A stretch of 64,000 nucleotides of DNA from Haloferax marisrubri. GTDB taxonomy: Archaea > Halobacteriota > Halobacteria > Halobacteriales > Haloferacaceae. The stretch covers positions 593,924-657,923 of the forward strand of contig NZ_LOPW02000010.1 in assembly GCF_001469875.2 (NCBI RefSeq), written 5' to 3'. The notes below the pieces were generated by a model. The model worked only from the letters and a program-made list of their open reading frames with translations, had not been told where the DNA came from and made no database searches. The translations under genes were made by a program, and so were the position numbers. Positions 1 through 64,000 of the stretch are shown here, piece by piece. Numbering within the stretch: the stretch's first letter is position 1; each line of letters begins with the position of its first letter.

Positions 1-102
1 GCGATTCGGCTCCCGTCTCCCCATCTCGCCCCGATTTCCGCCTGCAAAACAATCATGAGGGAGATAGCAATCCACATTAACCCCGAATACAAACGTCGGG
101 TC

Positions 103-1344
103 ATGAGCCAATCGTACGTGATCGTCGGCGACGGTATCGCCGGGGCCTCAGCGGCTGAGACACTCCGCGAAGAGGAACCCGACGCCGACATCACCATCAT
201 CACGGACGAGGGCGAACCGCTGTACAACCGCATTCTCATCAAGGAATTCGCCAAGGGCAAACTGCCCGAGGCCCCCATCTCCATCCACGACGAGTCGTGG
301 TACGACGACCGCGACGTTGACCTCGAACTCAACACGCTCGTCACGGACATCGACCCCGAGGGCCACACCGTCACCGCCCACGACGGCACCGAGTACGACT
401 ACGACAAACTCCTCCTCGCCATCGGCGGCACGCCGACCCAACTCCCCGTCGAGAACTCCGACGCCGAGGGTATCCACCACTTCTGGACGTTCCAGGACGC
501 CCGCGACATCAAAGAGCACATCGAGGGCGCGGACAACTCCGTCGTCATCGGCGCGGGCCTGCTCGGCATCGACCTCGCGGCCATCACGGCCGCCCAAGAA
601 GTTGAGGGCAAGTACCTCATGCGCGGCAAGGCGTGGTGGCGCTACGCGCTCTCCGAGGAAGGCGCGGAAATCATCCACGAGGCGCTCCGCGAGCGCAACG
701 TCGAACCCGTCTTCGACTCCGGCGTCGACCACTTCGAGGTCGACGACGACGACCGCGTCACGACCGCCGTCGACCCCAACGGCGACCGCTACGACGCCGA
801 CTTCGTCGGCATCGCCATCGGCCTGAACTTCAACACGGAGATTCTCGGTGGCACCGACATCGAGTACGACAACGGCATCTACACGGACGAGTTCATGCGG
901 ACGAACCACGAGGACATCTTCGCGGCCGGTGACATCACCGAGTTCCACGACCTCATCCTCGGCGACCGCGCCCAGAACGGCGCGTGGGGCTCCGCCAAAG
1001 AGCAGGGCACCATCGCGGCCAAGAACATGGTCGACTACGGCTCCGAGGAGTTCCGCTGGGTCTCGTCGTACTCCATCACCCACTTCGACTTCCCGTTCCT
1101 CTCGTTCGGCCACCCGACGCTCGGCGACGACCACGTCGAGGCCAAGTACTCCGACACCGAGTGGCGGCGTCTCGCCATCAAGGACGGCAAAATCGTCGGC
1201 GGCGTCCTCATCGGCGACCTCTCGCCGCAGACGAAGTACAAGAAGCTCATGCGCGAACAGGTCGACGTGAGCGGTCAGAAGGAAGTCCTCGTCAAGCAGG
1301 ACTTCCAGCTCGACGACCTCGAAGGCGCGGCGGCAGAGCAGTAA
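103..1344 (+). CDS. FAD/NAD(P)-dependent pyridine nucleotide-disulfide oxidoreductase family protein
   Basis: This 413-residue protein has the layout of a two-dinucleotide-fold reductase. An FAD-binding GDGIAGASAAE motif lies at the extreme N terminus, a second Rossmann motif (GAGLLGIDLA) near residue 165, and the FAD-closing IFAAGDI motif near residue 285. It resembles the flavoprotein part of NirB-type nitrite reductases and rubredoxin/ferredoxin reductases, so it probably moves electrons between NAD(P)H and a small redox protein; the partner is not visible. No CxxC disulfide motif is present, which argues against a lipoamide- or thioredoxin-reductase role. The ATG at 103 is preferred over the in-frame upstream ATG at 55 because the flavin motif then starts five residues in, as is usual for the family. 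It stands alone on the plus strand. The family is secure and the substrate unknown. Confidence 0.8.
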   Translation: MSQSYVIVGDGIAGASAAETLREEEPDADITIITDEGEPLYNRILIKEFAKGKLPEAPISIHDESWYDDRDVDLELNTLVTDIDPEGHTVTAHDGTEYDYDKLLLAIGGTPTQLPVENSDAEGIHHFWTFQDARDIKEHIEGADNSVVIGAGLLGIDLAAITAAQEVEGKYLMRGKAWWRYALSEEGAEIIHEALRERNVEPVFDSGVDHFEVDDDDRVTTAVDPNGDRYDADFVGIAIGLNFNTEILGGTDIEYDNGIYTDEFMRTNHEDIFAAGDITEFHDLILGDRAQNGAWGSAKEQGTIAAKNMVDYGSEEFRWVSSYSITHFDFPFLSFGHPTLGDDHVEAKYSDTEWRRLAIKDGKIVGGVLIGDLSPQTKYKKLMREQVDVSGQKEVLVKQDFQLDDLEGAAAEQ

Positions 1345-1534
1345 CTCGGGACCCGTTCCCGCTGTTTTCACCCGGTCAGCCGCGTCTGCGCGTGTCCCGC
1401 CGAAAGTCGGCTCGCGCGCCGCGCCGCCCCCGGTTCGCGGTTCGCTCGCTCTCGTTTTGGCTCTCTTTCGTCCGGTGCACTCGACGTCCTCCAGTCAGCC
1501 TACTCTCTCGTCGTTCCACGCCCCGACGGCCAAA

Positions 1535-1543
1535 CATTTATCT
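1535..1543 (+). promoter_or_regulatory. TATA box of the small gene at 1567
   Basis: The sequence catttatct lies about 27 bases before the ATG at 1567, the spacing expected for a leaderless haloarchaeal transcript. The region from 1345 to 1534 upstream of it holds no gene that I can support. Confidence 0.5.
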
Positions 1544-1566
1544 CTATTCGTGGTGTGTGTTACCAC

Positions 1567-1806
1567 ATGTCATCTAAAGACGGACAGCCGCCGTCTTCGC
1601 CGGACGCCGTCACGCCACCGACCGTCGCTCCCGTCACCGACGTACCGCCGGGCGCTCGCGTCCATCACTTCGACGAGTTGAGCGAGCGGACCCAACACGC
1701 GCTCGCGACCGCTAGCCCCGCCGGCACGCTCGATATCGATACGACCACCTCGCGGCTCTCGCGGGGCGACATCGTGGTGTTCACCGACTACGTTCGCGTT
1801 CAGTAA
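1567..1806 (+). CDS. Small conserved haloarchaeal protein
   Basis: A 79-residue protein with a disordered Pro/Ser-rich start, then a conserved-looking core: a VHHFDELSERTQ stretch in the middle and GDIVVFTDYVRV at the end. This pattern recurs in short haloarchaeal proteins of unknown function (I associate it with DUF7979, from memory). It has no transmembrane segment or cysteine. The ATG at 1567 is favoured over the in-frame ATG at 1555 because a TATA element lies about 27 bases upstream. It is a single gene flanked by short non-coding gaps. No function is proposed. Confidence 0.6.
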   Translation: MSSKDGQPPSSPDAVTPPTVAPVTDVPPGARVHHFDELSERTQHALATASPAGTLDIDTTTSRLSRGDIVVFTDYVRVQ

Positions 1807-1935
1807 CGCCGTTCCACGTTCGTTCTCCACCGCTCGCGTTCTCAGCCGTCTCGGCCGCACCCGAGCCGCCGGTCTCTCGCTCGCGGACGGCCGGGACCGA
1901 AGTCGTTTTCCACGCGTCGCCGCCTATCGCCGGGT

Positions 1936-2358
1936 ATGGCAACAGGTGGCGGCCAAGGAACGATGACGCTCGCGTTCGAACTCTCCGCGCTCAAGCAGCT
2001 CGGCGACCCGAACGCGGCGTTTTCGGACGCCCGAACGTGGACGAAGTACATCGGCGTGGTGAGCGAGAAGCCGACCTACGTCGTGACGAACTTCACCCGG
2101 AAAGAGCGCATCCGGCAGGACTTCTTCTCCGGACCGCGCGGCGTCAAGGAGAGCCTCGAAAACGTGATGCGCCAGTTCGACACCGACCGGCACGTCTTCG
2201 TCGGCACGTCCGACGAGGACCGCGCGGTGGCCGAGGAGACCGGCTGGGAGTACCTCCCCGTCGAGGACGCCGCCGAGGCCGCCGAATGGGTGCTCGCCGG
2301 CGACGACGACGCCCCCGCCGACCCCTTCGAGGACGAGGGGCGCGACGACTGGCCTTAG
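1936..2358 (+). CDS. Conserved haloarchaeal protein (DUF7124-like)
   Basis: A 140-residue soluble acidic protein with no cysteines. The core includes FELSALKQLGDPNAAF and the region around TWTKYIGVVSEKPTYV, and it ends in an Asp/Glu-rich tail. The fold looks alpha/beta: strands IGVVS and YVVTNF followed by a helix, then HVFVGTS and a C-terminal helix, reminiscent of small Rossmann-like or response-regulator-like folds. It lies just upstream of mptA on the same strand with an 81-base gap, so read-through into mptA is possible. A second ATG at 1963 could also be the start. The function is unknown. Confidence 0.6.
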   Translation: MATGGGQGTMTLAFELSALKQLGDPNAAFSDARTWTKYIGVVSEKPTYVVTNFTRKERIRQDFFSGPRGVKESLENVMRQFDTDRHVFVGTSDEDRAVAEETGWEYLPVEDAAEAAEWVLAGDDDAPADPFEDEGRDDWP

Positions 2359-2439
2359 TCGGAGCACAGCGGGGCGTTCGCCCGCGATTCTGTTCCCCTA
2401 TCGAAAGCACTAATCAGCAACGGCACTTTTTATCCTTCG

Positions 2440-3366
2440 ATGAGTCACCAGTTGCCTGACGTACAGGCCTCCCAGCCGGACGTGACTGTCGGGCTGAGCC
2501 AGGTCGGCGTCACAGGCGTCGAGAAGCTCGTCAAGATCGCCCGCGACGGGAAGCGACCCCTCGTCTTGATGGCTGAGTTCGAGGTCTTCGTCGACCTCCC
2601 CGGCGGCCGCAAGGGCATCGACATGAGCCGAAATATGCAGGTCATCGACGAGGTCCTCGAAGCCGCCGTCTCCGAGCCGGCCTACCGCGTCGAGGACATG
2701 TGTGGCGACGCCGCCGAGCGCCTCCTCGCGAAACACGAGTACACGACGACCGCCGAGGTCAGCATGACCGCCGAACTCGTCGTCCGCGAGGACACCCCCG
2801 CCAGCGGACTCTCCACCCAGAGCACCGCACAGATTATCGCCAGCGCCACCGCGACCGACGAGGGAACCCGCGAGGAAATCGGCGCGGAAGTGGTCGGCAT
2901 GACCGTCTGCCCCTGCTCGCAGGGCATGTCCGCCTCCCGAGCCCGCGACGTGTTACAGGACCTCTCCGTGGACGACGACACCATCGAGGAGTTCCTCGAC
3001 AAGGTCCCACAGCCGGGTCACTCCCAGCGCGGCCACGCCACGCTCACCGTCGAGACGGAGGGCTCGCCGGAGGTCGACCTCATGGACCTCATCGACATCG
3101 CCCGCGACTCGATGTCGGCGCGCATCTACAACCTCGCGAAGCGCCCCGACGAGGACCACATGACCTACCACGCCCACGCGAACGCGAAGTTCGTCGAGGA
3201 CTGCGTCCGCTCGATGGCCGAGATGTCCATCGAGGCGCTCGACCACCTCGGCGACGACGCGGTGGTCCACATGAAACAGTCGAACGACGAGTCGATTCAC
3301 CAGCACAACGCGCACGCCGAGCGCGAGGTGACGCTGGGACAGCTCCGCGACGAACTCGACGCCTGA
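2440..3366 (+). CDS. mptA: GTP cyclohydrolase IV (MptA)
   Basis: MptA converts GTP to 7,8-dihydroneopterin 2',3'-cyclic phosphate, the first committed step of archaeal pterin synthesis. In Haloferax the product feeds tetrahydrofolate and also the 7-deazaguanine branch leading to archaeosine in tRNA. The 308-residue length fits the archaeal COG1469/FolE2-type family. Visible family marks are [15 protein letters not shown] near the start, [16 protein letters not shown] around residues 49-64, the [18 protein letters not shown] segment around 145-162 with conserved cysteines, and a His-rich C-terminal region ([14 protein letters not shown]). These proteins use a mononuclear metal rather than the zinc site of FolE. 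Its neighbours are unrelated, so it looks monocistronic. Confidence 0.93.
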
Positions 3367-3411
3367 ACGGGACCGCAACCCGGACCCGACCGTTTTCTCT
3401 TTCCGAGTCGC

Positions 3412-4215
3412 CTACAGCGGGAGCGGTGCCGCTTCCTCCCAGCGCGGGTCGAACGTCTCTCGCAGGTTCGCCGCGAACTCGGGGTCTTTCAGGTCTATCA
3501 TGGCGAACGCCTGTCCGGGGTTGAGGGGGTTCGGCACCTCGATGCAGACCTCCACGTCGTCGATGAGGTTGAACACGCCCGTGACGTTCTCCGCGGTCCG
3601 CACGTGGAAGTTCTCCGCGCTCGACAGCCGGTCCATGTAGCTCTGGCCGACGCTCTCGGGGAGGCTGTCGACGAGGCCGGGCGACATGAGCATCGAAACC
3701 TCGACTCCGCGGTCGAGGGCGGCCTCCAGTTCGTCGACGACGAGGTCGCCGACGGCGTCGAGGTCGAACTGCGGCGAGGGCGTCCCGGCGACCATCACGA
3801 GCGAGTCGTCGGCCGCCGCGAGTCGCTCGACGAGCAGGTCGATGGTCTCGTCCGCGCCGACCGCGGCCGTCCAGAACTGGTCGTGGACCGGCTCCGCGGC
3901 GTCGAGTTCGTCGGTCAGTTCGGCGACGACGTTTTCGTACTGCTCGGCCTTCTCGGCCAGCTCTTGGCGCTTCGATTCGAGCAGGCGGTCGAGCGCCGTG
4001 TCGGGCTCGACGGCGACGTACTTCTTCGGCCGGCTGGCCGCCTGACTCCGGATGAGGTGGTACTGTTCGAGGCTGTTCAGCACGTCGTAAACGCGGCCCA
4101 TGGGCACGTCGCTGGCGCGCGATAACTCCTTGGCCGTCGTCGCCCCCGTTCGCAGGAGCGCGCGGTAGGCCCGGGCTTCGTACTCGGATAACCCGAGGTC
4201 TCGCAGACTGGTCAT
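3412..4215 (-). CDS. TrmB-family transcriptional regulator
   Basis: This 267-residue protein has an N-terminal winged helix typical of TrmB/Bacillus-type sugar regulators: LGLSEYEARAYRALL, then TTAKELSRASDVPMGRVYD as the recognition helix. A coiled linker (LESKRQELAEKAEQYENV) follows, then a C-terminal effector-binding phospholipase-D-like half. The family controls carbohydrate, redox or central metabolism genes, and the ligand cannot be read from the sequence. The ATG at 4215 is preferred; a TTG in frame at 4248 would add 11 residues but runs into a dyad at 4242-4260 that looks like an operator. It lies 74 bases downstream of the DUF255 gene on the same strand. Confidence 0.85.
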   Translation of the reverse strand: MTSLRDLGLSEYEARAYRALLRTGATTAKELSRASDVPMGRVYDVLNSLEQYHLIRSQAASRPKKYVAVEPDTALDRLLESKRQELAEKAEQYENVVAELTDELDAAEPVHDQFWTAAVGADETIDLLVERLAAADDSLVMVAGTPSPQFDLDAVGDLVVDELEAALDRGVEVSMLMSPGLVDSLPESVGQSYMDRLSSAENFHVRTAENVTGVFNLIDDVEVCIEVPNPLNPGQAFAMIDLKDPEFAANLRETFDPRWEEAAPLPL

Positions 4216-4241
4216 GCACCGTCCGTCACGTTTCTCCTTGA

Positions 4242-4260
4242 TAAACAAACCGGATGTTTA
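4242..4260 (-). promoter_or_regulatory. Candidate operator dyad upstream of the TrmB-type regulator
   Basis: The plus strand shows TAAACA, a 7-base spacer, then TGTTTA, a perfect 6-bp dyad. It sits 27-45 bases upstream of the regulator's ATG (minus strand), where the core promoter should be. TrmB proteins often bind short palindromes next to their own promoter, so autoregulation is the simplest reading. This is inference from position and symmetry only. Confidence 0.35.
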
Positions 4261-4289
4261 CACCCGCCTTCGGTTGCCGACGGTCGCGG

Positions 4290-5948
4290 TCAGGCGTCGG
4301 GCGTGACTGAGGAGACCGCCTGCATCAACTCCTCGGGAGTGGTTGCTTCCACCTTCGTCTCGCCGGCGCTGACGCGCGCGGTCCCGTCGGCGAGGTCGTC
4401 GGCGTCGGCGTCGGGAACCACGAGCGCCTCGTGGTCCGCGACGCGAAGCGCCGCCCGGTGGAGGTCGGAGCCGACGCCGTCGTTGAGTTCGACGAGAAGC
4501 GGGTCGCGGAGCAGGCGCGCCGCCGCGGTCCCGTAGGCGGCGACCTGCACGCCGATGCGGTCCCACGCGCCAGCGAACGCGGCGATGGTCTCCTGTGCCA
4601 CCTCGCGGTAGCGCTCGTCGCCCGTGAGCGCCGCGAGGTCGAGCAGCGCGTTCGCCATCTCCACGTTCCCGTCGAGCGGGCGGAGCGGCGACGACAGGAG
4701 CGCCTCGCCGCTCGCGGGGCCGTCGAGGAACGAGCCCTCGTCGAACAGTTCGTCGATGGCGGCGTCGGCGGCGTCGGCGGCGAAGTCTAGAAGCGGGTCG
4801 CCCGCCACCGATTCGTCGCCCAGTACCTGCCGGGCGCGGCAGGCGGCGGCGACCACGCGCGCCTGGTCTTCGAGCAGGAGCGTCTCGCCCGCGTCGCCGC
4901 CGGACCGGAAGTGAGTCACGACGCCGTCGTCCACGAGGTCCTCGGCGACGCGAGCGAGCGCGCGAGAGCCGAACTCGCGGGCCCGCTCGTCGTCGGTGAG
5001 CCCCGCCAGCACCAACAGCGCGTCCGCGGCGAGGGCGTTGCCGCCGGCGTACACCGTGAGGTCGGTCCGCGGGCCGGGGGCGTTGTCGCGGCCCTCCTTG
5101 CCCAGGAGGTAGTAGTCCGTCCCCGCGGCGGGACCCATGCTCCCCGCGAAGCCGGTTCCCGTCCACAGCGAGTCGACGAGGAACTCGGCGGTTCCCGCGG
5201 CCGGGTCGAGGTAGGCGTCCTCGCCGGTGTAGCGGTAGCCGTTGGCGAACGCCCGCAGGAGCGCGGCGTTCGATTCGAGCGTCTTCTCGCGGTTCGGCTT
5301 CGACCACGCGGCGTCGTCGGCGTAGCGGAAGAAGCCGCCCTCGACGGGGTCGTACAGGCCGTCGCGAATCGCGTCGAGCGACCGGAGCGCCCGGCTTCGG
5401 TCGCGCTTCAGCGCGAACTCGACGGTCCGCGGGAGCGGGAACTTCGCGGCGTCGCCCCAGCCGCCGTGAGCCTCGTCGAAGGTGACTTCCAACTGGCCGG
5501 CGAGGTGCGACTCGATTCGGGGGGAAACCTCGCCAGCGGGAGGGAGGTCGCCTCTGAGCGCCCGCGGGAGACGGCCGGCGTCAGCGCCCTTCTTCTCCCA
5601 CACTTCGCGCACGCGGTCGATGACCTGCCGCATGCCGTCGGGGCCGATGAACGTCGCGCCCGTGATGGGGTGGCCGTCGGGCGCGAGGAAGACGGTCGAG
5701 GGGAAGCCGCCCATGTTGTACCGCTCGCGGATACGCGGTTGGCGGTCCACGTTCACCCGAATCGGAACGAAGCCGTCGTTGAGGTTCGCCGCGATTCGCG
5801 GCTCCGCGTACGTCTCGGCGTCCATCTCGTGACAGTCCTCGCACCACGTCGCCGACAGCGACAGCAGAATCGGCTTGTCCGCCGCTCGCGCCTCGGCGAA
5901 CGCGTCGGGACCCCACTCTCGCCATTCGACGCGCGTCTCGTCGGTCAT
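4290..5948 (-). CDS. DUF255/YyaL-type thioredoxin-domain protein
   Basis: A 552-residue two-part protein. Residues about 1-125 form a thioredoxin-like DUF255 domain with the active-site motif SATWCEDCHEMD and the conserved GGFPSTVFLAPDG segment. The rest is an alpha/alpha barrel like N-acylglucosamine epimerases or glycosidases, with the FFRYADDAAWSKPNREK signature. The architecture matches bacterial YyaL and eukaryotic SPATA20, usually about 650-700 residues, so this copy is on the short side. The biochemical role of the family is unsettled. The ATG at 5948 places the thioredoxin fold at the N terminus; an in-frame upstream start at 5999 would add 17 unconserved residues. It is followed on the same strand by the TrmB-type regulator. 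Confidence 0.85.
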   Translation of the reverse strand: MTDETRVEWREWGPDAFAEARAADKPILLSLSATWCEDCHEMDAETYAEPRIAANLNDGFVPIRVNVDRQPRIRERYNMGGFPSTVFLAPDGHPITGATFIGPDGMRQVIDRVREVWEKKGADAGRLPRALRGDLPPAGEVSPRIESHLAGQLEVTFDEAHGGWGDAAKFPLPRTVEFALKRDRSRALRSLDAIRDGLYDPVEGGFFRYADDAAWSKPNREKTLESNAALLRAFANGYRYTGEDAYLDPAAGTAEFLVDSLWTGTGFAGSMGPAAGTDYYLLGKEGRDNAPGPRTDLTVYAGGNALAADALLVLAGLTDDERAREFGSRALARVAEDLVDDGVVTHFRSGGDAGETLLLEDQARVVAAACRARQVLGDESVAGDPLLDFAADAADAAIDELFDEGSFLDGPASGEALLSSPLRPLDGNVEMANALLDLAALTGDERYREVAQETIAAFAGAWDRIGVQVAAYGTAAARLLRDPLLVELNDGVGSDLHRAALRVADHEALVVPDADADDLADGTARVSAGETKVEATTPEELMQAVSSVTPDA

Positions 5949-6119
5949 GTCCACCCATCCGCGGTGGACGCGGGTAAGCGCTTCGAGCCCTCGTGGCACG
6001 ACCGGTCGCCGTCGGCGGGTCGCGCGAGTTCCTCGACGGCCGTCGCGGACGGATTCGGGAGCCCGGCGCGCCGCGGGCGGGACAAAAGGGCTATGGGCCG
6101 CGACCCGGTAGTGTCGCCC

Positions 6120-6707
6120 ATGCGAACGCGCACGCTGATGGCGCTCTTGCTCCTCATCCCCCTCTCCGACGCGTTGCTACTCGTGGTCGTCGCGCAGTAC
6201 ATCAACCTCGTGCCGACCGTCGCGCTCGTCGTCCTGACCGGGCTCGTCGGGATGCTCATCGTCCGCGCCGAGGGGCGACACACCCTCAGAAGCCTCCAGT
6301 CGAAGTTCGCCGGGGGCGACCTCCCGACGAACGAGGTCATGGACGGCGGCCTGCTCATCGCCGCGGGCGCGTTCCTCCTCACGCCGGGGCTCGTCACCGA
6401 CACCATCGGCTTCCTGCTCGCCATCCCGGTGACTCGGTACCCCATCCGCGAGGTGCTCAAGCGCTTCGTCGTCAAGCCGTACCTCGACAAGCGCGCCGAC
6501 GGCTTCGTCACCGGCAACGTCTGGACGACCGGCTTCCCGCAGGGCGACTTCGGTCCCGGCGGCCCCGGTGGACCCGGTGGCTCGCCCGGCCCGAGCGGTG
6601 GAAGCGGTTCGGGCGGAAGCGGCGGGAGCGGTAGTAGTAGCGGCGGTGACGGCGTCTACGACGCCGACCCCGACTCCTACCGGTTCGACGGCAAAGACTC
6701 CGAGTAA
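6120..6707 (+). CDS. fxsA: FxsA family membrane protein
   Basis: A 195-residue integral membrane protein of the FxsA family (in E. coli its overproduction relieves exclusion of phage T7 by the F plasmid). There are hydrophobic segments at about 5-25, 29-45 and 72-100, with the conserved loop EGRHTLRSLQSKFAGG between the second and third and PGLVTDTIGFLLAIP inside the last. The C-terminal 50 residues are a low-complexity Gly/Ser/Pro tail, not part of the family fold and probably disordered in the cytoplasm. The ATG at 6120 starts directly at the first membrane helix; the much longer open frame upstream is antisense to the DUF255 gene and is not coding. It is the last chromosomal gene before tRNA-Ile. 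Confidence 0.85.
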   Translation: MRTRTLMALLLLIPLSDALLLVVVAQYINLVPTVALVVLTGLVGMLIVRAEGRHTLRSLQSKFAGGDLPTNEVMDGGLLIAAGAFLLTPGLVTDTIGFLLAIPVTRYPIREVLKRFVVKPYLDKRADGFVTGNVWTTGFPQGDFGPGGPGGPGGSPGPSGGSGSGGSGGSGSSSGGDGVYDADPDSYRFDGKDSE

Positions 6708-6850
6708 CGCGTCGGTTCTCTTCTCGTATCGGTTCTCGTCGGCGGTTGCACGTGCGTAGCCGCCCGATTCGCTCGCGGTTCGAGTCCCGCAATCGACCGA
6801 CGGCGACGACATTCACTAACACGCACCAACGCGCCTCCGAAAAGAAAGTC

Positions 6851-6858
6851 TTAAAATC
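6851..6858 (+). promoter_or_regulatory. TATA box for tRNA-Ile
   Basis: The AT-rich element cttaaaat lies 33-40 bases before the mature tRNA 5' end in an otherwise GC-rich context, a normal position for a haloarchaeal tRNA promoter with a short 5' leader. Confidence 0.5.
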
Positions 6859-6890
6859 AACAGCGCACAACGAGTGAATGCGCTTACCTG

Positions 6891-6964
6891 GGCCAATAGC
6901 TCAGTCAGGTTGAGCGCTCGGCTGATAACCGGGAGGCCCGCGGTTCAAATCCGCGTTGGCCCAT
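6891..6964 (+). tRNA. tRNA-Ile (anticodon GAU)
   Basis: A 74-base cloverleaf with no intron. The acceptor stem pairs GGGCCAA with TTGGCCC, the D-arm is GCTC/GAGC, the anticodon stem is CTCGG/CCGGG with loop CTGATAA (anticodon GAT at 6925-6927), and the T-arm is CGCGG-TTCAAAT-CCGCG followed by a single discriminator A. CCA is not encoded. The last 13 bases (6952-6964) are repeated exactly at 15628-15640, which identifies the gene as the integration target of the element that follows. A near-perfect hairpin follows the gene at about 6971-6995. Confidence 0.97.
6952..6964 (+). repeat. attL core (3' end of tRNA-Ile)
   Basis: Thirteen bases CCGCGTTGGCCCA shared exactly with 15628-15640. This copy completes the functional tRNA. 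Beyond the core, bases 6986-7041 also resemble 15662-15719 at the same distance from the repeat (about two thirds identical by eye). Confidence 0.9.
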
Positions 6965-7134
6965 CCAAAATTTACTCGGCACCTTGCCGAAGTAAATTGG
7001 GCTTCATGGCTCCCCAGCCACCCAGATTCTGACGATAACCAAAATCGAGAGAGGGTTCTCTCGCGTCAACTCAACAAGTATCCTACCGCACCCCCACTAC
7101 GTACAGCGATTAGTTTAGCCGGGGGTGAGTTCGC

Positions 7135-7371
7135 GTGGCGGTGAGACTCGCCAAGGCCGCTCAGAAAAAGCGGTGTCTCTACTGCGACTCTCACGTCACT
7201 CACGACTTCCGCCGCGTCTACGGAGATAGTGACGACCGCGCGCACCGCTGTCGCGAGTGCGACACGCTGGTTCGCCTGCAGCGCGGCTCCGCGGGCGGGC
7301 TCGACGTTCCCATCCCCGACCCGCAAGAAGCGCCCGGTCGCCACGGCGGTAATCCCGAGCGGTGGTCCTGA
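7135..7371 (+). CDS. Small zinc-finger protein, first gene of the element operon
   Basis: A 78-residue basic protein with two cysteine pairs: RCLYCDSHVTHDF near residue 14 and HRCRECDTLVRLQRG near residue 38. Together they form a compact CxxC/CxxC zinc ribbon with intervening histidines. Such proteins are common on haloarchaeal plasmids and proviruses, where they may bind DNA or act as partners of larger proteins. The start is GTG at 7135; a second GTG at 7141 is equally possible. The stop codon overlaps the next ATG by one base (TGATG), so the two genes are translationally coupled. The open frame at 6956-7144 just upstream overlaps the tRNA and is not counted as a gene. Confidence 0.65.
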   Translation: MAVRLAKAAQKKRCLYCDSHVTHDFRRVYGDSDDRAHRCRECDTLVRLQRGSAGGLDVPIPDPQEAPGRHGGNPERWS

Positions 7372-7835
7372 TGGGGATCGCTCCATCGAAGCGCGCGGGC
7401 AATACAGTCGAAGCCACGCTTCTCCAGCGCCACCCCGACTTTCGGTACGTCTCCGACGAGACTGCCGAGCACCACGACGCCGTTACCGTCTCACTCGTCG
7501 CTCCGAGTCGACAGCTGCCGTTCGTCGGGATCTGTCTTCTCGAGACCGGGACCGTCGTGGAGATCAAGAGCGCGATGGTCGTCTACGGCGAGGATCAGCG
7601 CCGCGGTCGGTTCCTGATTCGACAGAGCCAGCACGACCATCTCCTCGAGGAAGCTGGCGTCTATCTCTTCGCCGTCTGCGCGCCGACTCCCGCGCGCGAC
7701 ATCATCGCCGCGAAGATCGTCCCCGCGACCCTCGTTGACGAGTTCGATTTCTCGTGGATCGACCGGGACGCGCGCTCAAGCTACGCGCAGTTCGCCTGGT
7801 CGCGCGTGTTCTCGCCCGACGAGGTGGAACGATGA
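7371..7835 (+). CDS. Possible PD-(D/E)XK-fold nuclease-like protein of the element
   Basis: A 154-residue protein. The central segment reads like the core of a restriction-type nuclease fold: an acidic residue in ETGTVVEIKSAMV (with the E-x-K signature near residue 66), followed by RRGRFLIRQSQHDHLLEEAG and the strand VYLFAVCA, the order seen in archaeal Holliday-junction resolvases and related small nucleases. An upstream conserved acid would be needed to complete the site; D53 or E62 could serve, so the assignment is tentative. The ATG at 7371 overlaps the preceding stop; an in-frame GTG at 7362 is less likely. Its own stop overlaps the next gene (ATGA). The role would be DNA processing by the element, which is inference. 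Confidence 0.5.
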   Translation: MGIAPSKRAGNTVEATLLQRHPDFRYVSDETAEHHDAVTVSLVAPSRQLPFVGICLLETGTVVEIKSAMVVYGEDQRRGRFLIRQSQHDHLLEEAGVYLFAVCAPTPARDIIAAKIVPATLVDEFDFSWIDRDARSSYAQFAWSRVFSPDEVER

Positions 7836-8404
7836 CCCGCCTGCGTGGGACGTACTTCGCACGATTGACCAACGGGGTTGCGACACCGCCGCGGTCCGCG
7901 TCCGTCTTCGCTGTCGTGCGCGATGCACCCGAATGGGTCGAAGAGATCACCGATCGGAACCTGCCGGTCCTCGCGCCGCCGAAGCGACTCGAGACAGCTC
8001 GTAACCGAGTCGAATCGACCGCCGAGGATGATCGGGTAGACGATCCCGCGCTTGTCGCGTGGAACTCGGTCAACTTCGAAGCGCAGTATCGTCGCCACCT
8101 TTCGCGTGGCGGCGCTCGTGAGGTTCTCACCACGTTAGTCGAGACAGTCGAACATCGGCCCGTCTGGGTCGTCTCGTGGCGCTCTCGTGCCGACGTGGAC
8201 CATCGCTCCGTTCTCCTCGAAGAACTCCGTGAGCGGGCGGAGATTGGTCCCTGCGAGCCCGGTGATCATCGATGGTCGCGCGGCCCGGTCCCGACGACTA
8301 TCGTTTGCGGTCGCTGCGGGTACGACTCGACGAGCCTCGCGACCGGGCAACTGGCGCAGGATGTGGAGATTCCCGCGCGACTTTCCGGTGGTGCTCGACG
8401 GTGA
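7832..8404 (+). CDS. DUF488-like protein with C-terminal zinc motif
   Basis: A 190-residue protein. The order of elements, TYFARLTNG at the start, WNSVNFEAQYRRHLS in the middle and RPVWVVSWRSRADVDHRSVLLEEL later, follows the DUF488 family, whose members have the pattern Y..F and a late C/D-H-R motif. The family has no settled biochemical role but recurs on mobile DNA. Unusually, a C-terminal zinc-binding segment (CEPGDHRWSRG, then CGRCGYDS) is added after the DUF488-like core. The ATG at 7832 overlaps the upstream stop by four bases and the gene ends in a GTGA overlap with the next, so all four genes of this operon are coupled. Confidence 0.5.
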   Translation: MTRLRGTYFARLTNGVATPPRSASVFAVVRDAPEWVEEITDRNLPVLAPPKRLETARNRVESTAEDDRVDDPALVAWNSVNFEAQYRRHLSRGGAREVLTTLVETVEHRPVWVVSWRSRADVDHRSVLLEELRERAEIGPCEPGDHRWSRGPVPTTIVCGRCGYDSTSLATGQLAQDVEIPARLSGGARR

Positions 8405-10527
8405 GCGACGAGAGTTCCGGGGAGATCGTCGCGGAGTTCTCTGTCCTAGAGGACGCGGCCGCGGTCACGGCTGATGATGAGGATTCGGTTTCGTCTTCAG
8501 TTGACAACGGCTACGAGCCCGGATCGACGGTCGAAGATGAAGCGGACGACACCAGTTTCGAACTTCCGGAGTACGTCGCCGCCTGCCGGTACTGCCAGGG
8601 GACTTTCGAGACCAAGGAAGCCGCGCTCGAACACGAATGGAACTGCGACCTGGAGCCGACCGGCGAGTGTCGCTTCTGTGGTGGCACCCATATCCGGAAA
8701 GACGTTCGTGAGGACCACTTCTACGCCTGTTCAGAAGCACAGGAACACGGGCGGAAACTGAAGCGTGGGGCTCGCGCGCGGACGATGCGCGGGCAGGACA
8801 CCACGCAGGGAGTCTCGGCTCTCCGGAAGTACCTCCTGCCCCAAGAACACGAGTTCTCCGCGTACCTGAAGTGGGATGACGCTCTCTCCGCGTACTTCGG
8901 TCTCGTCTCGCTCTACAAGATGCACGATTTCGAAGAGTACGGTCGGCTTCGGACTGGTTTCGACTACGACGGAGACGAGTGGAACATCGAGTTCGGCTAC
9001 GCGGATAACCCCGGTCTCGCTGTTCCTGACGACGACGCCGATCTCGGTCGGTACGACTGGCGGCTCGAGGACGTGCCGGAGTTCACGATCCACATCTACC
9101 CCGGCGCGTACCAGAGCTTCGGTGAAGCGAAGGCCGACAACCGGAAGCGCGCGTACTTCCGGGTCCGACCGCGGTGGCCGGGTGTCGAATCGAAGAGCGG
9201 CCAGACTATCCCGAACCCGCACGGCATTCTCGGTGTTGACGTGGAGACTCGAGGGAGCTATTTCGAGTTCACCGACTACCCGACGCTTCTCTACCAGGCG
9301 CTCGGTGAACTTCGCGAGCGGCAGACCGAATTCGGCTGGAGTTCGTTTACTGAAATCCGTCCAGAGACCTGCAGCCCGGAGAATATCCACAAGTCCTCGA
9401 ACATCACCGACGCCGAGCTATATGTGCGCGGCAAGAAGGGGGAGACGGGCGGCGTCTTCGCAATCGACGGGACACTTCATCGGCTGTCGATGATTCTCGG
9501 CCGCGAGCGGCGCGGCTACGCGAAGAGCGTCCGTGACGACCGGAAGTGCCGCGGGTACTACCACACCGCGACGATCTGCGCGATGCGCGCCGCTGAAGTC
9601 GTCGGTGGTCACGAGCTACCGAAAGAGTTCAAACACTACCACGTCCGGAACCCCGACGCTGTCGAAGGGACCGTCCTCGAGAACCCGAAGATCGGGGTCT
9701 CCTATCAGAACTCGCTGTACGACGACACGCTTCGATTCAACGACGTGGATCGACTCTACCGCGAACTTGATGAAGCGCTCCTGAACGTCCTGAACTGGTC
9801 GGATCTCCCGACGACGCCGGACCACCAGAAGTACGTCGCGGACGACTACTTCGAAGCTGACGGTGAAGCGCGGATGGTCAAGGTCATCGAGAACCAGCTT
9901 CCCCGAATCGCTCAACAACAGGACGACGAGATTCGGAAGTTCGCGGTCGCGGGGAATATGAACGAGACCGACGTGGCGCTCGTTGACGAGCTGGTGACCG
10001 ACGGCGGGAACGTCTCGCCTGCCGATCTTGCGGATCGGATCGGGAAGGACATCAGCACGGTCTACAGCGCGCTGAAGCGACTCGGTGAGCTGGTGATCCA
10101 CGAGTACGGTCACGTCGAACTGGCTTCGAAGCACATCGCCAACGGGATCGTCGAACACATCGAGTCGGCCAAGCGCACCGTCGAATGTACTCTCGAGGAG
10201 GCCGCGGCCGACATCATCCGCGCGGACACCTACGGTGAGAGCGACGATCCGTGGTCTCATTGGCTCCGCCATTGGGTCCGCAACCGGAAGGACGGCGAGT
10301 ACCGCGAGCGCCTCGAGCTGGCTCCGCAGAAGTCGCGCTCGGAGATCCGGCGGCTCATCCGGTCGGGCGTCAACGCCTGGTCGCGGGTGACCGGTGATCC
10401 GCAGGTGGAGTTCGCCCGCGAGTTCGAGATCGAGGCGACCGCGCTCGATACGTCGAAGCGGGTCGTCTTCCAGCTCCACGAACTGAAGAGTCTCTTCGGT
10501 TCGAACGTGGTCAAACTCGCCAGATAG
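8401..10527 (+). CDS. Large zinc-finger and winged-helix protein, candidate replication protein of the element
   Basis: A 708-residue protein starting at GTG 8401 in a four-base overlap with the previous stop. After an acidic disordered start come two C2HC-type zinc fingers: C62, C65, H78, C82 and C90, C93, H106, C110. A large central domain of unknown fold follows (about 130-500), then a winged-helix module near residues 521-580 (NVSPADLADRIGKDISTVYS as the recognition region) and a helical C-terminal part rich in Arg and Trp. I do not recognise an enzymatic motif. Long proteins of this kind recur on haloarchaeal plasmids and proviruses (DUF7845-like, from memory). Its size, DNA-binding modules and position just upstream of hairpins and AT-rich repeats suggest replication initiation, which is inference. 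Confidence 0.6.
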   Translation: MSDESSGEIVAEFSVLEDAAAVTADDEDSVSSSVDNGYEPGSTVEDEADDTSFELPEYVAACRYCQGTFETKEAALEHEWNCDLEPTGECRFCGGTHIRKDVREDHFYACSEAQEHGRKLKRGARARTMRGQDTTQGVSALRKYLLPQEHEFSAYLKWDDALSAYFGLVSLYKMHDFEEYGRLRTGFDYDGDEWNIEFGYADNPGLAVPDDDADLGRYDWRLEDVPEFTIHIYPGAYQSFGEAKADNRKRAYFRVRPRWPGVESKSGQTIPNPHGILGVDVETRGSYFEFTDYPTLLYQALGELRERQTEFGWSSFTEIRPETCSPENIHKSSNITDAELYVRGKKGETGGVFAIDGTLHRLSMILGRERRGYAKSVRDDRKCRGYYHTATICAMRAAEVVGGHELPKEFKHYHVRNPDAVEGTVLENPKIGVSYQNSLYDDTLRFNDVDRLYRELDEALLNVLNWSDLPTTPDHQKYVADDYFEADGEARMVKVIENQLPRIAQQQDDEIRKFAVAGNMNETDVALVDELVTDGGNVSPADLADRIGKDISTVYSALKRLGELVIHEYGHVELASKHIANGIVEHIESAKRTVECTLEEAAADIIRADTYGESDDPWSHWLRHWVRNRKDGEYRERLELAPQKSRSEIRRLIRSGVNAWSRVTGDPQVEFAREFEIEATALDTSKRVVFQLHELKSLFGSNVVKLAR

Positions 10528-10661
10528 CGCACGACTGCTGAGTGGCGACACTATCCTTCTGGTGAGAAAGCGGCTTCTTTTGCAGCGTTTTCAGGGGTGT
10601 AGCGGGCGAATTTTCTCGTATATCGATTCGACCGGATAGCGACCGCGACCGCGGGCACTCC

Positions 10662-10685
10662 GAATTCGGGGGTGTCCCCGAATTC
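10662..10685. repeat. Perfect inverted repeat, hairpin 1
   Basis: Ten-base arms GAATTCGGGG and CCCCGAATTC around a GTGT loop. It is the first of four consecutive hairpins downstream of the 708-residue protein. Confidence 0.85.
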
Positions 10686-10695
10686 TCCGTTAGAT

Positions 10696-10715
10696 GTGTG
10701 GCTAAAGAGCCACAC
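10696..10715. repeat. Perfect inverted repeat, hairpin 2
   Basis: Eight-base arms GTGTGGCT and AGCCACAC around AAAG, starting 10 bases after hairpin 1. Confidence 0.85.
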
Positions 10716-10729
10716 CTACAGATTACTTC

Positions 10730-10746
10730 AGCCACCTTCGGTGGCT
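10730..10746. repeat. Perfect inverted repeat, hairpin 3
   Basis: Seven-base arms AGCCACC and GGTGGCT around TTC. Confidence 0.8.
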
Positions 10747-10773
10747 TCAGATGAAACAGATGAAATGGGGGTC

Positions 10774-10794
10774 GCCGCGCCTACTCGGCGCGGC
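10774..10794. repeat. Perfect inverted repeat, hairpin 4
   Basis: Eight-base arms GCCGCGCC and GGCGCGGC around TACTC, the most GC-rich of the four. The AT-rich tract begins just after it. Confidence 0.85.
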
Positions 10795-10898
10795 TTGCCT
10801 GCGCAAAATTTTCTCACCTAAACTGGTTTTAGCAGTCTCATTTGGCACTCCTGAATCGTTCTTTAAGTGACACGTGGATATTACTGAACATATGAAAG

Positions 10899-10981
10899 AT
10901 TAGAAAAATGATAAAAATTAGAATAGATGTCCAAATTAGATCGAATATACACGTTACATATGAACAAAATATACAAAATAT
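10899..10981. repeat. Phased AT-rich repeats (18-bp and 9-bp spacing)
   Basis: ATTAGA occurs at 10899, 10917 and 10935, each exactly 18 bases apart, though the bases between are only partly alike. A perfect tandem copy of ACAAAATAT fills 10964-10981. The 9- and 18-bp spacing and very low GC fit iterons or an unwinding element. Confidence 0.5.
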
Positions 10982-11015
10982 AGAGCGTTGGTTTACCTAT
11001 CTTATAGTTGATCAG

Positions 11016-11204
11016 CTAGATGTAGTCACCAATGTGGTTGAGGTGATGCAGCACATATCTTAGAATGCATATCCCGGACATCTGTCCATTCAATCTAATT
11101 CGCTTGACCCACAGCTGCTCTTTCAGCTCCTCGAGCACCCCAACACCCGAAATCGACTCACCACCAGGGACGACCACCACCGGAACCCCGCCAAACCGAA
11201 CCAT
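11016..11204 (-). CDS. Hypothetical small protein, doubtful
   Basis: A 62-residue frame starting with MVRFGGVPVVVVPGGESI; an in-frame start at 11300 would lengthen it to 94 residues. It has a short hydrophobic strand and a Leu-rich helix (VLEELKEQLW), no cysteines and no recognised domain. It lies in the AT-rich core of the element, divergent from the AbrB-like gene. Codon use is mixed and a promoter is unclear. It could be a decayed gene rather than a working one. Confidence 0.3.
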   Translation of the reverse strand: MVRFGGVPVVVVPGGESISGVGVLEELKEQLWVKRIRLNGQMSGICILRYVLHHLNHIGDYI

Positions 11205-11371
11205 ATAGTAAGTAATTATACGCCGCCAGGGGGGGTGTGTGGTGGTGGCAGTTTCTCGAAGTGTACGCTGTCTAGCAATTTTACGTTCGACACCGACCAC
11301 GGCCTGTATTCGTAATGGGTGACTTAGGAGATAGAACTAAGTAGGGTTGGGTGGCCGGTGAGGTGTCAGCA

Positions 11372-11599
11372 ATGGTATTCCGAAAGCTCCGAAACCACGA
11401 CGGCACCCCGCTTGTTGCACTCGACCGCGACGATCTCGTCCTCGACGGCGTCATCGTTGCCGATGAAGACGAACGTGAAGAACAGAGCATGCACGTCCAA
11501 CGACTCGGCAAAGGCGTCTACGTCGTTCGGCCGGTGCCGGAGGACGGCCCGATCCAACCGCTTCACGAGACCGAGCTGCTGCAGGGGCTGGTAAAGTAG
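11372..11599 (+). CDS. AbrB/SpoVT-like small protein
   Basis: A 75-residue acidic protein. The opening FRKLRNHDGTPLVALDRDDLVLDGVI follows the swapped-hairpin AbrB pattern: a strand, a turn with Gly, a strand, then D-D-L-x-L-D-G-V. A beta-rich tail, GKGVYVVRPV, follows. Haloarchaeal mobile elements often carry such proteins as DNA-binding regulators or antitoxins; no toxin partner is adjacent. The ATG at 11372 is preferred over the GTG at 11351 because the conserved pattern starts just after it. It precedes the protease gene by about 105 bases and could control it, though that is only a positional guess. Confidence 0.5.
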   Translation: MVFRKLRNHDGTPLVALDRDDLVLDGVIVADEDEREEQSMHVQRLGKGVYVVRPVPEDGPIQPLHETELLQGLVK

Positions 11600-11704
11600 A
11601 GATCGCACCATGGGAAATGTGTAGCACTCGAAATCGCAGGTAGTGGCAGGATGAACGGGGAATGATTTTAGTCGTATTCTGCGAATTTGTAGATTCGAAA
11701 ACAG

Positions 11705-12517
11705 ATGGGCGATTCATCAAACAGTTGGTACCAGTCTACTGTCACCCCAATCTACCAGACAGTCACTCGCATTAGGTTTCCTCACGAGGAAGGGCATGCT
11801 ACTGGTTTTTTCTATAATTCAGAGGAGAATACGTACTTAGTAACGAATAGACATGTTGTCGAGAGGGAGTCTGGTGAAGAGGAACTAGAATCGATACGGA
11901 TATTCACCCGTTTGGCGGGCGACTTGGGGAATAGAGAGTTTCACGATATTTCTCTCATAGCTGGAAAAAATGAAGACTGGTACACACACCCGCAGAATAA
12001 TGTTGACATTGCTGTAATACCTCTTGATTTTGATTTGGGCTCGATAAACCCAAGTATCGGAATAAGTGACGAACAATCTATTGAGACAGGGAGTCGGGCA
12101 TTCAATTCCGATTCGATTCTGTCAGACAAGGACCGAGTCCGTGCAGGAGATAGAACGCAGATTGTGGGATATCCGGGACAATACATTGACCAGATGTATG
12201 ATTTCCCGGTAACCCGAAATGCAATTGCATCAACTCAATACGGACTACCGTACAATGGATTGCCAGCTTTCTTAACGGACGCTCGGATGCACCCGGGTAC
12301 AAGTGGAAGTCCCGTTTTAGCGGGACCGGTCACACTAATAATTCACGAGGGAGTGAATCTGTCTGGAGCTGCGTATAGACTACTTGGCGTCCATTCGGCG
12401 ACTCTCCAGCAAGCAACTTCAGAAGGAGAAGGTAGGTGGTTAGATCTGAATACTGCGTGGTATGCAGAACTTATCGAGGAGATCATCCAACGGATTGAGT
12501 CAGGAGATTCTAGCTAA
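11705..12517 (+). CDS. Trypsin-like serine protease in the integrated element
   Basis: A 270-residue protein with the three catalytic residues of the chymotrypsin fold in the right order and context: His50 in YLVTNRHVVE, Asp101 in NNVDIAVIPLD and Ser200 in MHPGTSGSPVLAG. A GFFYN strand precedes the His motif, as in HtrA-like and viral-type proteases. There is no signal peptide, transmembrane segment or PDZ domain, so it is probably cytoplasmic. The gene is much AT-richer than the chromosome and uses codons such as ATA and AGA freely, pointing to recent transfer. It faces a divergently encoded winged-helix plus membrane-protein pair. Cytoplasmic trypsin-like proteases on mobile DNA are often part of defence or cell-suicide systems, so that is a plausible role, unproven here. 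Confidence 0.85.
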   Translation: MGDSSNSWYQSTVTPIYQTVTRIRFPHEEGHATGFFYNSEENTYLVTNRHVVERESGEEELESIRIFTRLAGDLGNREFHDISLIAGKNEDWYTHPQNNVDIAVIPLDFDLGSINPSIGISDEQSIETGSRAFNSDSILSDKDRVRAGDRTQIVGYPGQYIDQMYDFPVTRNAIASTQYGLPYNGLPAFLTDARMHPGTSGSPVLAGPVTLIIHEGVNLSGAAYRLLGVHSATLQQATSEGEGRWLDLNTAWYAELIEEIIQRIESGDSS

Positions 12518-12546
12518 AAGGGGTTATAGGACACAACCCCCAGGGG

Positions 12547-12615
12547 TCAGGTGCGAATGTATACGTCGTCCTCGATGTATGCATTTTCAACGTCGGCAAC
12601 TTCGAGGACGTGCAT
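12547..12615 (-). CDS. Possible 22-residue micro-ORF or gene remnant
   Basis: A frame reading MHVLEVADVENAYIEDDVYI plus two residues, ending in TGA. The composition is very protein-like (acidic, patterned strands), unlike random AT-rich sequence. It may be the tail of a decayed gene or a small protein. A TATA-like stretch (ctttttatactcc on the minus strand, near 12670-12682) lies about 60 bases upstream. No function can be given. Confidence 0.25.
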   Translation of the reverse strand: MHVLEVADVENAYIEDDVYIRT

Positions 12616-12702
12616 AGATTCGGGGTGATTCGACTAGGAGACTGGGACGGTCGCGATCACGGGTCACCGGAGTATAAAAAGAACCAATGTTCGTTCACTC
12701 GA

Positions 12703-12716
12703 GATTCACGTGAATC
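12703..12716. repeat. 14-bp perfect palindrome in the element cargo region
   Basis: GATTCACGTGAATC reads the same on both strands. It lies between the protease gene and the 3' end of the membrane-protein gene, close to a TATA-like motif at about 12672-12679. It could bind a dimeric regulator such as the winged-helix protein nearby; this is inference from symmetry only. Confidence 0.4.
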
Positions 12717-12763
12717 GTCCCCCGGTGCATACGATTGCTTATAACACAGAGAAGTAGCTTGAA

Positions 12764-13627
12764 TTAGCTGCCTCTAATGAATCCGTAGCCAGTCATAACG
12801 AAGGCACCCAAGCCCAGACTATTCCCAAGCCCGATAAATGGGTAAGACACAGCTGTAATCATCACACCGACGAACACAATTCCAATACTTCCAGAAAGAA
12901 GTCCGTTCTTGACACCGGAAATTTCCCTTTTTAGACCTTCAACCTTCGTCGGTCGGTGGGTCGGATCTAACTCAATATCCTTCGACAACTCATTAATCAC
13001 AGACCCATCCTTTGGAACGATTCCGGCGGAAACATATTCCACAAACTGACTGAACGAGTTGTTTAGCACCTGCTCTTGATCTCGAGCGGTCTCAAACCGG
13101 TCAATGTATTGTATGATCTCTTTTCGTAAATCGTAGGGAATCTTCTCTGCATGAGGTCTAGAAAGAAGTCCTGGAACTTCGATAGAATTCCTTGCCGAGA
13201 CCAGGTGGTGTTCTATTTCCTCAACATCCAATGGGTCAGAGCGTCTGAATGAATCGAAGGCTTCCGCCAAATCATGACACGCAACAATCTCGTCATCAAG
13301 TTCTGAACCTAACAGGGCAAGTTGGAATCCGAGGCTCACTAATGCAAAAACCGATGCAAGAGAAAAGCTACCCATAGCGGCGAATAGAAACTGTCCTGTA
13401 ATCTCTCCTTCAGAAGTGTAGCCAAATCGGGAAGCGAAGTAGATTATGATCCCCGTGGCAATTATAAGGCCGTATGCAAACCAATCTGCCCACTTTTTAA
13501 ATTGCTTTCTCTGACGGTACCGTGTTACCGCTGATTCGTCCAGGTTGTATGACCTAATTAGACCATTAACGTAGTTTATTGATCGAAATGTTTCTTTCAA
13601 TTGACCAGCTTGGTTTTCCCCGGGCAT
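12764..13627 (-). CDS. Four-TM membrane protein of the element cargo
   Basis: A 287-residue protein with two pairs of membrane helices: about 46-66 and 79-107 near the N terminus, and about 238-258 and 262-283 at the C terminus. A charged helical cytoplasmic stretch of some 130 residues lies between them (starting near SELDDEIVACHDLAEAF). No known domain is recognised. The ATG at 13627 starts one base after the stop of the winged-helix gene, so the two are one operon. A longer in-frame start at 13690 would overlap that gene and is rejected. The gene is AT-rich, like the protease gene. A membrane protein with a large soluble insert beside a regulator and a protease suggests a sensor or a membrane-acting effector, which is inference. 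Confidence 0.65.
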   Translation of the reverse strand: MPGENQAGQLKETFRSINYVNGLIRSYNLDESAVTRYRQRKQFKKWADWFAYGLIIATGIIIYFASRFGYTSEGEITGQFLFAAMGSFSLASVFALVSLGFQLALLGSELDDEIVACHDLAEAFDSFRRSDPLDVEEIEHHLVSARNSIEVPGLLSRPHAEKIPYDLRKEIIQYIDRFETARDQEQVLNNSFSQFVEYVSAGIVPKDGSVINELSKDIELDPTHRPTKVEGLKREISGVKNGLLSGSIGIVFVGVMITAVSYPFIGLGNSLGLGAFVMTGYGFIRGS

Positions 13628-13628
13628 T

Positions 13629-13865
13629 CTATGACTTTTCCAAGTATTCCTCACCGTGTGATGTGATCCACCAGCCAGGACTGCGGCCAACGCGCTTGAA
13701 ATCTACGAGACTTCGTTCTGCTAAATCATATAGCCGCTTTCGAGCACCTTCGTTCGAGAATTCGATAGAGTCTGCTACCTCGTTAGTGGTGAGAAACGGA
13801 TCCTGAGACTGAATAAATATCTCTAGTATCTCAGAGTCAGATACTGTTTCTCGTCGTCCAGCCAT
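13629..13865 (-). CDS. Winged-helix DNA-binding protein
   Basis: A 78-residue protein that is almost entirely one winged helix: SDSEILEIFIQSQDPFLTTN, then EVADSIEFSNEGARKRLYDL as helix-turn-helix, and a wing VDFKRVGRSPGWWIT. Small single-domain proteins of this kind are widespread in haloarchaeal plasmids and defence loci as local regulators. It is the first gene of a two-gene minus-strand operon with the four-TM protein. A TATA-like element (aatttatt on the minus strand, about 13889-13897) sits about 26 bases upstream, fitting a leaderless start at 13865. Confidence 0.75.
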   Translation of the reverse strand: MAGRRETVSDSEILEIFIQSQDPFLTTNEVADSIEFSNEGARKRLYDLAERSLVDFKRVGRSPGWWITSHGEEYLEKS

Positions 13866-14288
13866 GTTTCAATGTCTGTACTCAAGAGAATAAATTCCCC
13901 GGAGAGATGGTTGTTATTGACAAACCAGTCATCCATAACAAACCAGTTCTGTCGAAACAACTAATACAATGGTGTCCTTCAAAAGTTCTGACGGAAGCAC
14001 CTTCACGAACCTATCGCTCTCCGATAGGTTCTGCAGAAGCGGACCTCGCTGGTAGGACAGCAGGCCCGCGCGGGCTTCCGTGACCAGACCACGAAAGCCA
14101 TGTTCGACTCACTTCCGCGGGCTCTTGAACCCCGCGCACGAGCGCACGCACAGTCGCCAAAGAACCGTTTAGTTTCACTCGTAGAAACGCCCGATTCCGG
14201 GGGTACGTCCGGCCAATTCGTTCACTTTCACTTTCACTCCCCGTACGAGCGGGCGTATTATTACAAAACGGGTGGCCGCCCAACTGTG
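13866..14288. other. Gene-free stretch between cargo operon and integrase module
   Basis: The left part carries the minus-strand promoter of the winged-helix gene in AT-rich sequence. From about 13990 the sequence turns GC-rich. A perfect hairpin, arms GAACCTATCG and CGATAGGTTC, lies at 14007-14031, and a self-complementary GCCCGCGCGGGC at about 14071-14082. The abrupt change in composition near 13990 may mark a boundary between cargo and the integrase module. An open plus-strand frame running from 14100 into the next gene has no convincing conserved part before 14289. Confidence 0.4.
14007..14031. repeat. Perfect 10-bp inverted repeat at the cargo/integrase boundary
   Basis: Arms GAACCTATCG (14007-14016) and CGATAGGTTC (14022-14031) around CTCTC. 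It is not followed by a T-run in either direction, so a terminator is unlikely. It may be an excisionase or integrase arm site, or structured RNA. Confidence 0.5.
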
Positions 14289-14540
14289 ATGACGACTACG
14301 CAGGTCATTTGCGATGAGAACCGGACGGACCGATGGCAGTTCGTATGTCCGCGAGAACACCGAACGTGGGAAGCGGCGGAAGACCACTTCTGGTGCCAAC
14401 GGTGCGCGTCCACTCAGGACGTTGACGGCCGGTTCCATCAACTCCGCGATAAGGTGAGTGGTGAGCGACTTTCTCGTGAGGAAGTCGTACTCCAGAGTAA
14501 CTGTGACGACGACCTCGAGCAGCTGGAGGTGGCAGAATGA
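14289..14540 (+). CDS. Small zinc-binding protein coupled to the integrase
   Basis: An 83-residue protein with a treble-cleft-like cysteine/histidine cluster: FVCPREHRTWEAAEDHFWCQ followed by RCAS. This suggests one zinc site formed by the first Cys, one or more His and the CxxC pair. The last four bases overlap the integrase start (ATGA), so the two proteins are made together. Small zinc proteins directly before the integrase are frequent in haloarchaeal integrative elements and may help excision, an inference from position. The ATG at 14289 is chosen because residues upstream in the frame are Pro/Ser/Arg-rich and unlike coding sequence. Confidence 0.6.
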   Translation: MTTTQVICDENRTDRWQFVCPREHRTWEAAEDHFWCQRCASTQDVDGRFHQLRDKVSGERLSREEVVLQSNCDDDLEQLEVAE

Positions 14541-15568
14541 GCGACGATCTCGATCCGATCACGCCCGAGGCGGGACTGTCCTACTACCTCGATGCGAGAC
14601 GGTACGATGTTCGTCCGACGACGCTCCAGAGCCACCGGGCGCGGCTGCAATCGTTCATCGACTGGCTCGATTCTCAGGGGATTCACAACATGAACGATGT
14701 GGACCTTCGGACGGTTCACGCGTACCAGGTCTACAAGCGCGAGGACAACGGTGAGAACGAACCCTGCAACGCGGTCACGATGCAGGGTCAGATCTCGACG
14801 CTTCGCCGGTTCCTCGATCACCTGAGCGATATCGATGCGGTTCCTGAATCGCTCTCCGAGCGGATTCGCCTGCCGAAGATCGAGCCGGGCGAGGACGTGG
14901 ATGAGGAGTTCCTCGATTCCGGTCGGGCGAAGGCAATTCTCGAGTATATGAACCGCTTCGAGTACGCGACGCCCCACCACGTTGCTATCCTACTGTTCTG
15001 GCGTACGTCCGCGCGTCGTGGTGACCTCCACGCGCTCGATCTGAAGGATTTCGATAAGGACGAGAATGCGCTGTCGTTCGTCCACCGTCCGGAGACTGAG
15101 ACTCGTCTGAAGAACGGGTACAAGGGCGAACGCGATGTTTCGATTCAGCCGGATGTCGCGCGCGTCATCGAGGATTACATCCGGGCGAATCGGCACTCGG
15201 TGCAGGATGACCACGGCCGTTTCCCGCTGTTTACTACGACGTTGGGACGGGCGTCTCTCGGGACGATCCAGCAATGGGCGTACAGATGGACGCGCCCGTG
15301 CGTGATCGGTGAGGGATGTCCGCACGACCGCGATCCTTCGACGTGCGAGAACACGGATATCTCGCAGGCGTCCGGCTGCCCCTCGAGCATGGGTCCGCAC
15401 GCGATTCGGAAGGGTTCGATCACGGCGTTCCGTGATGCGGGGACGCCGCGCGAGGTTGTGAGCGAACGCGGCGATGTTTCTGAGGAGGTTCTGGAGAAGC
15501 ACTACGACAAGGCGAACGCGCGTGACCGGATGCGTCGTCGTCGTGAGTTTATTCCGGAGGAGATCTGA
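14537..15568 (+). CDS. Tyrosine recombinase (integrase) of the tRNA-Ile element
   Basis: A 343-residue phage/XerC-type site-specific recombinase. The N-terminal core-binding domain includes TTLQSHRARLQSFIDWLDSQ. In the catalytic domain the first Arg lies in WRTSARRGDLHALDL (near 157), the HxxR box is GPHAIRKGSI (near 290), and the nucleophile Tyr is in EKHYDKANARDRM (near 321). The gene is intact and sits beside attR, so integration does not split it as in SSV-type viruses. Expected function is recombination between the element circle and tRNA-Ile through the 13-bp core. It is translationally coupled to the small zinc protein before it. Confidence 0.93.
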   Translation: MSDDLDPITPEAGLSYYLDARRYDVRPTTLQSHRARLQSFIDWLDSQGIHNMNDVDLRTVHAYQVYKREDNGENEPCNAVTMQGQISTLRRFLDHLSDIDAVPESLSERIRLPKIEPGEDVDEEFLDSGRAKAILEYMNRFEYATPHHVAILLFWRTSARRGDLHALDLKDFDKDENALSFVHRPETETRLKNGYKGERDVSIQPDVARVIEDYIRANRHSVQDDHGRFPLFTTTLGRASLGTIQQWAYRWTRPCVIGEGCPHDRDPSTCENTDISQASGCPSSMGPHAIRKGSITAFRDAGTPREVVSERGDVSEEVLEKHYDKANARDRMRRRREFIPEEI

Positions 15569-15627
15569 GATGTTCGCTACCTCGTACACCGTAGCTAGCC
15601 CTCAGGAAAAAGTCCACTTTGGAGTAC

Positions 15628-15640
15628 CCGCGTTGGCCCA
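15628..15640 (+). repeat. attR core
   Basis: CCGCGTTGGCCCA, identical to the tRNA-Ile 3' end at 6952-6964. It is followed at 15649-15665 by a perfect 7-bp hairpin (GGCAACG/CGTTGCC). This is the original chromosomal flank of the tRNA gene and matches the position of the hairpin after attL. Confidence 0.9.
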
Positions 15641-15963
15641 CTCCCGTTGGCAACGATCCGTTGCCGATGTGAGTTAGGGGCTCAAACTCCCCGGCCACCC
15701 AACTTCTGCGGATACTACCGACCGAAAGAACGCTCGGTCTGTCGTTCGTGTCGTCGGGACGAATCAGCGACGAAGCCTCGGCTCCCCCGAGCGATGCCTA
15801 TTCAGATACGAAGAATAACTAATGTTTGACTCAACTATCCGATTATTCCGTACAAACCCACGTCTCTTTACACAGATTCGTCCTTATTTGCCAGCACACG
15901 GCTGGTCGAATGGACGAATACAGAGAAAGCTATATCACGCAATAGATTGTGGTACCGAATAAC
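15641..15963. other. Non-coding stretch after attR
   Basis: It holds the terminator-like hairpin at 15649-15665, then sequence resembling 6986-7041, an imperfect dyad GACCGA...TCGGTC near 15719-15738, and a TATA box at 15930-15937 for the next gene. I see no protein-coding gene. Confidence 0.5.
15930..15937 (+). promoter_or_regulatory. TATA box of the small gene at 15964
   Basis: The motif ctatatca begins 34 bases before the ATG, consistent with a leaderless or near-leaderless transcript. Confidence 0.5.
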
Positions 15964-16152
15964 ATGGAATACGAACTCACCTGTCTGCACGGGTGCGGCC
16001 ACACCTCCACGGCCGACTCCCGCGAGAACGTCGGCGTTCTCGTGATGGAACACATGGACGACGAACACGACACGCCCGTCGACCCGCTCGAAGCGGGGGA
16101 ACTCGCGTTGAAGCGCTTCGACGGCGCGTCGCTCCGGCAGGCGCGGCAGTAG
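15964..16152 (+). CDS. Small DUF1059-like zinc-finger protein
   Basis: A 62-residue protein with a paired Cys/His pattern: CLHGCGHTSTADSRENVG near the start, then LVMEHMDDEHDTPVD. A C-xxx-C pair followed by an H-xxxx-H pair about 18 residues later matches the small DUF1059 type. The remaining helix is acidic and amphipathic. The ATG at 15964 is preferred over GTG 15949 because of the TATA box spacing. It stands alone next to the integration site and belongs to the chromosome rather than the element. The function is unknown. Confidence 0.6.
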   Translation: MEYELTCLHGCGHTSTADSRENVGVLVMEHMDDEHDTPVDPLEAGELALKRFDGASLRQARQ

Positions 16153-16301
16153 CGAACACTCTGGATTCTGTCACGTCTTCCAATCCGAGTTTCTCTCGGA
16201 GACAACCGTCTCACGCGTCCGAGCGGCGGTGCTGTCTCCCGATTTTGTAGCCCGACGGCCGTCCGCCCCGAATAAATTTACTCAGTTCTGTATCCCAGTA
16301 G

Positions 16302-16309
16302 TATTAAAT
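16302..16309 (+). promoter_or_regulatory. TATA box of the 42-residue gene
   Basis: The motif tattaaat lies 25-32 bases before the ATG at 16334, which fits a leaderless start and supports the very short gene. Confidence 0.5.
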
Positions 16310-16333
16310 CCGTACACGCCATATGTGCTGGTG

Positions 16334-16462
16334 ATGCCAACCATCGACGTCTCCGAACACCTGTACCGCCAGATTGAGTCTGCCGCCGACGGCGAGGACC
16401 TCGACGCGGCGATGTGGAAGATGGTCGGCCGGTACCAGCGCGGTAACACGCCCGGCGACTAA
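16334..16462 (+). CDS. 42-residue antitoxin-like small protein
   Basis: The protein opens with MPTIDVSEHLYRQIESAA and continues with a short helix, the pattern of ribbon-helix-helix or VapB-like proteins: one beta strand (TIDVS) followed by a helix. Haloarchaeal genomes encode many such proteins (DUF7557-like, from memory). No toxin gene is next to it. Its own promoter at 16302-16309 and the clear pattern support it as real despite its length. A DNA-binding or regulatory role is likely but unproven. Confidence 0.55.
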   Translation: MPTIDVSEHLYRQIESAADGEDLDAAMWKMVGRYQRGNTPGD

Positions 16463-16590
16463 CAGGATTCGGACCAACCCTCGACCCCGTGACTGCGCGT
16501 GCAGTCATCATCAACCCCGCTCGCCGCGACCCGCCCTGTTGGCGGCGAGTCCGTTTTCAGTTTTCCGAGTGACTACTCCCGAGCGTCGCC

Positions 16591-17613
16591 TCAGCCGAGG
16601 ATGCCCGTCACGCCGAGGCTCTCTGCGACCAGCCACGCGACGAACAGCGCGTAGGCTCCGAGGAGGACGTACGCCTCGCCGCGCGTCAGCGCCATCTCGG
16701 TCCGGAGGACGGCGAAGAAGACGATCGACGCGCCCGTGAGGAAACTCATCATCGGCACGACTTCGTCGAAGGCGACGACCGTGCCGCCGGCGATGAGGAT
16801 GCCGACGGGGAGGGCGACGAGGAGCGCGAAGACGTTGCTCCCGAAGACGTTTGCGAGGCTCATCGGCGCGTTGCCCTGCCGGGCGGCCGCGACGCTCACG
16901 AACGTGTCCGGCAGGCTCGTCCCGGCGGCGACGACCGTCAGCCCCCAGAGGAACGGCGACGTGCCGAAGGCGTCGCCGAGGCCGACCGCCGCGCGGACGA
17001 GCAGTTCGGCCCCGACGAGGATGACCGCGAGCGACCCCACGAGGGCGGCCCACTCGCGCCTCGGGTCCACGTCGTTGACGACGGCGGTGAGCCCGGCGCG
17101 GTGCTCCAGCGTGTCGTGGTACTGCATGAACAGATACAGGCCGTACAGCGCCAGAGGGATGAGCGCGAGCGCGGGGCTCACGAACCCGTCGAGGCTCGCG
17201 GTGTCGGCGGCGGGTCGGTAGATGACCGCCAGCGAGAACGTGAGCACGAGAACGGCGATGGAAAGCAGGTAGAACTGCGCTTCCTTGTAGACGAGGTCGC
17301 GGTTCGAGGCGAGCCGCTGGCCCTCGCCGACCAACGCCGACACGGCCGGGATGATGAGGATGTTGTAGACGGCGGAGCCGACGACCGCGCCGATACCGAT
17401 TTCGAACGACTGGTAGCGGAGCGTGGCGATGACGATGCTCGATAGCTCGGGAAAGCTCGACCCGACGGCGGCGATGATGGCCCCCTGCACGATAGCGGGG
17501 AGGCCGTAGTACGCGCCCAACCGGTCCGAGGCCTGCACGAGCATGTCGCCTCCCTTCCACGCGAGGACCGCGCCGGCGACCGCGAACCCGACGAGAACCG
17601 GAACTGATGCCAC
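16591..17613 (-). CDS. Sodium/calcium exchanger family protein (CaCA, YrbG-like)
   Basis: A 340-residue integral membrane antiporter with two homologous halves of about five helices each. The two alpha-repeat motifs are present: GAIIAAVGSSFPELSSIV near residue 45 in the first half and GLTVVAAGTSLPDTFVSV near residue 223 in the second, each with the conserved acid in the G-(S/T)-S-x-P-(E/D) signature that binds cations. Such proteins exchange Na+ for Ca2+ across the cytoplasmic membrane, important for an organism in high salt. A hydrophilic loop of about 20 residues (HRAGLTAVVNDVDPRREW) joins the halves. It is followed on the same strand side by an unrelated acetyltransferase gene. Confidence 0.9.
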   Translation of the reverse strand: MASVPVLVGFAVAGAVLAWKGGDMLVQASDRLGAYYGLPAIVQGAIIAAVGSSFPELSSIVIATLRYQSFEIGIGAVVGSAVYNILIIPAVSALVGEGQRLASNRDLVYKEAQFYLLSIAVLVLTFSLAVIYRPAADTASLDGFVSPALALIPLALYGLYLFMQYHDTLEHRAGLTAVVNDVDPRREWAALVGSLAVILVGAELLVRAAVGLGDAFGTSPFLWGLTVVAAGTSLPDTFVSVAAARQGNAPMSLANVFGSNVFALLVALPVGILIAGGTVVAFDEVVPMMSFLTGASIVFFAVLRTEMALTRGEAYVLLGAYALFVAWLVAESLGVTGILG

Positions 17614-17679
17614 GCCCGCATTTCGGCGGCCGGTGGGAAAAAACCGACCCGACCGGCTGACAGGTCCGACTCTGCGCGC

Positions 17680-18915
17680 TCAGAATCCCTCGCGCAGGTA
17701 CAGGTCTCGCCCCGTGAACACCGAGGCGAGAGCGTCGGCCGCCTCCTCATCAGCGACTGAGAGGTGCTCGGTGCGGGCGAGCGCCTCGACGGCTCGCGCG
17801 CCGACGAGGAGTTGCGAGAGCGCTCCGATTTCGACAGTTGCGTCGGGGACGGCGTCGGGACCGGCGTCGTCGCCGACCGATTCGACGCTCGCCTCGCCGT
17901 CGGCGACGACGAGGCTGAACGGACCGTCGTTCCAGTCGCATCGGTCGTCTTCGACCGCGAGGACGAGGTCGCAGGCGGCGTCGGCGGGGAACGAGACGGC
18001 TTCGAGGGCGGCCCGAACGTCCACGATACGGACCATCGGGCCGGGCTTGAGTTCGACCGTCGCCGCCCGCGGGTCGGTCAGGTCGTCGATGAGCCGGGTC
18101 GATTCGTGTTCCGACGAGAGGACGACCTCGTCGACCTGCGAGTCGTGGTCTCGGAGGAACCTGAACAGCTGCGCGCGGGCCTCGGCGTCGGCGGCGACGA
18201 GTTCGTCCACGGACAGCGTCCGCGACTCCCAGTCGCCGGTCACGTCGTAGACGACGTAGCCTCGGAGGTCGCCGTCTCGCTCCCAGCCGTAGACGAACGG
18301 GTCGTCGTCCCACCCGCGGAACAGTCGATGGCGAATCCAGCCCTCGCTCCGGTCCACCGCGAGGTCTTCGGTCGCCGCGGCGGCGTGCACGGCCTTGACC
18401 CGGGCCCAGTCGTCGGCGTCGAGTCGGACGAACTCCCCGGCCGGGTCGGCGGCGACCGCACCGAGTTCGTCGGGCGGCACCGCCGTCTTCGCGTAGTTGT
18501 TCGCCGTCGCCCAGCCGAATCGGCGGTAGAAGGCGTACTCGAACGGCCAGAGCGCCGAGAGATACCTGTCGGTGTCGCGGAACTCCGCGAGGAGGTCGTC
18601 GAGCATCGCGGCGACGTGGCCCTGTCGGCGCGCCTCTGGAGGTGACGCGACCGCCGAGATACCGGGGAGCGGGTGCCACTCGCCGCGGACCCGGGCCGTG
18701 AAGTCGTAGAAGGCACACACCGTCCGCAGGTCGGCCGCGTCGAGGTCCCCGACGGGCGCGTCGGGCGGGGCGTCGTAGAACCCTCGCGGGTGGTAGCCCT
18801 CGGGGTCAGGGACTCGCTCGTCCGACCAGTCGGGGCCGTTCTCGGGGCGGAAGGCGTAGTTGAGGAACTCGCGGTACGTCTCGCGGTGCTCCTCGGGGAG
18901 GGGACGGAGGTGCAT
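17680..18915 (-). CDS. Eis-type GNAT acetyltransferase with SCP2-like tail
   Basis: A 411-residue protein of the Eis family. The first GNAT domain carries the acetyl-CoA loop motif in GISAVASPPEARRQGHVAAM (around residues 83-102). A second GNAT-like domain follows, and an SCP2-like C-terminal domain ends in a free carboxylate (DLYLREGF), which in Eis proteins takes part in catalysis. Eis enzymes acetylate amines of small molecules or protein lysines; the archaeal substrate is unknown. The first residue, ATG at 18915, gives the family's usual start (LRPLPEEHRETYREF). It is encoded alone. Confidence 0.88.
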   Translation of the reverse strand: MHLRPLPEEHRETYREFLNYAFRPENGPDWSDERVPDPEGYHPRGFYDAPPDAPVGDLDAADLRTVCAFYDFTARVRGEWHPLPGISAVASPPEARRQGHVAAMLDDLLAEFRDTDRYLSALWPFEYAFYRRFGWATANNYAKTAVPPDELGAVAADPAGEFVRLDADDWARVKAVHAAAATEDLAVDRSEGWIRHRLFRGWDDDPFVYGWERDGDLRGYVVYDVTGDWESRTLSVDELVAADAEARAQLFRFLRDHDSQVDEVVLSSEHESTRLIDDLTDPRAATVELKPGPMVRIVDVRAALEAVSFPADAACDLVLAVEDDRCDWNDGPFSLVVADGEASVESVGDDAGPDAVPDATVEIGALSQLLVGARAVEALARTEHLSVADEEAADALASVFTGRDLYLREGF

Positions 18916-19053
18916 ACCCGCGGTGCGTCGGGGGACGATATAGGTTTTCGGTGCCGCGGGCGCGCAGTCGAGCGATTCGGCGCGTCGAGACGGGGGTCAA
19001 AGGCCGCTTCCCGAACCGTGCGATTCACGTCGCCTCGGTCCCGAGCCCTGCAC

Positions 19054-19275
19054 ATGAGCGAGACGAAGCAGTCGTTTCTGTCGCGGGGGAACCTCCTCCT
19101 CGCGGCGGTCGTGACGCTCGGCATCGTCCTCCCGGGCGTGGCGCGCCGCCTCCTCGGTGAGGCCGGCTACAACGACCTCGGGATGGTCGTGTTCGTCGTC
19201 GGCTACGCGGGCATGGTGCTCGTCGTCTGGTACGGGTGGATTCGCCCGCTCGACATCACCGGCCCGGCCGAGTAG
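19054..19275 (+). CDS. Small two-TM membrane protein
   Basis: A 73-residue protein with two membrane segments, about 13-31 (LLLAAVVTLGIVLPGVA) and 42-60 (LGMVVFVVGYAGMVLVVWYG), joined by a short charged loop. No known domain. The ATG at 19054 follows a non-coding stretch and gives a positively charged N terminus. Small membrane proteins like this are common in haloarchaea, and the role is unknown. Confidence 0.55.
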   Translation: MSETKQSFLSRGNLLLAAVVTLGIVLPGVARRLLGEAGYNDLGMVVFVVGYAGMVLVVWYGWIRPLDITGPAE

Positions 19276-19440
19276 CGCGCCCCCGTCCGTCGGGCGTCAC
19301 CCGCGCCGACAGCGGTGTTCACCGACTCCGAGGACCGCGTCGACCGCCCGGTTGCCCCAATATCGGGGGGTTCGACCGCCGGTTTCCAACGAGAATAACG
19401 GAACTTTGATAGTCGATTCGAACCGACCGAGAAAACAAGA

Positions 19441-19692
19441 ATGCTTCCCCTTCAGCTCGTAGACACCTTCCTGCTCGACTACAACATCGGGCAGGCGCTG
19501 TTGCTCGTGTTCATCCTGTCGACGGTTGGAACGCTGCCGCTGAAGTCCCGGCACGTCCTCGGAATCAACACCACGGTGTTCGGGCTCATCTTCCTTCTGA
19601 CCCCGGTGACGCTGGCTCAGCCCCACTACCTGTTCCTCGGGATCACGCTGCTCATCGTCGGCCCCATCGTCTACGTCTCGGGCCGTCGCTGA
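19441..19692 (+). CDS. Small three-TM membrane protein
   Basis: An 83-residue protein with hydrophobic segments at about 16-32 (IGQALLLVFILSTVGTL), 39-58 (VLGINTTVFGLIFLLTP) and 62-79 (HYLFLGITLLIVGPIVYV). The conserved-looking LPLKSRHVLGIN stretch lies between the first two. I associate it with a haloarchaeal family of unknown function (DUF8006-like, from memory). A TATA-like ttgatag lies about 30 bases upstream of the ATG. No partner gene can be deduced. Confidence 0.6.
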   Translation: MLPLQLVDTFLLDYNIGQALLLVFILSTVGTLPLKSRHVLGINTTVFGLIFLLTPVTLAQPHYLFLGITLLIVGPIVYVSGRR

Positions 19693-19818
19693 GGGGACGC
19701 CGACGGGCGGTTTCGCCCTCCCCACCACCGTTTTTCGCCGACAGTACGACGGACCGACCGACCGCAACCGACGGTCCGCGACTCGTTTTTCGCTCGCGCC
19801 GATTCCGAAGAACGCGAC

Positions 19819-19826
19819 GTTTAAAC
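19819..19826 (+). promoter_or_regulatory. TATA box of the gene at 19850
   Basis: The motif gtttaaac lies 24-31 bases before the ATG, consistent with a leaderless transcript. Confidence 0.5.
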
Positions 19827-19849
19827 GGCGAGAACCGCAACCCACGGGT

Positions 19850-20380
19850 ATGTCTGAACCGAGCGTTCCCGGCGGCCGCGGGGCCGTCTTGGACCTCCCC
19901 TGCGGCGAGACGAAGCGCGTCCGGGAACTCGACTTGGGCAAACGGGAGTTCGACTGTCCGTGCGGCGACAGCCACGCCGTCGTCATGGACGTTCACCCGC
20001 CCGACCGCTTCCTCCCGGAGTTCCTCGTCGAAATCCTTCAGGAGACCATCGAGACCACGAGCGACGACATGCCCGAGTTCGGGACGGCCCACCTCATGGG
20101 CATCGTCCTCGAGGAGTTCCCCGAGGCCGTCGTCTCCGAAGACGTGTCCGAGGACGGCGAACTCGGCGCGGGTATCGTCTGGGTGACCGATTTCGATTCT
20201 CGAAGGCTCCACGAGATAATCGTCGAACTCGTCGTGGAACTGATGGAACACGCCGTCAGCCACGCCGACGACGACGACGTCGTCTCGGAGTTCGAGTCGA
20301 AGATGCTGCAGTTCGACGTGAGCGAGTTCGTCGACCAGTACCGCGCCCAGCGCGACCTCGACCCCGAACCGTACATGTAG
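19850..20380 (+). CDS. Conserved haloarchaeal protein with two-cysteine-pair start (DUF5815-like)
   Basis: A 176-residue acidic soluble protein. The N-terminal 50 residues carry a beta-rich domain with single cysteines in DLPCGETKRVRELDLG and REFDCPCGDSHAVVMDVH, able to form a small zinc or cysteine site. The rest is mostly helical (LVEILQETIETTSDDMPEFG and a long Glu/Val-rich helix). I recall this as DUF5815, not verified. It has its own promoter and no operon partner. The function is unknown. Confidence 0.6.
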   Translation: MSEPSVPGGRGAVLDLPCGETKRVRELDLGKREFDCPCGDSHAVVMDVHPPDRFLPEFLVEILQETIETTSDDMPEFGTAHLMGIVLEEFPEAVVSEDVSEDGELGAGIVWVTDFDSRRLHEIIVELVVELMEHAVSHADDDDVVSEFESKMLQFDVSEFVDQYRAQRDLDPEPYM

Positions 20381-20404
20381 CGCGCGGGCGGGGACCCTCG
20401 TTTT

Positions 20405-21427
20405 TCAATCGATTCGAAGCCGCCCGACCGTCGGGTCCAGCGTCGCCTTCGCGCCGAGCGGGAGCGGCACCGTCGGGTCGGCGTGGCCGAACTCCACGTC
20501 GAACACCGCCGTCGCGTCGGGGTTGTACGCGTCGAGGACCGACAGCACCTCCGCGCGGAGTTGCGCGCCGTAATCGGCCGGCGGCTCCCACTCCAGTCCG
20601 GGCGAGTACGTCCGCGGGCGACCGACCACGACCCCGTCGAACCGTTCTAACAGCCCGCGTTCGCCCATCGCCCGCAGGGTGTAGCGGACCTCGCGGGGCA
20701 GCGGCACGTCCTCCGAGGTTTCGAGCGCGAGCACCGCCCCGTCGAGTTCCTCGGGGTCGGGGAGGTAGCGACCGGTCTGGAGGTGCCACTTCAGGACGCT
20801 GAAATTGCCGCCCCAGAGCCGACCCGTCACGCGGTCGTCGCCCCGCCACGTCCGCCCCGGGTTGTCGTGCCACTCCCGCGGTTCTTCGGTGTCGAAGTCG
20901 AACCAGTCGTCGGTCCACTCCGGCGCGGGTTCGACGACGCCGAGAGAGCGCTCGAAGAACGCCCGCCGGAGGTATCGCTCGACGTACGGGTGGATTTCGG
21001 GGTCCACGGTGAGCGTCGGGTGGAGCGTCGCGCCGTAGCTCACGACGCCGTGGTTCCAGAGGAACAGCCGGAGGTTGTCGTTGTCGCTGAAGCCGAAGAA
21101 GCGCGTCGGTGACGCGGTCAGCCTGGTCGGGTCGAGATGCGGGAGCACCCGCAGTTGGTCGTCGCCGCCGGTGACGGCGATGACGCCGCGTATCGACGGG
21201 TCCTCGAAGGCCTCCATCACGTCCTCCGCGCGCGCCGCCGGGTTGTCCCGGAGCCACTCCCAATCGCGGCGGGCGGACTCGAAGACGACCGGGTCGAGCG
21301 AGAACACGTCGCGGAGTCGCGCGCACGCGCGGTCCAAGTGTGATTCGTCGATGGGGCGCGACGGCGCGACGACCGCGACTCGGCTCCCGGCGTCGAGCGG
21401 CGGCGGCGTCGTGAATACCGCGGGCAT
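20405..21427 (-). CDS. S66 peptidase family protein (LD-carboxypeptidase/MccF-like)
   Basis: A 340-residue protein of the S66 family. All elements of the Ser-Glu-His triad can be placed: the nucleophile in RFFGFSDNDNLRLFLW (near residue 123), the glycine-rich GGNFSVLKWHLQTGRYL leading to the Glu in VLALETSE, and the His in FDVEFGHADPTVPLPLG. Bacterial members trim murein peptides, while MccF cleaves microcin C-type aminoacyl nucleotides. Haloarchaea have no murein, so a detoxifying or peptide-recycling role is more likely than wall turnover. It is encoded alone, divergent from carB. Confidence 0.88.
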   Translation of the reverse strand: MPAVFTTPPPLDAGSRVAVVAPSRPIDESHLDRACARLRDVFSLDPVVFESARRDWEWLRDNPAARAEDVMEAFEDPSIRGVIAVTGGDDQLRVLPHLDPTRLTASPTRFFGFSDNDNLRLFLWNHGVVSYGATLHPTLTVDPEIHPYVERYLRRAFFERSLGVVEPAPEWTDDWFDFDTEEPREWHDNPGRTWRGDDRVTGRLWGGNFSVLKWHLQTGRYLPDPEELDGAVLALETSEDVPLPREVRYTLRAMGERGLLERFDGVVVGRPRTYSPGLEWEPPADYGAQLRAEVLSVLDAYNPDATAVFDVEFGHADPTVPLPLGAKATLDPTVGRLRID

Positions 21428-21540
21428 GCGTAGCCGGTACTCGGATACCCGTCAAAAGCCTTCCCCGGCCGCGACAGCGTCGTTCGGGGACCTTTTCGAA
21501 ATTCGCAATCGAGTTTCGGACCTCGTAATTTTTCGCCGGA

Positions 21541-21548
21541 CTTATTAC
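21541..21548 (+). promoter_or_regulatory. TATA box of carB
   Basis: The motif cttattac lies 24-31 bases before the carB ATG at 21572, a position fitting a leaderless transcript. Confidence 0.5.
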
Positions 21549-21571
21549 GATGTGCGGATTGGATTCCGACG

Positions 21572-24500
21572 ATGACTGACGAGGACACCTCGACCGGACC
21601 TCAGCAAGGCACAGAGGACCGGACGATTTTGCTCATCGGAAGCGGCCCAATCCAGATTGGACAGGCGGCGGAATTCGACTACTCCGGCGCGCAGGCCTGC
21701 CGCGCGCTCCGAGAGGAAGGCGCGCGAGTTGTCCTCGTCAACTCGAACCCCGCGACCATCATGACCGACCCCGAGATGGCCGACAAGGTCTACATCGAAC
21801 CCATCACGACCGAGGCCATCTCCGAGATTATCGAACGCGAGCGCCCCGACGGCGTCATCGCCGGACTGGGCGGTCAGACCGGACTCAACGTCACGGCCGA
21901 ACTCGCAGAGGAAGGCGTCCTCGAGGAGTTCGACGTGGACATCATGGGCACGCCGCTCGACACCATCTACGCGACGGAGGACCGCGACCTCTTCCGCCAG
22001 CGCATGGAGAAAATCGGCCAGCCCGTCCCGAAGTCGACGACCATCTCGCTGGAGGAAGGCGAGGCGGTCGAGAACATCACCGAGGAGGCCCTCGAAGAGC
22101 GCGTCGAAGACTCCGTCGACGCCGTCGGCGGCCTGCCGGTCATCTCGCGGACGACCTACACGCTCGGCGGCTCCGGCTCCGGCGTCGTCCACGAGATGGA
22201 CGAACTCGTCTCCCGCGTCCGCAAGGGCCTCCGCCTCTCGCGCAACAGCGAGGTGCTCATCACGGAGTCCATCTCCGGGTGGGTCGAACTCGAATACGAG
22301 GTGATGCGCGACGCCGACGACTCGTGTATCATCATCTGCAACATGGAGAACATCGACCCGATGGGGATTCACACCGGCGAGTCCACCGTCGTCACGCCCT
22401 CGCAGGTCATCCCCGACGAGGGCCACCAGGAGATGCGCGACGCCGCGCTCCAGGTCATCCGCGAACTCGGTATTCAGGGCGGCTGTAACATCCAGTTCGC
22501 GTGGCACGACGACGGCACTCCCGGCGGCGAGTACCGCGTCGTCGAGGTGAACCCGCGCGTCTCGCGGTCCTCCGCGCTCGCCTCGAAGGCGACCGGTTAC
22601 CCCATCGCCCGCGTCACGGCGAAGGTCGCCCTCGGCAAGCGCCTCCACGAGATTACCAACGAAATCACCGGCGAGACCACCGCCGCCTTCGAGCCCGCAA
22701 TCGACTACGTGGTCACGAAGGTCCCGCGGTGGCCCAAGGACAAGTTCACCGACGTGGACTTCGAGCTCTCGACGGCCATGAAGTCCACCGGCGAGGCGAT
22801 GTCCATCGGGCGCACCTTCGAGGAGTCGCTGTTGAAGGCGCTCCGCTCGTCCGAGTACGACCCCGCCGCCGACTGGGACGAGGTGTCCGACGAGGAACTC
22901 GAAGCCGAGTATCTCGAAAAACCGACCCCCGACCGCCCGTACGCCATCTTCGAGGCGTTCGAGCGCGGCTACACCACGGAGGACGTGGTCGAACTGACCG
23001 ACATCCACGAGTGGTACGTCGAGCGCTTCGGCCGCGTCGTCGAAGCGGTCGAGGCCGCCTCCGATGGCGACTTCGCCGCCGCCGCCTCCGCCGGCCACAC
23101 CAACGCCAGCATCGCCGCGGCGACCGGCACGAGCGTCGGCGAGGTCGAACAGAACGTCCCCGGCCGCACCTACAAGCAGGTCGACACCTGCGCCGGCGAG
23201 TTCGCCGCGCAGACGCCGTACTACTACTCCGCCCGCAAACCCGAGTTCTTCCGCGGGCCCTTCGAGGGCGACTCGGCGGGTAACGAACTCCGCGTCGACC
23301 GCGACATGGAGAGCGTCGTCGTCGTCGGCGGCGGTCCCATCCGCATCGGGCAGGGCGTCGAGTTCGACTACTGTTCGGTCCACGCGGTGCAGGCGCTCCG
23401 CGACATGGGCATCGACGCGCACGTCGTCAACAACAACCCCGAGACGGTGTCGACGGACTACGACACCTCCGACGGCCTGTTCTTCGAGCCCATCACGGCA
23501 GAAGAGGTCGCCGACGTCATCGAGGCCATCGACGCCGACGGCGTCATGCTCCAGTTCGGCGGGCAGACCTCGGTCAACATCGGTCACCCGCTCGAATCGG
23601 AACTCAAGCGCCGCGGCGTCGACTGCGAGATTCTCGGCACGACCATCGACGCGATGGACCTCGCCGAGGACCGCGACCGCTTCAACCGCCTGATGGACGA
23701 CCTCGGCATCCTCCAGCCCGAAGGCGGCTCCGCGACCAGCGAGGAAGAGGCGCTCGACCTCGCCAACGACCTCGGCTACCCCGTGCTCGTTCGCCCGTCG
23801 TACGTCCTCGGCGGCCGCGCGATGGAAATCGTCCACTCCGACGCGGACCTCAAGGAGTACATCGAGGAGGCCGTTCGCGTCTCCCCCGACAAGCCCATCC
23901 TCATCGACGAGTTCCTCGCCGACGGCGTCGAACTCGACGTTGACGCCGTCTCCGACGGCGAGAACGTCCTCATCGGCGGCGTGATGGAACACGTCGAGGC
24001 CGCCGGCGTCCACTCCGGCGACTCCGCGTGTATGATTCCGCCGCGCTCGCTCGACGACGAGACGATGGCCCGCGTCCGCGAGGTCACGGAGGACATCGCC
24101 AGCGCCCTCGACACGGTCGGCCTGATGAACGTCCAACTCGCCGTCAAGCAGAACGAGGAGGGCTCGAACGACGTGTACGTCCTCGAAGCCAACCCGCGTT
24201 CCTCGCGCACCGTCCCGTTCGTCTCGAAGGCGACGGGCGTCCCAATCGCAAAGCTCGCGGCGAAAGTCATGGCCGGCAACTCGCTTGCCGACCTCGACGT
24301 GAGCGAGCAGATTCCCGAGCAGGTGTCGGTCAAGGAGGTCGTCCTCCCGTTCGACCGCCTGCCGGGTTCGGACCCGCGTCTCGGCCCGGAGATGAAGTCC
24401 ACCGGCGAGGTCATGGGCACCGCGACCTCGTTCGGCAAGGCCTACGAGAAGGCCCAGTCGGCGGCTAACGACCCGATTCCGGCCGACGGCACCATCTACG

Positions 24501-24820
24501 TGGACCTCGCGGACCCCGAGTTCCCCGACGCCGACAGCGAGGCCGGACAGGAACTGCTCGACGCCTTCGGCGAGTACTACGAAGTGCTCACGCCCGGGGA
24601 CATCGACGACTTCCTCACGATGCTCCGTGAGGATAACTTCGACTTCGTCGTCTCCCGCGACCGCGAGACGCTCATCGACTGCGTCGAAGAGGAGGTCAGC
24701 TACTTCTCGACGTACGCCTCCGCGAAGGCGGCCCTCGAAGCGCGCGGCGCGGCCGACGAGGACATCGACGTGCTCCCGGTCGGCGAGCGCCCGCGCGTCG
24801 TCGCCAACTGGGGCCAGTAA
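21572..24820 (+). CDS. carB: Carbamoyl-phosphate synthase large subunit
   Basis: A 1082-residue protein, the normal length for CarB. It carries the duplicated ATP-grasp halves: the first with [20 protein letters not shown] and the [13 protein letters not shown]-like site near residue 410, the second with [20 protein letters not shown] near 583 and [14 protein letters not shown] near 935. A helical oligomerisation domain lies between them and a short, diverged regulatory MGS-like domain ends the protein. CarB makes carbamoyl phosphate from bicarbonate, ATP and ammonia from the small subunit CarA, for pyrimidine and arginine synthesis. carA is not in this window, so the two subunits are encoded apart. 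Confidence 0.97.
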   Translation: [1082 protein letters not shown]

Positions 24821-24953
24821 GGAACCAGTACGGCGCGCGACCCACTCGACTCACCGCCGACCCGATTCCTCGTTTTCCCGGTCGCCGACCGCCGCCGACC
24901 CGGACTTTTGACGCGTTCCCGAAGGTTATTGAGCCCCGCCCCCATGCGCGGGT

Positions 24954-25706
24954 ATGGCACGCAATCGCGGTCGCGTCCTCCTCGCCGGTGCGACGGGTCG
25001 GACGGGCCGGCACGTCCTCGATGCGCTGGCCGAGACGCCCCTCGTCGTCAGGGCGCTGACCCGCGACGCCGACGCCGAACCGGACCTCAGAGCGCGCGGC
25101 GCGGACGAGGTCGTCGTCGGCGACCTCCTCGACCCCGACGACGCCCGCCGGGCGGTCCTCGACGCCGACGCCGTCGTCTCCGCGGTCGGCGTCTCGGCGG
25201 GACTCGAAACCATCCGCGGCGACCTCGTCGACGGCGCGGGCGTCGTCAACCTCGTGGACGCCGCGACCGCCTCCGGCGCACAGCGCTTCGTTCTCATGTC
25301 CTCCATCGGCGTCGGCGACTCGAAGGGCGGACTCCCGCTGTCGCTCCGCGCGATTCTCACCGCGGCGGGCGTCCTCTCGGCGAAGGAGCGAAGCGAGAAT
25401 CGGCTCCGAGACGCGCCGCTCGACCACACGATTGTCAGGCCCGGCGCGCTCACCGACGCCCCCGCGACCGGCGACGTGGTCGTCGGCGAGGGCGGCGACT
25501 CCGTCTGTGGGAGCGTCCCCCGCGCCGACGTGGCGAACGTCCTCGCGCACTCCCTTTTCACCCGTCAGACGGAAAACCGGACGTTCGAAGTCGTCTCCCG
25601 GCCCGGCCTTCGCGGGCGGGCGGACAACGTGGTCGACATCGACTGGACGCCGCTCCCTCGCGCCGAGGCCTCGGGCGGCGAGGGCGAACGAGAACTCGCG
25701 GAGTAG
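24954..25706 (+). CDS. NmrA/SDR-type NAD(P)-binding protein
   Basis: A 250-residue Rossmann-fold protein of the extended atypical short-chain dehydrogenase group. The cofactor loop is LLAGATGRTGRHVLDAL at the N terminus, followed by RALTRDADAEPDLRARGADE, VVGDLLDPDDARRAV and ADAVVSAVGVSAGL. A strand with VLMSSIGVGDSKGG lies near residue 115, and TIVRPGALTD near 162 is typical of NmrA-like proteins. The usual YxxxK catalytic pair is replaced (AKERSENRL), as is common in this group, so a redox-sensing or binding role is as possible as dehydrogenase activity. It is convergent with the NAD kinase gene. Confidence 0.85.
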   Translation: MARNRGRVLLAGATGRTGRHVLDALAETPLVVRALTRDADAEPDLRARGADEVVVGDLLDPDDARRAVLDADAVVSAVGVSAGLETIRGDLVDGAGVVNLVDAATASGAQRFVLMSSIGVGDSKGGLPLSLRAILTAAGVLSAKERSENRLRDAPLDHTIVRPGALTDAPATGDVVVGEGGDSVCGSVPRADVANVLAHSLFTRQTENRTFEVVSRPGLRGRADNVVDIDWTPLPRAEASGGEGERELAE

Positions 25707-25724
25707 CCGACCGCGGCGGCGCGG

Positions 25725-26546
25725 TCAGTCGAGTTTGCCGAGCGCTTCGAAGAAGTCGGAGGTCGGCCCGGCGAGTCGGACCGGCGAGTCGGACCGCTCG
25801 ATGTGAACCTCCGTCGGCGGCGACACCGTCCGTCGGGTCCGGCCGTCGCCGACGACGACCGACGACGGCGCGCCGGTGACGGTGACGGTCACCGCGGCAT
25901 CCAACGGGACGACGAGCGGCGGCATCCCCGCGTCGGCCGCCATCTCGGTGACCACGAGTCCCTCGACGCCCGGGTGGACGAGCGGCCCGCCCTCGCTGAG
26001 ATTGTAGGCGGAACTGCCCGCGGGGGTCGTGACGAGTACGCCGTCGGCGTGGCCGCCGGAGTACACGGAGCCGTTCACGCGGACGTCCAAGTCCGCGCCG
26101 CCGCCGTGACCCCGGCGCGGGCCGTGGACGACGACTTCGTTCATCGACGGGTCCATCTCCCAGCCGTCGCCGCGGGCGACGATACGTGGCACCTCCCGAA
26201 TCGACTGGCTCCCCTCGCGGAACGCGGCAACCTCGGCCAACACCTCGTCGATGGCGTCGTCGGGAGAGACGGCGTTCAGGAAGCCGACCTCGCCGAGGTT
26301 CACGCCGAGGATGGGGACGCCGTCGGCACCGCGGGCGGCGTAGAGGAACGTTCCGTCGCCGCCGATGCTCACCACGAGGTCGCAGTCGTCGAACGACTCG
26401 ACGGGCACGCCCTCGACGCCCAACTCCTCGGCGGTCGCCGCGTCGACGACCGCCTCGGCGTCGACTTCGGCGAGCGCCTCGCTCGCGTTCGCGGCGAGGG
26501 ATGCGGCCCGGCTGTTGCCCTTCTGTGCGACGATGCCGACCTTCAT
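25725..26546 (-). CDS. nadK: NAD kinase
   Basis: A 273-residue protein with the signature elements of the ATP/polyphosphate NAD kinase family: VVSIGGDGTFLYAARG near residue 61 (the GGDG loop), MNEVVVHG near residue 130 (the NE/D pair that contacts NAD), and VTTPAGSSAYNLSEGG near residue 173. It phosphorylates NAD(H) to NADP(H). The longer open frame extending upstream to 27773 is antisense to the KaiC-like gene; the ATG at 26546 begins exactly at the first family strand (MKVGIVAQKG). It ends 19 bases from the convergent NmrA-like gene. Confidence 0.93.
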   Translation of the reverse strand: MKVGIVAQKGNSRAASLAANASEALAEVDAEAVVDAATAEELGVEGVPVESFDDCDLVVSIGGDGTFLYAARGADGVPILGVNLGEVGFLNAVSPDDAIDEVLAEVAAFREGSQSIREVPRIVARGDGWEMDPSMNEVVVHGPRRGHGGGADLDVRVNGSVYSGGHADGVLVTTPAGSSAYNLSEGGPLVHPGVEGLVVTEMAADAGMPPLVVPLDAAVTVTVTGAPSSVVVGDGRTRRTVSPPTEVHIERSDSPVRLAGPTSDFFEALGKLD

Positions 26547-26720
26547 GCCCCGCGGTTTGATGTCCCCGGGCAAAAGCCCACCGTCACGCCGCCCGGTCTC
26601 GGTTCGCCTCGACGCCGCGCGGTAGCTCCGCGCACGGGAAACGTTCATCACGACGCCTGCCCACCATGAGGTGATGGCAGGCACGGACGCCGGCCGCGCT
26701 GTCGTTCGGTGGTGGCTCCC

Positions 26721-27845
26721 GTGAGCGGCGACGACGACTGGTTCGAGCGGGCACTCCGCGAGCGCGACGACAGCGAGACCGACGCAGACGACGCGGACCC
26801 GGACGAACGCGAGCAGCGTGACGACGGCGAGACCGACGAGTCGGCGGAAACCGACTCCGAGGCCGGAATCGAGGAACCCGCATCGACGGATACGGACGAA
26901 GACGTCGAAGAACCGCTGTCGTTCGGCGGCGACACCCCGTTCGGCGACGGTGAGCGCGAGGACAGCCCGACCGACGGCGACGACGAGGACCCGTTTTCGA
27001 TGGACTTCGCCACGGCGTTCGAGAACGCACCGATGCCCGACGCGGCCGGCGGCATCGGCGGCGAGTCGTCGGACGGCGACTTCGGGTTCAGCCCCGGACC
27101 GGAGGGGTCGGAGCCGACGACGTTCGACGACGAGGAGTTCGACTCCAACATCGACCGCATCGACATCGGCATCGAGGGCCTCGACGACATGATTCTCGGC
27201 GGGGTCCCCGAGCGGTCGCTCATGGTCGCCATCGGGAGCGCCGGGACCGGCAAGACGACGTTCGGCTTGCAGTTCCTCCGGAAGGCGCTCGAAGACGGCG
27301 ACAGCGGCGTCTACATCACGCTCGAAGAGAGCCGCGAGCGCATCCTCGACACCGCCGACGAGAAGGGCTGGGACTTTTCGAAACACGAGGCGGAGGGTCG
27401 ACTGGCCGTCGTAGACCTCGACCCCGTGGAGATGGCGAACAGCCTGTCGAGCATCCGCAACGACCTCCCGCGACTGGTCGAGGAGTTCGGTGCGGACCGA
27501 CTCGTCCTCGACTCCGTCTCGCTTCTGGAGATGATGTACGACCACCCCTCGAAGCGCCGCAGCGAGGTGTTCAACTTCACGCGGTCGCTGAAAGACGCCG
27601 GCGTGACGACGATGCTCACCTCCGAGGCGGACCAGTCCACCCCCTACGTCTCCCGGCACGGCATCGTCGAATACCTCTCTGACGCCGTGTTCGTCCTCCA
27701 GTACGTCCGCGGCGACGACTTCCGGGAGACCCGGCTCGCAATCGAGATTCAGAAGATACGCGACGCCAACCACTCCCGCGAGACCAAGCCCTACGAACTC
27801 ACGAACGAGGGCATCAGCGTCTACCAGCAGGCGAATATTTTCTAG
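26721..27845 (+). CDS. KaiC/RadA-like RecA-superfamily ATPase with acidic N-terminal tail
   Basis: A 374-residue protein. The first 130 or so residues are a low-complexity Asp/Glu/Thr-rich tail. A single KaiC-type ATPase domain follows, with Walker A IGSAGTGKTTFGLQFLRKAL and paired glutamates in YITLEESRERIL. The Walker B strand is DRLVLDSVSLLEMMY. Archaeal single-domain KaiC-like proteins are linked to signalling rather than circadian clocks; the partner is unknown. The GTG at 26721 gives a natural start (SGDDDWFERAL); GTG 26709 is an in-frame alternative. It is divergent from NAD kinase and runs into a CACCT microsatellite just after its stop. Confidence 0.85.
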   Translation: MSGDDDWFERALRERDDSETDADDADPDEREQRDDGETDESAETDSEAGIEEPASTDTDEDVEEPLSFGGDTPFGDGEREDSPTDGDDEDPFSMDFATAFENAPMPDAAGGIGGESSDGDFGFSPGPEGSEPTTFDDEEFDSNIDRIDIGIEGLDDMILGGVPERSLMVAIGSAGTGKTTFGLQFLRKALEDGDSGVYITLEESRERILDTADEKGWDFSKHEAEGRLAVVDLDPVEMANSLSSIRNDLPRLVEEFGADRLVLDSVSLLEMMYDHPSKRRSEVFNFTRSLKDAGVTTMLTSEADQSTPYVSRHGIVEYLSDAVFVLQYVRGDDFRETRLAIEIQKIRDANHSRETKPYELTNEGISVYQQANIF

Positions 27846-27868
27846 GGCCCTCCGTGAGCGTCAGACTC

Positions 27869-27946
27869 CTCACCTCACCTCACCTCACCTCACCTCACCT
27901 CACCTCACCTCACCTCACCTCACCTCACCTCACCTCACCTCACCTC
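27869..27946. repeat. CACCT pentanucleotide microsatellite, about 15 copies
   Basis: An uninterrupted run of CACCT units (AGGTG on the other strand) fills the gap between two convergent genes, and the minus-strand gene at 27930-28787 ends inside it. Because AGGTG repeats read TGA in every frame within 15 bases, the tract acts as a stop in all three minus-strand frames. Perfect short repeats of this length are rare in high-GC archaeal chromosomes and prone to slippage. Confidence 0.95.
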
Positions 27947-28787
27947 TCCCGACCTCTCCGACGGCCTCGCGCTCCGAGTTACGGGGAAGTGCGATAACGT
28001 ACTTGACAGCGAGCGCCGCGGCGACGAGCGCGGGAAGGACGGTGAACGCGATGGAGACGAGCGACACGGTGACGGCACCGCCGGTGGCGAGGAGGACCGT
28101 CCCGAGCGTGAGCGTCGGTGCGAGAATCGCACCGAACACGACGCCGACGCCGGCGAGGACGTACCCCCACGGACGACCCTGCCAGAGCCAGAGACTTGAC
28201 AGCCCGAGACCGGGAACGACGACGCTGAGGTCGATGAAGTGAGACGCCATGGCCTGCGGGCCGACCTCCTCGACGAGGCGCGGCGTCGTCCCCGTGAGCG
28301 TCGCCGGGACGAGTTCGGAGAGCCACAGAAACGCCAGTCCCGTCGCGACGAGCAGTAAGAATCCGGCGTAGACTCGTTCCGGGAGGCTCCCGACGAGCGG
28401 TTCGGCCACCTCGTCGGCGTCCGTCGTCACGACGCCGCCGACGAAGGTGAAAAGCGAGAGGCAAAACAGGGCGACGTACCCGAGGAAGAACTGGTTGAAC
28501 GCGACTTGTAGCCCGACCGACGCCCACATGTAGGTCATGTAGGCGAGCGCGCCGAGCCAGACGAACCGGCCGCGGTGCGACCCCTGAACCGCAAGCCAGA
28601 GGCCGATTGCCAAGGCGGGAACGCCGACCACGAGCATCGTCACGTCCTGTGCGAACAACTGCGGGCGGAACGCCGGGGCGTCGAGATAGTGTCCGGGCCG
28701 GAACAGTCCGAGGAGGGACGCGACGACCGACAGGACGCCGACGCTACTCGTCGTGACGACCTGCCAGCGTCGAATGCGGGTTCTCAT
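27930..28787 (-). CDS. Multi-TM membrane protein of unknown function
   Basis: A 285-residue polytopic membrane protein with about eight hydrophobic segments (for example VVTTSSVGVLSVVASLLGLF near the N terminus, VTMLVVGVPALAIGLWLAV, and two Gly/Val/Ala-rich segments near the C terminus). Short acidic loops separate them. No transporter signature is recognised. The last residues, GEVGRGEVR, and the stop codon come from the CACCT/AGGTG microsatellite, so its C-terminal tail may vary between strains. The start ATG is at 28787. Confidence 0.7.
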   Translation of the reverse strand: MRTRIRRWQVVTTSSVGVLSVVASLLGLFRPGHYLDAPAFRPQLFAQDVTMLVVGVPALAIGLWLAVQGSHRGRFVWLGALAYMTYMWASVGLQVAFNQFFLGYVALFCLSLFTFVGGVVTTDADEVAEPLVGSLPERVYAGFLLLVATGLAFLWLSELVPATLTGTTPRLVEEVGPQAMASHFIDLSVVVPGLGLSSLWLWQGRPWGYVLAGVGVVFGAILAPTLTLGTVLLATGGAVTVSLVSIAFTVLPALVAAALAVKYVIALPRNSEREAVGEVGRGEVR

Positions 28788-28943
28788 CTCCGAGTCACCA
28801 GAGACAGATACGGGAGGAACCGGAATAGTCGAGTTTGTCGTTCCTCACGGGGCGAGAATCGGCGCGCGTGAGGGACGCCTCCACGGAGCGTAAGCGGCGG
28901 GAAAAGCGGGGAGCAGTTGGTGCAGCGTGTCAGCGCGTCCGAT

Positions 28944-29615
28944 TCAGTCGTCGGCGGGCGTCGCGGTGACCGCTCGCTCCGGCGCGAACTCCTCGAAGTG
29001 GACGACTTCGTCGACGGGGCGGCGGTACTTGCGCTCCGCCTGCAACTCGTCGGCGTCCTCGGCGGGGATGCCCATCGTCAGGAGCATCACGGGTTCGTAC
29101 TGCTCGCCGTCGATGTCGAACGCGTCGAGGACGGCGTCGGTGTCGAAGCCGCCGATGGGACAGGTGGCCACGCCCTCGTCCCACGCGGCGTACATGAGCG
29201 ACATGGCGACGAGCGACGTCGAGCGGACGGTCCAGACGCGGCGCTCCTGTTCGGGGAGGTCGGCCATGCCGGCGATGTTCTCGAGGATGCCGTCGCGGAC
29301 CTCCTCGTTCGGCAGGTAGCCCTTCCCCAGCATGTCGCCGGTGACGGTCTCGGCGTGGGCCTCGGGGTCCTTGTTGCCGAGCACGATGACCGACGCGGCG
29401 GCACCGGTGACGTGTTCCTGGTCGTAGGCCGCCTCGCGGAGCGCCTGCTGTGTCTCGTCTTCGCGCAGCACGACGAACTCCCACGGCTGGAGGTTGTAGC
29501 TCGACGGGGCCTGCACGGCGTTTTCGAATATCGTCTGGAGGGTCTCGTCGTCGAGCGACTCGTCGGCGTAGTCGTGGACCGAGCGACGGGTCGTCGCGAC
29601 CGCTGTGAATTCCAT
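28944..29615 (-). CDS. Nitroreductase-family FMN oxidoreductase
   Basis: A 223-residue protein with the nitroreductase fold: TTRRSVHDYADESLDDETL near the N terminus (FMN phosphate-binding Arg pair), NAVQAPSSYNLQPWEFVVL near residue 40, and GGFDTDAVLDAFDID toward the end. The family reduces nitro groups, quinones or flavins with NAD(P)H through FMN. The ATG at 29615 (MEFTAVATTRR) is preferred because the in-frame codons up to 29693 are unconserved. It is divergent from the PLP decarboxylase gene. The natural substrate cannot be inferred. Confidence 0.88.
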   Translation of the reverse strand: MEFTAVATTRRSVHDYADESLDDETLQTIFENAVQAPSSYNLQPWEFVVLREDETQQALREAAYDQEHVTGAAASVIVLGNKDPEAHAETVTGDMLGKGYLPNEEVRDGILENIAGMADLPEQERRVWTVRSTSLVAMSLMYAAWDEGVATCPIGGFDTDAVLDAFDIDGEQYEPVMLLTMGIPAEDADELQAERKYRRPVDEVVHFEEFAPERAVTATPADD

Positions 29616-29755
29616 CGGTTCCCGCGAGGGACGGCACGGAAATATGACGTTGCAATCCGGGTGAATCGGCCGATTCCGGTGTGCTCGCAGCACTCATAGC
29701 ATCGATTCTATCAGGTTACACTCGTGTTACTGGCGCGGCCGAAGCGACGCCATGA

Positions 29756-29786
29756 GATAACGCTATCTCGAATGTTAGCGTTTATC
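29756..29786 (+). promoter_or_regulatory. Operator-like dyad directly before the decarboxylase start
   Basis: The left arm GATAACGCTA (29756-29765) and the right arm TAGCGTTTATC (29776-29786, reverse complement GATAAACGCTA) differ only by one inserted base. The dyad ends four bases before the ATG at 29791 and spans the likely promoter, so a repressor bound here would block transcription. This is inference from position and symmetry. Confidence 0.45.
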
Positions 29787-29790
29787 TAGC

Positions 29791-31329
29791 ATGGTGGCCG
29801 CAGTAGACTCCGACCCGGCTGACTTCGACCCCGACGAGTTTCGTGACCTCGGCTATCGGACGGTCGACATCATCGCGGAGTACTTCGAACACGTGGACGA
29901 ACTGCCGGTCTTCCCGGCCAAACCGCAATCAGTAGTCGAAGCGACGTTCGACGAACCGCTGCCGGAGACCGGGCAGCGCCAACAGGACATTCTAGACGAG
30001 TGGCCCGAGCGGATACTCCCGAACTCGACGCACGTGGGGTCACCGCGGTACTTCGGATACGTCATGGGTTCCGGGACGACGATGGGCGTTCTCGCAGACG
30101 CGCTCGCCGCCTCGGTCAACATGAACGTCGGCGGATGGAAACCGGCGCCGGCGGCGACCGAAATCGAGCGACAGACTATCGAGTGGGTCGCCAAGATGGT
30201 CGGCTATCCAGCGGACTGCGGGGGGATGTTCACGAGCGGTGGGACGATGGCGAATCTGACGGCGATTCTCACCGCTCTCCGTTCGACGGCGGGGTACGAT
30301 ACGAAATCCCGCGGCCTCCAATCCGATGACCACTCCGGCCAGTTCACCATCTACATGGCCGACCACGAGGGACACTCCTCCGTCTTCCGAGTTGCGGAAA
30401 TCCTCGGTCTCGGCGCGGACGCGGTTCGACTCGTCCCGAGTCACGACGATTTCACGATGGACGTCGACGCCCTCGTCGAACGACTCGACCGTGACGAGGC
30501 CGACGGCGACGTCCCGTTCTGCGTCGTCGCGCAGGTCGGGTCCATCAACGTCGGCGCAATCGACCCGCTGGAGGCGATTGCTGACGTCTGCGAAGCACGC
30601 GGTATCTGGTTCCACGCCGACGGTGCGTGCGGTGCAGTCGGCGCGATTCTCCCCGAGAAGCGCCCGCAGTACGCCGGGTTGGACCGCGCGGACTCCGTCA
30701 CGTTGGACCCGCACAAGTGGCTGTCCGTCCCCTACGAGTGCGGGTGCGTCCTCGTGCGCGACCCCTCGGCGATGGCACGGTCGTTCGCGATGCACGCCTC
30801 CTACTTGGAGGGAACGGAGCGGACCCCCTACGAGGGACTGGATTACTACGAACTCGGCCCGCAGATGTCGCGGGGGTTCCGGGCGCTGAAAGTCTGGATG
30901 AGTCTGAAACACCTCGGCGTCGAGGGGTATCGGACGCGCCTCTCTCGGGCCGTCCGGTGCACGGAACATCTCGACGCCAGAGTCCGCGACGCCGACGACT
31001 TCGTCGCGCTCCACGAACCGAACCTCTACCTGTACTCGTTCCAGTACGCCCCGCCGGACCTCCGGGCGGCCGCCGCGGCCGATGCGAACGTTCGCGAAAC
31101 GGTCGACGACTATCTCGACGCGCTCAACCAGCGAATCGCGGACGAAATCCAACTCAGCGACGTCGCGTTCGTCATGACGACGTCGATATACGACAGGACG
31201 GTGCTGCGACTTTCCGTCTGTAGTCACCGGACCACGACCGACGACATCGACCAGACGTTCGAGACGCTTCGCGACATCGGTGAACGAGAAGACGCGACGC
31301 TTCGCGAGGCCTTCGGGGTGGCGGTGTAA
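29791..31329 (+). CDS. PLP-dependent group II amino-acid decarboxylase
   Basis: A 512-residue fold-type I PLP enzyme of the aromatic-L-amino-acid / diaminobutyrate decarboxylase group. Visible signatures are TVDIIAEYFEHVDELPVFP at the N terminus, FTSGGTMANLTAILTALR near residue 147, WFHADGACGAVGAI near 271 (Asp that pairs with the PLP pyridine nitrogen), and VTLDPHKWLSVPYECGC near 303 with the Schiff-base lysine. The product is an amine from an amino acid; the substrate is not clear. It is a single gene with an operator-like dyad before it, so expression is probably induced by a condition or metabolite. Confidence 0.9.
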   Translation: MVAAVDSDPADFDPDEFRDLGYRTVDIIAEYFEHVDELPVFPAKPQSVVEATFDEPLPETGQRQQDILDEWPERILPNSTHVGSPRYFGYVMGSGTTMGVLADALAASVNMNVGGWKPAPAATEIERQTIEWVAKMVGYPADCGGMFTSGGTMANLTAILTALRSTAGYDTKSRGLQSDDHSGQFTIYMADHEGHSSVFRVAEILGLGADAVRLVPSHDDFTMDVDALVERLDRDEADGDVPFCVVAQVGSINVGAIDPLEAIADVCEARGIWFHADGACGAVGAILPEKRPQYAGLDRADSVTLDPHKWLSVPYECGCVLVRDPSAMARSFAMHASYLEGTERTPYEGLDYYELGPQMSRGFRALKVWMSLKHLGVEGYRTRLSRAVRCTEHLDARVRDADDFVALHEPNLYLYSFQYAPPDLRAAAAADANVRETVDDYLDALNQRIADEIQLSDVAFVMTTSIYDRTVLRLSVCSHRTTTDDIDQTFETLRDIGEREDATLREAFGVAV

Positions 31330-31370
31330 CCGGGTTCCGGTGGACCTTCCGCCCTCGAACCGCTCCGAAC

Positions 31371-31805
31371 CTACCTGACGATGGTCACGGGCACGGGCGA
31401 GCGGCGGAGGACCTCCTCGGCGACGCTCCCCAGCAGGATGCGCGAGACGCCGGTCCGCCCGTGGCTCCCCATCACGACGTGGTCGTAGTCGGCGTCGTCG
31501 CCGTTCAGCACCTCGACGATGAGTTTCTGCGGGCTGCCGACCTCGATGCGGTCGGTGACCGGCCTGTCGGTGTCGACGAGTCCGACCTCGGCTTTCACCT
31601 CGGCGAACGTCTCTCTCGCCTCCCGTTTCTCCTCTTGGAACCACTCCTCGGAGCCGCTGAGCGCCCGTTCTCGATAGTCGGCGTCGGCGGGGTTGATGAC
31701 GTTCAAAAGCGTGAGTTCCGCGTCGGGCCACTCCGTCGCGGCGAAGCGGACCGCGGCGACTGACTGCGGCGACCCGTCAATCGGAACGAGCACGTGTTCG
31801 GCCAT
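31371..31805 (-). CDS. Universal stress protein UspA-family
   Basis: A 144-residue single Usp domain. It begins MAEHVLVPIDGSPQSVAAVR and ends with the ATP-binding loop VVMGSHGRTGVSRILLGSVA, matching the G-2x-G-9x-G-(S/T) motif, then EEVLRRSPVPVTIV. Members with this motif bind ATP and help cells survive stress; haloarchaea encode many paralogues. It has its own minus-strand unit. Specific signals are unknown. Confidence 0.93.
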   Translation of the reverse strand: MAEHVLVPIDGSPQSVAAVRFAATEWPDAELTLLNVINPADADYRERALSGSEEWFQEEKREARETFAEVKAEVGLVDTDRPVTDRIEVGSPQKLIVEVLNGDDADYDHVVMGSHGRTGVSRILLGSVAEEVLRRSPVPVTIVR

Positions 31806-31869
31806 GTCGCGGCCTACTCGGTCGCGGGCTAAAAACCCGCCCGGCGACCGGCGGACCGCCCCGCGAGGC

Positions 31870-33831
31870 TCAGTCGCCGTGTCGCGTCACGCAGGTCGAA
31901 AGCCCCGTCAGTTCGACGGGTTCGGAGTTGTCGGGCGAGTAGACGACCATCTGCCCCTTCTCCATGTACGGCACTTTGTCTTCGAGGTTCGGCGGGATGT
32001 TGACGCTCTTGATGGCGTCCTCGTCGCCGAGGTTGAGCACCACCTTCGTGTTCACCTGCTTGAACACCGAGCCGTCGATGTCCTGCGGGTCCTGCGTGAT
32101 GAGGAACAGCCCGAGGCGCTCCTTTCGGCCCTGCTTCGCTGCCTCGGTGAACTTCTGGACGACCTGCCGCGCCTGTACGGTGTCGGCGTCGGTGAGGAAG
32201 TTGTGCGCCTCGTCCATCCCGAGGACGACCGGCGTCTCCTTGATGCGGTCGCTCGCGGGGTCGTTCGAGAGTTTGTCGTCGATGAGTAGCGCCGACACCG
32301 CGAGGACGAACAGCTCCTTCGCCCGACTCGACGAGAGATGGTAGGTCGGCACGACCGTCAGCCCGCCGGGGCGGACGAGTTCGTGGTCGAGTTCGGTTAT
32401 CGGGCGGGCGTCCTGGTCGAACACGCCGCTGGGGACGCCGCGGACCCGGCGTTTCACCGCGTCGAAGGTGGCCTCGTGGACCCGCCCCGACTCGTGGAGT
32501 TCCTCTTTCAGCGCCGGGTCGTCGAGGAAGGTCAGGAACTCCTTGTACGTCCCCGAGTCGCCGTAGTTTCGGAAGAACCGGTTCAGGAGTTCGATGAGCG
32601 CCGGGTACTGGTTGTCGTTGAGGCTGCTGCCGGCGACGAGCCACGGGAGGTCCCGCGCCATCGAGAAGGGGATGGTGAACTCCAACTGCTCGGCGCGGTG
32701 GTTCGCGCCGGGGTACGACGACCCGGCCATCTTCGGGACGAGCGCGACGGTGTCGTCGTGGCCGCCGTGGGCGACGCCCTCGCGCTCGTAGCGTCGGGCC
32801 GTCTCGGCGTCCATGTCCGGGTTGTCGTCGTGCATCTGGGCGTACTCGTCCTGCGGGTCGAACTGGACGACCGCGGCCTGCACCTCGCGGCCGTCGTCCA
32901 TCTCGTAGCTCCGCTCCTGCGAGAGATACTGCCGCAGGATGTTCTTCGAGGCGTGGGTCTTGCCCGACCCGGTGCCGCCGGCGACGAGCGTGTGGCGGAA
33001 CACGAGCGGGTCGCCGTCGGTGTAGTCGTCTTTCAGTCGGTAGTCGATGGTGGGCGGCCGGGCCGCGGTCCGGACCTTCTCGCCGCCGACCGAGAGGTGG
33101 CCGAGGAAGACGCCCTCCTCGGGAATCTTCAGGCCGGTCTTAATCTGGGTCGCGTCGGTGGCCTCGCCGACCGTCGCCTGCGGTTTCGGCACGCGGTCGA
33201 CCATCCGGCGCTTGAGTTCGCCGCGGTCGGAAAACAGGACGGCGATGGGTTCGAGTTCGGCCATGAACTTGAAATCGCGCTCCTCGAACTCGTCTGCGGG
33301 GCGGCGCATCGCCCGGCGGGCGTGAATCTCCGTCGCGTCGTCGGCCTGAAACTCCTGGGCGTACTCCAGGCCGACGATGCGGCAGAACAGCAGTTCGTCG
33401 TCCGGGTAGGGGACGATGAGGTACTTCCCGAGGCGGACGCGCTCGCGGTTGCCCGCGGTCACGAACGCCCGGAGCGCCGTCCGTTCCGGGTCCTCCGACA
33501 CGCGGAGCCCCTGCGAGACCGCAATCGCGCCGACGCCCCGCTCGTCGCCGACGGGGTCGGCGTCGTACTCGTCGAACTGCAGGTCGTCCGCGTCGTCGGT
33601 CGCGCCGGTCGCATCGGTCGAATCGCCGCCGTCGCGGTCGTCGCGGTCGGCATCGACGCCGTCACCGTCGGCCGAGCTCGCGGCGCTCGCGCTCTCGGTT
33701 TCCGAGACGGGTTCGGAACGCGCGGAGCGCCCGTTCCCGGCGGCGGTCCCCGCCTGCTCGTCTCGACCCGCGTCGGACGAGTCGTCGGAGTCGTCGCCGG
33801 CGAAGTCGCTGAAATCCCCCAGGTCGGTCAT
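31870..33831 (-). CDS. herA: HerA-type DUF87 ATPase/helicase with acidic N-terminal extension
   Basis: A 653-residue protein. Residues 1-95 are a disordered Asp/Ser-rich tail. A HAS-barrel-like region follows (about 105-200), then the FtsK/HerA ATPase core with Walker A TLVAGGTGSGKTHASK at 282-297, Walker B PVVLGMDEAHNFLTDAD near 550, a GRKERLGLFLITQDPQD sensor region and the C-terminal Arg-containing segment. HerA is a hexameric DNA translocase that works with the nuclease NurA in resecting double-strand breaks. The nurA gene is 591 bases upstream on the same strand but separated by an opposite-strand gene. Other DUF87 ATPases are possible, but the proximity to NurA supports HerA. Confidence 0.8.
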   Translation of the reverse strand: MTDLGDFSDFAGDDSDDSSDAGRDEQAGTAAGNGRSARSEPVSETESASAASSADGDGVDADRDDRDGGDSTDATGATDDADDLQFDEYDADPVGDERGVGAIAVSQGLRVSEDPERTALRAFVTAGNRERVRLGKYLIVPYPDDELLFCRIVGLEYAQEFQADDATEIHARRAMRRPADEFEERDFKFMAELEPIAVLFSDRGELKRRMVDRVPKPQATVGEATDATQIKTGLKIPEEGVFLGHLSVGGEKVRTAARPPTIDYRLKDDYTDGDPLVFRHTLVAGGTGSGKTHASKNILRQYLSQERSYEMDDGREVQAAVVQFDPQDEYAQMHDDNPDMDAETARRYEREGVAHGGHDDTVALVPKMAGSSYPGANHRAEQLEFTIPFSMARDLPWLVAGSSLNDNQYPALIELLNRFFRNYGDSGTYKEFLTFLDDPALKEELHESGRVHEATFDAVKRRVRGVPSGVFDQDARPITELDHELVRPGGLTVVPTYHLSSSRAKELFVLAVSALLIDDKLSNDPASDRIKETPVVLGMDEAHNFLTDADTVQARQVVQKFTEAAKQGRKERLGLFLITQDPQDIDGSVFKQVNTKVVLNLGDEDAIKSVNIPPNLEDKVPYMEKGQMVVYSPDNSEPVELTGLSTCVTRHGD

Positions 33832-33965
33832 GTTCCAACGCTTGCGGGCGGCAAGTAAAAAGCCACGCGTCGGCGACGGCGCTCGGTCCCGTGTCGGTCG
33901 GTCCCGTATCCCGCGGTTTCGGGCCGTCGCGTACGACTTTTCCGTGTCGCGCCCCTAGCCCGGCT

Positions 33966-34379
33966 ATGTTATTGGTCCGCGGTCACGGCGGCGGCACGGC
34001 ACTCACCGGTACGATATTCGAACGGGGGGAGCAAGCGCCGACCTACCGCGGCGCGCCGGACGAGGACGCGCCGTACGTCTGGGTCTGCGACGAGTTCTAC
34101 GAGGTCGAAAGCGGCGGCTCGGAGACCGAAATCGACGGGCGGACGATTCGCGTCGCCTTCGACACGCCGCTTCCCCGCGGCTTCGACACCCGCGAGCAGG
34201 CGCTGTCGGCGGCGAAAGAACACGTCAGGACGCAGTTCGCTCGGGTCGGCGTCCCCGCCGACGACGTGCGGGTCGAGGTCGTCAGGCCCGAAGAGGAGGG
34301 AACGCCGGAGGACGAACAGCCCGACGCGGCGGGCCGCTCCGCCGACGAGGGCTCTCCCGAGGGCGACACGTCGCTCTGA
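33966..34379 (+). CDS. Conserved haloarchaeal protein between herA and nurA (DUF7113-like)
   Basis: A 137-residue acidic protein with a beta-rich N-terminal half (LLVRGHGGGTALTGTIFERG, then YVWVCDEFYEVESGG) and an amphipathic helix (TREQALSAAKEHVRTQFA). The last 30 residues are a disordered Glu/Asp/Ser tail. I recall a DUF7113 annotation for this pattern, unverified. It lies on the opposite strand between two DNA-repair partners. A link to them would be a guess; it could also be an unrelated insertion. The ATG at 33966 is preferred because residues upstream in frame are Pro/Ser/Arg-rich. Confidence 0.6.
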   Translation: MLLVRGHGGGTALTGTIFERGEQAPTYRGAPDEDAPYVWVCDEFYEVESGGSETEIDGRTIRVAFDTPLPRGFDTREQALSAAKEHVRTQFARVGVPADDVRVEVVRPEEEGTPEDEQPDAAGRSADEGSPEGDTSL

Positions 34380-34421
34380 GGCGGGTAGTCGGCTCGCTTT
34401 GCGCCCTCCAGCGGGACGGCC

Positions 34422-35696
34422 TCACTCGTCGGCGTCGACCCAGCGGATGTTGTCGTAGCTCTTCATCGGGTCCGAATCGAGCTTCTCCGAGAGCTTGCGC
34501 CTGAGCGCGGCCTTCTCGCCGAGGCTCACCCGCGCGAGTTCGTCCGCCTTCTCGACCGCCAGCGGCGGCCCGCGCGTGGCGGCCACGTCGCGGACGACGT
34601 GGTGCATCAGGTCGGCGCGGCGGTCCGGGTCCTTCGTGAACGCGTAGGGCGCTTCGACCCGGTAGCACACGTCGGTTCGGGGGTCGTACAGCACGAAGAA
34701 CGTCACCGTGTACGCCTCGGGGTCGAGCGTTCGCTCGATGCCGAACGCCTCGCCTTCGGCGCTCAGTTGGCGGTCCGACCCGCCGCGCGAGGCGAACCAG
34801 CTCGTGAACGTGAGCTCCTCGGTGCGGCGCTCGTCGCCGTCGGGGCCTTCGCGGCGTTCGAGCAGGTTGACGAAGAAGGCGGCGTCGTCGACCCACGGCC
34901 GCCTGCCGGCATCGCTCCCGTCGAGCTGTTTCCTGACCGTGCGGACGACGTGTTTCGCGCCGGGGTTCTTCACGAAGCCGGCGAGGGGGACGTCCCGCTC
35001 GACGAAGCGCTCGACGAGGCGGATGTAGTTCTCCACGACGGCCTTCGGCTTCGCGTCGCGCGCGAGGTCCTTCAGTTCGGCGTCGCGGTCGCGCCAGTTC
35101 AGGAGTTCCTTCGGGTACACCGGCCCGTCGAGGATGAGGAGGTCGGAGACGGCGTCGGCGTGTTCGAGCGCGTGGGCGCTCTCGGCGAGGTAGAGCGCGA
35201 GCGCGTGGACGACGCCCTCGGCGTAGCGATTGACCCGGGGGACGCTCAGCACGCGCCGTCGGCCGTAGCCCTCGTCGGACCGGAGCCACTCGTCGGTGTC
35301 GAAGAAGGGGACCGGGTCGTGGGTGTGTGCCGCCATGACGATAGAGCGGTGGCGGTGGAGGTCGAGGTCGGACGGCTCGGACGCCATCGCGGCGTGAGCC
35401 ACGTCGAGGACGAGCCCGTTTTTGAACGTCGTCGGGTTGATGGTCCCCGAGTCGAGGCCGTGGACGGTCGGAAACGGCGACTCCGTGAGCGCCACGTCGT
35501 CGATATCGGCGGCGTGGAGCTGTTTTTCGCCGAGCGGCTCGACGATTGGGAGTCCCCCGTCGGGCGATTCGAGGGGGTCGAGCCACGACTCCCAGACCGT
35601 CCGCGCGAGGTCGTCGTAGTCGGCGTCGTCGACCGAGTCCGCGATGGTGCTCGCCATGGACGCGATGTCGTCCACGTGGACGGGGTCGAGGGTCAT
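34422..35696 (-). CDS. nurA: NurA-family nuclease
   Basis: A 424-residue protein with the NurA fold. The conserved first acid is in VHGLDSGTINPTTF (D82), and an LDVAHAAMASEPSDLDLHRH stretch follows. Further marks are LLILDGPVYPKELLNW (the second acid, in a strand) and ARVSLGEKAALRRKL near the C terminus. NurA is a 5'-3' exonuclease and endonuclease acting with HerA on DNA ends. The ATG at 35696 (MTLDPVHVDD) is favoured; a longer frame to 35840 contains Arg-rich, unconserved residues. Residue identities fit the family, and the partner HerA lies 591 bases downstream on the same strand. Confidence 0.82.
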   Translation of the reverse strand: MTLDPVHVDDIASMASTIADSVDDADYDDLARTVWESWLDPLESPDGGLPIVEPLGEKQLHAADIDDVALTESPFPTVHGLDSGTINPTTFKNGLVLDVAHAAMASEPSDLDLHRHRSIVMAAHTHDPVPFFDTDEWLRSDEGYGRRRVLSVPRVNRYAEGVVHALALYLAESAHALEHADAVSDLLILDGPVYPKELLNWRDRDAELKDLARDAKPKAVVENYIRLVERFVERDVPLAGFVKNPGAKHVVRTVRKQLDGSDAGRRPWVDDAAFFVNLLERREGPDGDERRTEELTFTSWFASRGGSDRQLSAEGEAFGIERTLDPEAYTVTFFVLYDPRTDVCYRVEAPYAFTKDPDRRADLMHHVVRDVAATRGPPLAVEKADELARVSLGEKAALRRKLSEKLDSDPMKSYDNIRWVDADE

Positions 35697-35845
35697 ATCT
35701 CGGCGTCGTCGCCGACGGGTATAGTGGTTGTCGTCGTCGGTAGGGGTCGTTTGGACTGGCCCGCGGCGAGTCAGCACGGCACGGGTCGCCCCCTCGACAG
35801 GTCCCGGCACGCTCATACCGCTCCGTTGCCAACGCTTCACCGACG

Positions 35846-36505
35846 ATGTCTGTCAGCGCGGTCGGGTTCGACCTCGACTACACACTCGCCGTCCCGACGC
35901 GGGACCGCGAGACGATTCTCTCGGAGGCGGCGGCGGCGGCGGGCGCGCCCCCGCTGACCCGAGAGGCGTATCTCCGGGCACACCAAGAGAACCTCACGCG
36001 CGAGACCCGCGCGCCCATCTTCGAGACGCTCCTCGACGAGCACGGCTCTCCCGTCGACCCGGAGCGCGTCGCGACGGCGTACAGAGAACGAATCACCGAC
36101 GCGGTCGTCCCCGTCGAGGGCGTCGAGGCGATGCTCGCCGGCCTGCGGACGACCTACCGCGTCGGCCTCCTCACCAACGGGCCGGTCGTGGCCCAGGAGG
36201 CGAAAATCGACAAACTCGGGTGGCGCGACCACTTCGACACGGCCCTCGTGACCGGGGCGCTCCCCGCCGGAAAGCCCGACGAGCGGGCGTTCCGCGCCCT
36301 CCTCGACGACCTCGGGACCGAACCCGAGGAGACCGTCTACGTCGGCGACAGCGTCCACCACGACATCGCCGGCGCGCACGACGCCGGGATGCTCCCGGTG
36401 CAGGTGCTCGGCGAGGGCTGTGACGACCCCGACCCGCGGGCGGTCGCCCACATCCACCACGACGACCTGCCGACGGCGCTTCCTGAACTCGTCGCGGACC
36501 TCTGA
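35846..36505 (+). CDS. HAD-superfamily hydrolase
   Basis: A 219-residue phosphohydrolase. Motif I is VGFDLDYTLAVPTRD (nucleophile Asp and the Asp two residues later), the motif II Thr is in VGLLTNGPVV, the motif III Lys is in ALPAGKPDERAFRALL, and motif IV is VYVGDSVHHDIAGAHDAGML. It resembles the phosphoglycolate-phosphatase/YjjG-like subfamily with a helical cap (residues about 15-80). The natural substrate is unknown. It is divergent from nurA. Confidence 0.9.
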   Translation: MSVSAVGFDLDYTLAVPTRDRETILSEAAAAAGAPPLTREAYLRAHQENLTRETRAPIFETLLDEHGSPVDPERVATAYRERITDAVVPVEGVEAMLAGLRTTYRVGLLTNGPVVAQEAKIDKLGWRDHFDTALVTGALPAGKPDERAFRALLDDLGTEPEETVYVGDSVHHDIAGAHDAGMLPVQVLGEGCDDPDPRAVAHIHHDDLPTALPELVADL

Positions 36506-36525
36506 ACCGGTCGCGCGACGAGCGT

Positions 36526-36930
36526 CTATTCTTCGTCTTCGTCTCGGTCTCCGGCGTCGAGCGCCGCGACCAGCGCGCGGAACGCCGGGAGCGTCCACTT
36601 CACCTGCGCGCCGTCCTCGACGAACACGAGCGTCCGCGGCGGGCGGACCGCCTTCGGGCGCACGCGAAGGCCCTCCTCGGACGCGGCCTCGGCGGTCACG
36701 TCGGGGTGGGCGATGAACTCGACGCGGGCGCGGTCCGGTTGGACGTACACCTCGGCGACGCGTTCGCCCTCGGCGGCGACCGCGTAGGCGAACGCGCCGT
36801 CGTCGGTCGGTTCCACGTCGGGGTCGGAATCGACGACGGAGAGAACCGAAAAGGCGTCCTCGTGGCCCGTGACCTCCGAGGCGAGCAGTTGGGCGATGCG
36901 TGTCCCGTCGGAGAGCGAATCGACGACCAT
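36526..36930 (-). CDS. Conserved haloarchaeal protein of unknown function
   Basis: A 134-residue protein with a helix at the N terminus (SDGTRIAQLLASEVTGHE), a mixed alpha/beta core (FAYAVAAEGERVAEVYVQPD) that then continues to a Pro-containing strand (RPPRTLVFVEDGAQVKW) and an acidic tail. It has no cysteines, membrane segments or known motif. It ends 20 bases from the convergent HAD gene. I do not recognise its function. Confidence 0.6.
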   Translation of the reverse strand: MVVDSLSDGTRIAQLLASEVTGHEDAFSVLSVVDSDPDVEPTDDGAFAYAVAAEGERVAEVYVQPDRARVEFIAHPDVTAEAASEEGLRVRPKAVRPPRTLVFVEDGAQVKWTLPAFRALVAALDAGDRDEDEE

Positions 36931-37009
36931 GCCGGGCGTTCGCGCCCGGACGGTTTCGGGGTGTCGCTTCGCGGTGGGGAGAGGGCGAGCGCAGAAAAAC
37001 GGGACGGCG

Positions 37010-37456
37010 CTACTCGGCCAGCGACCGCTTGGCTTTCTCGGCCGCGTCGTCCACGTTCACGTCGTTCGCGCGCGCGAAGAGGACCGCGGCGGCCTCGGCG
37101 GTGACGCCGAGGCGCGACTGTCGCTCGTTGATGCCGGCGACGGCGGCCTGTTTTTCGATGCCGGCGGCGACGCAGGCGTCGAGAATCTGCTCGAACGCCG
37201 ACTGCTCGCGGAGGACGGAGGCGTCGGGTTCGAACTCCTCGGGAATCTGTACGCCGGCGGGGTCGAACGTCGCGACGACCTCGCCGTCGTCGCGTTCGAC
37301 GAGGCCGCGGCCCGCCGCGAGATCGATGAGGCGCTTCGCCTGGTCCGGGGAGAACCAGTCGCGGTCGAGCGACAGGGCGACGACGAACTCGCCCTCGCCA
37401 AGGCGGGTCGAGCCGTGTTGCCGGAAGGGGACGGCGACGGTAACGTCGAGACTCAT
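37010..37456 (-). CDS. DUF2240 family protein
   Basis: A 148-residue helical protein. The beginning SLDVTVAVPFRQHGSTRL and the segment SLDRDWFSPDQAKRLIDLAA match DUF2240, a euryarchaeal family. A winged-helix-like N-terminal half, then a helical C-terminal half (SAFEQILDACVAAGIEKQAA) ends in an UBA-like KAKRSLAE. Its role is not known. ATG 37456 is chosen; the longer frame to 37543 is unconserved. It is divergent from rps8e, which may share the promoter region. Confidence 0.75.
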   Translation of the reverse strand: MSLDVTVAVPFRQHGSTRLGEGEFVVALSLDRDWFSPDQAKRLIDLAAGRGLVERDDGEVVATFDPAGVQIPEEFEPDASVLREQSAFEQILDACVAAGIEKQAAVAGINERQSRLGVTAEAAAVLFARANDVNVDDAAEKAKRSLAE

Positions 37457-37585
37457 CGGTTCGACGGCGGGCGCGGGCGAACTAAACGGTTTGCGTTGCC
37501 ATCGCGCCCGAGAGACGTGGTGGCACCCGTCTCCGCCGAGCACCGATTCGAGCGATTCAAGTAGTCACCGAGGTTTTTACCCCGT

Positions 37586-37963
37586 ATGAAGGACCAAGGA
37601 CGCTCCAAGCGGAAGCGGACCGGCGGTCGGCGCAAGCCGTCCCGAAACAAGAAGCGATACCAGCTGGGCCGCGAACCCGCCGCCACGACGGTCGGCGAGC
37701 CCCGGTTCCAGATCATCGACTCCCGCGGTAACAACGAGAAGCTCCGCGCGCTCTCGACGAACGTCGCGCAGGTCGCCGACGGTGCCGACGTGACGCAGGC
37801 CGACATCGAAGGCGTCGTCGACAACCCGTCGAACGTCAACTACGCCCGCCGGAACATCATCACGAAGGGCTCCATCATCGACACGAGCGCCGGCCGCGCC
37901 CGCGTCACCTCCCGCCCCGGTCAGGACGGACAGGTCAACGCCGTCGTCGTCGACGAAGAGTAA
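37586..37963 (+). CDS. rps8e: 30S ribosomal protein S8e
   Basis: A 125-residue archaeal S8e, the usual length. It begins MKDQGRSKRKRTGGRRKPSR with the basic RNA-binding tail, continues with KKRYQLGREPAATTVGE, and ends with NVNYARRNIITKGSIIDTSA and RARVTSRPGQDGQVNAVVVD. It binds 16S rRNA in the small subunit. It is monocistronic. This strand of the window contains no other ribosomal gene. Confidence 0.97.
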   Translation: MKDQGRSKRKRTGGRRKPSRNKKRYQLGREPAATTVGEPRFQIIDSRGNNEKLRALSTNVAQVADGADVTQADIEGVVDNPSNVNYARRNIITKGSIIDTSAGRARVTSRPGQDGQVNAVVVDEE

Positions 37964-38126
37964 GTTTCTCTCCCCGCGTCGTCGTTTCGGCGCGGTCCGA
38001 CTGTTTTACCCCGGTGACCCCCGTGGCCGTCGCTCGCGGACGTGGTTCGGTCGAAGCCGAAGTTGAAAACGAGACTGGACGATACTGAATCGAACCGTGC
38101 AGACGAATCGACGCCCGAGCGGCCGG

Positions 38127-39128
38127 TCAGGGCGTCGGCGCGGCCTTCTGGAGCGCCGTCTCGGCGATGTTGCCGCCGTAGTCGGCGCTCCGAGAGACGG
38201 AGTCCACGATGAGGCCGAGCAGTTGCGCACGCGCTGGGTCGAGGTCCCGGAGGAGTTCGTCGATGCCGCGGGCGCTGGTGTCGATGGCCTGGACGGCCTC
38301 GCGGGACTCGTTTGCGAGGCGGCTCGCCTCGTCGCTCTCCTCGGCGAACAGCGCGTCCATACCGCCGTTGACGACGCTTTCGGCCTCCGTGAACAGCTCC
38401 TGAATCGCCTCGACGATTTCGTCGTCGACGGGCTCCTCGAAGTTCAACGAGAGGTGGGCGATTTTGGTCGCGTGGTCGCCGATGCGTTCCAGTTGCCGGG
38501 CGGCGGACTGGTAGTCGAAGCAGATTTCGCGGGGCAGGCCGAGTTCCTCGGCGGCCTTCGGGGTCCGGAGAGTCGCCCGGAAGATGCGGGAGACGACCAT
38601 CCAGAGGCGGTCGACGTCGTCGTCGCGCTGGATGACGTCGCGGGCCATGTCGTCGTCCTGCTCGGCGATGGCCGCGATGGCGTCTTCGAGCATCGAAAGC
38701 GAGATGAGTCGCATCCGGGTGACCGCGTTGTGGATGGAGAGTTCGGAGGAGTCGAGCAGGTCGCGGATGACGACCCGGTCGCGCGTCTCTTCGAGCACTT
38801 CGAGGCCGACGAGGCTCTGGGTCGCCTCGCGGATGGTCCGGCGCTGGTCGGTCGTGATGCGCGAACTCTCCAGCGCGATGATGTCGAACCCGCTCACGTA
38901 CATCGTCATGACGGCGCGCGTGAGTTCGTCGCCTTCGAGGGTCGCGATGTCGAGGGTGCCCTCGGTGCGTTCTTCTTCCGAGCGGGGCGTCAAGAACAGC
39001 GAGTCGCCCTCCGGATAGAACTCGACTTCGCTTCCCGCCGAGACGCCGTTGTCTGTCGCCCAGTCTTTGGGAATCGAGACGGTGTAGGTGGAACCACCCG
39101 TCACCTGCACCTTTCGGGTTTCGACCAT
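38127..39128 (-). CDS. AbrB-PhoU phosphate-uptake regulator
   Basis: A 333-residue protein with an N-terminal AbrB-like DNA-binding domain (RKVQVTGGSTYTVSIPKDWA, residues 5-24, then VSAGSEVEFYPEG). Two PhoU helical repeats follow, the metal-contact motifs being RQLERIGDHATKIAH and SVSRSADYGGNIAETAL. It should sense the state of the Pst transporter and bind DNA directly, unlike the bacterial PhoU, which works through PhoR. It is divergent from pstS, and both genes share a 346-base gap with two TATA boxes, so it is likely to regulate the pst operon. Confidence 0.9.
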   Translation of the reverse strand: MVETRKVQVTGGSTYTVSIPKDWATDNGVSAGSEVEFYPEGDSLFLTPRSEEERTEGTLDIATLEGDELTRAVMTMYVSGFDIIALESSRITTDQRRTIREATQSLVGLEVLEETRDRVVIRDLLDSSELSIHNAVTRMRLISLSMLEDAIAAIAEQDDDMARDVIQRDDDVDRLWMVVSRIFRATLRTPKAAEELGLPREICFDYQSAARQLERIGDHATKIAHLSLNFEEPVDDEIVEAIQELFTEAESVVNGGMDALFAEESDEASRLANESREAVQAIDTSARGIDELLRDLDPARAQLLGLIVDSVSRSADYGGNIAETALQKAAPTP

Positions 39129-39474
39129 GTCCGTGGGTGGTTCTCAATGCACAATAAAACTGTCTATCTCTATATATCGAAGGCCGGTTTTATGTGATGG
39201 GTGCGGCCGAACGTGGTTCATGCCGATTCGGACGCGAAACGACACTCACTCAGTAGTCGTTTTTCGCCGTGTCTGTCGGCCCGAGTGCCCCGAATTTCCT
39301 GACACGTCGGAGAAAGTTCGCGCACGAGGCGGCCGTGAATGGGACAATCGGCTGTTTTCGTCGATTTTGCTCCATTCTTGTCACACGTTAGCATTCGTTG
39401 AGGACATACCGGAACGTACCACTATATAGTCGTCATAGCAGGGTATTTACGCAAAAATCGGTTCCTCAAAATCG
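39129..39474. promoter_or_regulatory. Divergent promoter region between the AbrB-PhoU regulator and pstS
   Basis: A gene-free gap of 346 bases with a TATA motif for each direction: tatatatcg at 39171-39179 serving the minus-strand regulator 43-51 bases before its ATG, and actatatag at 39421-39429 serving pstS 46-54 bases before its ATG. Both 5' leaders would be about 20 bases long. The middle is less GC-rich than the genes. Phosphate-responsive operator sequences would be expected here, but no clear dyad is visible by eye. Confidence 0.6.
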
Positions 39475-40515
39475 ATGACGCGTAACTCGGACAGCGTTCT
39501 TTCGCGGCGTAAGTTCCTGATTGCCTCGGGTGCGGCCGGCCTCGCGGGACTCGCCGGGTGCACGGAGAACAACACCGACGGTGAGGGCGGCTCCGGCGGC
39601 GACTCCGAGGGAACGGACTCGTCGGGCGACGGGAGCAACGAACTCTCCGGAACCATCGACATCGCCGGCTCCTCGACGGTGTTCCCGCTTGCGACCGCGA
39701 TGGGCGAGCGCTTCCAGACCGAGCACTCCGAGGTCAACATCAACCTCCAGTCCACCGGCTCCGGTGGCGGCTTCGCGAACTACTTCTGTACGGGTCAGAC
39801 CGACTTCAACAACGCCTCCCGCCCCATCAAGGGCGAAGAAGAGACGCAGTGTGAGGACAACGACGTGACCCCCGTCGAACTCAAGGTCGCCACCGACGCG
39901 CTGACGGTCATCGTCAACAACGACAACGACTTCCTCGGCGAGGGCCTCACCGTCGAGCAACTCCAGACCATCTTCTCGGCCGAGTCGACGCCGACGACGT
40001 GGTCGGACGTCAACTCCGAGTGGCCCGACGAGGAAATCGAGATTTACGGTCCCACCGACGCCTCCGGTACCTACGACTACTTCATCGAGGCCATCATCGG
40101 CGAGGAGGGTCCGGGCCACCGCCAGGACTACTCCGCGACCGAGCAGGACCGCACCATCATCCAGGGCGTCCAGGGCTCCGAGTACGCCATCGGCTACATG
40201 GGATTCGCGTACTACAGCGAGAGCACCGACGCCGTCCAGGCCGTCCCCATCGAGAACGACGCCGGCGAATTCGTCGAACCGTCGCTCGACACCGCGCTGT
40301 CCGGCGAGTACAACCCGCTTTCCCGCCCGCTGTTCACCTACCCCGCCCGCGAGTCGCTCGCGGAGGACCACGTCGCGGAGTTCGCCCGCTACTGGATGGA
40401 GAACTCCACCAGTCGCGAAATCGTCGCTGACGAAGTCGGCTACGTCCCGCTCGGCGAAGACGAGCAACAGGAGATGCTCGACACCCTCAACGCGGCCATC
40501 GAGGAAGCCAACTAG
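39475..40515 (+). CDS. pstS: Phosphate ABC transporter substrate-binding lipoprotein PstS
   Basis: A 346-residue periplasmic-type phosphate binder. The signal is a twin-arginine lipoprotein type: SRRKFLIASGAAGLAGLAGC, with the Cys at the end of a LAGC lipobox, followed by a Gly/Ser/Asp-rich linker. The binding domain starts TIDIAGSSTVFPLATAM, and phosphate-contacting elements include FANYFCTGQTDFNNASRP and GPTDASGTYDYFIEAI. It is anchored outside the cell membrane and hands phosphate to PstCA. It is the first gene of the pst operon. Confidence 0.96.
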   Translation: MTRNSDSVLSRRKFLIASGAAGLAGLAGCTENNTDGEGGSGGDSEGTDSSGDGSNELSGTIDIAGSSTVFPLATAMGERFQTEHSEVNINLQSTGSGGGFANYFCTGQTDFNNASRPIKGEEETQCEDNDVTPVELKVATDALTVIVNNDNDFLGEGLTVEQLQTIFSAESTPTTWSDVNSEWPDEEIEIYGPTDASGTYDYFIEAIIGEEGPGHRQDYSATEQDRTIIQGVQGSEYAIGYMGFAYYSESTDAVQAVPIENDAGEFVEPSLDTALSGEYNPLSRPLFTYPARESLAEDHVAEFARYWMENSTSREIVADEVGYVPLGEDEQQEMLDTLNAAIEEAN

Positions 40516-40578
40516 CCGCTCTCCCGACAGAATCAGCTAACGAAGCGCTTTTTCATACACCACGATTCAATCCAACCA

Positions 40579-41538
40579 ATGAGCACAGATGACCTCGAAA
40601 CCGACCTCACGCGGAACACGGAGAACGCGCCGCGTGAGCTACTGACGCGGTCGTTCTTCTTCCTGTGCGCGGCGTTGTCCGTCGTGACGACCCTCAGTAT
40701 CGTCGGACTCCTCATCACGGAGGCGTCCAAGTTCTTCACGCTGACAGCCCCGCTGATGGGAGTAACGGGGGAGACGGCGTCCATCGTCGACTTCCTCACC
40801 GGAACCACGTGGCAGATACACAGCCAAGAGTTCGGCGTACTGGCGCTCGTGTCGTCGACGCTGATGGTCACTATCGGGTCGGCCATCATCGCGCTCCCGC
40901 TCGGCGTCGCCACCGCGATCTATCTCAGCGAGTACGCGAGCACGCAGGCGCGGTCGGTCCTCAAGCCGGCGCTGGAAATCCTCGCCGGCGTCCCGACCGT
41001 CGTCTACGGTTTCTTCGCGCTCATCTACATCACCCCGGCGCTGGAAGTCGTCTTCCCCAGCATCGGGACGTTCAACATGCTGTCTGCGAGCATCGTCGTC
41101 GGAATCATGATCATCCCGATGGTCGCCTCTATCAGCGAGGACGCGATGTCCGCCGTCCCCGACGAACTCCGGCAGGCGGGCTACGGCATGGGCGCGACGA
41201 AGTTCGACGTGTCCACCGGCATCGTCGTCCCCGCCGCGCTCTCCGGCATCTTCTCCTCGTTCATCCTCGCGCTCTCGCGCGCCATCGGCGAGACGATGGC
41301 CGTCACCGTCGCCGCGGGCGCGCAGGCGAAGTTCCTCAACCCGCTGAACCCCGCGTCGTACCTCGAAGGCGCGTTGCCCATGACCGCCGCGATGGTCCAG
41401 CTTCTCACCGGTGACATCACCGGCGGCGGGCTGGCCTACCGCAGTCTGTTCGCCATCGGCCTCGTACTCTTCGTCATCACGCTCGTCATGAACGTCATCA
41501 GCGACTACGTCTCGCGGCGCTACCGGGAGGCATACTGA
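40579..41538 (+). CDS. pstC: Phosphate ABC transporter permease PstC
   Basis: A 319-residue permease of about six membrane helices. It starts with a charged tail, then a first helix FFFLCAALSVVTTLSIVGLL. The binding-protein-dependent transport motif is around EDAMSAVPDELRQAGYGMGA (EAA loop), and the rest matches PstC, with ALEILAGVPTVVYGFFALIY in the middle. It forms the membrane channel with PstA. Sixty-three bases separate it from pstS, and one base lies between its stop and the pstA start. Confidence 0.95.
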   Translation: MSTDDLETDLTRNTENAPRELLTRSFFFLCAALSVVTTLSIVGLLITEASKFFTLTAPLMGVTGETASIVDFLTGTTWQIHSQEFGVLALVSSTLMVTIGSAIIALPLGVATAIYLSEYASTQARSVLKPALEILAGVPTVVYGFFALIYITPALEVVFPSIGTFNMLSASIVVGIMIIPMVASISEDAMSAVPDELRQAGYGMGATKFDVSTGIVVPAALSGIFSSFILALSRAIGETMAVTVAAGAQAKFLNPLNPASYLEGALPMTAAMVQLLTGDITGGGLAYRSLFAIGLVLFVITLVMNVISDYVSRRYREAY

Positions 41539-41539
41539 G

Positions 41540-43168
41540 ATGGCGACCGACACCGACTCCGGCTACATCGATAGCTTCGGACAGGTCAGCCGAACCACCG
41601 GGACCGTCTTCCGGTACCTGCTGTTGGCCGCGACGATGTTCGGCATCGTCACGCTCGCCGTCCTCCTCGTCTACGTCGCCAACGACGCGATTCGCCCGCT
41701 CACCGCCGACCTCGGCTGGCATCTCACCTTCTTCCTGACGCTCGTCGTCCCCACGACGGTCGTCGGCGGCTACCTCGCCCGGCGCAACGTGCCGGCGCTC
41801 AAACTCGGCGGCATGGTCGTCGGGATGCTCGCCGTGTTCCTGATGTTCAGCGGCGGCGTCGCCATCGTCTTCGTCGATATCATTCCGCCCCTGACCGGCC
41901 TCTCGTACGTCGTCGGCCTCCTCGTCCCGGCGGCGCTCGTCGTCGTCCTGACGAAGTACGAACAGCAGATTCCCTTCACGCTCCGGGTCGCCGCGACCGG
42001 TGCCGCGTTCATCCTGTCGCTCGTCGGCGTGCCGGGGTACTTCCACAGCATCCCCGAAATTGTCCGCCAACTCCCCGTGGTCCCCGCCGACTGGATGATT
42101 CTGACGCTCGTCCTCGGCGGCGTGGCCGCGGTCGTCGTCGGCCAGTACGTCGCCCGCATCCGTGAGAACACCACGGCGGGCCTCGCCGCGGGCGCGTCGG
42201 CGCTCCTCTTGACCGGCCTCGCGGCCGTCGTCGGCCCGACGCTCGGCGTCGATGCGAACGCCGCCGCCGTCGTCACGTCCGTCGCGTTCGTCCCGACGCT
42301 GGCCTACGCCGGCGGCGCGGCGGTCACCCGCGAACAGGAGCGAATCGGCCTCCTTCTCGCCGCGGCCGTCGTCGTCGGGTCGCTCGTCGGCGCGTTCGCG
42401 GTCGACGCGCTCGGCTTCGCCGGCCCGCAGTCGTGGGTCGACTGGCAGTTCCTCACGAGCGCCCACAGCGGAACCGCCGAGAACGCCGGTCTCTACCCGG
42501 CTATCGGTGGCTCTATCCTGCTGATGGCGACGGTCGCCGCCCTCTCGTTCCCGCTCGGCGTCGGCGCGGCGGTGTACCTCGAAGAGTACGCCCCCGACAA
42601 CGCCTTCTCCCGATTCATCGACGTGAACATCTCGAACCTCGCCGGCGTCCCCTCGGTCGTCTACGGCCTGCTCGGACTCGGCGTGTTCGTCACCTATCTC
42701 GGCCAGCCGACGGGGACGGTCCTCATCGGCGGCGCGACGCTCGCGCTCCTCATCCTGCCCATCGTCATCATCTCCTCGCGCGAGGCGATTCGGGCCGTGC
42801 CCGGCGACATGCGGCAGGCGTCCTACGGCATGGGCGCGACGCGCTGGCAGACCGTCAAGAACGTCGTCCTCCCGGAGGCGTTCCCCGGCATCCTGACCGG
42901 GACCATCCTCGCGCTCGGCCGGGCCATCGGCGAGACCGCGCCGCTCATCATGATCGGCGCGCCGAACGTGCTTTTCAACCTGCCGACGGAGCTCACCTCG
43001 AAGGTGAGCGCGATGCCCCTGCAGGTGTACGCGTGGTCCAGCCTGTTCGCCAGCGAGGACTTCTACACGAAGGCCGTTCCGGCCGGCGTCGTGGTTCTCT
43101 TGGCGGTCCTCCTCGCCATGAACTCCATCGCCATCGTCCTGCGCAACAAGTTCGAAAGTGAAAACTGA
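41540..43168 (+). CDS. pstA: Phosphate ABC transporter permease PstA with N-terminal membrane extension
   Basis: A 542-residue protein, nearly twice the usual PstA length of about 280-300. The C-terminal half (from about residue 300) is the normal permease, with SNLAGVPSVVYGLLGLGVFV and the EAA loop SREAIRAVPGDMRQASYGMG. The first 290 residues carry about eight additional hydrophobic segments with an isolated TM pattern (for example VLLVYVANDAIRPLTADLGW and AAAVVVGSLVGAFAVDALGF) and no recognised domain. The extension may anchor or regulate the transporter. The start ATG is at 41540, immediately after the pstC stop. Confidence 0.9.
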   Translation: MATDTDSGYIDSFGQVSRTTGTVFRYLLLAATMFGIVTLAVLLVYVANDAIRPLTADLGWHLTFFLTLVVPTTVVGGYLARRNVPALKLGGMVVGMLAVFLMFSGGVAIVFVDIIPPLTGLSYVVGLLVPAALVVVLTKYEQQIPFTLRVAATGAAFILSLVGVPGYFHSIPEIVRQLPVVPADWMILTLVLGGVAAVVVGQYVARIRENTTAGLAAGASALLLTGLAAVVGPTLGVDANAAAVVTSVAFVPTLAYAGGAAVTREQERIGLLLAAAVVVGSLVGAFAVDALGFAGPQSWVDWQFLTSAHSGTAENAGLYPAIGGSILLMATVAALSFPLGVGAAVYLEEYAPDNAFSRFIDVNISNLAGVPSVVYGLLGLGVFVTYLGQPTGTVLIGGATLALLILPIVIISSREAIRAVPGDMRQASYGMGATRWQTVKNVVLPEAFPGILTGTILALGRAIGETAPLIMIGAPNVLFNLPTELTSKVSAMPLQVYAWSSLFASEDFYTKAVPAGVVVLLAVLLAMNSIAIVLRNKFESEN

Positions 43169-43177
43169 ATACCACCA

Positions 43178-44068
43178 ATGAGCCAAAGAGACAAAGCACC
43201 CGAGGGAGAACAGCAAGCCATGAACGGAACAGAGGACCCGACGAACGACGAGATGCTCGTCGAAACCGACGTGAGCGACGGGCTCTCTGCGTCGGGGAAC
43301 TCGGTGGGTCGGGAGGCCGAGACCGTCATCAGTTCGGAGAACATCAACGTCTGGTACGGCGACGACCACGCGCTCACCGACATCTCGATGGACATCCCCG
43401 AGAACAGCGTGACCGCCATGATCGGTCCCTCCGGCTGCGGGAAGTCCACGTTCCTCCGCTGTATCAACCGGATGAACGACCTCATCGACGTCGCCCGCGT
43501 CGAAGGGGGACTCACGCTCCGCGGCAAGAACGTCTACGACGACGACGTCGACCCCGTCGCACTCCGCCGCCGCGTCGGCATGGTGTTCCAGAAGCCGAAC
43601 CCGTTCCCGAAGAGCATCTACGAGAACGTCGTCTACGGCCTGAAGATTCAGGGCATCGACGCCGACTACGACGAGGTCGTCGAGGAGTCGCTCAAGCGCG
43701 CCGCCCTCTGGGACGAGGTGAAAGACCGCCTCCACGAGTCCGGTCTCGACCTCTCCGGCGGCCAACAACAGCGTCTCTGTATCGCCCGCGCCATCGCCAC
43801 CGACCCCGAGGTGCTGCTCATGGACGAGCCCGCATCGGCGCTCGACCCCGTGGCGACCTCGCAGATCGAAGACCTCGTCGAGGAGCTCGCCGAGGACTAC
43901 ACGGTCGTCATCGTCACCCACAACATGCAGCAGGCCGCGCGTATCTCCGACAAGACCGCCGTCTTCCTCACCGGCGGTGAACTCGTCGAGTTCGACGACA
44001 CCCAGAAAATCTTCGAGAACCCCGAGAGCCAGCGCGTCGAAGACTACATCACCGGCAAGTTCGGATAG
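43178..44068 (+). CDS. pstB: Phosphate ABC transporter ATPase PstB
   Basis: A 296-residue ABC ATPase. The first 45 residues form a variable tail, then the fold begins with [17 protein letters not shown]. Walker A is [19 protein letters not shown], the signature is [18 protein letters not shown], and Walker B is [20 protein letters not shown]. The D-loop and H-loop follow ([15 protein letters not shown]). It energises PstCA. It is the fourth pst gene; phoU follows after 174 bases, probably with its own or a read-through promoter. Confidence 0.97.
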
Positions 44069-44242
44069 CCCTCGCCGGCGTTCGCGCACCCTCGGCTGCT
44101 TCTGTGAGACGCTCGATTCACCGCCCCGGAGCGACGCCAACGCCCCGCCATCGCGCATTCAACACGGTCGTTCGAGACGGACCGCGACTCGACCACCGAA
44201 ACCATCACAAGGAATTTCACTTCGCCTGTCGGAACGTGACGT

Positions 44243-44923
44243 ATGGCTAGAAACACGTACCAATCTCGCCTCAATCAGCTCGAAGAGGACGTGTTGTATC
44301 TCAGCGAACTCACCGCCGAACGGGTCCGGTTCGCTCTCGACGCGCTCGAAGACAAAGACGAGCGGAAGGCACAGGAAGTCATCGAGGGGGACCGCGAAAT
44401 CAACCGCATCTACCTCGACTTGGAACAGGACTGCATCGACCTGCTCGCGCTCCAACAGCCGGTCGCGGGCGACCTGCGATTCATCGCGGCGTCGTTCAAG
44501 ATAATCACCGACCTCGAACGCATCGGCGACCTCGCGACCAACCTCGCGCAGTACGCCATCGACGCCGAAAACGACGTGTACGCGGAGGTCGACATCCGCC
44601 GCATCGGCGACGCCGCTCTCGATATGGTGGACCAGGCGATGGACGCCTACGAGACCGAAGACACCGACCTCTGTCACTCCGTGGCCGAGCGCGACGACAA
44701 CCTCGACACGATGTGTGACAACGCCTCCCAGAGCATCGTCCGCGACCTCATGAACGGCGACGACTTCGAGGGCGACGGCGACCTCGAGCCCGAGACCGCC
44801 CTCGTCGACGTGCGCCGACTCCTGCTGACGGTGCGCGACCTCGAACGCATCGGCGACCACGCCGTCAACGTCGCGGCGCGGACGCTCTACATGATCGACA
44901 ACGACGACTCGCTGCTGTTCTGA
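44243..44923 (+). CDS. phoU: PhoU-family phosphate signalling regulator
   Basis: A 226-residue protein made of two PhoU helical repeats with the metal-binding signatures TDLERIGDLATNLAQYA (near residue 92) and RDLERIGDHAVNVAARTLYM (near residue 200). It begins with ARNTYQSRLNQLEEDVLYL. PhoU proteins restrain the Pst transporter when phosphate is plentiful. It ends the pst gene cluster and complements the AbrB-PhoU protein encoded at the other end. Confidence 0.95.
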   Translation: MARNTYQSRLNQLEEDVLYLSELTAERVRFALDALEDKDERKAQEVIEGDREINRIYLDLEQDCIDLLALQQPVAGDLRFIAASFKIITDLERIGDLATNLAQYAIDAENDVYAEVDIRRIGDAALDMVDQAMDAYETEDTDLCHSVAERDDNLDTMCDNASQSIVRDLMNGDDFEGDGDLEPETALVDVRRLLLTVRDLERIGDHAVNVAARTLYMIDNDDSLLF

Positions 44924-45015
44924 GCGGGCGTCGGCGCTCGGGTGGCTCGGTCGGCCGCGGGTCGGTCAACGCGGGCCGGACCGAACCCCGGCGTTCTCCG
45001 CATTTTCCGAACGGG

Positions 45016-45294
45016 TCAGGCGGATGTCTGCATGAACAGATACCCGAACATCAGCCCCGCAGTTCCGACAGCCACAGCACTGTAGAGCAGGACGTACTTC
45101 AGCGAGTACGCTGACGCGTACCAGACTGCGCCGGCGGCCGCGACGAGCGACATGCCGAGCGTGCCGTATACCACGGGCATCCCCTCCAGCGATAGTCGGT
45201 GCGCCAGTAGTGCTTCGGCGATGTGGGGCGCGAGGGCACCAGCGCAGACGACGAGGAACCCGCTGGTGATCCGTCGGTCGATGTGGGTGGACAC
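45016..45294 (-). CDS. Small three-TM membrane protein
   Basis: A 92-residue protein with three membrane segments at about 9-28 (TSGFLVVCAGALAPHIAEAL), 38-60 (PVVYGTLGMSLVAAAGAVWY) and 66-88. The GTG at 45294 is preferred because the TATA-like aaatatgt (45318-45325) lies about 28 bases upstream, a leaderless arrangement; an ATG at 45339 would overlap that promoter. No known domain is recognised. It sits between phoU and the Cdc48 ATPase. Confidence 0.55.
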   Translation of the reverse strand: MSTHIDRRITSGFLVVCAGALAPHIAEALLAHRLSLEGMPVVYGTLGMSLVAAAGAVWYASAYSLKYVLLYSAVAVGTAGLMFGYLFMQTSA

Positions 45295-45423
45295 ACAACT
45301 GTGCTGACGACGCCCTGAAATATGTTTTCTGGTTGTCATCCTGGGTGTGCGCCCAAATCAAAGCCGCTGGCTGACACAGTTTGCGCAGCGAAAAGACGCG
45401 AAGAGCGAAGAGCCGCCCCCGAC

Positions 45424-47655
45424 TTACTGGAAGCCGATGCGGCCGCCGTCGCGGGTGTCGGGCGACAGGCCCTCGCGGGAACCGCCCTTGAACTGGTCTT
45501 GGATGTCCTCGTAGTAGCGCATCAGTTCCTCGGTGATGGTCGGCCGGACCGACTCCATCGCCTTGCGGAAGTGGCGCATCTCGATTTCCTCGGCGTCGGA
45601 GTCCTCACGGAGCGCCTCGATGGCCGCCTCGCGGCAGATGGATTCGAGGTCGGAGCCGACGTAGCCGTCGGTGATCTCCGCGATTTCGCGGAGGCTCACG
45701 TCGGGCGCGAGCGGGCTCTGCTGCGTGTGAATGTCGAGAATCTGCTCGCGGCCCTCCTCTGCGGGCTGGCCGATGAGCACGAGGCGGTCGAACCGGCCCG
45801 AGCGGATGAGCGCGGGGTCGATCATGTCCGGGCGGTTGGTCGCCGCGATGACCATGACGTTGCCCGCGTCTTCGAGGCCGTCTAACTCCGTCAGGAGCTG
45901 GTTGACGACGCGCTCGGAGACGTTGTTGCCCATGTCGTTGCCGCGGGCCGGGGCGAGCGCGTCAAGCTCGTCGAAGAAGATGATGGTCGGCGAGACCTGC
46001 CGCGCCTTGCGGAACGTCTGCCGAATCGCCTTCTCCGACTCGCCGACCCACTTCGAGAGCAGTTGCGGGCCGCGCACCGAGATGAAGTTCGCGTTCGTCT
46101 CGTTGGCGACGGCCTTCGCTATCAGGGTCTTGCCCGTGCCGGGCGGCCCGTAGAGGAGCACGCCCTTCGGAGCCTCGATACCCATCCGCTGGAACTTCTC
46201 GGGGGTCGTCAGCGGCCACTCGACGCTCTCTTGGACCTTCTGTTTGGGCCCTTCGAGACCGCCCACGTCGTTCCACGTGACCTTCGGAATCTCGACGAGC
46301 ACCTCGCGCATCGCCGAGGGTTCGACCTCGCCGAGCGCGCCGCCGAAGTCGTCGTTCTTGACGACCATCCGGTCGATGAGGCTCGGCGGGATGTCCTCCC
46401 TATCGAGGTCGATTTCGGGGAGGTAGCGCCGCAGCGCCTTCATCGCGGCCTCCTTCGTCAGCGCCTCGATGTCCGCGCCGACGAAGCCGTGGGTGTCGTC
46501 GGCGAGGTCGTCGAGGTCCACGTCGTCCGAAAGCGGCATGCCGCGGGTGTGAATCTGGAGGATTTCCTTGCGGCCTTCCTCGTCCGGCACGCCGATTTCG
46601 ATTTCGCGGTCGAACCGACCGGGACGGCGGAGCGCGGGGTCCACCGAATCGACGCGGTTCGTCGCCGCGATGACGATGACCTGTCCGCGGGCTTCCAGCC
46701 CGTCCATCATCGTCAGCAGTTGGGCGACGACCCGGCGTTCGACCTCGCCGGTCACGTCCTCGCGCTTGGGCGCGATGGAGTCGAGCTCGTCGATGAAGAT
46801 GATGCTCGGCGACTCCTCTTTGGCGTCCTCGAATATCTCCCGGAGCTGTTGTTCGGACTCGCCGTAGTACTTCGAGATGATTTCCGGCCCTGCGATAGAG
46901 AAGAAACTCGCCGAGGTCTCGTTGGCGACCGCGCGGGCGAGAAGCGTCTTCCCGGTACCCGGCGGGCCGTGGAGCAACACCCCCTGCGGGGGCTCGATGC
47001 CCAGTTTCTTGAATATCTGGGGGTGTTTCATCGGCAGTTCGACCATCTCGCGGACGCGCTGAATCTCGTTGGTCAGGCCGCCGATGTCCTCGTAGGTGAT
47101 GCCACCGCCGGCCTTCTCGAAGCCGGAGATGGGCTCCTCGCGGAGTTCGACATCAGTGTCCTCGGTGACGAGGACGACGCCCTCCGGCTTCGTCTCGACG
47201 GCGATGAGCGGAATCGCCTGTCCGGGCGACCGCATAAACGGGTGGTTCGTACTCGACATCACCGGAACGATGTCGCGTTCGACCACGGGTCGCTTGAGAA
47301 TCTGCCGTTTGACCATGCCGGCCGCGTCGGACCCGAACTGCACGCTCGCCTCCTCTGGCGGCGCGAGCACGAGTTTGTCGGCCTTCGTGGCCTCTGCCTT
47401 GCGGATGGTGACCCGTTCGCCGATGCCCACGTCGGCGTTCTGCCGCGTGAATCCGTCGATTCGGACCGTATCCGTGTTCCAGTCCTGCCGGTCTGCCCGC
47501 CACACCTTCGCGGCGGTCGTTTTTCCTCCCTCGATCTCGATGATGTCTCCCGGCGAGAGCTTGAGATGGAGCAAGGTGTCCGGATCAAGACGGGCGATAC
47601 CGCGCCCCGAGTCGTTCGGGTACGCTTTCGCCACTTCGAGTTGGACTTCGTTCAT
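45424..47655 (-). CDS. Cdc48/VCP-type AAA ATPase
   Basis: A 743-residue double-AAA protein, the expected length for archaeal Cdc48. An N-terminal double-psi barrel plus CDC48-2 domain (residues about 1-180) carries [21 protein letters not shown]1 has [20 protein letters not shown] and D2 has [20 protein letters not shown], with Walker [13 protein letters not shown] and [12 protein letters not shown] and the second-region arginines. These hexamers unfold proteins and remodel complexes, working with the proteasome. The ATG at 47655 begins the N domain; the longer frame upstream is antisense to the larC start region. The C-terminal tail GGRIGFQ is plausible for PAN-type or proteasome docking, an inference. 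Confidence 0.93.
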
Positions 47656-47848
47656 GATTACCTCGCGGGGATGCTGATACCTGTGAGAGGCCATCGGATA
47701 AGTCCTTCCCCGGTCGGCCCGAGGCACCGTCCTCTCGTGGTTACAGCCTAGCACACCGTAGGGCGGGCGGCTACTAATCCCTACCGACTGGACAGGCGTC
47801 GGCGCGTCGATGGCTGGCGTTTTTACGCTCGAACACCACGGTTCACGC

Positions 47849-49384
47849 ATGCGACTCCTCGCGTTCGACGGCCGGATGGGTGCCAGCGGCGACATGCTCC
47901 TCGGCGCGCTCGTCGCCGCCGGTGCTGACCCGTCCGTCCTCTCGCCCGTCGAAGACGCCCTCGACGTGACCTACCGCGTCCACGAGGTCGAAAAAAACGG
48001 CATCCTCGCGACCAAGGTGGACGTGCTCCTCGCGGAGACCGACGGTGGCGACCCCCGCGGCGAGGGTCACGGCGACGACCACCGACGCCTGCGCGCCGAC
48101 GGCGACGACGGGGGAGACTCCGACGACGGTGGCAACGGCGACGACGCCGAACACAGCAACCAACACCAGTATCACCACCACGACCGCGCTCACGACGAAG
48201 CCGGGCACGACCACGACGACGGGCACGGTCATTCGCACGGCGGCGGTGGTGGACACGGTCACTCGCACGACCATCCACACTCACACGACGACCACCACCA
48301 CCACGACCATCCACACTCACACGACGACGACCACCACCACGACCATTCGCACTCCCACGACGGCCACACCCACGCCGAGGGTCACGGCCCGCACCGGACC
48401 TACCCCGAGGTCGTCGAACTCGTCGAGTCGATGGGCCTCCCCGCGGGCGTCGTCGAGGACGCGACGGCCATCTTCCGCGTGCTCGGCGAGGCCGAAGCCG
48501 AGGTCCACGGCACGAACCTCGAGGAGACGCACTTCCACGAGGTCGGCGCGGACGACGCCATCGCCGACGTGGTCGGGGTCTGTCTCCTCCTCGACGACCT
48601 CGACGTGGACCGCGTCGTCACCGGCCCGGTCGCCGTCGGTGGCGGCGAGGCCGAGATGAGCCACGGAACCTACCCGGTGCCCGCGCCCGCCGTGCTCAAC
48701 ATCACCGCGGCGGCCGACTGGTCGGTCCGCGGGGGTCCCGTCGAGGCCGAACTGCTCACCCCCACGGGCGCGGCCATCCTCGCGCACCTCGCCGAGGGCG
48801 TCGAGACGCTCCCGGCGATGTCGGTCGAATCGTCCGGCTACGGGGCCGGCGGCTGGGACTTCCCGGACCACCCAAACGTCCTCCGCGCGGTCGTCGGCGA
48901 CGGCGGTTCGCGGCTCGTCCGCGACGAGATTACCGTCCTCGAAACGAACCTCGACGACGCCACGCCCGAGGTCCTCGGCGGGCTTCAGGAGACCCTGAAA
49001 GACGCCGGCGCGCGCGACGTGGCCATCGTCCCGACGACGATGAAGAAGTCCCGGCCCGGCCACCTCGTCAAGGTCGTCGTCAAGCCCGAAGACGCCGAGC
49101 GCGTCGCCTACCGCCTCGCGGTCGAAACGGGCACGCTCGGAATCCGCGAACACGGCGCGGGCCACCGCTGGACCGCCCGCCGCGAGTTCGAGACGGCGAC
49201 GCTCGATATCGACGGCGAAGCCTACGAGGTGAGCGTCAAGGTCGGAAGCGACGCCGACGGCGTCGTCTACGACCGAAGCGCCGAGTACGACGACGCGCTC
49301 GCCGTGGCGAAAGAGACGGGGCTTCCGGTCCGCGAGGTCATGCGCCGCGCCGTCGACGCGGTGTCGTCGGACGACGGCGAGTGA
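47849..49384 (+). CDS. larC: Nickel-insertion protein LarC with a histidine-rich insert
   Basis: A 511-residue LarC/DUF111 protein. It starts [20 protein letters not shown] and includes [20 protein letters not shown] and [20 protein letters not shown], with the C-terminal half ([18 protein letters not shown]) matching the nickel-inserting domain. LarC inserts nickel into the pyridinium cofactor used by lactate racemase and related enzymes. Residues about 102-182 are a low-complexity insert with 34 histidines, in the place where bacterial proteins have a shorter His-rich tract, probably a nickel store or trap. No larA, larB or larE is in the window. The start at 47849 agrees with the family; ATG 47810 adds unconserved residues. 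Confidence 0.9.
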
Positions 49385-49413
49385 GCCACGCCGTCCCCGC
49401 CGACGTGACTCGG

Positions 49414-49812
49414 TTACTCCGTCAACGGCGGATACGCGACCTCCCAGAGATGCCCGTCCGGGTCCGAAAAGTAGCCCGAATAGCCGCCCCAGAACGCGTC
49501 CTGTGTGGGTTTGACTATCTCGCCGCCCGCCGCGTGCACCGCGTCGAGAACCGCGTCCACTTCTGACTGTTCGGCGACGTTGTGCGCAATCGTGACGCCC
49601 GCGAAGCCGCTTCCGTCCGCGGGGACGGTCGCGTCCTCGGCGAGCGACTCGCGCGGGTAGAGCGCGAGCCACGTCCCTTCGAGGGTGAAAAACGCGATGT
49701 CGCTGTCCGGGTCGCGGTCGCGGAGTGGTAAGCCGAGGCCGTCGCGGTAGAACCGAATCGACTCGTCGAGGTCCGAAACGCCGAGCGTCACCACCGTGAT
49801 TCGCGGGTCCAT
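49414..49812 (-). CDS. VOC-family (glyoxalase-like) protein
   Basis: A 132-residue protein with two beta-alpha-beta-beta-beta repeats of the vicinal-oxygen-chelate fold. The first repeat has TLGVSDLDESIRFYRDGLGL, and the second ends with GYFSDPDGHLWEVAYPPL. The conserved Glu near the end and the Asp-Pro-Asp-Gly-His motif are typical of metal-binding members such as glyoxalase I or antibiotic-resistance dioxygenases. It is encoded on the opposite strand to larC, ending 29 bases past it. The substrate is unknown. Confidence 0.9.
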   Translation of the reverse strand: MDPRITVVTLGVSDLDESIRFYRDGLGLPLRDRDPDSDIAFFTLEGTWLALYPRESLAEDATVPADGSGFAGVTIAHNVAEQSEVDAVLDAVHAAGGEIVKPTQDAFWGGYSGYFSDPDGHLWEVAYPPLTE

Positions 49813-49906
49813 CCGAGAGACGCGTCGCCGACGGTGATAAATCGAGACGGCCGGCCTCTCGACTGGGCGATTACCGAGGGGAAAATCCGAATCGGCTATT
49901 CGGCGG

Positions 49907-50446
49907 TCACTTCTCGTTGAACTGCGGCCGGGAGTTGAACGGCGCGAACGTCCCCGCGGGGTTGTTCACGTGAATCCACGCGTGGAGGCCCCAGTGCCCC
50001 GCCGCGAAGCCCCACATGCCGTCGTCGCTGTCGCCGTGGAACAGGTCCGGGAACGGGCCGGTGTACTCCGACCCCTCGTCGAACAGATACTCGACCGCGC
50101 CGAGGACGAGCGTTTCCTTGCCGTTGCCCTCGTTTTTCCCGTAGACGAGCGCGGCGGGCTTCGTGATATCGACCTCGTCGTCGTAGTTCTCGATGATGTA
50201 CTCGTGGTTCACGTAGTGGTAGCCCATGTCCGGCACGAACGGACTGCCGAGGACGTAGCCGTCCGCGATGGCCTTCCGCACGTCCGCGTACTTCGAGGTG
50301 GCCGCCCGGACCGACGCGAGTTCGCGCTGGAGCGCCCCGCGGTGCGCCGCCGCGGGCCCGGTGAACGCCCCGACCGAGAGCGCGCCGACGCCGAGTGCCT
50401 TCAGATACGTCCGTCGCCCGACCCCAGGGGTGCGTGATGTGCTCAT
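49907..50446 (-). CDS. Tat-exported protein of unknown function
   Basis: A 179-residue protein. The first 35 residues are a twin-arginine signal: GVGRRTYLKALGVGALSVGA then an Ala-x-Ala cleavage site near FTGPAAAH. The mature part is mixed, with many Trp/Tyr/His (for example PFVPDMGYHYVNHEYIIENY and MWGFAAGHWGLHAWIHVNNP). I do not recognise the family; the His-rich composition might suggest metal binding, unproven. The ATG at 50446 is chosen, but a 17-bp tandem duplication spans the start region and creates a second ATG (50463) out of frame. Confidence 0.7.
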   Translation of the reverse strand: MSTSRTPGVGRRTYLKALGVGALSVGAFTGPAAAHRGALQRELASVRAATSKYADVRKAIADGYVLGSPFVPDMGYHYVNHEYIIENYDDEVDITKPAALVYGKNEGNGKETLVLGAVEYLFDEGSEYTGPFPDLFHGDSDDGMWGFAAGHWGLHAWIHVNNPAGTFAPFNSRPQFNEK

Positions 50447-50468
50447 GCGACTGATGTGCTCATGCGAC
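50435..50468. repeat. 17-bp perfect tandem duplication across a start codon
   Basis: TGATGTGCTCATGCGAC occurs twice in a row (50435-50451, 50452-50468). On the minus strand each copy contains ATGAGCACATCA. The downstream copy is the real start of the Tat-exported protein; the upstream copy opens a 6-codon frame whose TGA overlaps the true ATG. Confidence 0.95.
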
Positions 50469-50646
50469 ACTCGATACGCGTCGGTGGAACGTAGCTATGA
50501 ACTTGGACACGGCGCGTCTCATAAACTGAGAGTCGGGTTAAGAGCGTTCTTTTCCCGCCGACCACTCGAATCACGGAAGCTTCTGTCGGTCGCGTAGAGC
50601 ACCGTTAGGCGGCCGTTAACGGCGTCAAAACCGCCGCCGCGGGCGC

Positions 50647-51393
50647 TCACTCCTCGCGCGAGCGGTGTTCGTCCAGCGCCTCGTCGATGCTCAGTTCGCC
50701 GCCGGCGACGCGGCGCGCGAGGCCCTCGTCGATGGTGCGGTTGTCGTCGGACGCCTCGCGCGAGCGCGCTTTGATGCGCGTGAGTTCGCCCTCGGTCGGC
50801 TCTATCTCGCGGGACTCGATTCGCTCGCCGTCCAGACGGGCGATGTTCACCGCGGCGAGCACGTCGCCCATGCCGCGCGCGCCGCTTCCGAGGTACGGCG
50901 TCGTCCCGGTCTCGTCGACGAGTTCGACCGCGATGCCGTCGAGTTCGTTGATGAGTTTCGCGCCCTGCAGGCGCGCGCCGTCGCCGATGCGGACCACGGG
51001 GTCGACCGCGTCTTCCGTCTCGCGTCGGATGACTTCGACGGCGTCCGCAAGCGGGACGTGGAACGCGGCGACGACCGTCTCGCCCGAAAGGACGGCGATG
51101 CCGGGTCTGGTCCCGGGGTCGACCCCGACGACGGTCCGCCCGTCGCCGTCGCGGAGGCTCGCGAGCGCCTCGTCGACGGCGCGGCGCACGTCGTCGCCGG
51201 TCGCGGTCACGCGGGTCACGTTCCCGTCGGAGCCCGTGCCGTCGAGGTCGTCGTCGGGACCGGTGAGGAGGACCCGCGCCCGCTCGGGCAAGGGGTCGCC
51301 CGGCTCGACGGTCGTAAACGTGACACCTCGGCTCCGGAGTTCGGACACGGCCTCGTGGTAGAGGTCGAAATCGGCGGTGGCGACGACTATCAC
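50647..51393 (-). CDS. RNase H-fold (RuvC-like) protein next to radB
   Basis: A 248-residue protein. The N-terminal 80 residues look like a Rossmann-type domain (VIVVATADFDLYHEAVSELR, then LLTGPDDDLDG). From about residue 96 an RNase H-type fold starts with VVGVDPGTRPGIAVLSGETV, whose first Asp is the usual metal ligand, then DGARLQGAKLINELDGIAVE. The C terminus is helical with an acid (TIDEGLARRVAGGELSIDEA). This resembles RuvC-like or pre-16S rRNase (YqgF) proteins. Role in DNA repair is inferred from radB, encoded divergently 120 bases away. The GTG start at 51393 is chosen because the strand VIVVATADF begins there; upstream residues are Arg-rich. Confidence 0.6.
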   Translation of the reverse strand: MIVVATADFDLYHEAVSELRSRGVTFTTVEPGDPLPERARVLLTGPDDDLDGTGSDGNVTRVTATGDDVRRAVDEALASLRDGDGRTVVGVDPGTRPGIAVLSGETVVAAFHVPLADAVEVIRRETEDAVDPVVRIGDGARLQGAKLINELDGIAVELVDETGTTPYLGSGARGMGDVLAAVNIARLDGERIESREIEPTEGELTRIKARSREASDDNRTIDEGLARRVAGGELSIDEALDEHRSREE

Positions 51394-51513
51394 GGGGGTC
51401 CCTTGGCGACGGCGACGAATAAAGCGTCGTGCGCGAGTCGCCGCGGTGGCCGCCGCCCGCGACGACCGGGGTGGACCGGGGTCTTTTTCGGCCGGTGGCA
51501 CCCACCACCTGAC

Positions 51514-52203
51514 GTGACAGAGTCAGTCTCCACCGGGTGCGACGCGCTCGACGACCTCCTCGACGGCGGGTTCGAACGCGGCACCGTCACGCAGGTGTAC
51601 GGCCCCTCCGCGGCCGGCAAGACGAACGTCGCGCTCTCGGCGGCGGTCCGGGTCGCCGCGGCGGGCGGCACCGTCGTCTACATCGACACCGAGGGCCTGT
51701 CGGTCGACCGCTTCCAACAACTCGCGGAGGCGGTCGCCCCCGAGGACGTGGAGTCTGTGACCTCGCGGCTGATGATAAGCGAGGCGTACGACTTCGAAGA
51801 CCAAGAACAGGCCGTCCGCGACGCCGAGGAGTTCGCCGCCAGCGCCGACCTCATCGTCCTCGACTCCGCGACCGGCTTCTACCGGCTCGAACGGACCGCC
51901 GAGGGCGACGGCGGCGAGGCGCTCCGACGGGTCGCCCGGCAGGTCACGCACCTGCTGTCGCTCGCGCGCAAACACGACCTCGCGGTCGTCCTAACGAATC
52001 AGGTGTACTCCGACCCCGACACCGACCGGACGCGCGCGCTCGGCGGCCACACCCTCGAACACTGGACCGGCACCGTCGTCCGCCTCGACCGCTTCCGCGG
52101 CGGCAACCGCCGGGCGACGCTCGAAAAGCACCGCGCGAAACCCGCCGGGGAGACGGCGACGTTCAAGATAACGGACCGCGGGCTCTCCGCGACTGACGTA
52201 TAA
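51514..52203 (+). CDS. radB: RadB, RadA paralogue
   Basis: A 229-residue single-domain RecA-family protein lacking the N-terminal helix-hairpin-helix domain of RadA, the defining difference. Walker A is VYGPSAAGKTNVALSAAV (residues about 28-45), and Walker B is DLIVLDSATGFYRLERT. The C-terminal segment LTNQVYSDPDTDRTRALGGH matches RadB L2. RadB helps RadA load and regulates homologous recombination in Haloferax. The GTG start at 51514 places the P-loop as expected; the longer frame from 50665 is antisense to the divergent gene. Confidence 0.93.
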   Translation: MTESVSTGCDALDDLLDGGFERGTVTQVYGPSAAGKTNVALSAAVRVAAAGGTVVYIDTEGLSVDRFQQLAEAVAPEDVESVTSRLMISEAYDFEDQEQAVRDAEEFAASADLIVLDSATGFYRLERTAEGDGGEALRRVARQVTHLLSLARKHDLAVVLTNQVYSDPDTDRTRALGGHTLEHWTGTVVRLDRFRGGNRRATLEKHRAKPAGETATFKITDRGLSATDV

Positions 52204-52208
52204 AAAAA
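52202..52208 (-). terminator. T-run terminator for the CBS-domain gene
   Basis: Seven A on the plus strand, so seven T on the minus strand, located 84-90 bases downstream of the minus-strand CBS gene's stop at 52292. Haloarchaeal genes are often terminated by such T-runs. It directly overlaps the radB stop. Confidence 0.4.
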
Positions 52209-52291
52209 GGTCGACGCGGCCGGGCGGACGCCCCGGCCGAATCCCGCTCCTGTGTTCTGTTCGCGTTTCTTCTCGGGCGCGGTCGGCGACG

Positions 52292-53434
52292 TTACAGCTC
52301 GTTCAACTTGCGGAGGAGCTGGCCGCGGTAGCGCTCGTCGGCCTCGAAGCCCTTGACTTCGAGCACGTTGCGTTCGAGTTTGTCGAGCGCGACGTGGAAC
52401 GCGTGTTCAGCGCCGTAGCCCTCGCCGCTGCCGGCCAGTTGGCCGTGGCTCGTGCGGAGCCGAATCTGGCACTGGATGAGCGGCGTCCCGCGGAGCTTCT
52501 CCTTGTGCTCGTGGAAGCGGACGTGGGCGTGGAGCACGCTCATCCGCTGGTACTTGTCCGCGACCTCGGTGATGGCCGAGTTGATGTCGGCGCGGCTCAG
52601 CGTCTCGAGGAGGCCGATGTTCGTGACCTGCACGTCCATCTGCTCTTCTTCGGTGTAGGTGAGCGCGCGGAGCACGTCGGTCTTGGTCACCACGCCGAGG
52701 ACCTCGCCGTCGTCGTCGGCGGGCGTGACGACCAGCCCGGCGATGTCGTGTTCCAGCATGCGCGCGACCGCGTCGCGGACGCTCTCTTCGGGCGTCGCCG
52801 TGCGCGCGGGGCTGGTCATGAGGTCGTAGACCGGGAGGTCGAGCATCCGGTCGGTGTCGCCGCGGCGGTCCTGCTTGCCCTGTCGGCCCTCGTCGCGCAC
52901 CATGAACTCGACGAGGTCGTAGGTGGTCAGGATGCCCGCGAGGCGACCGTCCGGGTTGACGACCGGCAGCCGCGAGACGCCGTGTTCGCGGAGGCGGTTG
53001 ATGGCCTGCCCGAGGTGGTCCCGTTCGCCGATGGTGACCACGTCGTCGGTGTAAATCTGCTCGACGGTCAGCGCGTCGAGGTGGTCGAGGACGGCCTCGA
53101 GGATGGCGTCCTGCGTGATGATGCCGTACTGTTTTTCGCCCTCGTAGACCGGCGCGACCTTCGTGTCGCCCTCGACGAGCATGCGCGCGACCTCCCGCAC
53201 GTTCTCGTGACGGTCTATCTTGGGGACGGCCTTCGTCAGCGCGGCCGCTTTGGTGCTGTCTTCGACGTGCGAGTTGATGAGCTGCTTCTCACCGATGACG
53301 CCCGCGTACTCGCCGTCGTCCTGGACGATGATGCCCTTAGGGTTTTCCCGCTCGAAGATAGAGCGGACCTTGCCTAATCGCTCGTCAACGTCGACCTCGA
53401 TGAAATCAGGAGTGGCGATATCAGCAATATCCAT
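52292..53434 (-). CDS. Four-CBS-domain protein with C-terminal hibernation-factor-like domain
   Basis: A 380-residue protein. Four CBS motifs can be traced: about 1-58 (DIADIATPDFIEVDVDERLG), 60-120, 124-185 (the YTDDVVTIGERDHLGQAINR type) and 205-268 (PVYDLMTSPARTATPEESVR). CBS pairs bind adenosine nucleotides. The last 90 residues (about 290-380) read MSVLHAHVRFHEHKEKLRG, a strand-rich segment, then GYGAEHAFHVALDKLERNVL, like the S30AE/HPF ribosome-hibernation fold. This suggests an energy-state-sensing ribosome-associated protein. The assignment of the C-terminal domain is by pattern and is less certain than the CBS repeats. Confidence 0.75.
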   Translation of the reverse strand: MDIADIATPDFIEVDVDERLGKVRSIFERENPKGIIVQDDGEYAGVIGEKQLINSHVEDSTKAAALTKAVPKIDRHENVREVARMLVEGDTKVAPVYEGEKQYGIITQDAILEAVLDHLDALTVEQIYTDDVVTIGERDHLGQAINRLREHGVSRLPVVNPDGRLAGILTTYDLVEFMVRDEGRQGKQDRRGDTDRMLDLPVYDLMTSPARTATPEESVRDAVARMLEHDIAGLVVTPADDDGEVLGVVTKTDVLRALTYTEEEQMDVQVTNIGLLETLSRADINSAITEVADKYQRMSVLHAHVRFHEHKEKLRGTPLIQCQIRLRTSHGQLAGSGEGYGAEHAFHVALDKLERNVLEVKGFEADERYRGQLLRKLNEL

Positions 53435-53824
53435 AATACATCCTTACATACAACGCCTCGTCTCTTGAAGGTTCGTCCCGTTTCCATCCGCTAGGAAGGA
53501 CCGAAATCGCAAGGCCACGCCGGGGCTGAAGGGACGAATTCCGCCGGCAGACGGCCTGTGAGCATTGTTAACACTATTATTTTGCTGAACGTCCCCATTT
53601 TTCGCCGACACGTCGGCCGTGACGGTGGCGCGCGCGGCGCTGTACTATCATTCAATTGTCAGCCTCCGTCGGGCGAATCCGAGGCGTAACTCGGTTCGTA
53701 CCCCCACCGAGAGCGGACCAGATAAGTCCCTGAATTCGGCGGTAGTTCGGGCCTAACCTGCCGAATTCGCACATCTAGTCGCTCCATACTTACAGCCGTT
53801 CCTACCGTTCAGTATTTCCAGAGA
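53435..53824. promoter_or_regulatory. Divergent intergenic region before the pilus operon
   Basis: A 390-base gap with no gene. For the CBS gene a minus-strand TATA (ttgtatgt) lies near 53443-53450, about 12-20 bases from its ATG, which is rather close. A second AT-rich stretch (gttaacactattatttt at 53567-53583) could drive the plus-strand pilB at a distance. A further TATA-like ccatacttac (53784-53793) lies 32-41 bases before pilB. I see no other structure. Confidence 0.45.
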
Positions 53825-56074
53825 ATGGCGTCTCCTGACAAGAACTCCCAGACTGACCGCCTCGATGGCGAAGAATCGTTCCGAGCAGACGGTGCCGGCA
53901 CCGCCGAACTGGTCCCCACGACCGGTCCGGAGGCGATGGCCGCCCGCGCGAGTGAACTACCGGTCTCCGCGTCGGACCGAATCGAATACGGCCCCGTCGA
54001 AGACCCCGTCTCCGGCGAGGCGATAGACGAGGACCGCCCGGAAACGCTCCGGGAGGCCGTCCTCCGCGAAGTGAAGACGTTCTTCGCCGAAATCGACGAC
54101 GAGACGGCGTTCGCGCCGACGCCCTCCGAGGCGTTCATCGAAGACAAGTTCTTCGACTTCTCGTACCTCGAGGGCGTCGAGGCCGTCGAACACTACTGGG
54201 TGAACAAGCCCTTCGCGTTCGTCTCCATCCTGTACGACCACGAGAAGCGCGAACACCAGTACCACGTGAGCGAACCGCGCCTCGACGACTTCGAGGACTT
54301 CGTGCGCGACGACCTGACGAAGATTCTGCGCAACAGCCTGCTGTACCGCGACCTCGACGCCGACGGCGACCGAGAGGACGTGTTCGACGACGAGGCCCGC
54401 GAGATAATCTCCGAACACGCCGCGACGGTCGAAGACGGGTCGCTCTGGAAGTTGTTTTACTTCCTGCTCCGCGACTTCATCCACTTCGGCCGCATCGACC
54501 CCGTGATGCGCGACCCTGGCATCGAAGACATCTCCTGTGACGGCGACGACGTGCCCGTCTACGTCTTCCACAGCGTCTACCGGGACGTGCCGACGAACGT
54601 GGTCTTCGACGACGGCGACCTCTCGTCGTTCACCATCCGCCTCGCGCAACGCGCGGGCAAGCAAGTGACCGTCTCCGACCCGCTCGTGGACGCGAGCCTC
54701 CCGGACGGCTCCCGCGTTCAGTTGACTCTCGGCTCCGACGTCGCCACCCGCGGGTCCAACTTCACCATCCGGAAGTTCTCGGACGTGCCGCTGTCGCCGG
54801 TCGATCTCGTGCGCTGGAACACCTTCAGCGTCGAGCAGATGGCGTACTTCTGGCTCGCCATCGAGAACAACCGGTCGCTCATCTTCGCGGGCGGCACGGG
54901 CTCCGGGAAGACAACCTCGATGAACGCGGTGTCCTTCTTCGTCCCCGGCCACGCGAAGGTCGTCTCCATCGAGGACACGCGCGAAATCACGCTCCCGCAC
55001 GACAACTGGATTCAGTCCGTCACCCGCGACACGTTCACGGCCGACGGCCGCGGCGAGGTGTCGATGTACGCGCTCCTGCAGGCCGCGCTCCGACAGCGCC
55101 CCGAGTACCTGCTGGTCGGTGAGATTCGCACGGAAGAGCGCGTCGCCCTGACGTTCTTCCACTCCATCGCCACGGGCCACACCGCGTACACGACGTTCCA
55201 CGCCGACTCCTCGGAGGGCGTGGTCCACCGCATGCGCAACGAGCCCCTCGGCGTGCCGGCCCAGATGCTCTCAGACCTCGACATCATCTCGGTCCAAAAG
55301 CAGATTCACCTCGACGGCGACCGGACCCGCCGGAACATCGCCGTCACCGAAATCGCCGGCGTCGACGACGACGGCGAGGTCGAACTCCGCGACGTGTTCA
55401 AGCGCAACCCCGAGAACGACGCCCACGAGCGCGTCGGCGACTCGGTCGTCCTCGACGAAATCGCCGCCGAGCGCGGCTGGACGGCCGCCGACCTGCAGTA
55501 CGAACTCGACGTTCGCGCCGACGTGCTCCGGTACATCGCCGCCTCGGGCGTCGACGACTACCTGACCGTGTCGGCGATGATTCGCCGCTTCGAGCGCGAC
55601 CGCGAAGGCCTCCTCGCGCACGTCTACGCCGAGACCTCGCTGGTCTCCGTCGACGACGAGGCCGACGAGGACGAGGCCGCGGCCGACGACTTCGACGACG
55701 ACGAAATCGAGGTCTCGCCCGAGACCGAGCAACTCCTCGCCGACCTGTTCGACATCGAGTTGGACGACGACGCGGATGCCGACGCGGGCGACGACGCGGA
55801 TGCCGACGCGGATGCCGACGCGGATACTGACACGGCAGACGACGAGCGCGACGAATCCGATGACGGCGCTGACTGGGAAGTCGTCGGCGACGACGCTGAC
55901 GCGGTCGCTGACGACGTTGGCGACGCGGAAGACGACGCTGTCGCCGACGCCGATTCCGCCGCCACCGAGTTCGACGATATCGCGGAGGCTGGCCCCGCGC
56001 CGGCCGATGACGCCTCGGACGCGGACGAAGCCGTGAGCGACGACGACGACCGGGAGGCCGACGATGTCCGCTGA
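53825..56074 (+). CDS. Type II/IV secretion system ATPase, PilB-type
   Basis: A 749-residue archaeal T2SS/T4P-type ATPase. The N-terminal part (about 100-300) is the usual helical domain, and the motor has Walker A FAGGTGSGKTTSMNAVSF (355-362 for the GGTGSGKT core) and Walker B LLVGEIRTEERVAL (about 428-435). The conserved His box is in FHSIATGHTAYTTFHAD. The last 130 residues are an Asp/Ala-rich repeat tail (DADADAGDDADADADADADT), not part of the ATPase. It should power pilus assembly or export of the pilin-like proteins downstream. It overlaps the next gene by 11 bases. Confidence 0.93.
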   Translation: MASPDKNSQTDRLDGEESFRADGAGTAELVPTTGPEAMAARASELPVSASDRIEYGPVEDPVSGEAIDEDRPETLREAVLREVKTFFAEIDDETAFAPTPSEAFIEDKFFDFSYLEGVEAVEHYWVNKPFAFVSILYDHEKREHQYHVSEPRLDDFEDFVRDDLTKILRNSLLYRDLDADGDREDVFDDEAREIISEHAATVEDGSLWKLFYFLLRDFIHFGRIDPVMRDPGIEDISCDGDDVPVYVFHSVYRDVPTNVVFDDGDLSSFTIRLAQRAGKQVTVSDPLVDASLPDGSRVQLTLGSDVATRGSNFTIRKFSDVPLSPVDLVRWNTFSVEQMAYFWLAIENNRSLIFAGGTGSGKTTSMNAVSFFVPGHAKVVSIEDTREITLPHDNWIQSVTRDTFTADGRGEVSMYALLQAALRQRPEYLLVGEIRTEERVALTFFHSIATGHTAYTTFHADSSEGVVHRMRNEPLGVPAQMLSDLDIISVQKQIHLDGDRTRRNIAVTEIAGVDDDGEVELRDVFKRNPENDAHERVGDSVVLDEIAAERGWTAADLQYELDVRADVLRYIAASGVDDYLTVSAMIRRFERDREGLLAHVYAETSLVSVDDEADEDEAAADDFDDDEIEVSPETEQLLADLFDIELDDDADADAGDDADADADADADTDTADDERDESDDGADWEVVGDDADAVADDVGDAEDDAVADADSAATEFDDIAEAGPAPADDASDADEAVSDDDDREADDVR

Positions 56075-58196
56075 CTCGTCGAACTCGGTCCCCCTGCCCG
56101 ACTACGAGGTCGAGCAGTACTTCCCGCGCGAACACTTCGACGAGTCGCCCGAGGAGGTCAAGCGGCTCCGCCAGCGCTACGGCTACGTCCGAACGTACTT
56201 CAAGCGCAACCCGGCGGGCCACCGCGACCTCCAGCGCTGGCTGAACCAGACCCGCGTGGGCACGACCTACGACCTGTACCTCACGCAGTCGCTCAAACTG
56301 GCGTTCGTCACCGCGGTGTTCGGCTCGCTCGTTGGACTCGCGCTCACGTTCGTCCTCGCCCGCATTGGCGTGCTGGCGAACGCGTCGAGCCCCGTGAGCT
56401 TCGGCATCGCGGCGCAGTACGTCGTCCCGCTGCTCCCCTACAAGGTGCCCATCCTCGGCGCGGCCCTCGTCGCCCTCGTCGGCGGACTGGCGGCCGCCGG
56501 GACCTACTACGCCCGGTACTACCTCCCCAAGAGCCGTGCCGAGATGCGCGGCCGGAGCATCGACATCCTGCTCCCGCACGCCATCGTCTACATGTACGCG
56601 CTCAGCCACGGCGGGATGAGCTTCCTCGAGGTCATCCGCTCCGTCGCGGACGCGCCCGACTACGGCGAGGTGTCCCGCGAGTTCGAGATGATCGCCCGCG
56701 ACATGGACCTGTTCGGCAACGACCTGTTCACGGCGCTCCGCAACTCCCGGAACCTGACGCCCTCGATTAACTTCGAGCAGTTCCTCGACGACCTCCTTTC
56801 GGTCCTCGACTCCGGCGGCGACGTGACCGCCTTCCTCGACCGCGAGTCCGCGACGTACCTCGAAGAGGCCCGCGACGAACAGGAGGACTTCATCGAGACG
56901 CTGTCGATGCTCTCGGAGGTGTTCGTCGCCGCGTTCGTCGCCGCGCCGCTCTTGCTCATCGTCACCCTGATGGTCATCAGTTTCCTCGGCGGCGACACGC
57001 TCGTCCAGCTGTACGCCCTGAACTACCTCATCTTCCCGCTGGGGATGGCGTTGTTCCTGCTCCTCGTGGACGTGCTCTCCTCGCCGTACACGCAGGACAC
57101 GGTCCGGACGAAACACGACGTGACCGTCCTCGAAGAGATTCGGACGGTCGTGTTCAACTTCCTCGGCGCGGTGCGCCGCGAAGTCCAGCGCGCCCGCGAG
57201 GCCCGCTGGGGCGGTGACGGCATCGCCTCCGACGGCGGCTTCGTCGACGAGCGACTCGACGACTACCGCCTCGAAAACGCGGTGTACGAGCTTCGGACGC
57301 TCATCGGCGACCCGCTCGACATCATGCGCCGCCAGCCGTACCTCTCGGCGGTCATCACGGTGCCGCTCGCGCTCCTGTCGGTCGTCGGCGTCTTCGTGCT
57401 CGGCCTCGCGACGCCGACCCTCGACGCCATGCTCGCGAACCCCTACAACACGACGGTCTGGTTCGTCGTCCTCCCGTTCGCCATCGTTGCGGTCCCCCTG
57501 ACGGTCTTCCACGAGCTTCGGACCCGCCGCGAGCGCACCCTCGAACGGCGCTTCCCCGACACGCTGAACCTGCTGTCGAGCGCCAACCAGATGGGTATCT
57601 CGCTGGTCGAGTCGCTCGCGCTCGTCTCCCGCTGGTCGAACGGCGCGCTCGCGGACGAACTCCGCGCGCTCCGCAACGACATCCGCTGGAACCACGACGC
57701 CCACTCGGCGCTCATGGCGTTCGCCACCCGGCTCAACGTCCCGCAGCTCTCGCGGGTCATCCGGCTCATCGCCAGCGGCGGCCGCACCAGCGGCGACCTC
57801 TCGCGCGTCCTCAGCGTCGCCGCGGAGGACACCCGCAACCGGTACAAGCTCGAAAAGTCGCGCCGTCGCGCGATGGGCTCGTACATCGCCATCGTCGTCA
57901 TCGGGTACTTCGTCTACCTGTTCGTCATCCTGATGCTCGGCGCGAGCTACCTCGGCCCCCTCGCCGAGATGACCGGACCGTCCACGTCCGCGTCGATGGA
58001 CGGACAGTCGCTCCCCATCGGCATCTCGTCGGTGCCGCTGGCGAACTTCCACGTGGTGTTCTTCCACTCCGCGCTGATTCAGGCGGTCGGAAGCGGACTC
58101 CTCGCCGGAAAACTGGCCGACAACAGCGCCCTCAGCGGACTGAAGTACGCCCTCGGGCTGTCCGCGCTGGCGCTCGTCGCCTTCGCATTGGTGTAA
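56064..58196 (+). CDS. Type IV pilus/TadC-type membrane platform protein, PilC-like
   Basis: A 710-residue inner-membrane protein with two T2SSF domains of about 200-250 residues. The first contains RSIDILLPHAIVYMYALSHG and EVSREFEMIARDMDLFGNDL; the second contains NLLSSANQMGISLVESLALV. Each ends in membrane helices, for example AFVAAPLLLIVTLMVISFLG and YIAIVVIGYFVYLFVILMLG. This protein forms the membrane base on which PilB acts. Length and duplication match archaeal PilC. It overlaps pilB (11 bases) and is followed four bases later by the first pilin-like gene. Confidence 0.92.
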   Translation: MSADSSNSVPLPDYEVEQYFPREHFDESPEEVKRLRQRYGYVRTYFKRNPAGHRDLQRWLNQTRVGTTYDLYLTQSLKLAFVTAVFGSLVGLALTFVLARIGVLANASSPVSFGIAAQYVVPLLPYKVPILGAALVALVGGLAAAGTYYARYYLPKSRAEMRGRSIDILLPHAIVYMYALSHGGMSFLEVIRSVADAPDYGEVSREFEMIARDMDLFGNDLFTALRNSRNLTPSINFEQFLDDLLSVLDSGGDVTAFLDRESATYLEEARDEQEDFIETLSMLSEVFVAAFVAAPLLLIVTLMVISFLGGDTLVQLYALNYLIFPLGMALFLLLVDVLSSPYTQDTVRTKHDVTVLEEIRTVVFNFLGAVRREVQRAREARWGGDGIASDGGFVDERLDDYRLENAVYELRTLIGDPLDIMRRQPYLSAVITVPLALLSVVGVFVLGLATPTLDAMLANPYNTTVWFVVLPFAIVAVPLTVFHELRTRRERTLERRFPDTLNLLSSANQMGISLVESLALVSRWSNGALADELRALRNDIRWNHDAHSALMAFATRLNVPQLSRVIRLIASGGRTSGDLSRVLSVAAEDTRNRYKLEKSRRRAMGSYIAIVVIGYFVYLFVILMLGASYLGPLAEMTGPSTSASMDGQSLPIGISSVPLANFHVVFFHSALIQAVGSGLLAGKLADNSALSGLKYALGLSALALVAFALV

Positions 58197-58200
58197 GGCC

Positions 58201-60378
58201 ATGACTCACAACACTCCCAACAACACCCAACACACGCACTCGCCCCTCAGGCACGTACTGCGCGGGTTCGTCGCGGGCGAAGCCCGCCGCGGCTCGCACC
58301 TCCGCGGTGACCGCCGCGGGGCCTCGGCCATCCTCGGCACGATGCTCGCGTTCGCGCTCGTCGTCTCGCTCGTCGCGATGGTGCAGGTTTCGGCGGTCCC
58401 CGCGTGGAACCAACAGACCGAATTCGAACACCTCACGGCCGCCGAGACCGACTTCGCCGCGTTCGACGAGAGCGTCGCGAAGGCCGTCGACGGCCGCGGC
58501 ACGCGCTCGACCCTCGACGCCGGCGTCGACTACCCGACCCGCGCGCTGTTCGTCTCGCCCGCCGCCGGCTCCGGCAGCCTCCGGACGACCGACCCCGCGA
58601 CGGCCCGCATCTCCGGCGCTGTCGCGACCGGCGAGACCGGCACCTACTGGGACGGCTCCGAACACGCGTTCGACACCCAGCAGTTCGTCTACCGACCCGA
58701 CTACCGGTACCTCCAGAGCGAACCCTCGCTCGTCCACGAGGGAACCGCGCAGTACACCGCCTACGGCGGCGGCGAGGTCGGCGCGACCCAGTCGCTCGTG
58801 GACGGGACCAAAGTGTCTCTCGTCTTCCTCGAAGGCGACATCGACACCGCGACGGGCGAGGCGGCCACCTTCAGCGTCGTCCCCCTGAGCGCCGGCACCG
58901 ACTACATCACCGTCACCGACGCGGGCACGCCCATCACCATCTCGGTCCCCACTCGGCTCTCCGAAGACACGTGGCGCGCCCTGTTGGCCGACGAACCCAA
59001 CGTCCGCTCCATCTCGTACGCGACCGGAGCCGACTACAACACGCTGACTGTCGAACTCGCGCCCGGCAAGACGTACGACCTGCGGCTCTCTCGGGTCGGC
59101 ATCGACACCCCCGGCGCGCTCCAAGAGCCTGCCTACATCATCGACGTGGAGGGCGACAACGCCGTCGTCCCGCCCGGTGCGACTCACCGGGTCGCCGTCG
59201 AGGTCCGCGACGCGCAGAACAACCCCGTTCCCAACGCGGTCGTCAAGGCCAGCCCCGGCCTGACCGCCGAGAGCGGGCGTATCGTCGCGCGCGACACCGG
59301 CACCATCTCGACCGTCACCGACGCCGACGGCCGCGCGACGTTCATCTACACCGCGACGAGCAGCGTCGACGGCGTCGTCTCCGACGAGTTCGACGTGGTC
59401 GTCGAGGACTCCGCGGGCGCGAACGTCGACCGCGTGACCTTCGACGTGCAGCTCCGCGAGGGCGGCGTCACCGACCCGCTCCGCGGGCTCGTGGCCGCCA
59501 TCGGTGACCCCGGATTCGTCTACGCCGACGTGGACGGCAACGGCGAGTTCGACGGCGCGGACTACCGCGTCAACAACACCGGCACGGGCGGCGACATCGT
59601 CTACGACGCCGGTCCCGACCGGCTCGTCGTCCCGCCGAGCACCAGGACCATCGTCACCGACGACGACATCACCCTCGCGGGCGAGGGCGTCTCGCTCCAC
59701 GTGGACGTCGTCGCCACCGGCTCGAACAGCCGAATCGACATCGACGCCGGAAGCGGCTCTGTGGCCGCGGTCGGCGTGAGCGTCACCTCGGTGTCCGGGA
59801 AGGACATCGACGTGACCGCGGGCGACGAAATCGACCTCTCCGGCGCGTCGGTCACGCAGGGAAGCAACGCCGACCTCACCATCGAGGCGGGCGGCGACAT
59901 CGACCTCGACAACAGCGGGTTGACGGTCACGCAGGACCGCAACAGCCTCGCTGTCACCTCGACGAACGGCTTCGTCAGCGCCCGGAGCGCCGACATCAGC
60001 GGCAAGGGCGACGTCCGCATCGACGGCGCGGACGGCGTCGACCTCGCCGGAGCCGGCCTCTCGGGCGTCAAGGACAACACCGACCTCGAAATCGTCTCCG
60101 CACGCGGCGGGGCCAACCTCAACGGCGTGGTCATGCTCGGCGACGGCGACATCGTCGTCGACGCCGAGGGCAACGTCTTCGTCGTCGGCGCGAACATCGC
60201 CTCGGCGAAGACGGACGTGACGATAACCTCCGACAGCGGCATGGTCAGCGGCCGCGAGGCCGCCATCTCCGCGGAGGACGACGTGGTCATCACCGCGGCG
60301 ACCCGCATCTACCTCCCCAACTCCGCCATCGAGGACAAGGACTCGCCCGAACTGAACGCGCCCGAAGTGGAGGTCTGA
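58201..60378 (+). CDS. Large pilin-anchored adhesin-like protein (beta-helix type)
   Basis: A 725-residue protein with a class III signal-like start: basic residues, then RRG at 38-40 and a hydrophobic helix ASAILGTMLAFALVVSLVAM (41-60), fitting cleavage before A41. Residues about 63-305 form a domain shared with the next protein. An Ig-like Big_1 domain (about 311-420) contains PGATHRVAVEVRDAQNN. An EF-hand-like loop DVDGNGEFDGADY is at 443-455. Residues about 480-710 are repeats of short Gly/Asp-rich strands (for example GDIDLDNSGLTVT and GDVRIDGADGVDLAGAGL), like the beta-helix of filamentous haemagglutinins. It is probably displayed on the surface by PilBC. A partner protein follows immediately. 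Confidence 0.7.
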   Translation: MTHNTPNNTQHTHSPLRHVLRGFVAGEARRGSHLRGDRRGASAILGTMLAFALVVSLVAMVQVSAVPAWNQQTEFEHLTAAETDFAAFDESVAKAVDGRGTRSTLDAGVDYPTRALFVSPAAGSGSLRTTDPATARISGAVATGETGTYWDGSEHAFDTQQFVYRPDYRYLQSEPSLVHEGTAQYTAYGGGEVGATQSLVDGTKVSLVFLEGDIDTATGEAATFSVVPLSAGTDYITVTDAGTPITISVPTRLSEDTWRALLADEPNVRSISYATGADYNTLTVELAPGKTYDLRLSRVGIDTPGALQEPAYIIDVEGDNAVVPPGATHRVAVEVRDAQNNPVPNAVVKASPGLTAESGRIVARDTGTISTVTDADGRATFIYTATSSVDGVVSDEFDVVVEDSAGANVDRVTFDVQLREGGVTDPLRGLVAAIGDPGFVYADVDGNGEFDGADYRVNNTGTGGDIVYDAGPDRLVVPPSTRTIVTDDDITLAGEGVSLHVDVVATGSNSRIDIDAGSGSVAAVGVSVTSVSGKDIDVTAGDEIDLSGASVTQGSNADLTIEAGGDIDLDNSGLTVTQDRNSLAVTSTNGFVSARSADISGKGDVRIDGADGVDLAGAGLSGVKDNTDLEIVSARGGANLNGVVMLGDGDIVVDAEGNVFVVGANIASAKTDVTITSDSGMVSGREAAISAEDDVVITAATRIYLPNSAIEDKDSPELNAPEVEV

Positions 60379-60381
60379 GCC

Positions 60382-62184
60382 GTGTCTCGCCTCTCTCTCG
60401 ACTCCCGCGGCGTGTCCGAAATCCTCGGGGTCATCTTCGCGTTCGGCCTCGTGGTCTCGGTCATCGCCATGGTTCAACTCGCGGGCACGCCCGTCTGGAC
60501 CGCCGGCGACGAGGCCGACCACAGCGCCAGCGTCTCGACCGACCTCGCGTCGCTCGACTCGCAGGTGTTCCGCGCCTCCGGCGTCGACGCCGGCAGTCGC
60601 GTCGCGGTCGACTCGGACGTGTCGTACCCCGAGCGGTACCTCGTGGTCTCGCCGCCCGACAGTATCGGGACGTTCCGGGTCGACGGCGCGGACGCCGTGA
60701 CCGTCACGGGCGTCTCCGCGGTCGGTCCCGAAGCGGTGTTCTGGGACGGCTCGACCCACACCTACGCGACCGGCGCTATCGTCTACGAGGCCGACTACGC
60801 CGAGCGCGACGAGGCCCGGATGATACTCGAAAGCGGCGTCTCGTACCTCGAAACCGACGGGGACCCCGTCGTCCACCGTCAGTCGCTCGTCCGCGGCACG
60901 ACCGTCACGCTCGTCTTCTTCGAAGGCGACCTCGACGGCCACACGACCGCCGGCGACACCGTGGCGCTCGCGCCCGTCTCCGTCCGTGCCGAGTCGCTCC
61001 CGGTGTACAACGCCACCGACCCGGTTCGTATCTCGGTGCCGACCTACCTCTCGGAGGACGCGTGGGTCGATCTCATGGCGGAGGAACCCCACGCGCGGGT
61101 CGTCTCCTACGCCGCCAGCGGCGACCACGCGGTCGTCACTATCGAACTCGACGCGGGCGTCCGCTACGACTTCCGCGTCGCCCGCCTCGGCGTCGGCGAA
61201 GCGATCGACCCCGACCCCGCCGCCTACGCGGTCGCGGTCGCGGGCGAGGACGCCGCGGTCCCCTCGGGCGGCCGCGAGACGCTCGTGGTCCGGGCGTTCG
61301 ACCGGTACGGCGCGCCCGCGGCGGGCGCGACGCTGTCCGTCGCATCACCGACTCCGCTGGGAGGCACCGTCGCCCCCACCCACGGCGCGACCGCCGTCAC
61401 CGACGAGTCGGGCCGCGCGAGCTTCACGTACACCGCGCCCGACGGCGTGACCGAAATCGAACACGACACCGTCACGGTCACCCTCGACGGGGCGTCCGGC
61501 CCCGGCGCGACGGTCGCCATCCCGCTGGAAGTCCGCGGGCTGGGCGAGACCTACGAGGTCAGAAACGTGGCCACGCCGACGCCGACTCCGACGCCCACGC
61601 CGACGCCAACGCCAACCCCGACAGCCACCCCAACCCCGACGCCGACTCCAACGCCGGAGCCCGAAGATGACTTCACCATCGACGACGGCGAGGTCGTCCC
61701 CGCCGACGACTTCACGGGCGAGTTCGAACTGCTCGGCAGCGCCATCAAGAGCGGGCGGTACGACGTGCCCGTCTCCGTGACGTTCGTCGTCGACGGCGTG
61801 TCGCACAGCCCGTTCGACTGGGACAACGTGAACGACCACCGCTCCCACTCGTTCAGCGTGGCGGGCGACGCCGGTGACGCGCTCTCCATCGTCGCCGCCG
61901 CCGACGGCTACGTCACGGCCGACTCGTCGGTCGACCACCGACAGGTCGCAGTCCTCCGCGACGGCGACCCAGTCCCGGAGATAAAAGGCTACAACGGACA
62001 GGACGACGCCGCCGAGTTCGTCGCCCCCTACATCAGCGACGACGGGCAGACGATGGAACTCGCCAACAACCAGGCCATCTTCCTGTTCGAACTCGGGACG
62101 ACGAACACCCGAAGCGGCGCCTTCGACATGCAGGACGTGGTCATCCTCGTGACCCTCTGGGAGGACGAGGAGGGAGGTGACTGA
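60382..62184 (+). CDS. Large pilin-anchored Ig-like surface protein with TP linker
   Basis: A 600-residue paralogue of the previous protein. A GTG start is followed by SRLSLDSRG and a pilin-type helix VSEILGVIFAFGLVVSVIAM (11-30), likely cut by a type III signal peptidase before V11. The region about 31-285 matches residues 63-315 of the paralogue (VPTYLSEDAWVDLMAEEP versus VPTRLSEDTWRALLADEP). An Ig-like Big_1 module lies at about 292-385 (RETLVVRAFDRYGAPAAGAT), then a Thr-Pro linker (about 398-426) and a unique domain from 428 to the end. The Thr-Pro stretch is typical of wall-spanning, glycosylated linkers. It ends the pilus operon. Confidence 0.72.
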   Translation: MSRLSLDSRGVSEILGVIFAFGLVVSVIAMVQLAGTPVWTAGDEADHSASVSTDLASLDSQVFRASGVDAGSRVAVDSDVSYPERYLVVSPPDSIGTFRVDGADAVTVTGVSAVGPEAVFWDGSTHTYATGAIVYEADYAERDEARMILESGVSYLETDGDPVVHRQSLVRGTTVTLVFFEGDLDGHTTAGDTVALAPVSVRAESLPVYNATDPVRISVPTYLSEDAWVDLMAEEPHARVVSYAASGDHAVVTIELDAGVRYDFRVARLGVGEAIDPDPAAYAVAVAGEDAAVPSGGRETLVVRAFDRYGAPAAGATLSVASPTPLGGTVAPTHGATAVTDESGRASFTYTAPDGVTEIEHDTVTVTLDGASGPGATVAIPLEVRGLGETYEVRNVATPTPTPTPTPTPTPTPTATPTPTPTPTPEPEDDFTIDDGEVVPADDFTGEFELLGSAIKSGRYDVPVSVTFVVDGVSHSPFDWDNVNDHRSHSFSVAGDAGDALSIVAAADGYVTADSSVDHRQVAVLRDGDPVPEIKGYNGQDDAAEFVAPYISDDGQTMELANNQAIFLFELGTTNTRSGAFDMQDVVILVTLWEDEEGGD

Positions 62185-62307
62185 GGAGGCAGACGCCCGC
62201 TCATCCGCCGCGCTCGTCAGGAGCGCCGACCCATTCTTCGGTCTTTTTTCCCGTCGCAACCGTACGACCGCCGTAGCGTTAACATCCGCGTCGCCGTAGA
62301 CTCGCAC

Positions 62308-63012
62308 ATGTCGTTCGACCCGGACCGCGTCTCGACGGTCACGTTCGACTCGTACAGCACCCTCGTGGACGTCGACGCCGCCGAGAAGGCGCTCGCCGAG
62401 CGCGTCGACGACCCCGAACCCGTCTCGAAGCTCTGGCGGTCGCGGTCGCTCGAATACACGTTCGTCGGCAACCACATCGACGAGTACGAGCCCTTCTACG
62501 AGGTCAACCGCGCGGCACTCCAGTACGCGTTGGACGCCCACGACGTGTCGGTCTCCGCGAGCGAACGCGACGAGATTCTCTCGGTGTACCACGAACTCGA
62601 CGTGTTCGACGACGTGCGCGACGCGGTCGGCCGCCTCCGCGACGCCGGCTACGACTGCTACGTCGTCTCCAACGGGAACCCGGAGATGCTCGATTCGATG
62701 GTCGACCACGCCGACATCCGCGACCTCCTCGACGGCGTCGTCAGCGCCGACGAGGTCGAGGTGTTCAAGCCCGACGCGGAGATTTACCGCCACGCGGCCG
62801 CCCGCACCGGGACGCCCATCGACGAAATCGCCCACGCGACCGCCGGCTGGTTCGACGTGATGGGGGCGCAACACGCCGGGATGCAGGGCGTCTGGGTCGA
62901 CCGGAAGGACTCGCCGTGGGAACCGTTCGGGCCGGAACCCGACCGCACCGTCCCGGACCTCACGACGCTCGTGGACAGGCTCGTCGGCGACGGCCCACGC
63001 GCGGCGGACTGA
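62308..63012 (+). CDS. Haloacid dehalogenase type II-like HAD hydrolase
   Basis: A 234-residue HAD protein of the L-2-haloacid dehalogenase subgroup. Motif I is VTFDSYSTLVDVDA (Asp nucleophile, and S-Y-S-T-L in place of A-Y-G-T-L), motif II is CYVVSNGNPEMLDSM, and motif III is VEVFKPDAEIYRHAA. The FDVMGAQHAGMQGVWVDRK segment is the motif IV region. The helical cap (about 40-100) matches the dehalogenase type. The substrate could be a halogenated acid or a phosphate ester. The gene follows the pilus operon with a 123-base gap. Confidence 0.88.
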   Translation: MSFDPDRVSTVTFDSYSTLVDVDAAEKALAERVDDPEPVSKLWRSRSLEYTFVGNHIDEYEPFYEVNRAALQYALDAHDVSVSASERDEILSVYHELDVFDDVRDAVGRLRDAGYDCYVVSNGNPEMLDSMVDHADIRDLLDGVVSADEVEVFKPDAEIYRHAAARTGTPIDEIAHATAGWFDVMGAQHAGMQGVWVDRKDSPWEPFGPEPDRTVPDLTTLVDRLVGDGPRAAD

Positions 63013-63093
63013 CCCTCGCGGCTCCGGTCAGTTCACAGACGCCCTGTGCTATTTGCTCACAATACTATTATCGCTGGCCGTTCATCTAGCTGG

Positions 63094-63465
63094 ATGGAAC
63101 GGCGGCGCGTGAAAGGCGGGATTCTGGCCGCTATCGGGTTCGTTCTGTCTCCGCTTTCGTGGTGGAACGACCTCGTGGTCAACCTCCCGCTCGCCTACGC
63201 GTTCGGCGTCGCGGTGAGCCTCATCTCCAGAAGTTGGTTTCTTCCGGGCGTCGTCGCGGGCTACTGGCTGACGAACGTCATCGGGTTCGTACTGCTCCAC
63301 AAGGGCGCTATCGACGCGGTATCGGCCGAGTCACATCCGTACACCGCCCGGCGGTTCGCCAAGGACTTCGCCATCTCTATCGGGTACACGGCGCTCGTGG
63401 TCCTGTTGGTCTGGTTCGGTATCCTCACCGTTCCCGACGGCCTGCTCGCGGCGCTCGGTCGGTAA
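63094..63465 (+). CDS. Small three-TM membrane protein
   Basis: A 123-residue protein with hydrophobic segments at about 10-45 (with a Pro/Trp-rich VLSPLSWWNDLVVNLPLAYA region), 52-72 (WFLPGVVAGYWLTNVIGFVL) and 93-114 (FAISIGYTALVVLLVWFGIL), preceded by a basic start (MERRRVKGG). No family is recognised. The ATG at 63094 is preferred because residues upstream in frame are not membrane-like and the start is basic. No partner is apparent. Confidence 0.6.
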   Translation: MERRRVKGGILAAIGFVLSPLSWWNDLVVNLPLAYAFGVAVSLISRSWFLPGVVAGYWLTNVIGFVLLHKGAIDAVSAESHPYTARRFAKDFAISIGYTALVVLLVWFGILTVPDGLLAALGR

Positions 63466-63557
63466 CCGCAGCAGGGCTGGTCAGGCCAGCTCTCGCGGTC
63501 GAAAATAGGATTCGAGCCGGCTCGGCGGTGGGACCGGGCCGGTCGGCGGTCGTCGTC

Positions 63558-64000
63558 TCAGTTCTCCGTTCCGTTGTCGATGGGCGTCTCGGTCGGCGGC
63601 GGAGTCTCCGTCGGTGGCGGGGTCTCCGTCTCGTTCGTCGGTTCTTCAGTCGTTGGCTCTTCCGTGGTCGGTTCTTCGGTCGTTGGCTCTTCCGTGGTCG
63701 GTTCTTCAGTCGTTGGCTCTTCCGTGGTCGGTTCTTCAGTCGTTGGTTCCTCCGTGGTCGGTTCCTCGTTAATCGTCACCTCGGCGTCGTCGGTGACTGG
63801 CGACCCGTCCGTGGTGTACGGGCCGTCGTCGGCTCCGTCAGACGAGACGAACTCGAACAGTTCGTTACCGTTCGTGTCGAAGTGCGCCATCGCCGTCAGG
63901 GTGGCACTCTCTTCCAGCGGCTCGATGAGGTTGATTCGGATGTTACTGTCGCTCCCCTCGAAGTAGTTCGATACCCCGATGACGTCGCCGCTCTCGTTGT
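63558..64000 (-). CDS. Partial surface protein with DUF7282-like domain and TTEEP repeats
   Basis: The 3' end of a minus-strand gene that runs off the window; 146 codons plus the stop are visible. The N-terminal visible part reads VIGVSNYFEGSDSNIRINL and AMAHFDTNGNELFEF, then DGPYTTDGSPVTDDAEVTI, the pattern of DUF7282, a haloarchaeal extracellular repeat domain. A run of eight TTEEP units (about 63645-63770) and a Pro/Thr-rich tail ending GTEN follow. Such proteins are exported and may be glycosylated. The start, signal peptide and preceding domains lie beyond 64000. Confidence 0.75.
   Translation of the reverse strand, partial: NESGDVIGVSNYFEGSDSNIRINLIEPLEESATLTAMAHFDTNGNELFEFVSSDGADDGPYTTDGSPVTDDAEVTINEEPTTEEPTTEEPTTEEPTTEEPTTEEPTTEEPTTEEPTTEEPTNETETPPPTETPPPTETPIDNGTEN
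63645..63770. repeat. TTEEP-encoding 15-bp tandem repeat
   Basis: Eight 15-bp units encode TTEEP on the minus strand. Neighbouring units differ at silent positions (for example the two forms ggctcttccgtggtc and ggttcttcagtcgtt), giving a 30-bp higher-order period. Such arrays expand and shrink easily. Confidence 0.85.

Follow-up and report, generated by a model that had tools for sequence, protein, structure and literature searches.

A probable four-hairpin rolling-circle origin behind a zinc-finger Rep-Arvir initiator gene in an integrative element of Haloferax marisrubri

The window analysed here is a stretch of 64,000 nucleotides of Haloferax marisrubri DNA. Positions 10528-10812 of this window very probably serve an integrative element of 8.7 kb as its double-strand origin, with the gene directly upstream encoding the Rep-Arvir rolling-circle initiator of that element, an explanation that rests on homology, conserved residues, position, conservation, covariation, empty sites and cassette limits. 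A sequence-only reading had proposed an initiator gene followed by its origin, in which phased AT-rich repeats were included. The initiator with an origin downstream is retained, in the form of a Rep-Arvir protein and a conserved hairpin, but the AT-repeat part is not. The sequence comparisons favour a known family of rolling-circle origins, nicked at a hairpin, over an AT-rich iteron origin. The features that define the element are as follows.

6889-6967, plus strand: tRNA-Ile(GAT), the integration target (ARAGORN; 6890-6963 in Rfam)
6951-6963, plus strand: attL core CCGCGTTGGCCCA, the 3' end of tRNA-Ile; empty-site homology stops at 6963
7135-7371, plus strand: 78-aa CxxC protein, gene 1 of the rep operon
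7371-7835, plus strand: ORF of PHROG 2095; homologs: LSV-48N (42%), a sister element (78%)
7832-8404, plus strand: ORF with a weak DUF488-N3a / PHROG 2450 match, overlapping the rep start
8401-10527, plus strand: rep, 708-aa Rep-Arvir initiator (DUF7845, wHTH and zinc fingers)
11103-11599, plus strand: block made up of the ORF 11372-11599 and its upstream region, common to sister elements with a different rep
14537-15568, plus strand: tyrosine integrase (Pfam and PHROG matches), adjoining attR and pointing towards it
15628-15640, plus strand: attR core CCGCGTTGGCCCA; in other genomes the right flank joins tRNA-Ile directly

The element occupies 6964-15640 in the tRNA-Ile gene, bounded by an att direct repeat of 13 bp, and empty sites are present in other Haloferax genomes, where the window's right flank comes immediately after the tRNA. 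The overlapping genes at 7135, 7371 and 7832 and rep begin beside attL and point away from it. Given these orientations, with the integrase at attR and the rep operon at attL, excision would join the integrase to the rep operon. A tRNA gene is also found just upstream of rep in several relatives, which fits the same element design; in most relatives, four integrase queries did not recover an integrase. In Harhisp1, a two-CxxC protein is encoded at the same place after attP as the ORF 7135-7371. With regard to the remaining gene content, the element carries a gene for a trypsin-like serine protease (PF13365) at 11705-12517, and the AT-rich minus-strand ORFs for a membrane protein (12764-13690) and a 78-aa winged-helix-like protein (about 13629-13865) are probably cargo. 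In another genome of the genus (G009), the region of a sister element contains two integrase genes of this family, flanking rep on each side.

The origin could also be one by descent that is now inert, in an element replicated only passively with the chromosome. Such a reading is compatible with the identity proposed above for the sequence and differs from it solely on present activity. It agrees with the integrated state of the element, with the lack of recognised virion genes (spike, matrix, NTPase) among nine ORFs scanned with Pfam and PHROGs, and with the occurrence of decay, as hairpins 2-4 are found without rep in H. mediterranei. However, the element has kept Rep, the integrase, its two att cores and each of the four hairpins intact, and inertness appears unlikely, if well worth keeping in mind.

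The Rep-Arvir proteins were established in 2026 as a family of rolling-circle initiators through RepSNJ2 of SNJ2 (NAR 2026, PMC13107129); according to the available text of that paper, replication of SNJ2 requires RepSNJ2 with its residues Y283, E25 and G410 as well as a hairpin that follows the gene. Judged by its sequence, the 708-aa ORF of the window is a member of this family. Its earlier description as a zinc-finger/winged-helix protein holds, since two CCHC fingers are found at residues about 60-110, N-terminal to the catalytic domain DUF7845 (PF25227; residues 147-487, E = 7.8e-93), and a wHTH at about 520-575, where an HTH_24 match (520-561) falls slightly below its cut-off and MarR folds were matched by Foldseek. 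The KHY motif (K411, H412, Y413), E151 and, in the wHTH, G536 are invariant in the alignments, with Y413, E151 and G536 as the counterparts of Y283, E25 and G410 in SNJ2. A further residue, E303, is reported in the same text as essential in SNJ2 and not conserved family-wide; the alignment places G432 of the window Rep at its position, where HGPV1 and HRPV3 also have a glycine (PMC13107129, available text), so E303 is not a defining feature of the family. The closest protein among named virus records is the Rep of the lemon-shaped virus LSV-48N, with 73.5% identity over the full length, and the homologs otherwise include large uncharacterised betapleolipovirus proteins and F3 of the pL6 plasmids. 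Reps in the range of about 700-750 aa, the window's among them, have two CCHC fingers ahead of DUF7845. At the structural level, a confident model of Rep (pLDDT 93.8) had no significant PDB match, Foldseek against PDB did not recover a Rep_trans fold for the catalytic domain, and PDB searches by sequence and by fold returned winged helices only or nothing significant; the relation of the TBP-like fold of Rep-Arvir to Rep_trans is taken from the available text of PMC13107129.

The region downstream of rep contains the following features.

10540-10552, plus strand: conserved motif 1 (GAGTGGCGACACT), directly after the rep stop; compare motif 1-36 of SNJ2
10662-10685, no strand assigned: hairpin 1, a variable inverted repeat, perfect, with a 10-bp stem and a 4-nt loop
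10696-10715, plus strand: hairpin 2, the putative nick hairpin GTGTGGCTAAAGAGCCACAC, conserved and perfect, with an 8-bp stem and a 4-nt loop
10730-10746, no strand assigned: hairpin 3, variable in sequence and seen in the zinc-finger Rep clade, perfect, with a 7-bp stem and a 3-nt loop
10748-10765, plus strand: direct repeat of two copies of CAGATGAAA between hairpins 3 and 4, conserved in close relatives
10774-10794, plus strand: hairpin 4, GCCGCGCCTACTCGGCGCGGC, specific to the zinc-finger Rep clade, perfect, with an 8-bp stem and a 5-nt loop
10813-11102, no strand assigned: AT-rich tract (35% GC) with three ATTAGA and two ACAAAATAT, not conserved and outside the rep-origin cassette

The four perfect inverted repeats pointed out earlier are well above chance: the 300 nt past the rep stop contain four hairpins with a stem of at least 7 and a loop of 3-5, against 0-2 in 2000 dinucleotide shuffles, most of which gave none. 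Moreover, folding of 10650-10800 as single-stranded DNA gave z = -5.7, with none of 200 shuffles as good. No convincing ORF runs across the hairpins, and no known RNA family was found there in Rfam.

Hairpin 2 starts 169 nt past the rep stop and matches the essential hairpin of SNJ2, GTGTGGCTAAGGCCA, which lies 183-197 nt past its gene (mutant table and sequence; PMC13107129, available text). This core hairpin is present at 74 of 79 rep loci across Halobacteria, at a median of 173 nt past the stop (middle half 172-175), and in none of 84 control stretches within rep. In 15 Haloferax genomes, all ten matches to the core pattern sit behind a rep, and a control pattern gave two matches. Four pairs of the hairpin have changed on both sides, a covariation score reached by none of 500 shuffles; the stem appears as GGC/GCC, GAG/CTC, GAT/ATC, CCG/CGG or GGA/TCC with pairing kept, and the loop is almost fixed. 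Hairpin 1 is the positional counterpart of the inverted repeat upstream in SNJ2 that serves as the bind site, and it is weak in some relatives, as is hairpin 3. In IMG/VR, the core hairpin has eight exact matches; no Rep lies near any of them, all lack the flanking TTAG context, and they are taken as chance. A protein search of viral contigs gave no matches.

The hairpins might instead act as RNA, as transcription terminators or 3'-end structures of the rep operon mRNA, given that they directly follow the last gene of the operon and that motif 1 lies near the position of the mapped terminator in SNJ2. However, transcription in SNJ2 stops about 50 nt past the gene, ahead of the hairpins, and mutation of the hairpin abolished replication (both from the available text of PMC13107129). 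Furthermore, none of 84 cells for the six core pairs of hairpin 2 is G-U, and the distance of this hairpin from the stop is fixed and its loop nearly invariant, neither of which a terminator needs. A role as RNA is therefore improbable, and the hairpins are better read as parts of an origin.

Two variations were observed at other loci. In a small Rep-Arvir clade (L109, L111, L112, L121), a TTAGGGACACRCCTAA-like sequence replaces the usual core hairpin and is apparently an altered nick site. Among 43 loci without a zinc-finger Rep, 18 (L012, L013, L014, L018-L022, L034, L094, L096-L099, L102, L103, L116, L117) have a CGCG(A/C)AAA motif at most about 135 nt past the core hairpin, compared with a mean of 1.6 and a maximum of 5 in shuffles; the available text of PMC13107129 makes no mention of it.

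Behind hairpin 2, intact zinc-finger Rep loci carry a further two hairpins, no more than about 100 nt away, and hairpin 4 is present in all examined intact loci of this clade. All 30 loci with hairpin 4 fall into a single clade (support 100), and the zinc-finger pattern is found at 28 of them, the remaining two having shorter Rep reading frames; among the other rep loci, hairpin 4 occurs in none of about 42. Its sequence is nearly fixed as GCCGCGCCTACTCGGCGCGGC or GGCGCGCCTGACTCGGCGCGCC, with 98.7% of cells paired and three pairs changed on both sides, a result seen in none of 500 shuffles. Hairpin 3 varies freely in sequence and is weak or internally mismatched at some loci. The 14-mer of hairpin 4 has 19 matches in 170 genomes, fewer than its reversed control, and thus it is informative only beside rep. 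In a decayed copy in H. mucosum, hairpin 4 is damaged.

As a hypothesis, hairpins 3 and 4 most likely belong to this origin in an accessory role, either as a docking site for the zinc fingers or as a start site for the single strand. They need not be essential, because a 210-nt SNJ2 fragment that ends ahead of their positions sufficed for transformation. The minimal SNJ2 plasmid was unstable, which its authors blame on absent accessory genes, and this keeps the accessory role of the two hairpins at the level of a proposal (for both SNJ2 results, available text of PMC13107129). More tentatively, and with somewhat less than even confidence, these replicons may form a distinct Rep-Arvir subclass with a compound origin, in which the zinc-finger domain unique to these Reps would recognise hairpin 4 (or hairpins 3 and 4 would be the single-strand origin), and in which rep and the four hairpins would pass as a plug-in replicon between lemon-shaped viruses, plasmids and integrative elements.

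The limits of the unit are indicated by two sets of homologies. Other zinc-finger-Rep elements match the window at the DNA level between about 8386 and 10797-10812, a segment that opens at the rep start and closes shortly after hairpin 4. Two sister elements, whose rep is very different (about 26%), are homologous to the window over 7164-8393 and 11103-11599. The rep gene and the four hairpins (8386 to about 10812) therefore appear, from these alignments, to have been transferred together, as a single cassette, between elements that are otherwise related. On a megaplasmid of H. mediterranei, orphan hairpins 2-4 (83%) lie without rep at NZ_CP039140.1 476894-476993 (locus L009, 4001-4100), followed about 890 nt later by a block homologous to 11103-11599 of the window; they represent either what is left of a decayed element or an origin that is served in trans.

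The AT-rich repeats are present as first noted, with ATTAGA at 10899, 10917 and 10935 (18-bp spacing) and the ACAAAATAT tandem of two copies at 10964-10981. The tract shows no secondary structure (folding z +1.2). It lies in neither homology block and has no relatives among 170 family genomes or the plasmid collection, and so does not belong to the origin as it is conserved. Since the homology of the unit ends at 10797-10812 and the tract is unique to this element, its earlier inclusion was dropped; it is possibly a junction left by cassette exchange. That the repeats at 10899-10981 are themselves the origin, as protein-bound iterons with an AT-rich unwinding region, is very improbable and was rejected: only about 0.1% of tract shuffles contain three equally spaced copies of a 6-mer, and only about 0.1% a perfect 9-bp tandem (post hoc figures), but the tract lacks homologs, falls outside the cassette and has no equivalent in LSV-48N despite the 73.5% identity of Rep.

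With the hairpins as the origin, we infer binding, nicking and replication, the switch and the part played by hairpins 3 and 4. If the element works like SNJ2 and pT181-type plasmids, Rep would bind hairpin 1 via its winged helix, hairpin 2 would extrude, tyrosine 413 would nick the TAAAG loop of hairpin 2, and leading-strand synthesis would be primed by the free 3' end. Integration into tRNA-Ile puts the integrase gene and the rep operon at opposite ends of the element, and excision would set the former directly upstream of the latter; in SNJ2, the junction of integrase and rep operon is the arrangement that switches replication on, described as a lysogeny-replication switch (PMC13107129, available text).

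These results place a just-described archaeal rolling-circle system in a genus with easy genetics, Haloferax. The extent of the replicon, rep and about 285 nt, can be read from the natural exchange of the cassette, and an origin part undescribed in the available text on SNJ2 goes hand in hand, one-to-one, with an extra domain of the protein, a link that can be tested by deleting either.

Among known systems, the Haloferax lemon-shaped virus LSV-48N (PP151251) shares, beyond its Rep, a four-hairpin block that is 83% identical and the gene order integrase, small ORFs, rep; in contrast to the element, it is a 24.9-kb virus, and sharing at the DNA level is restricted to the rep-origin cassette and a neighbouring stretch. 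In the pL6-family plasmids of Haloquadratum, a Rep homolog, F3 (about 31%), is followed by the same core hairpin, but these plasmids have neither zinc finger nor hairpin 4 and are not integrated. The double-strand origins of pT181 and pC221 (Rep_trans) would be alike in having a palindromic bind site beside a nick hairpin and a tyrosine nucleophile, although they show no sequence similarity to the window. The betapleolipovirus SNJ2 has an initiator with DUF7845, wHTH and the conserved residues, an inverted repeat followed by a conserved hairpin about 170-180 nt past the stop, and tRNA integration with the rep operon adjoining att. The window differs from it in the N-terminal double zinc finger of Rep, in the loop of hairpin 2 (TAARGA, compared with TAAG), in two further hairpins and in an element without recognised virion genes. 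The available text of PMC13107129 describes a two-part origin and mentions neither zinc fingers nor hairpins 3 and 4; relative to that description, what is new is an enlarged origin together with an extra zinc-finger part on the initiator, in one branch of the family.
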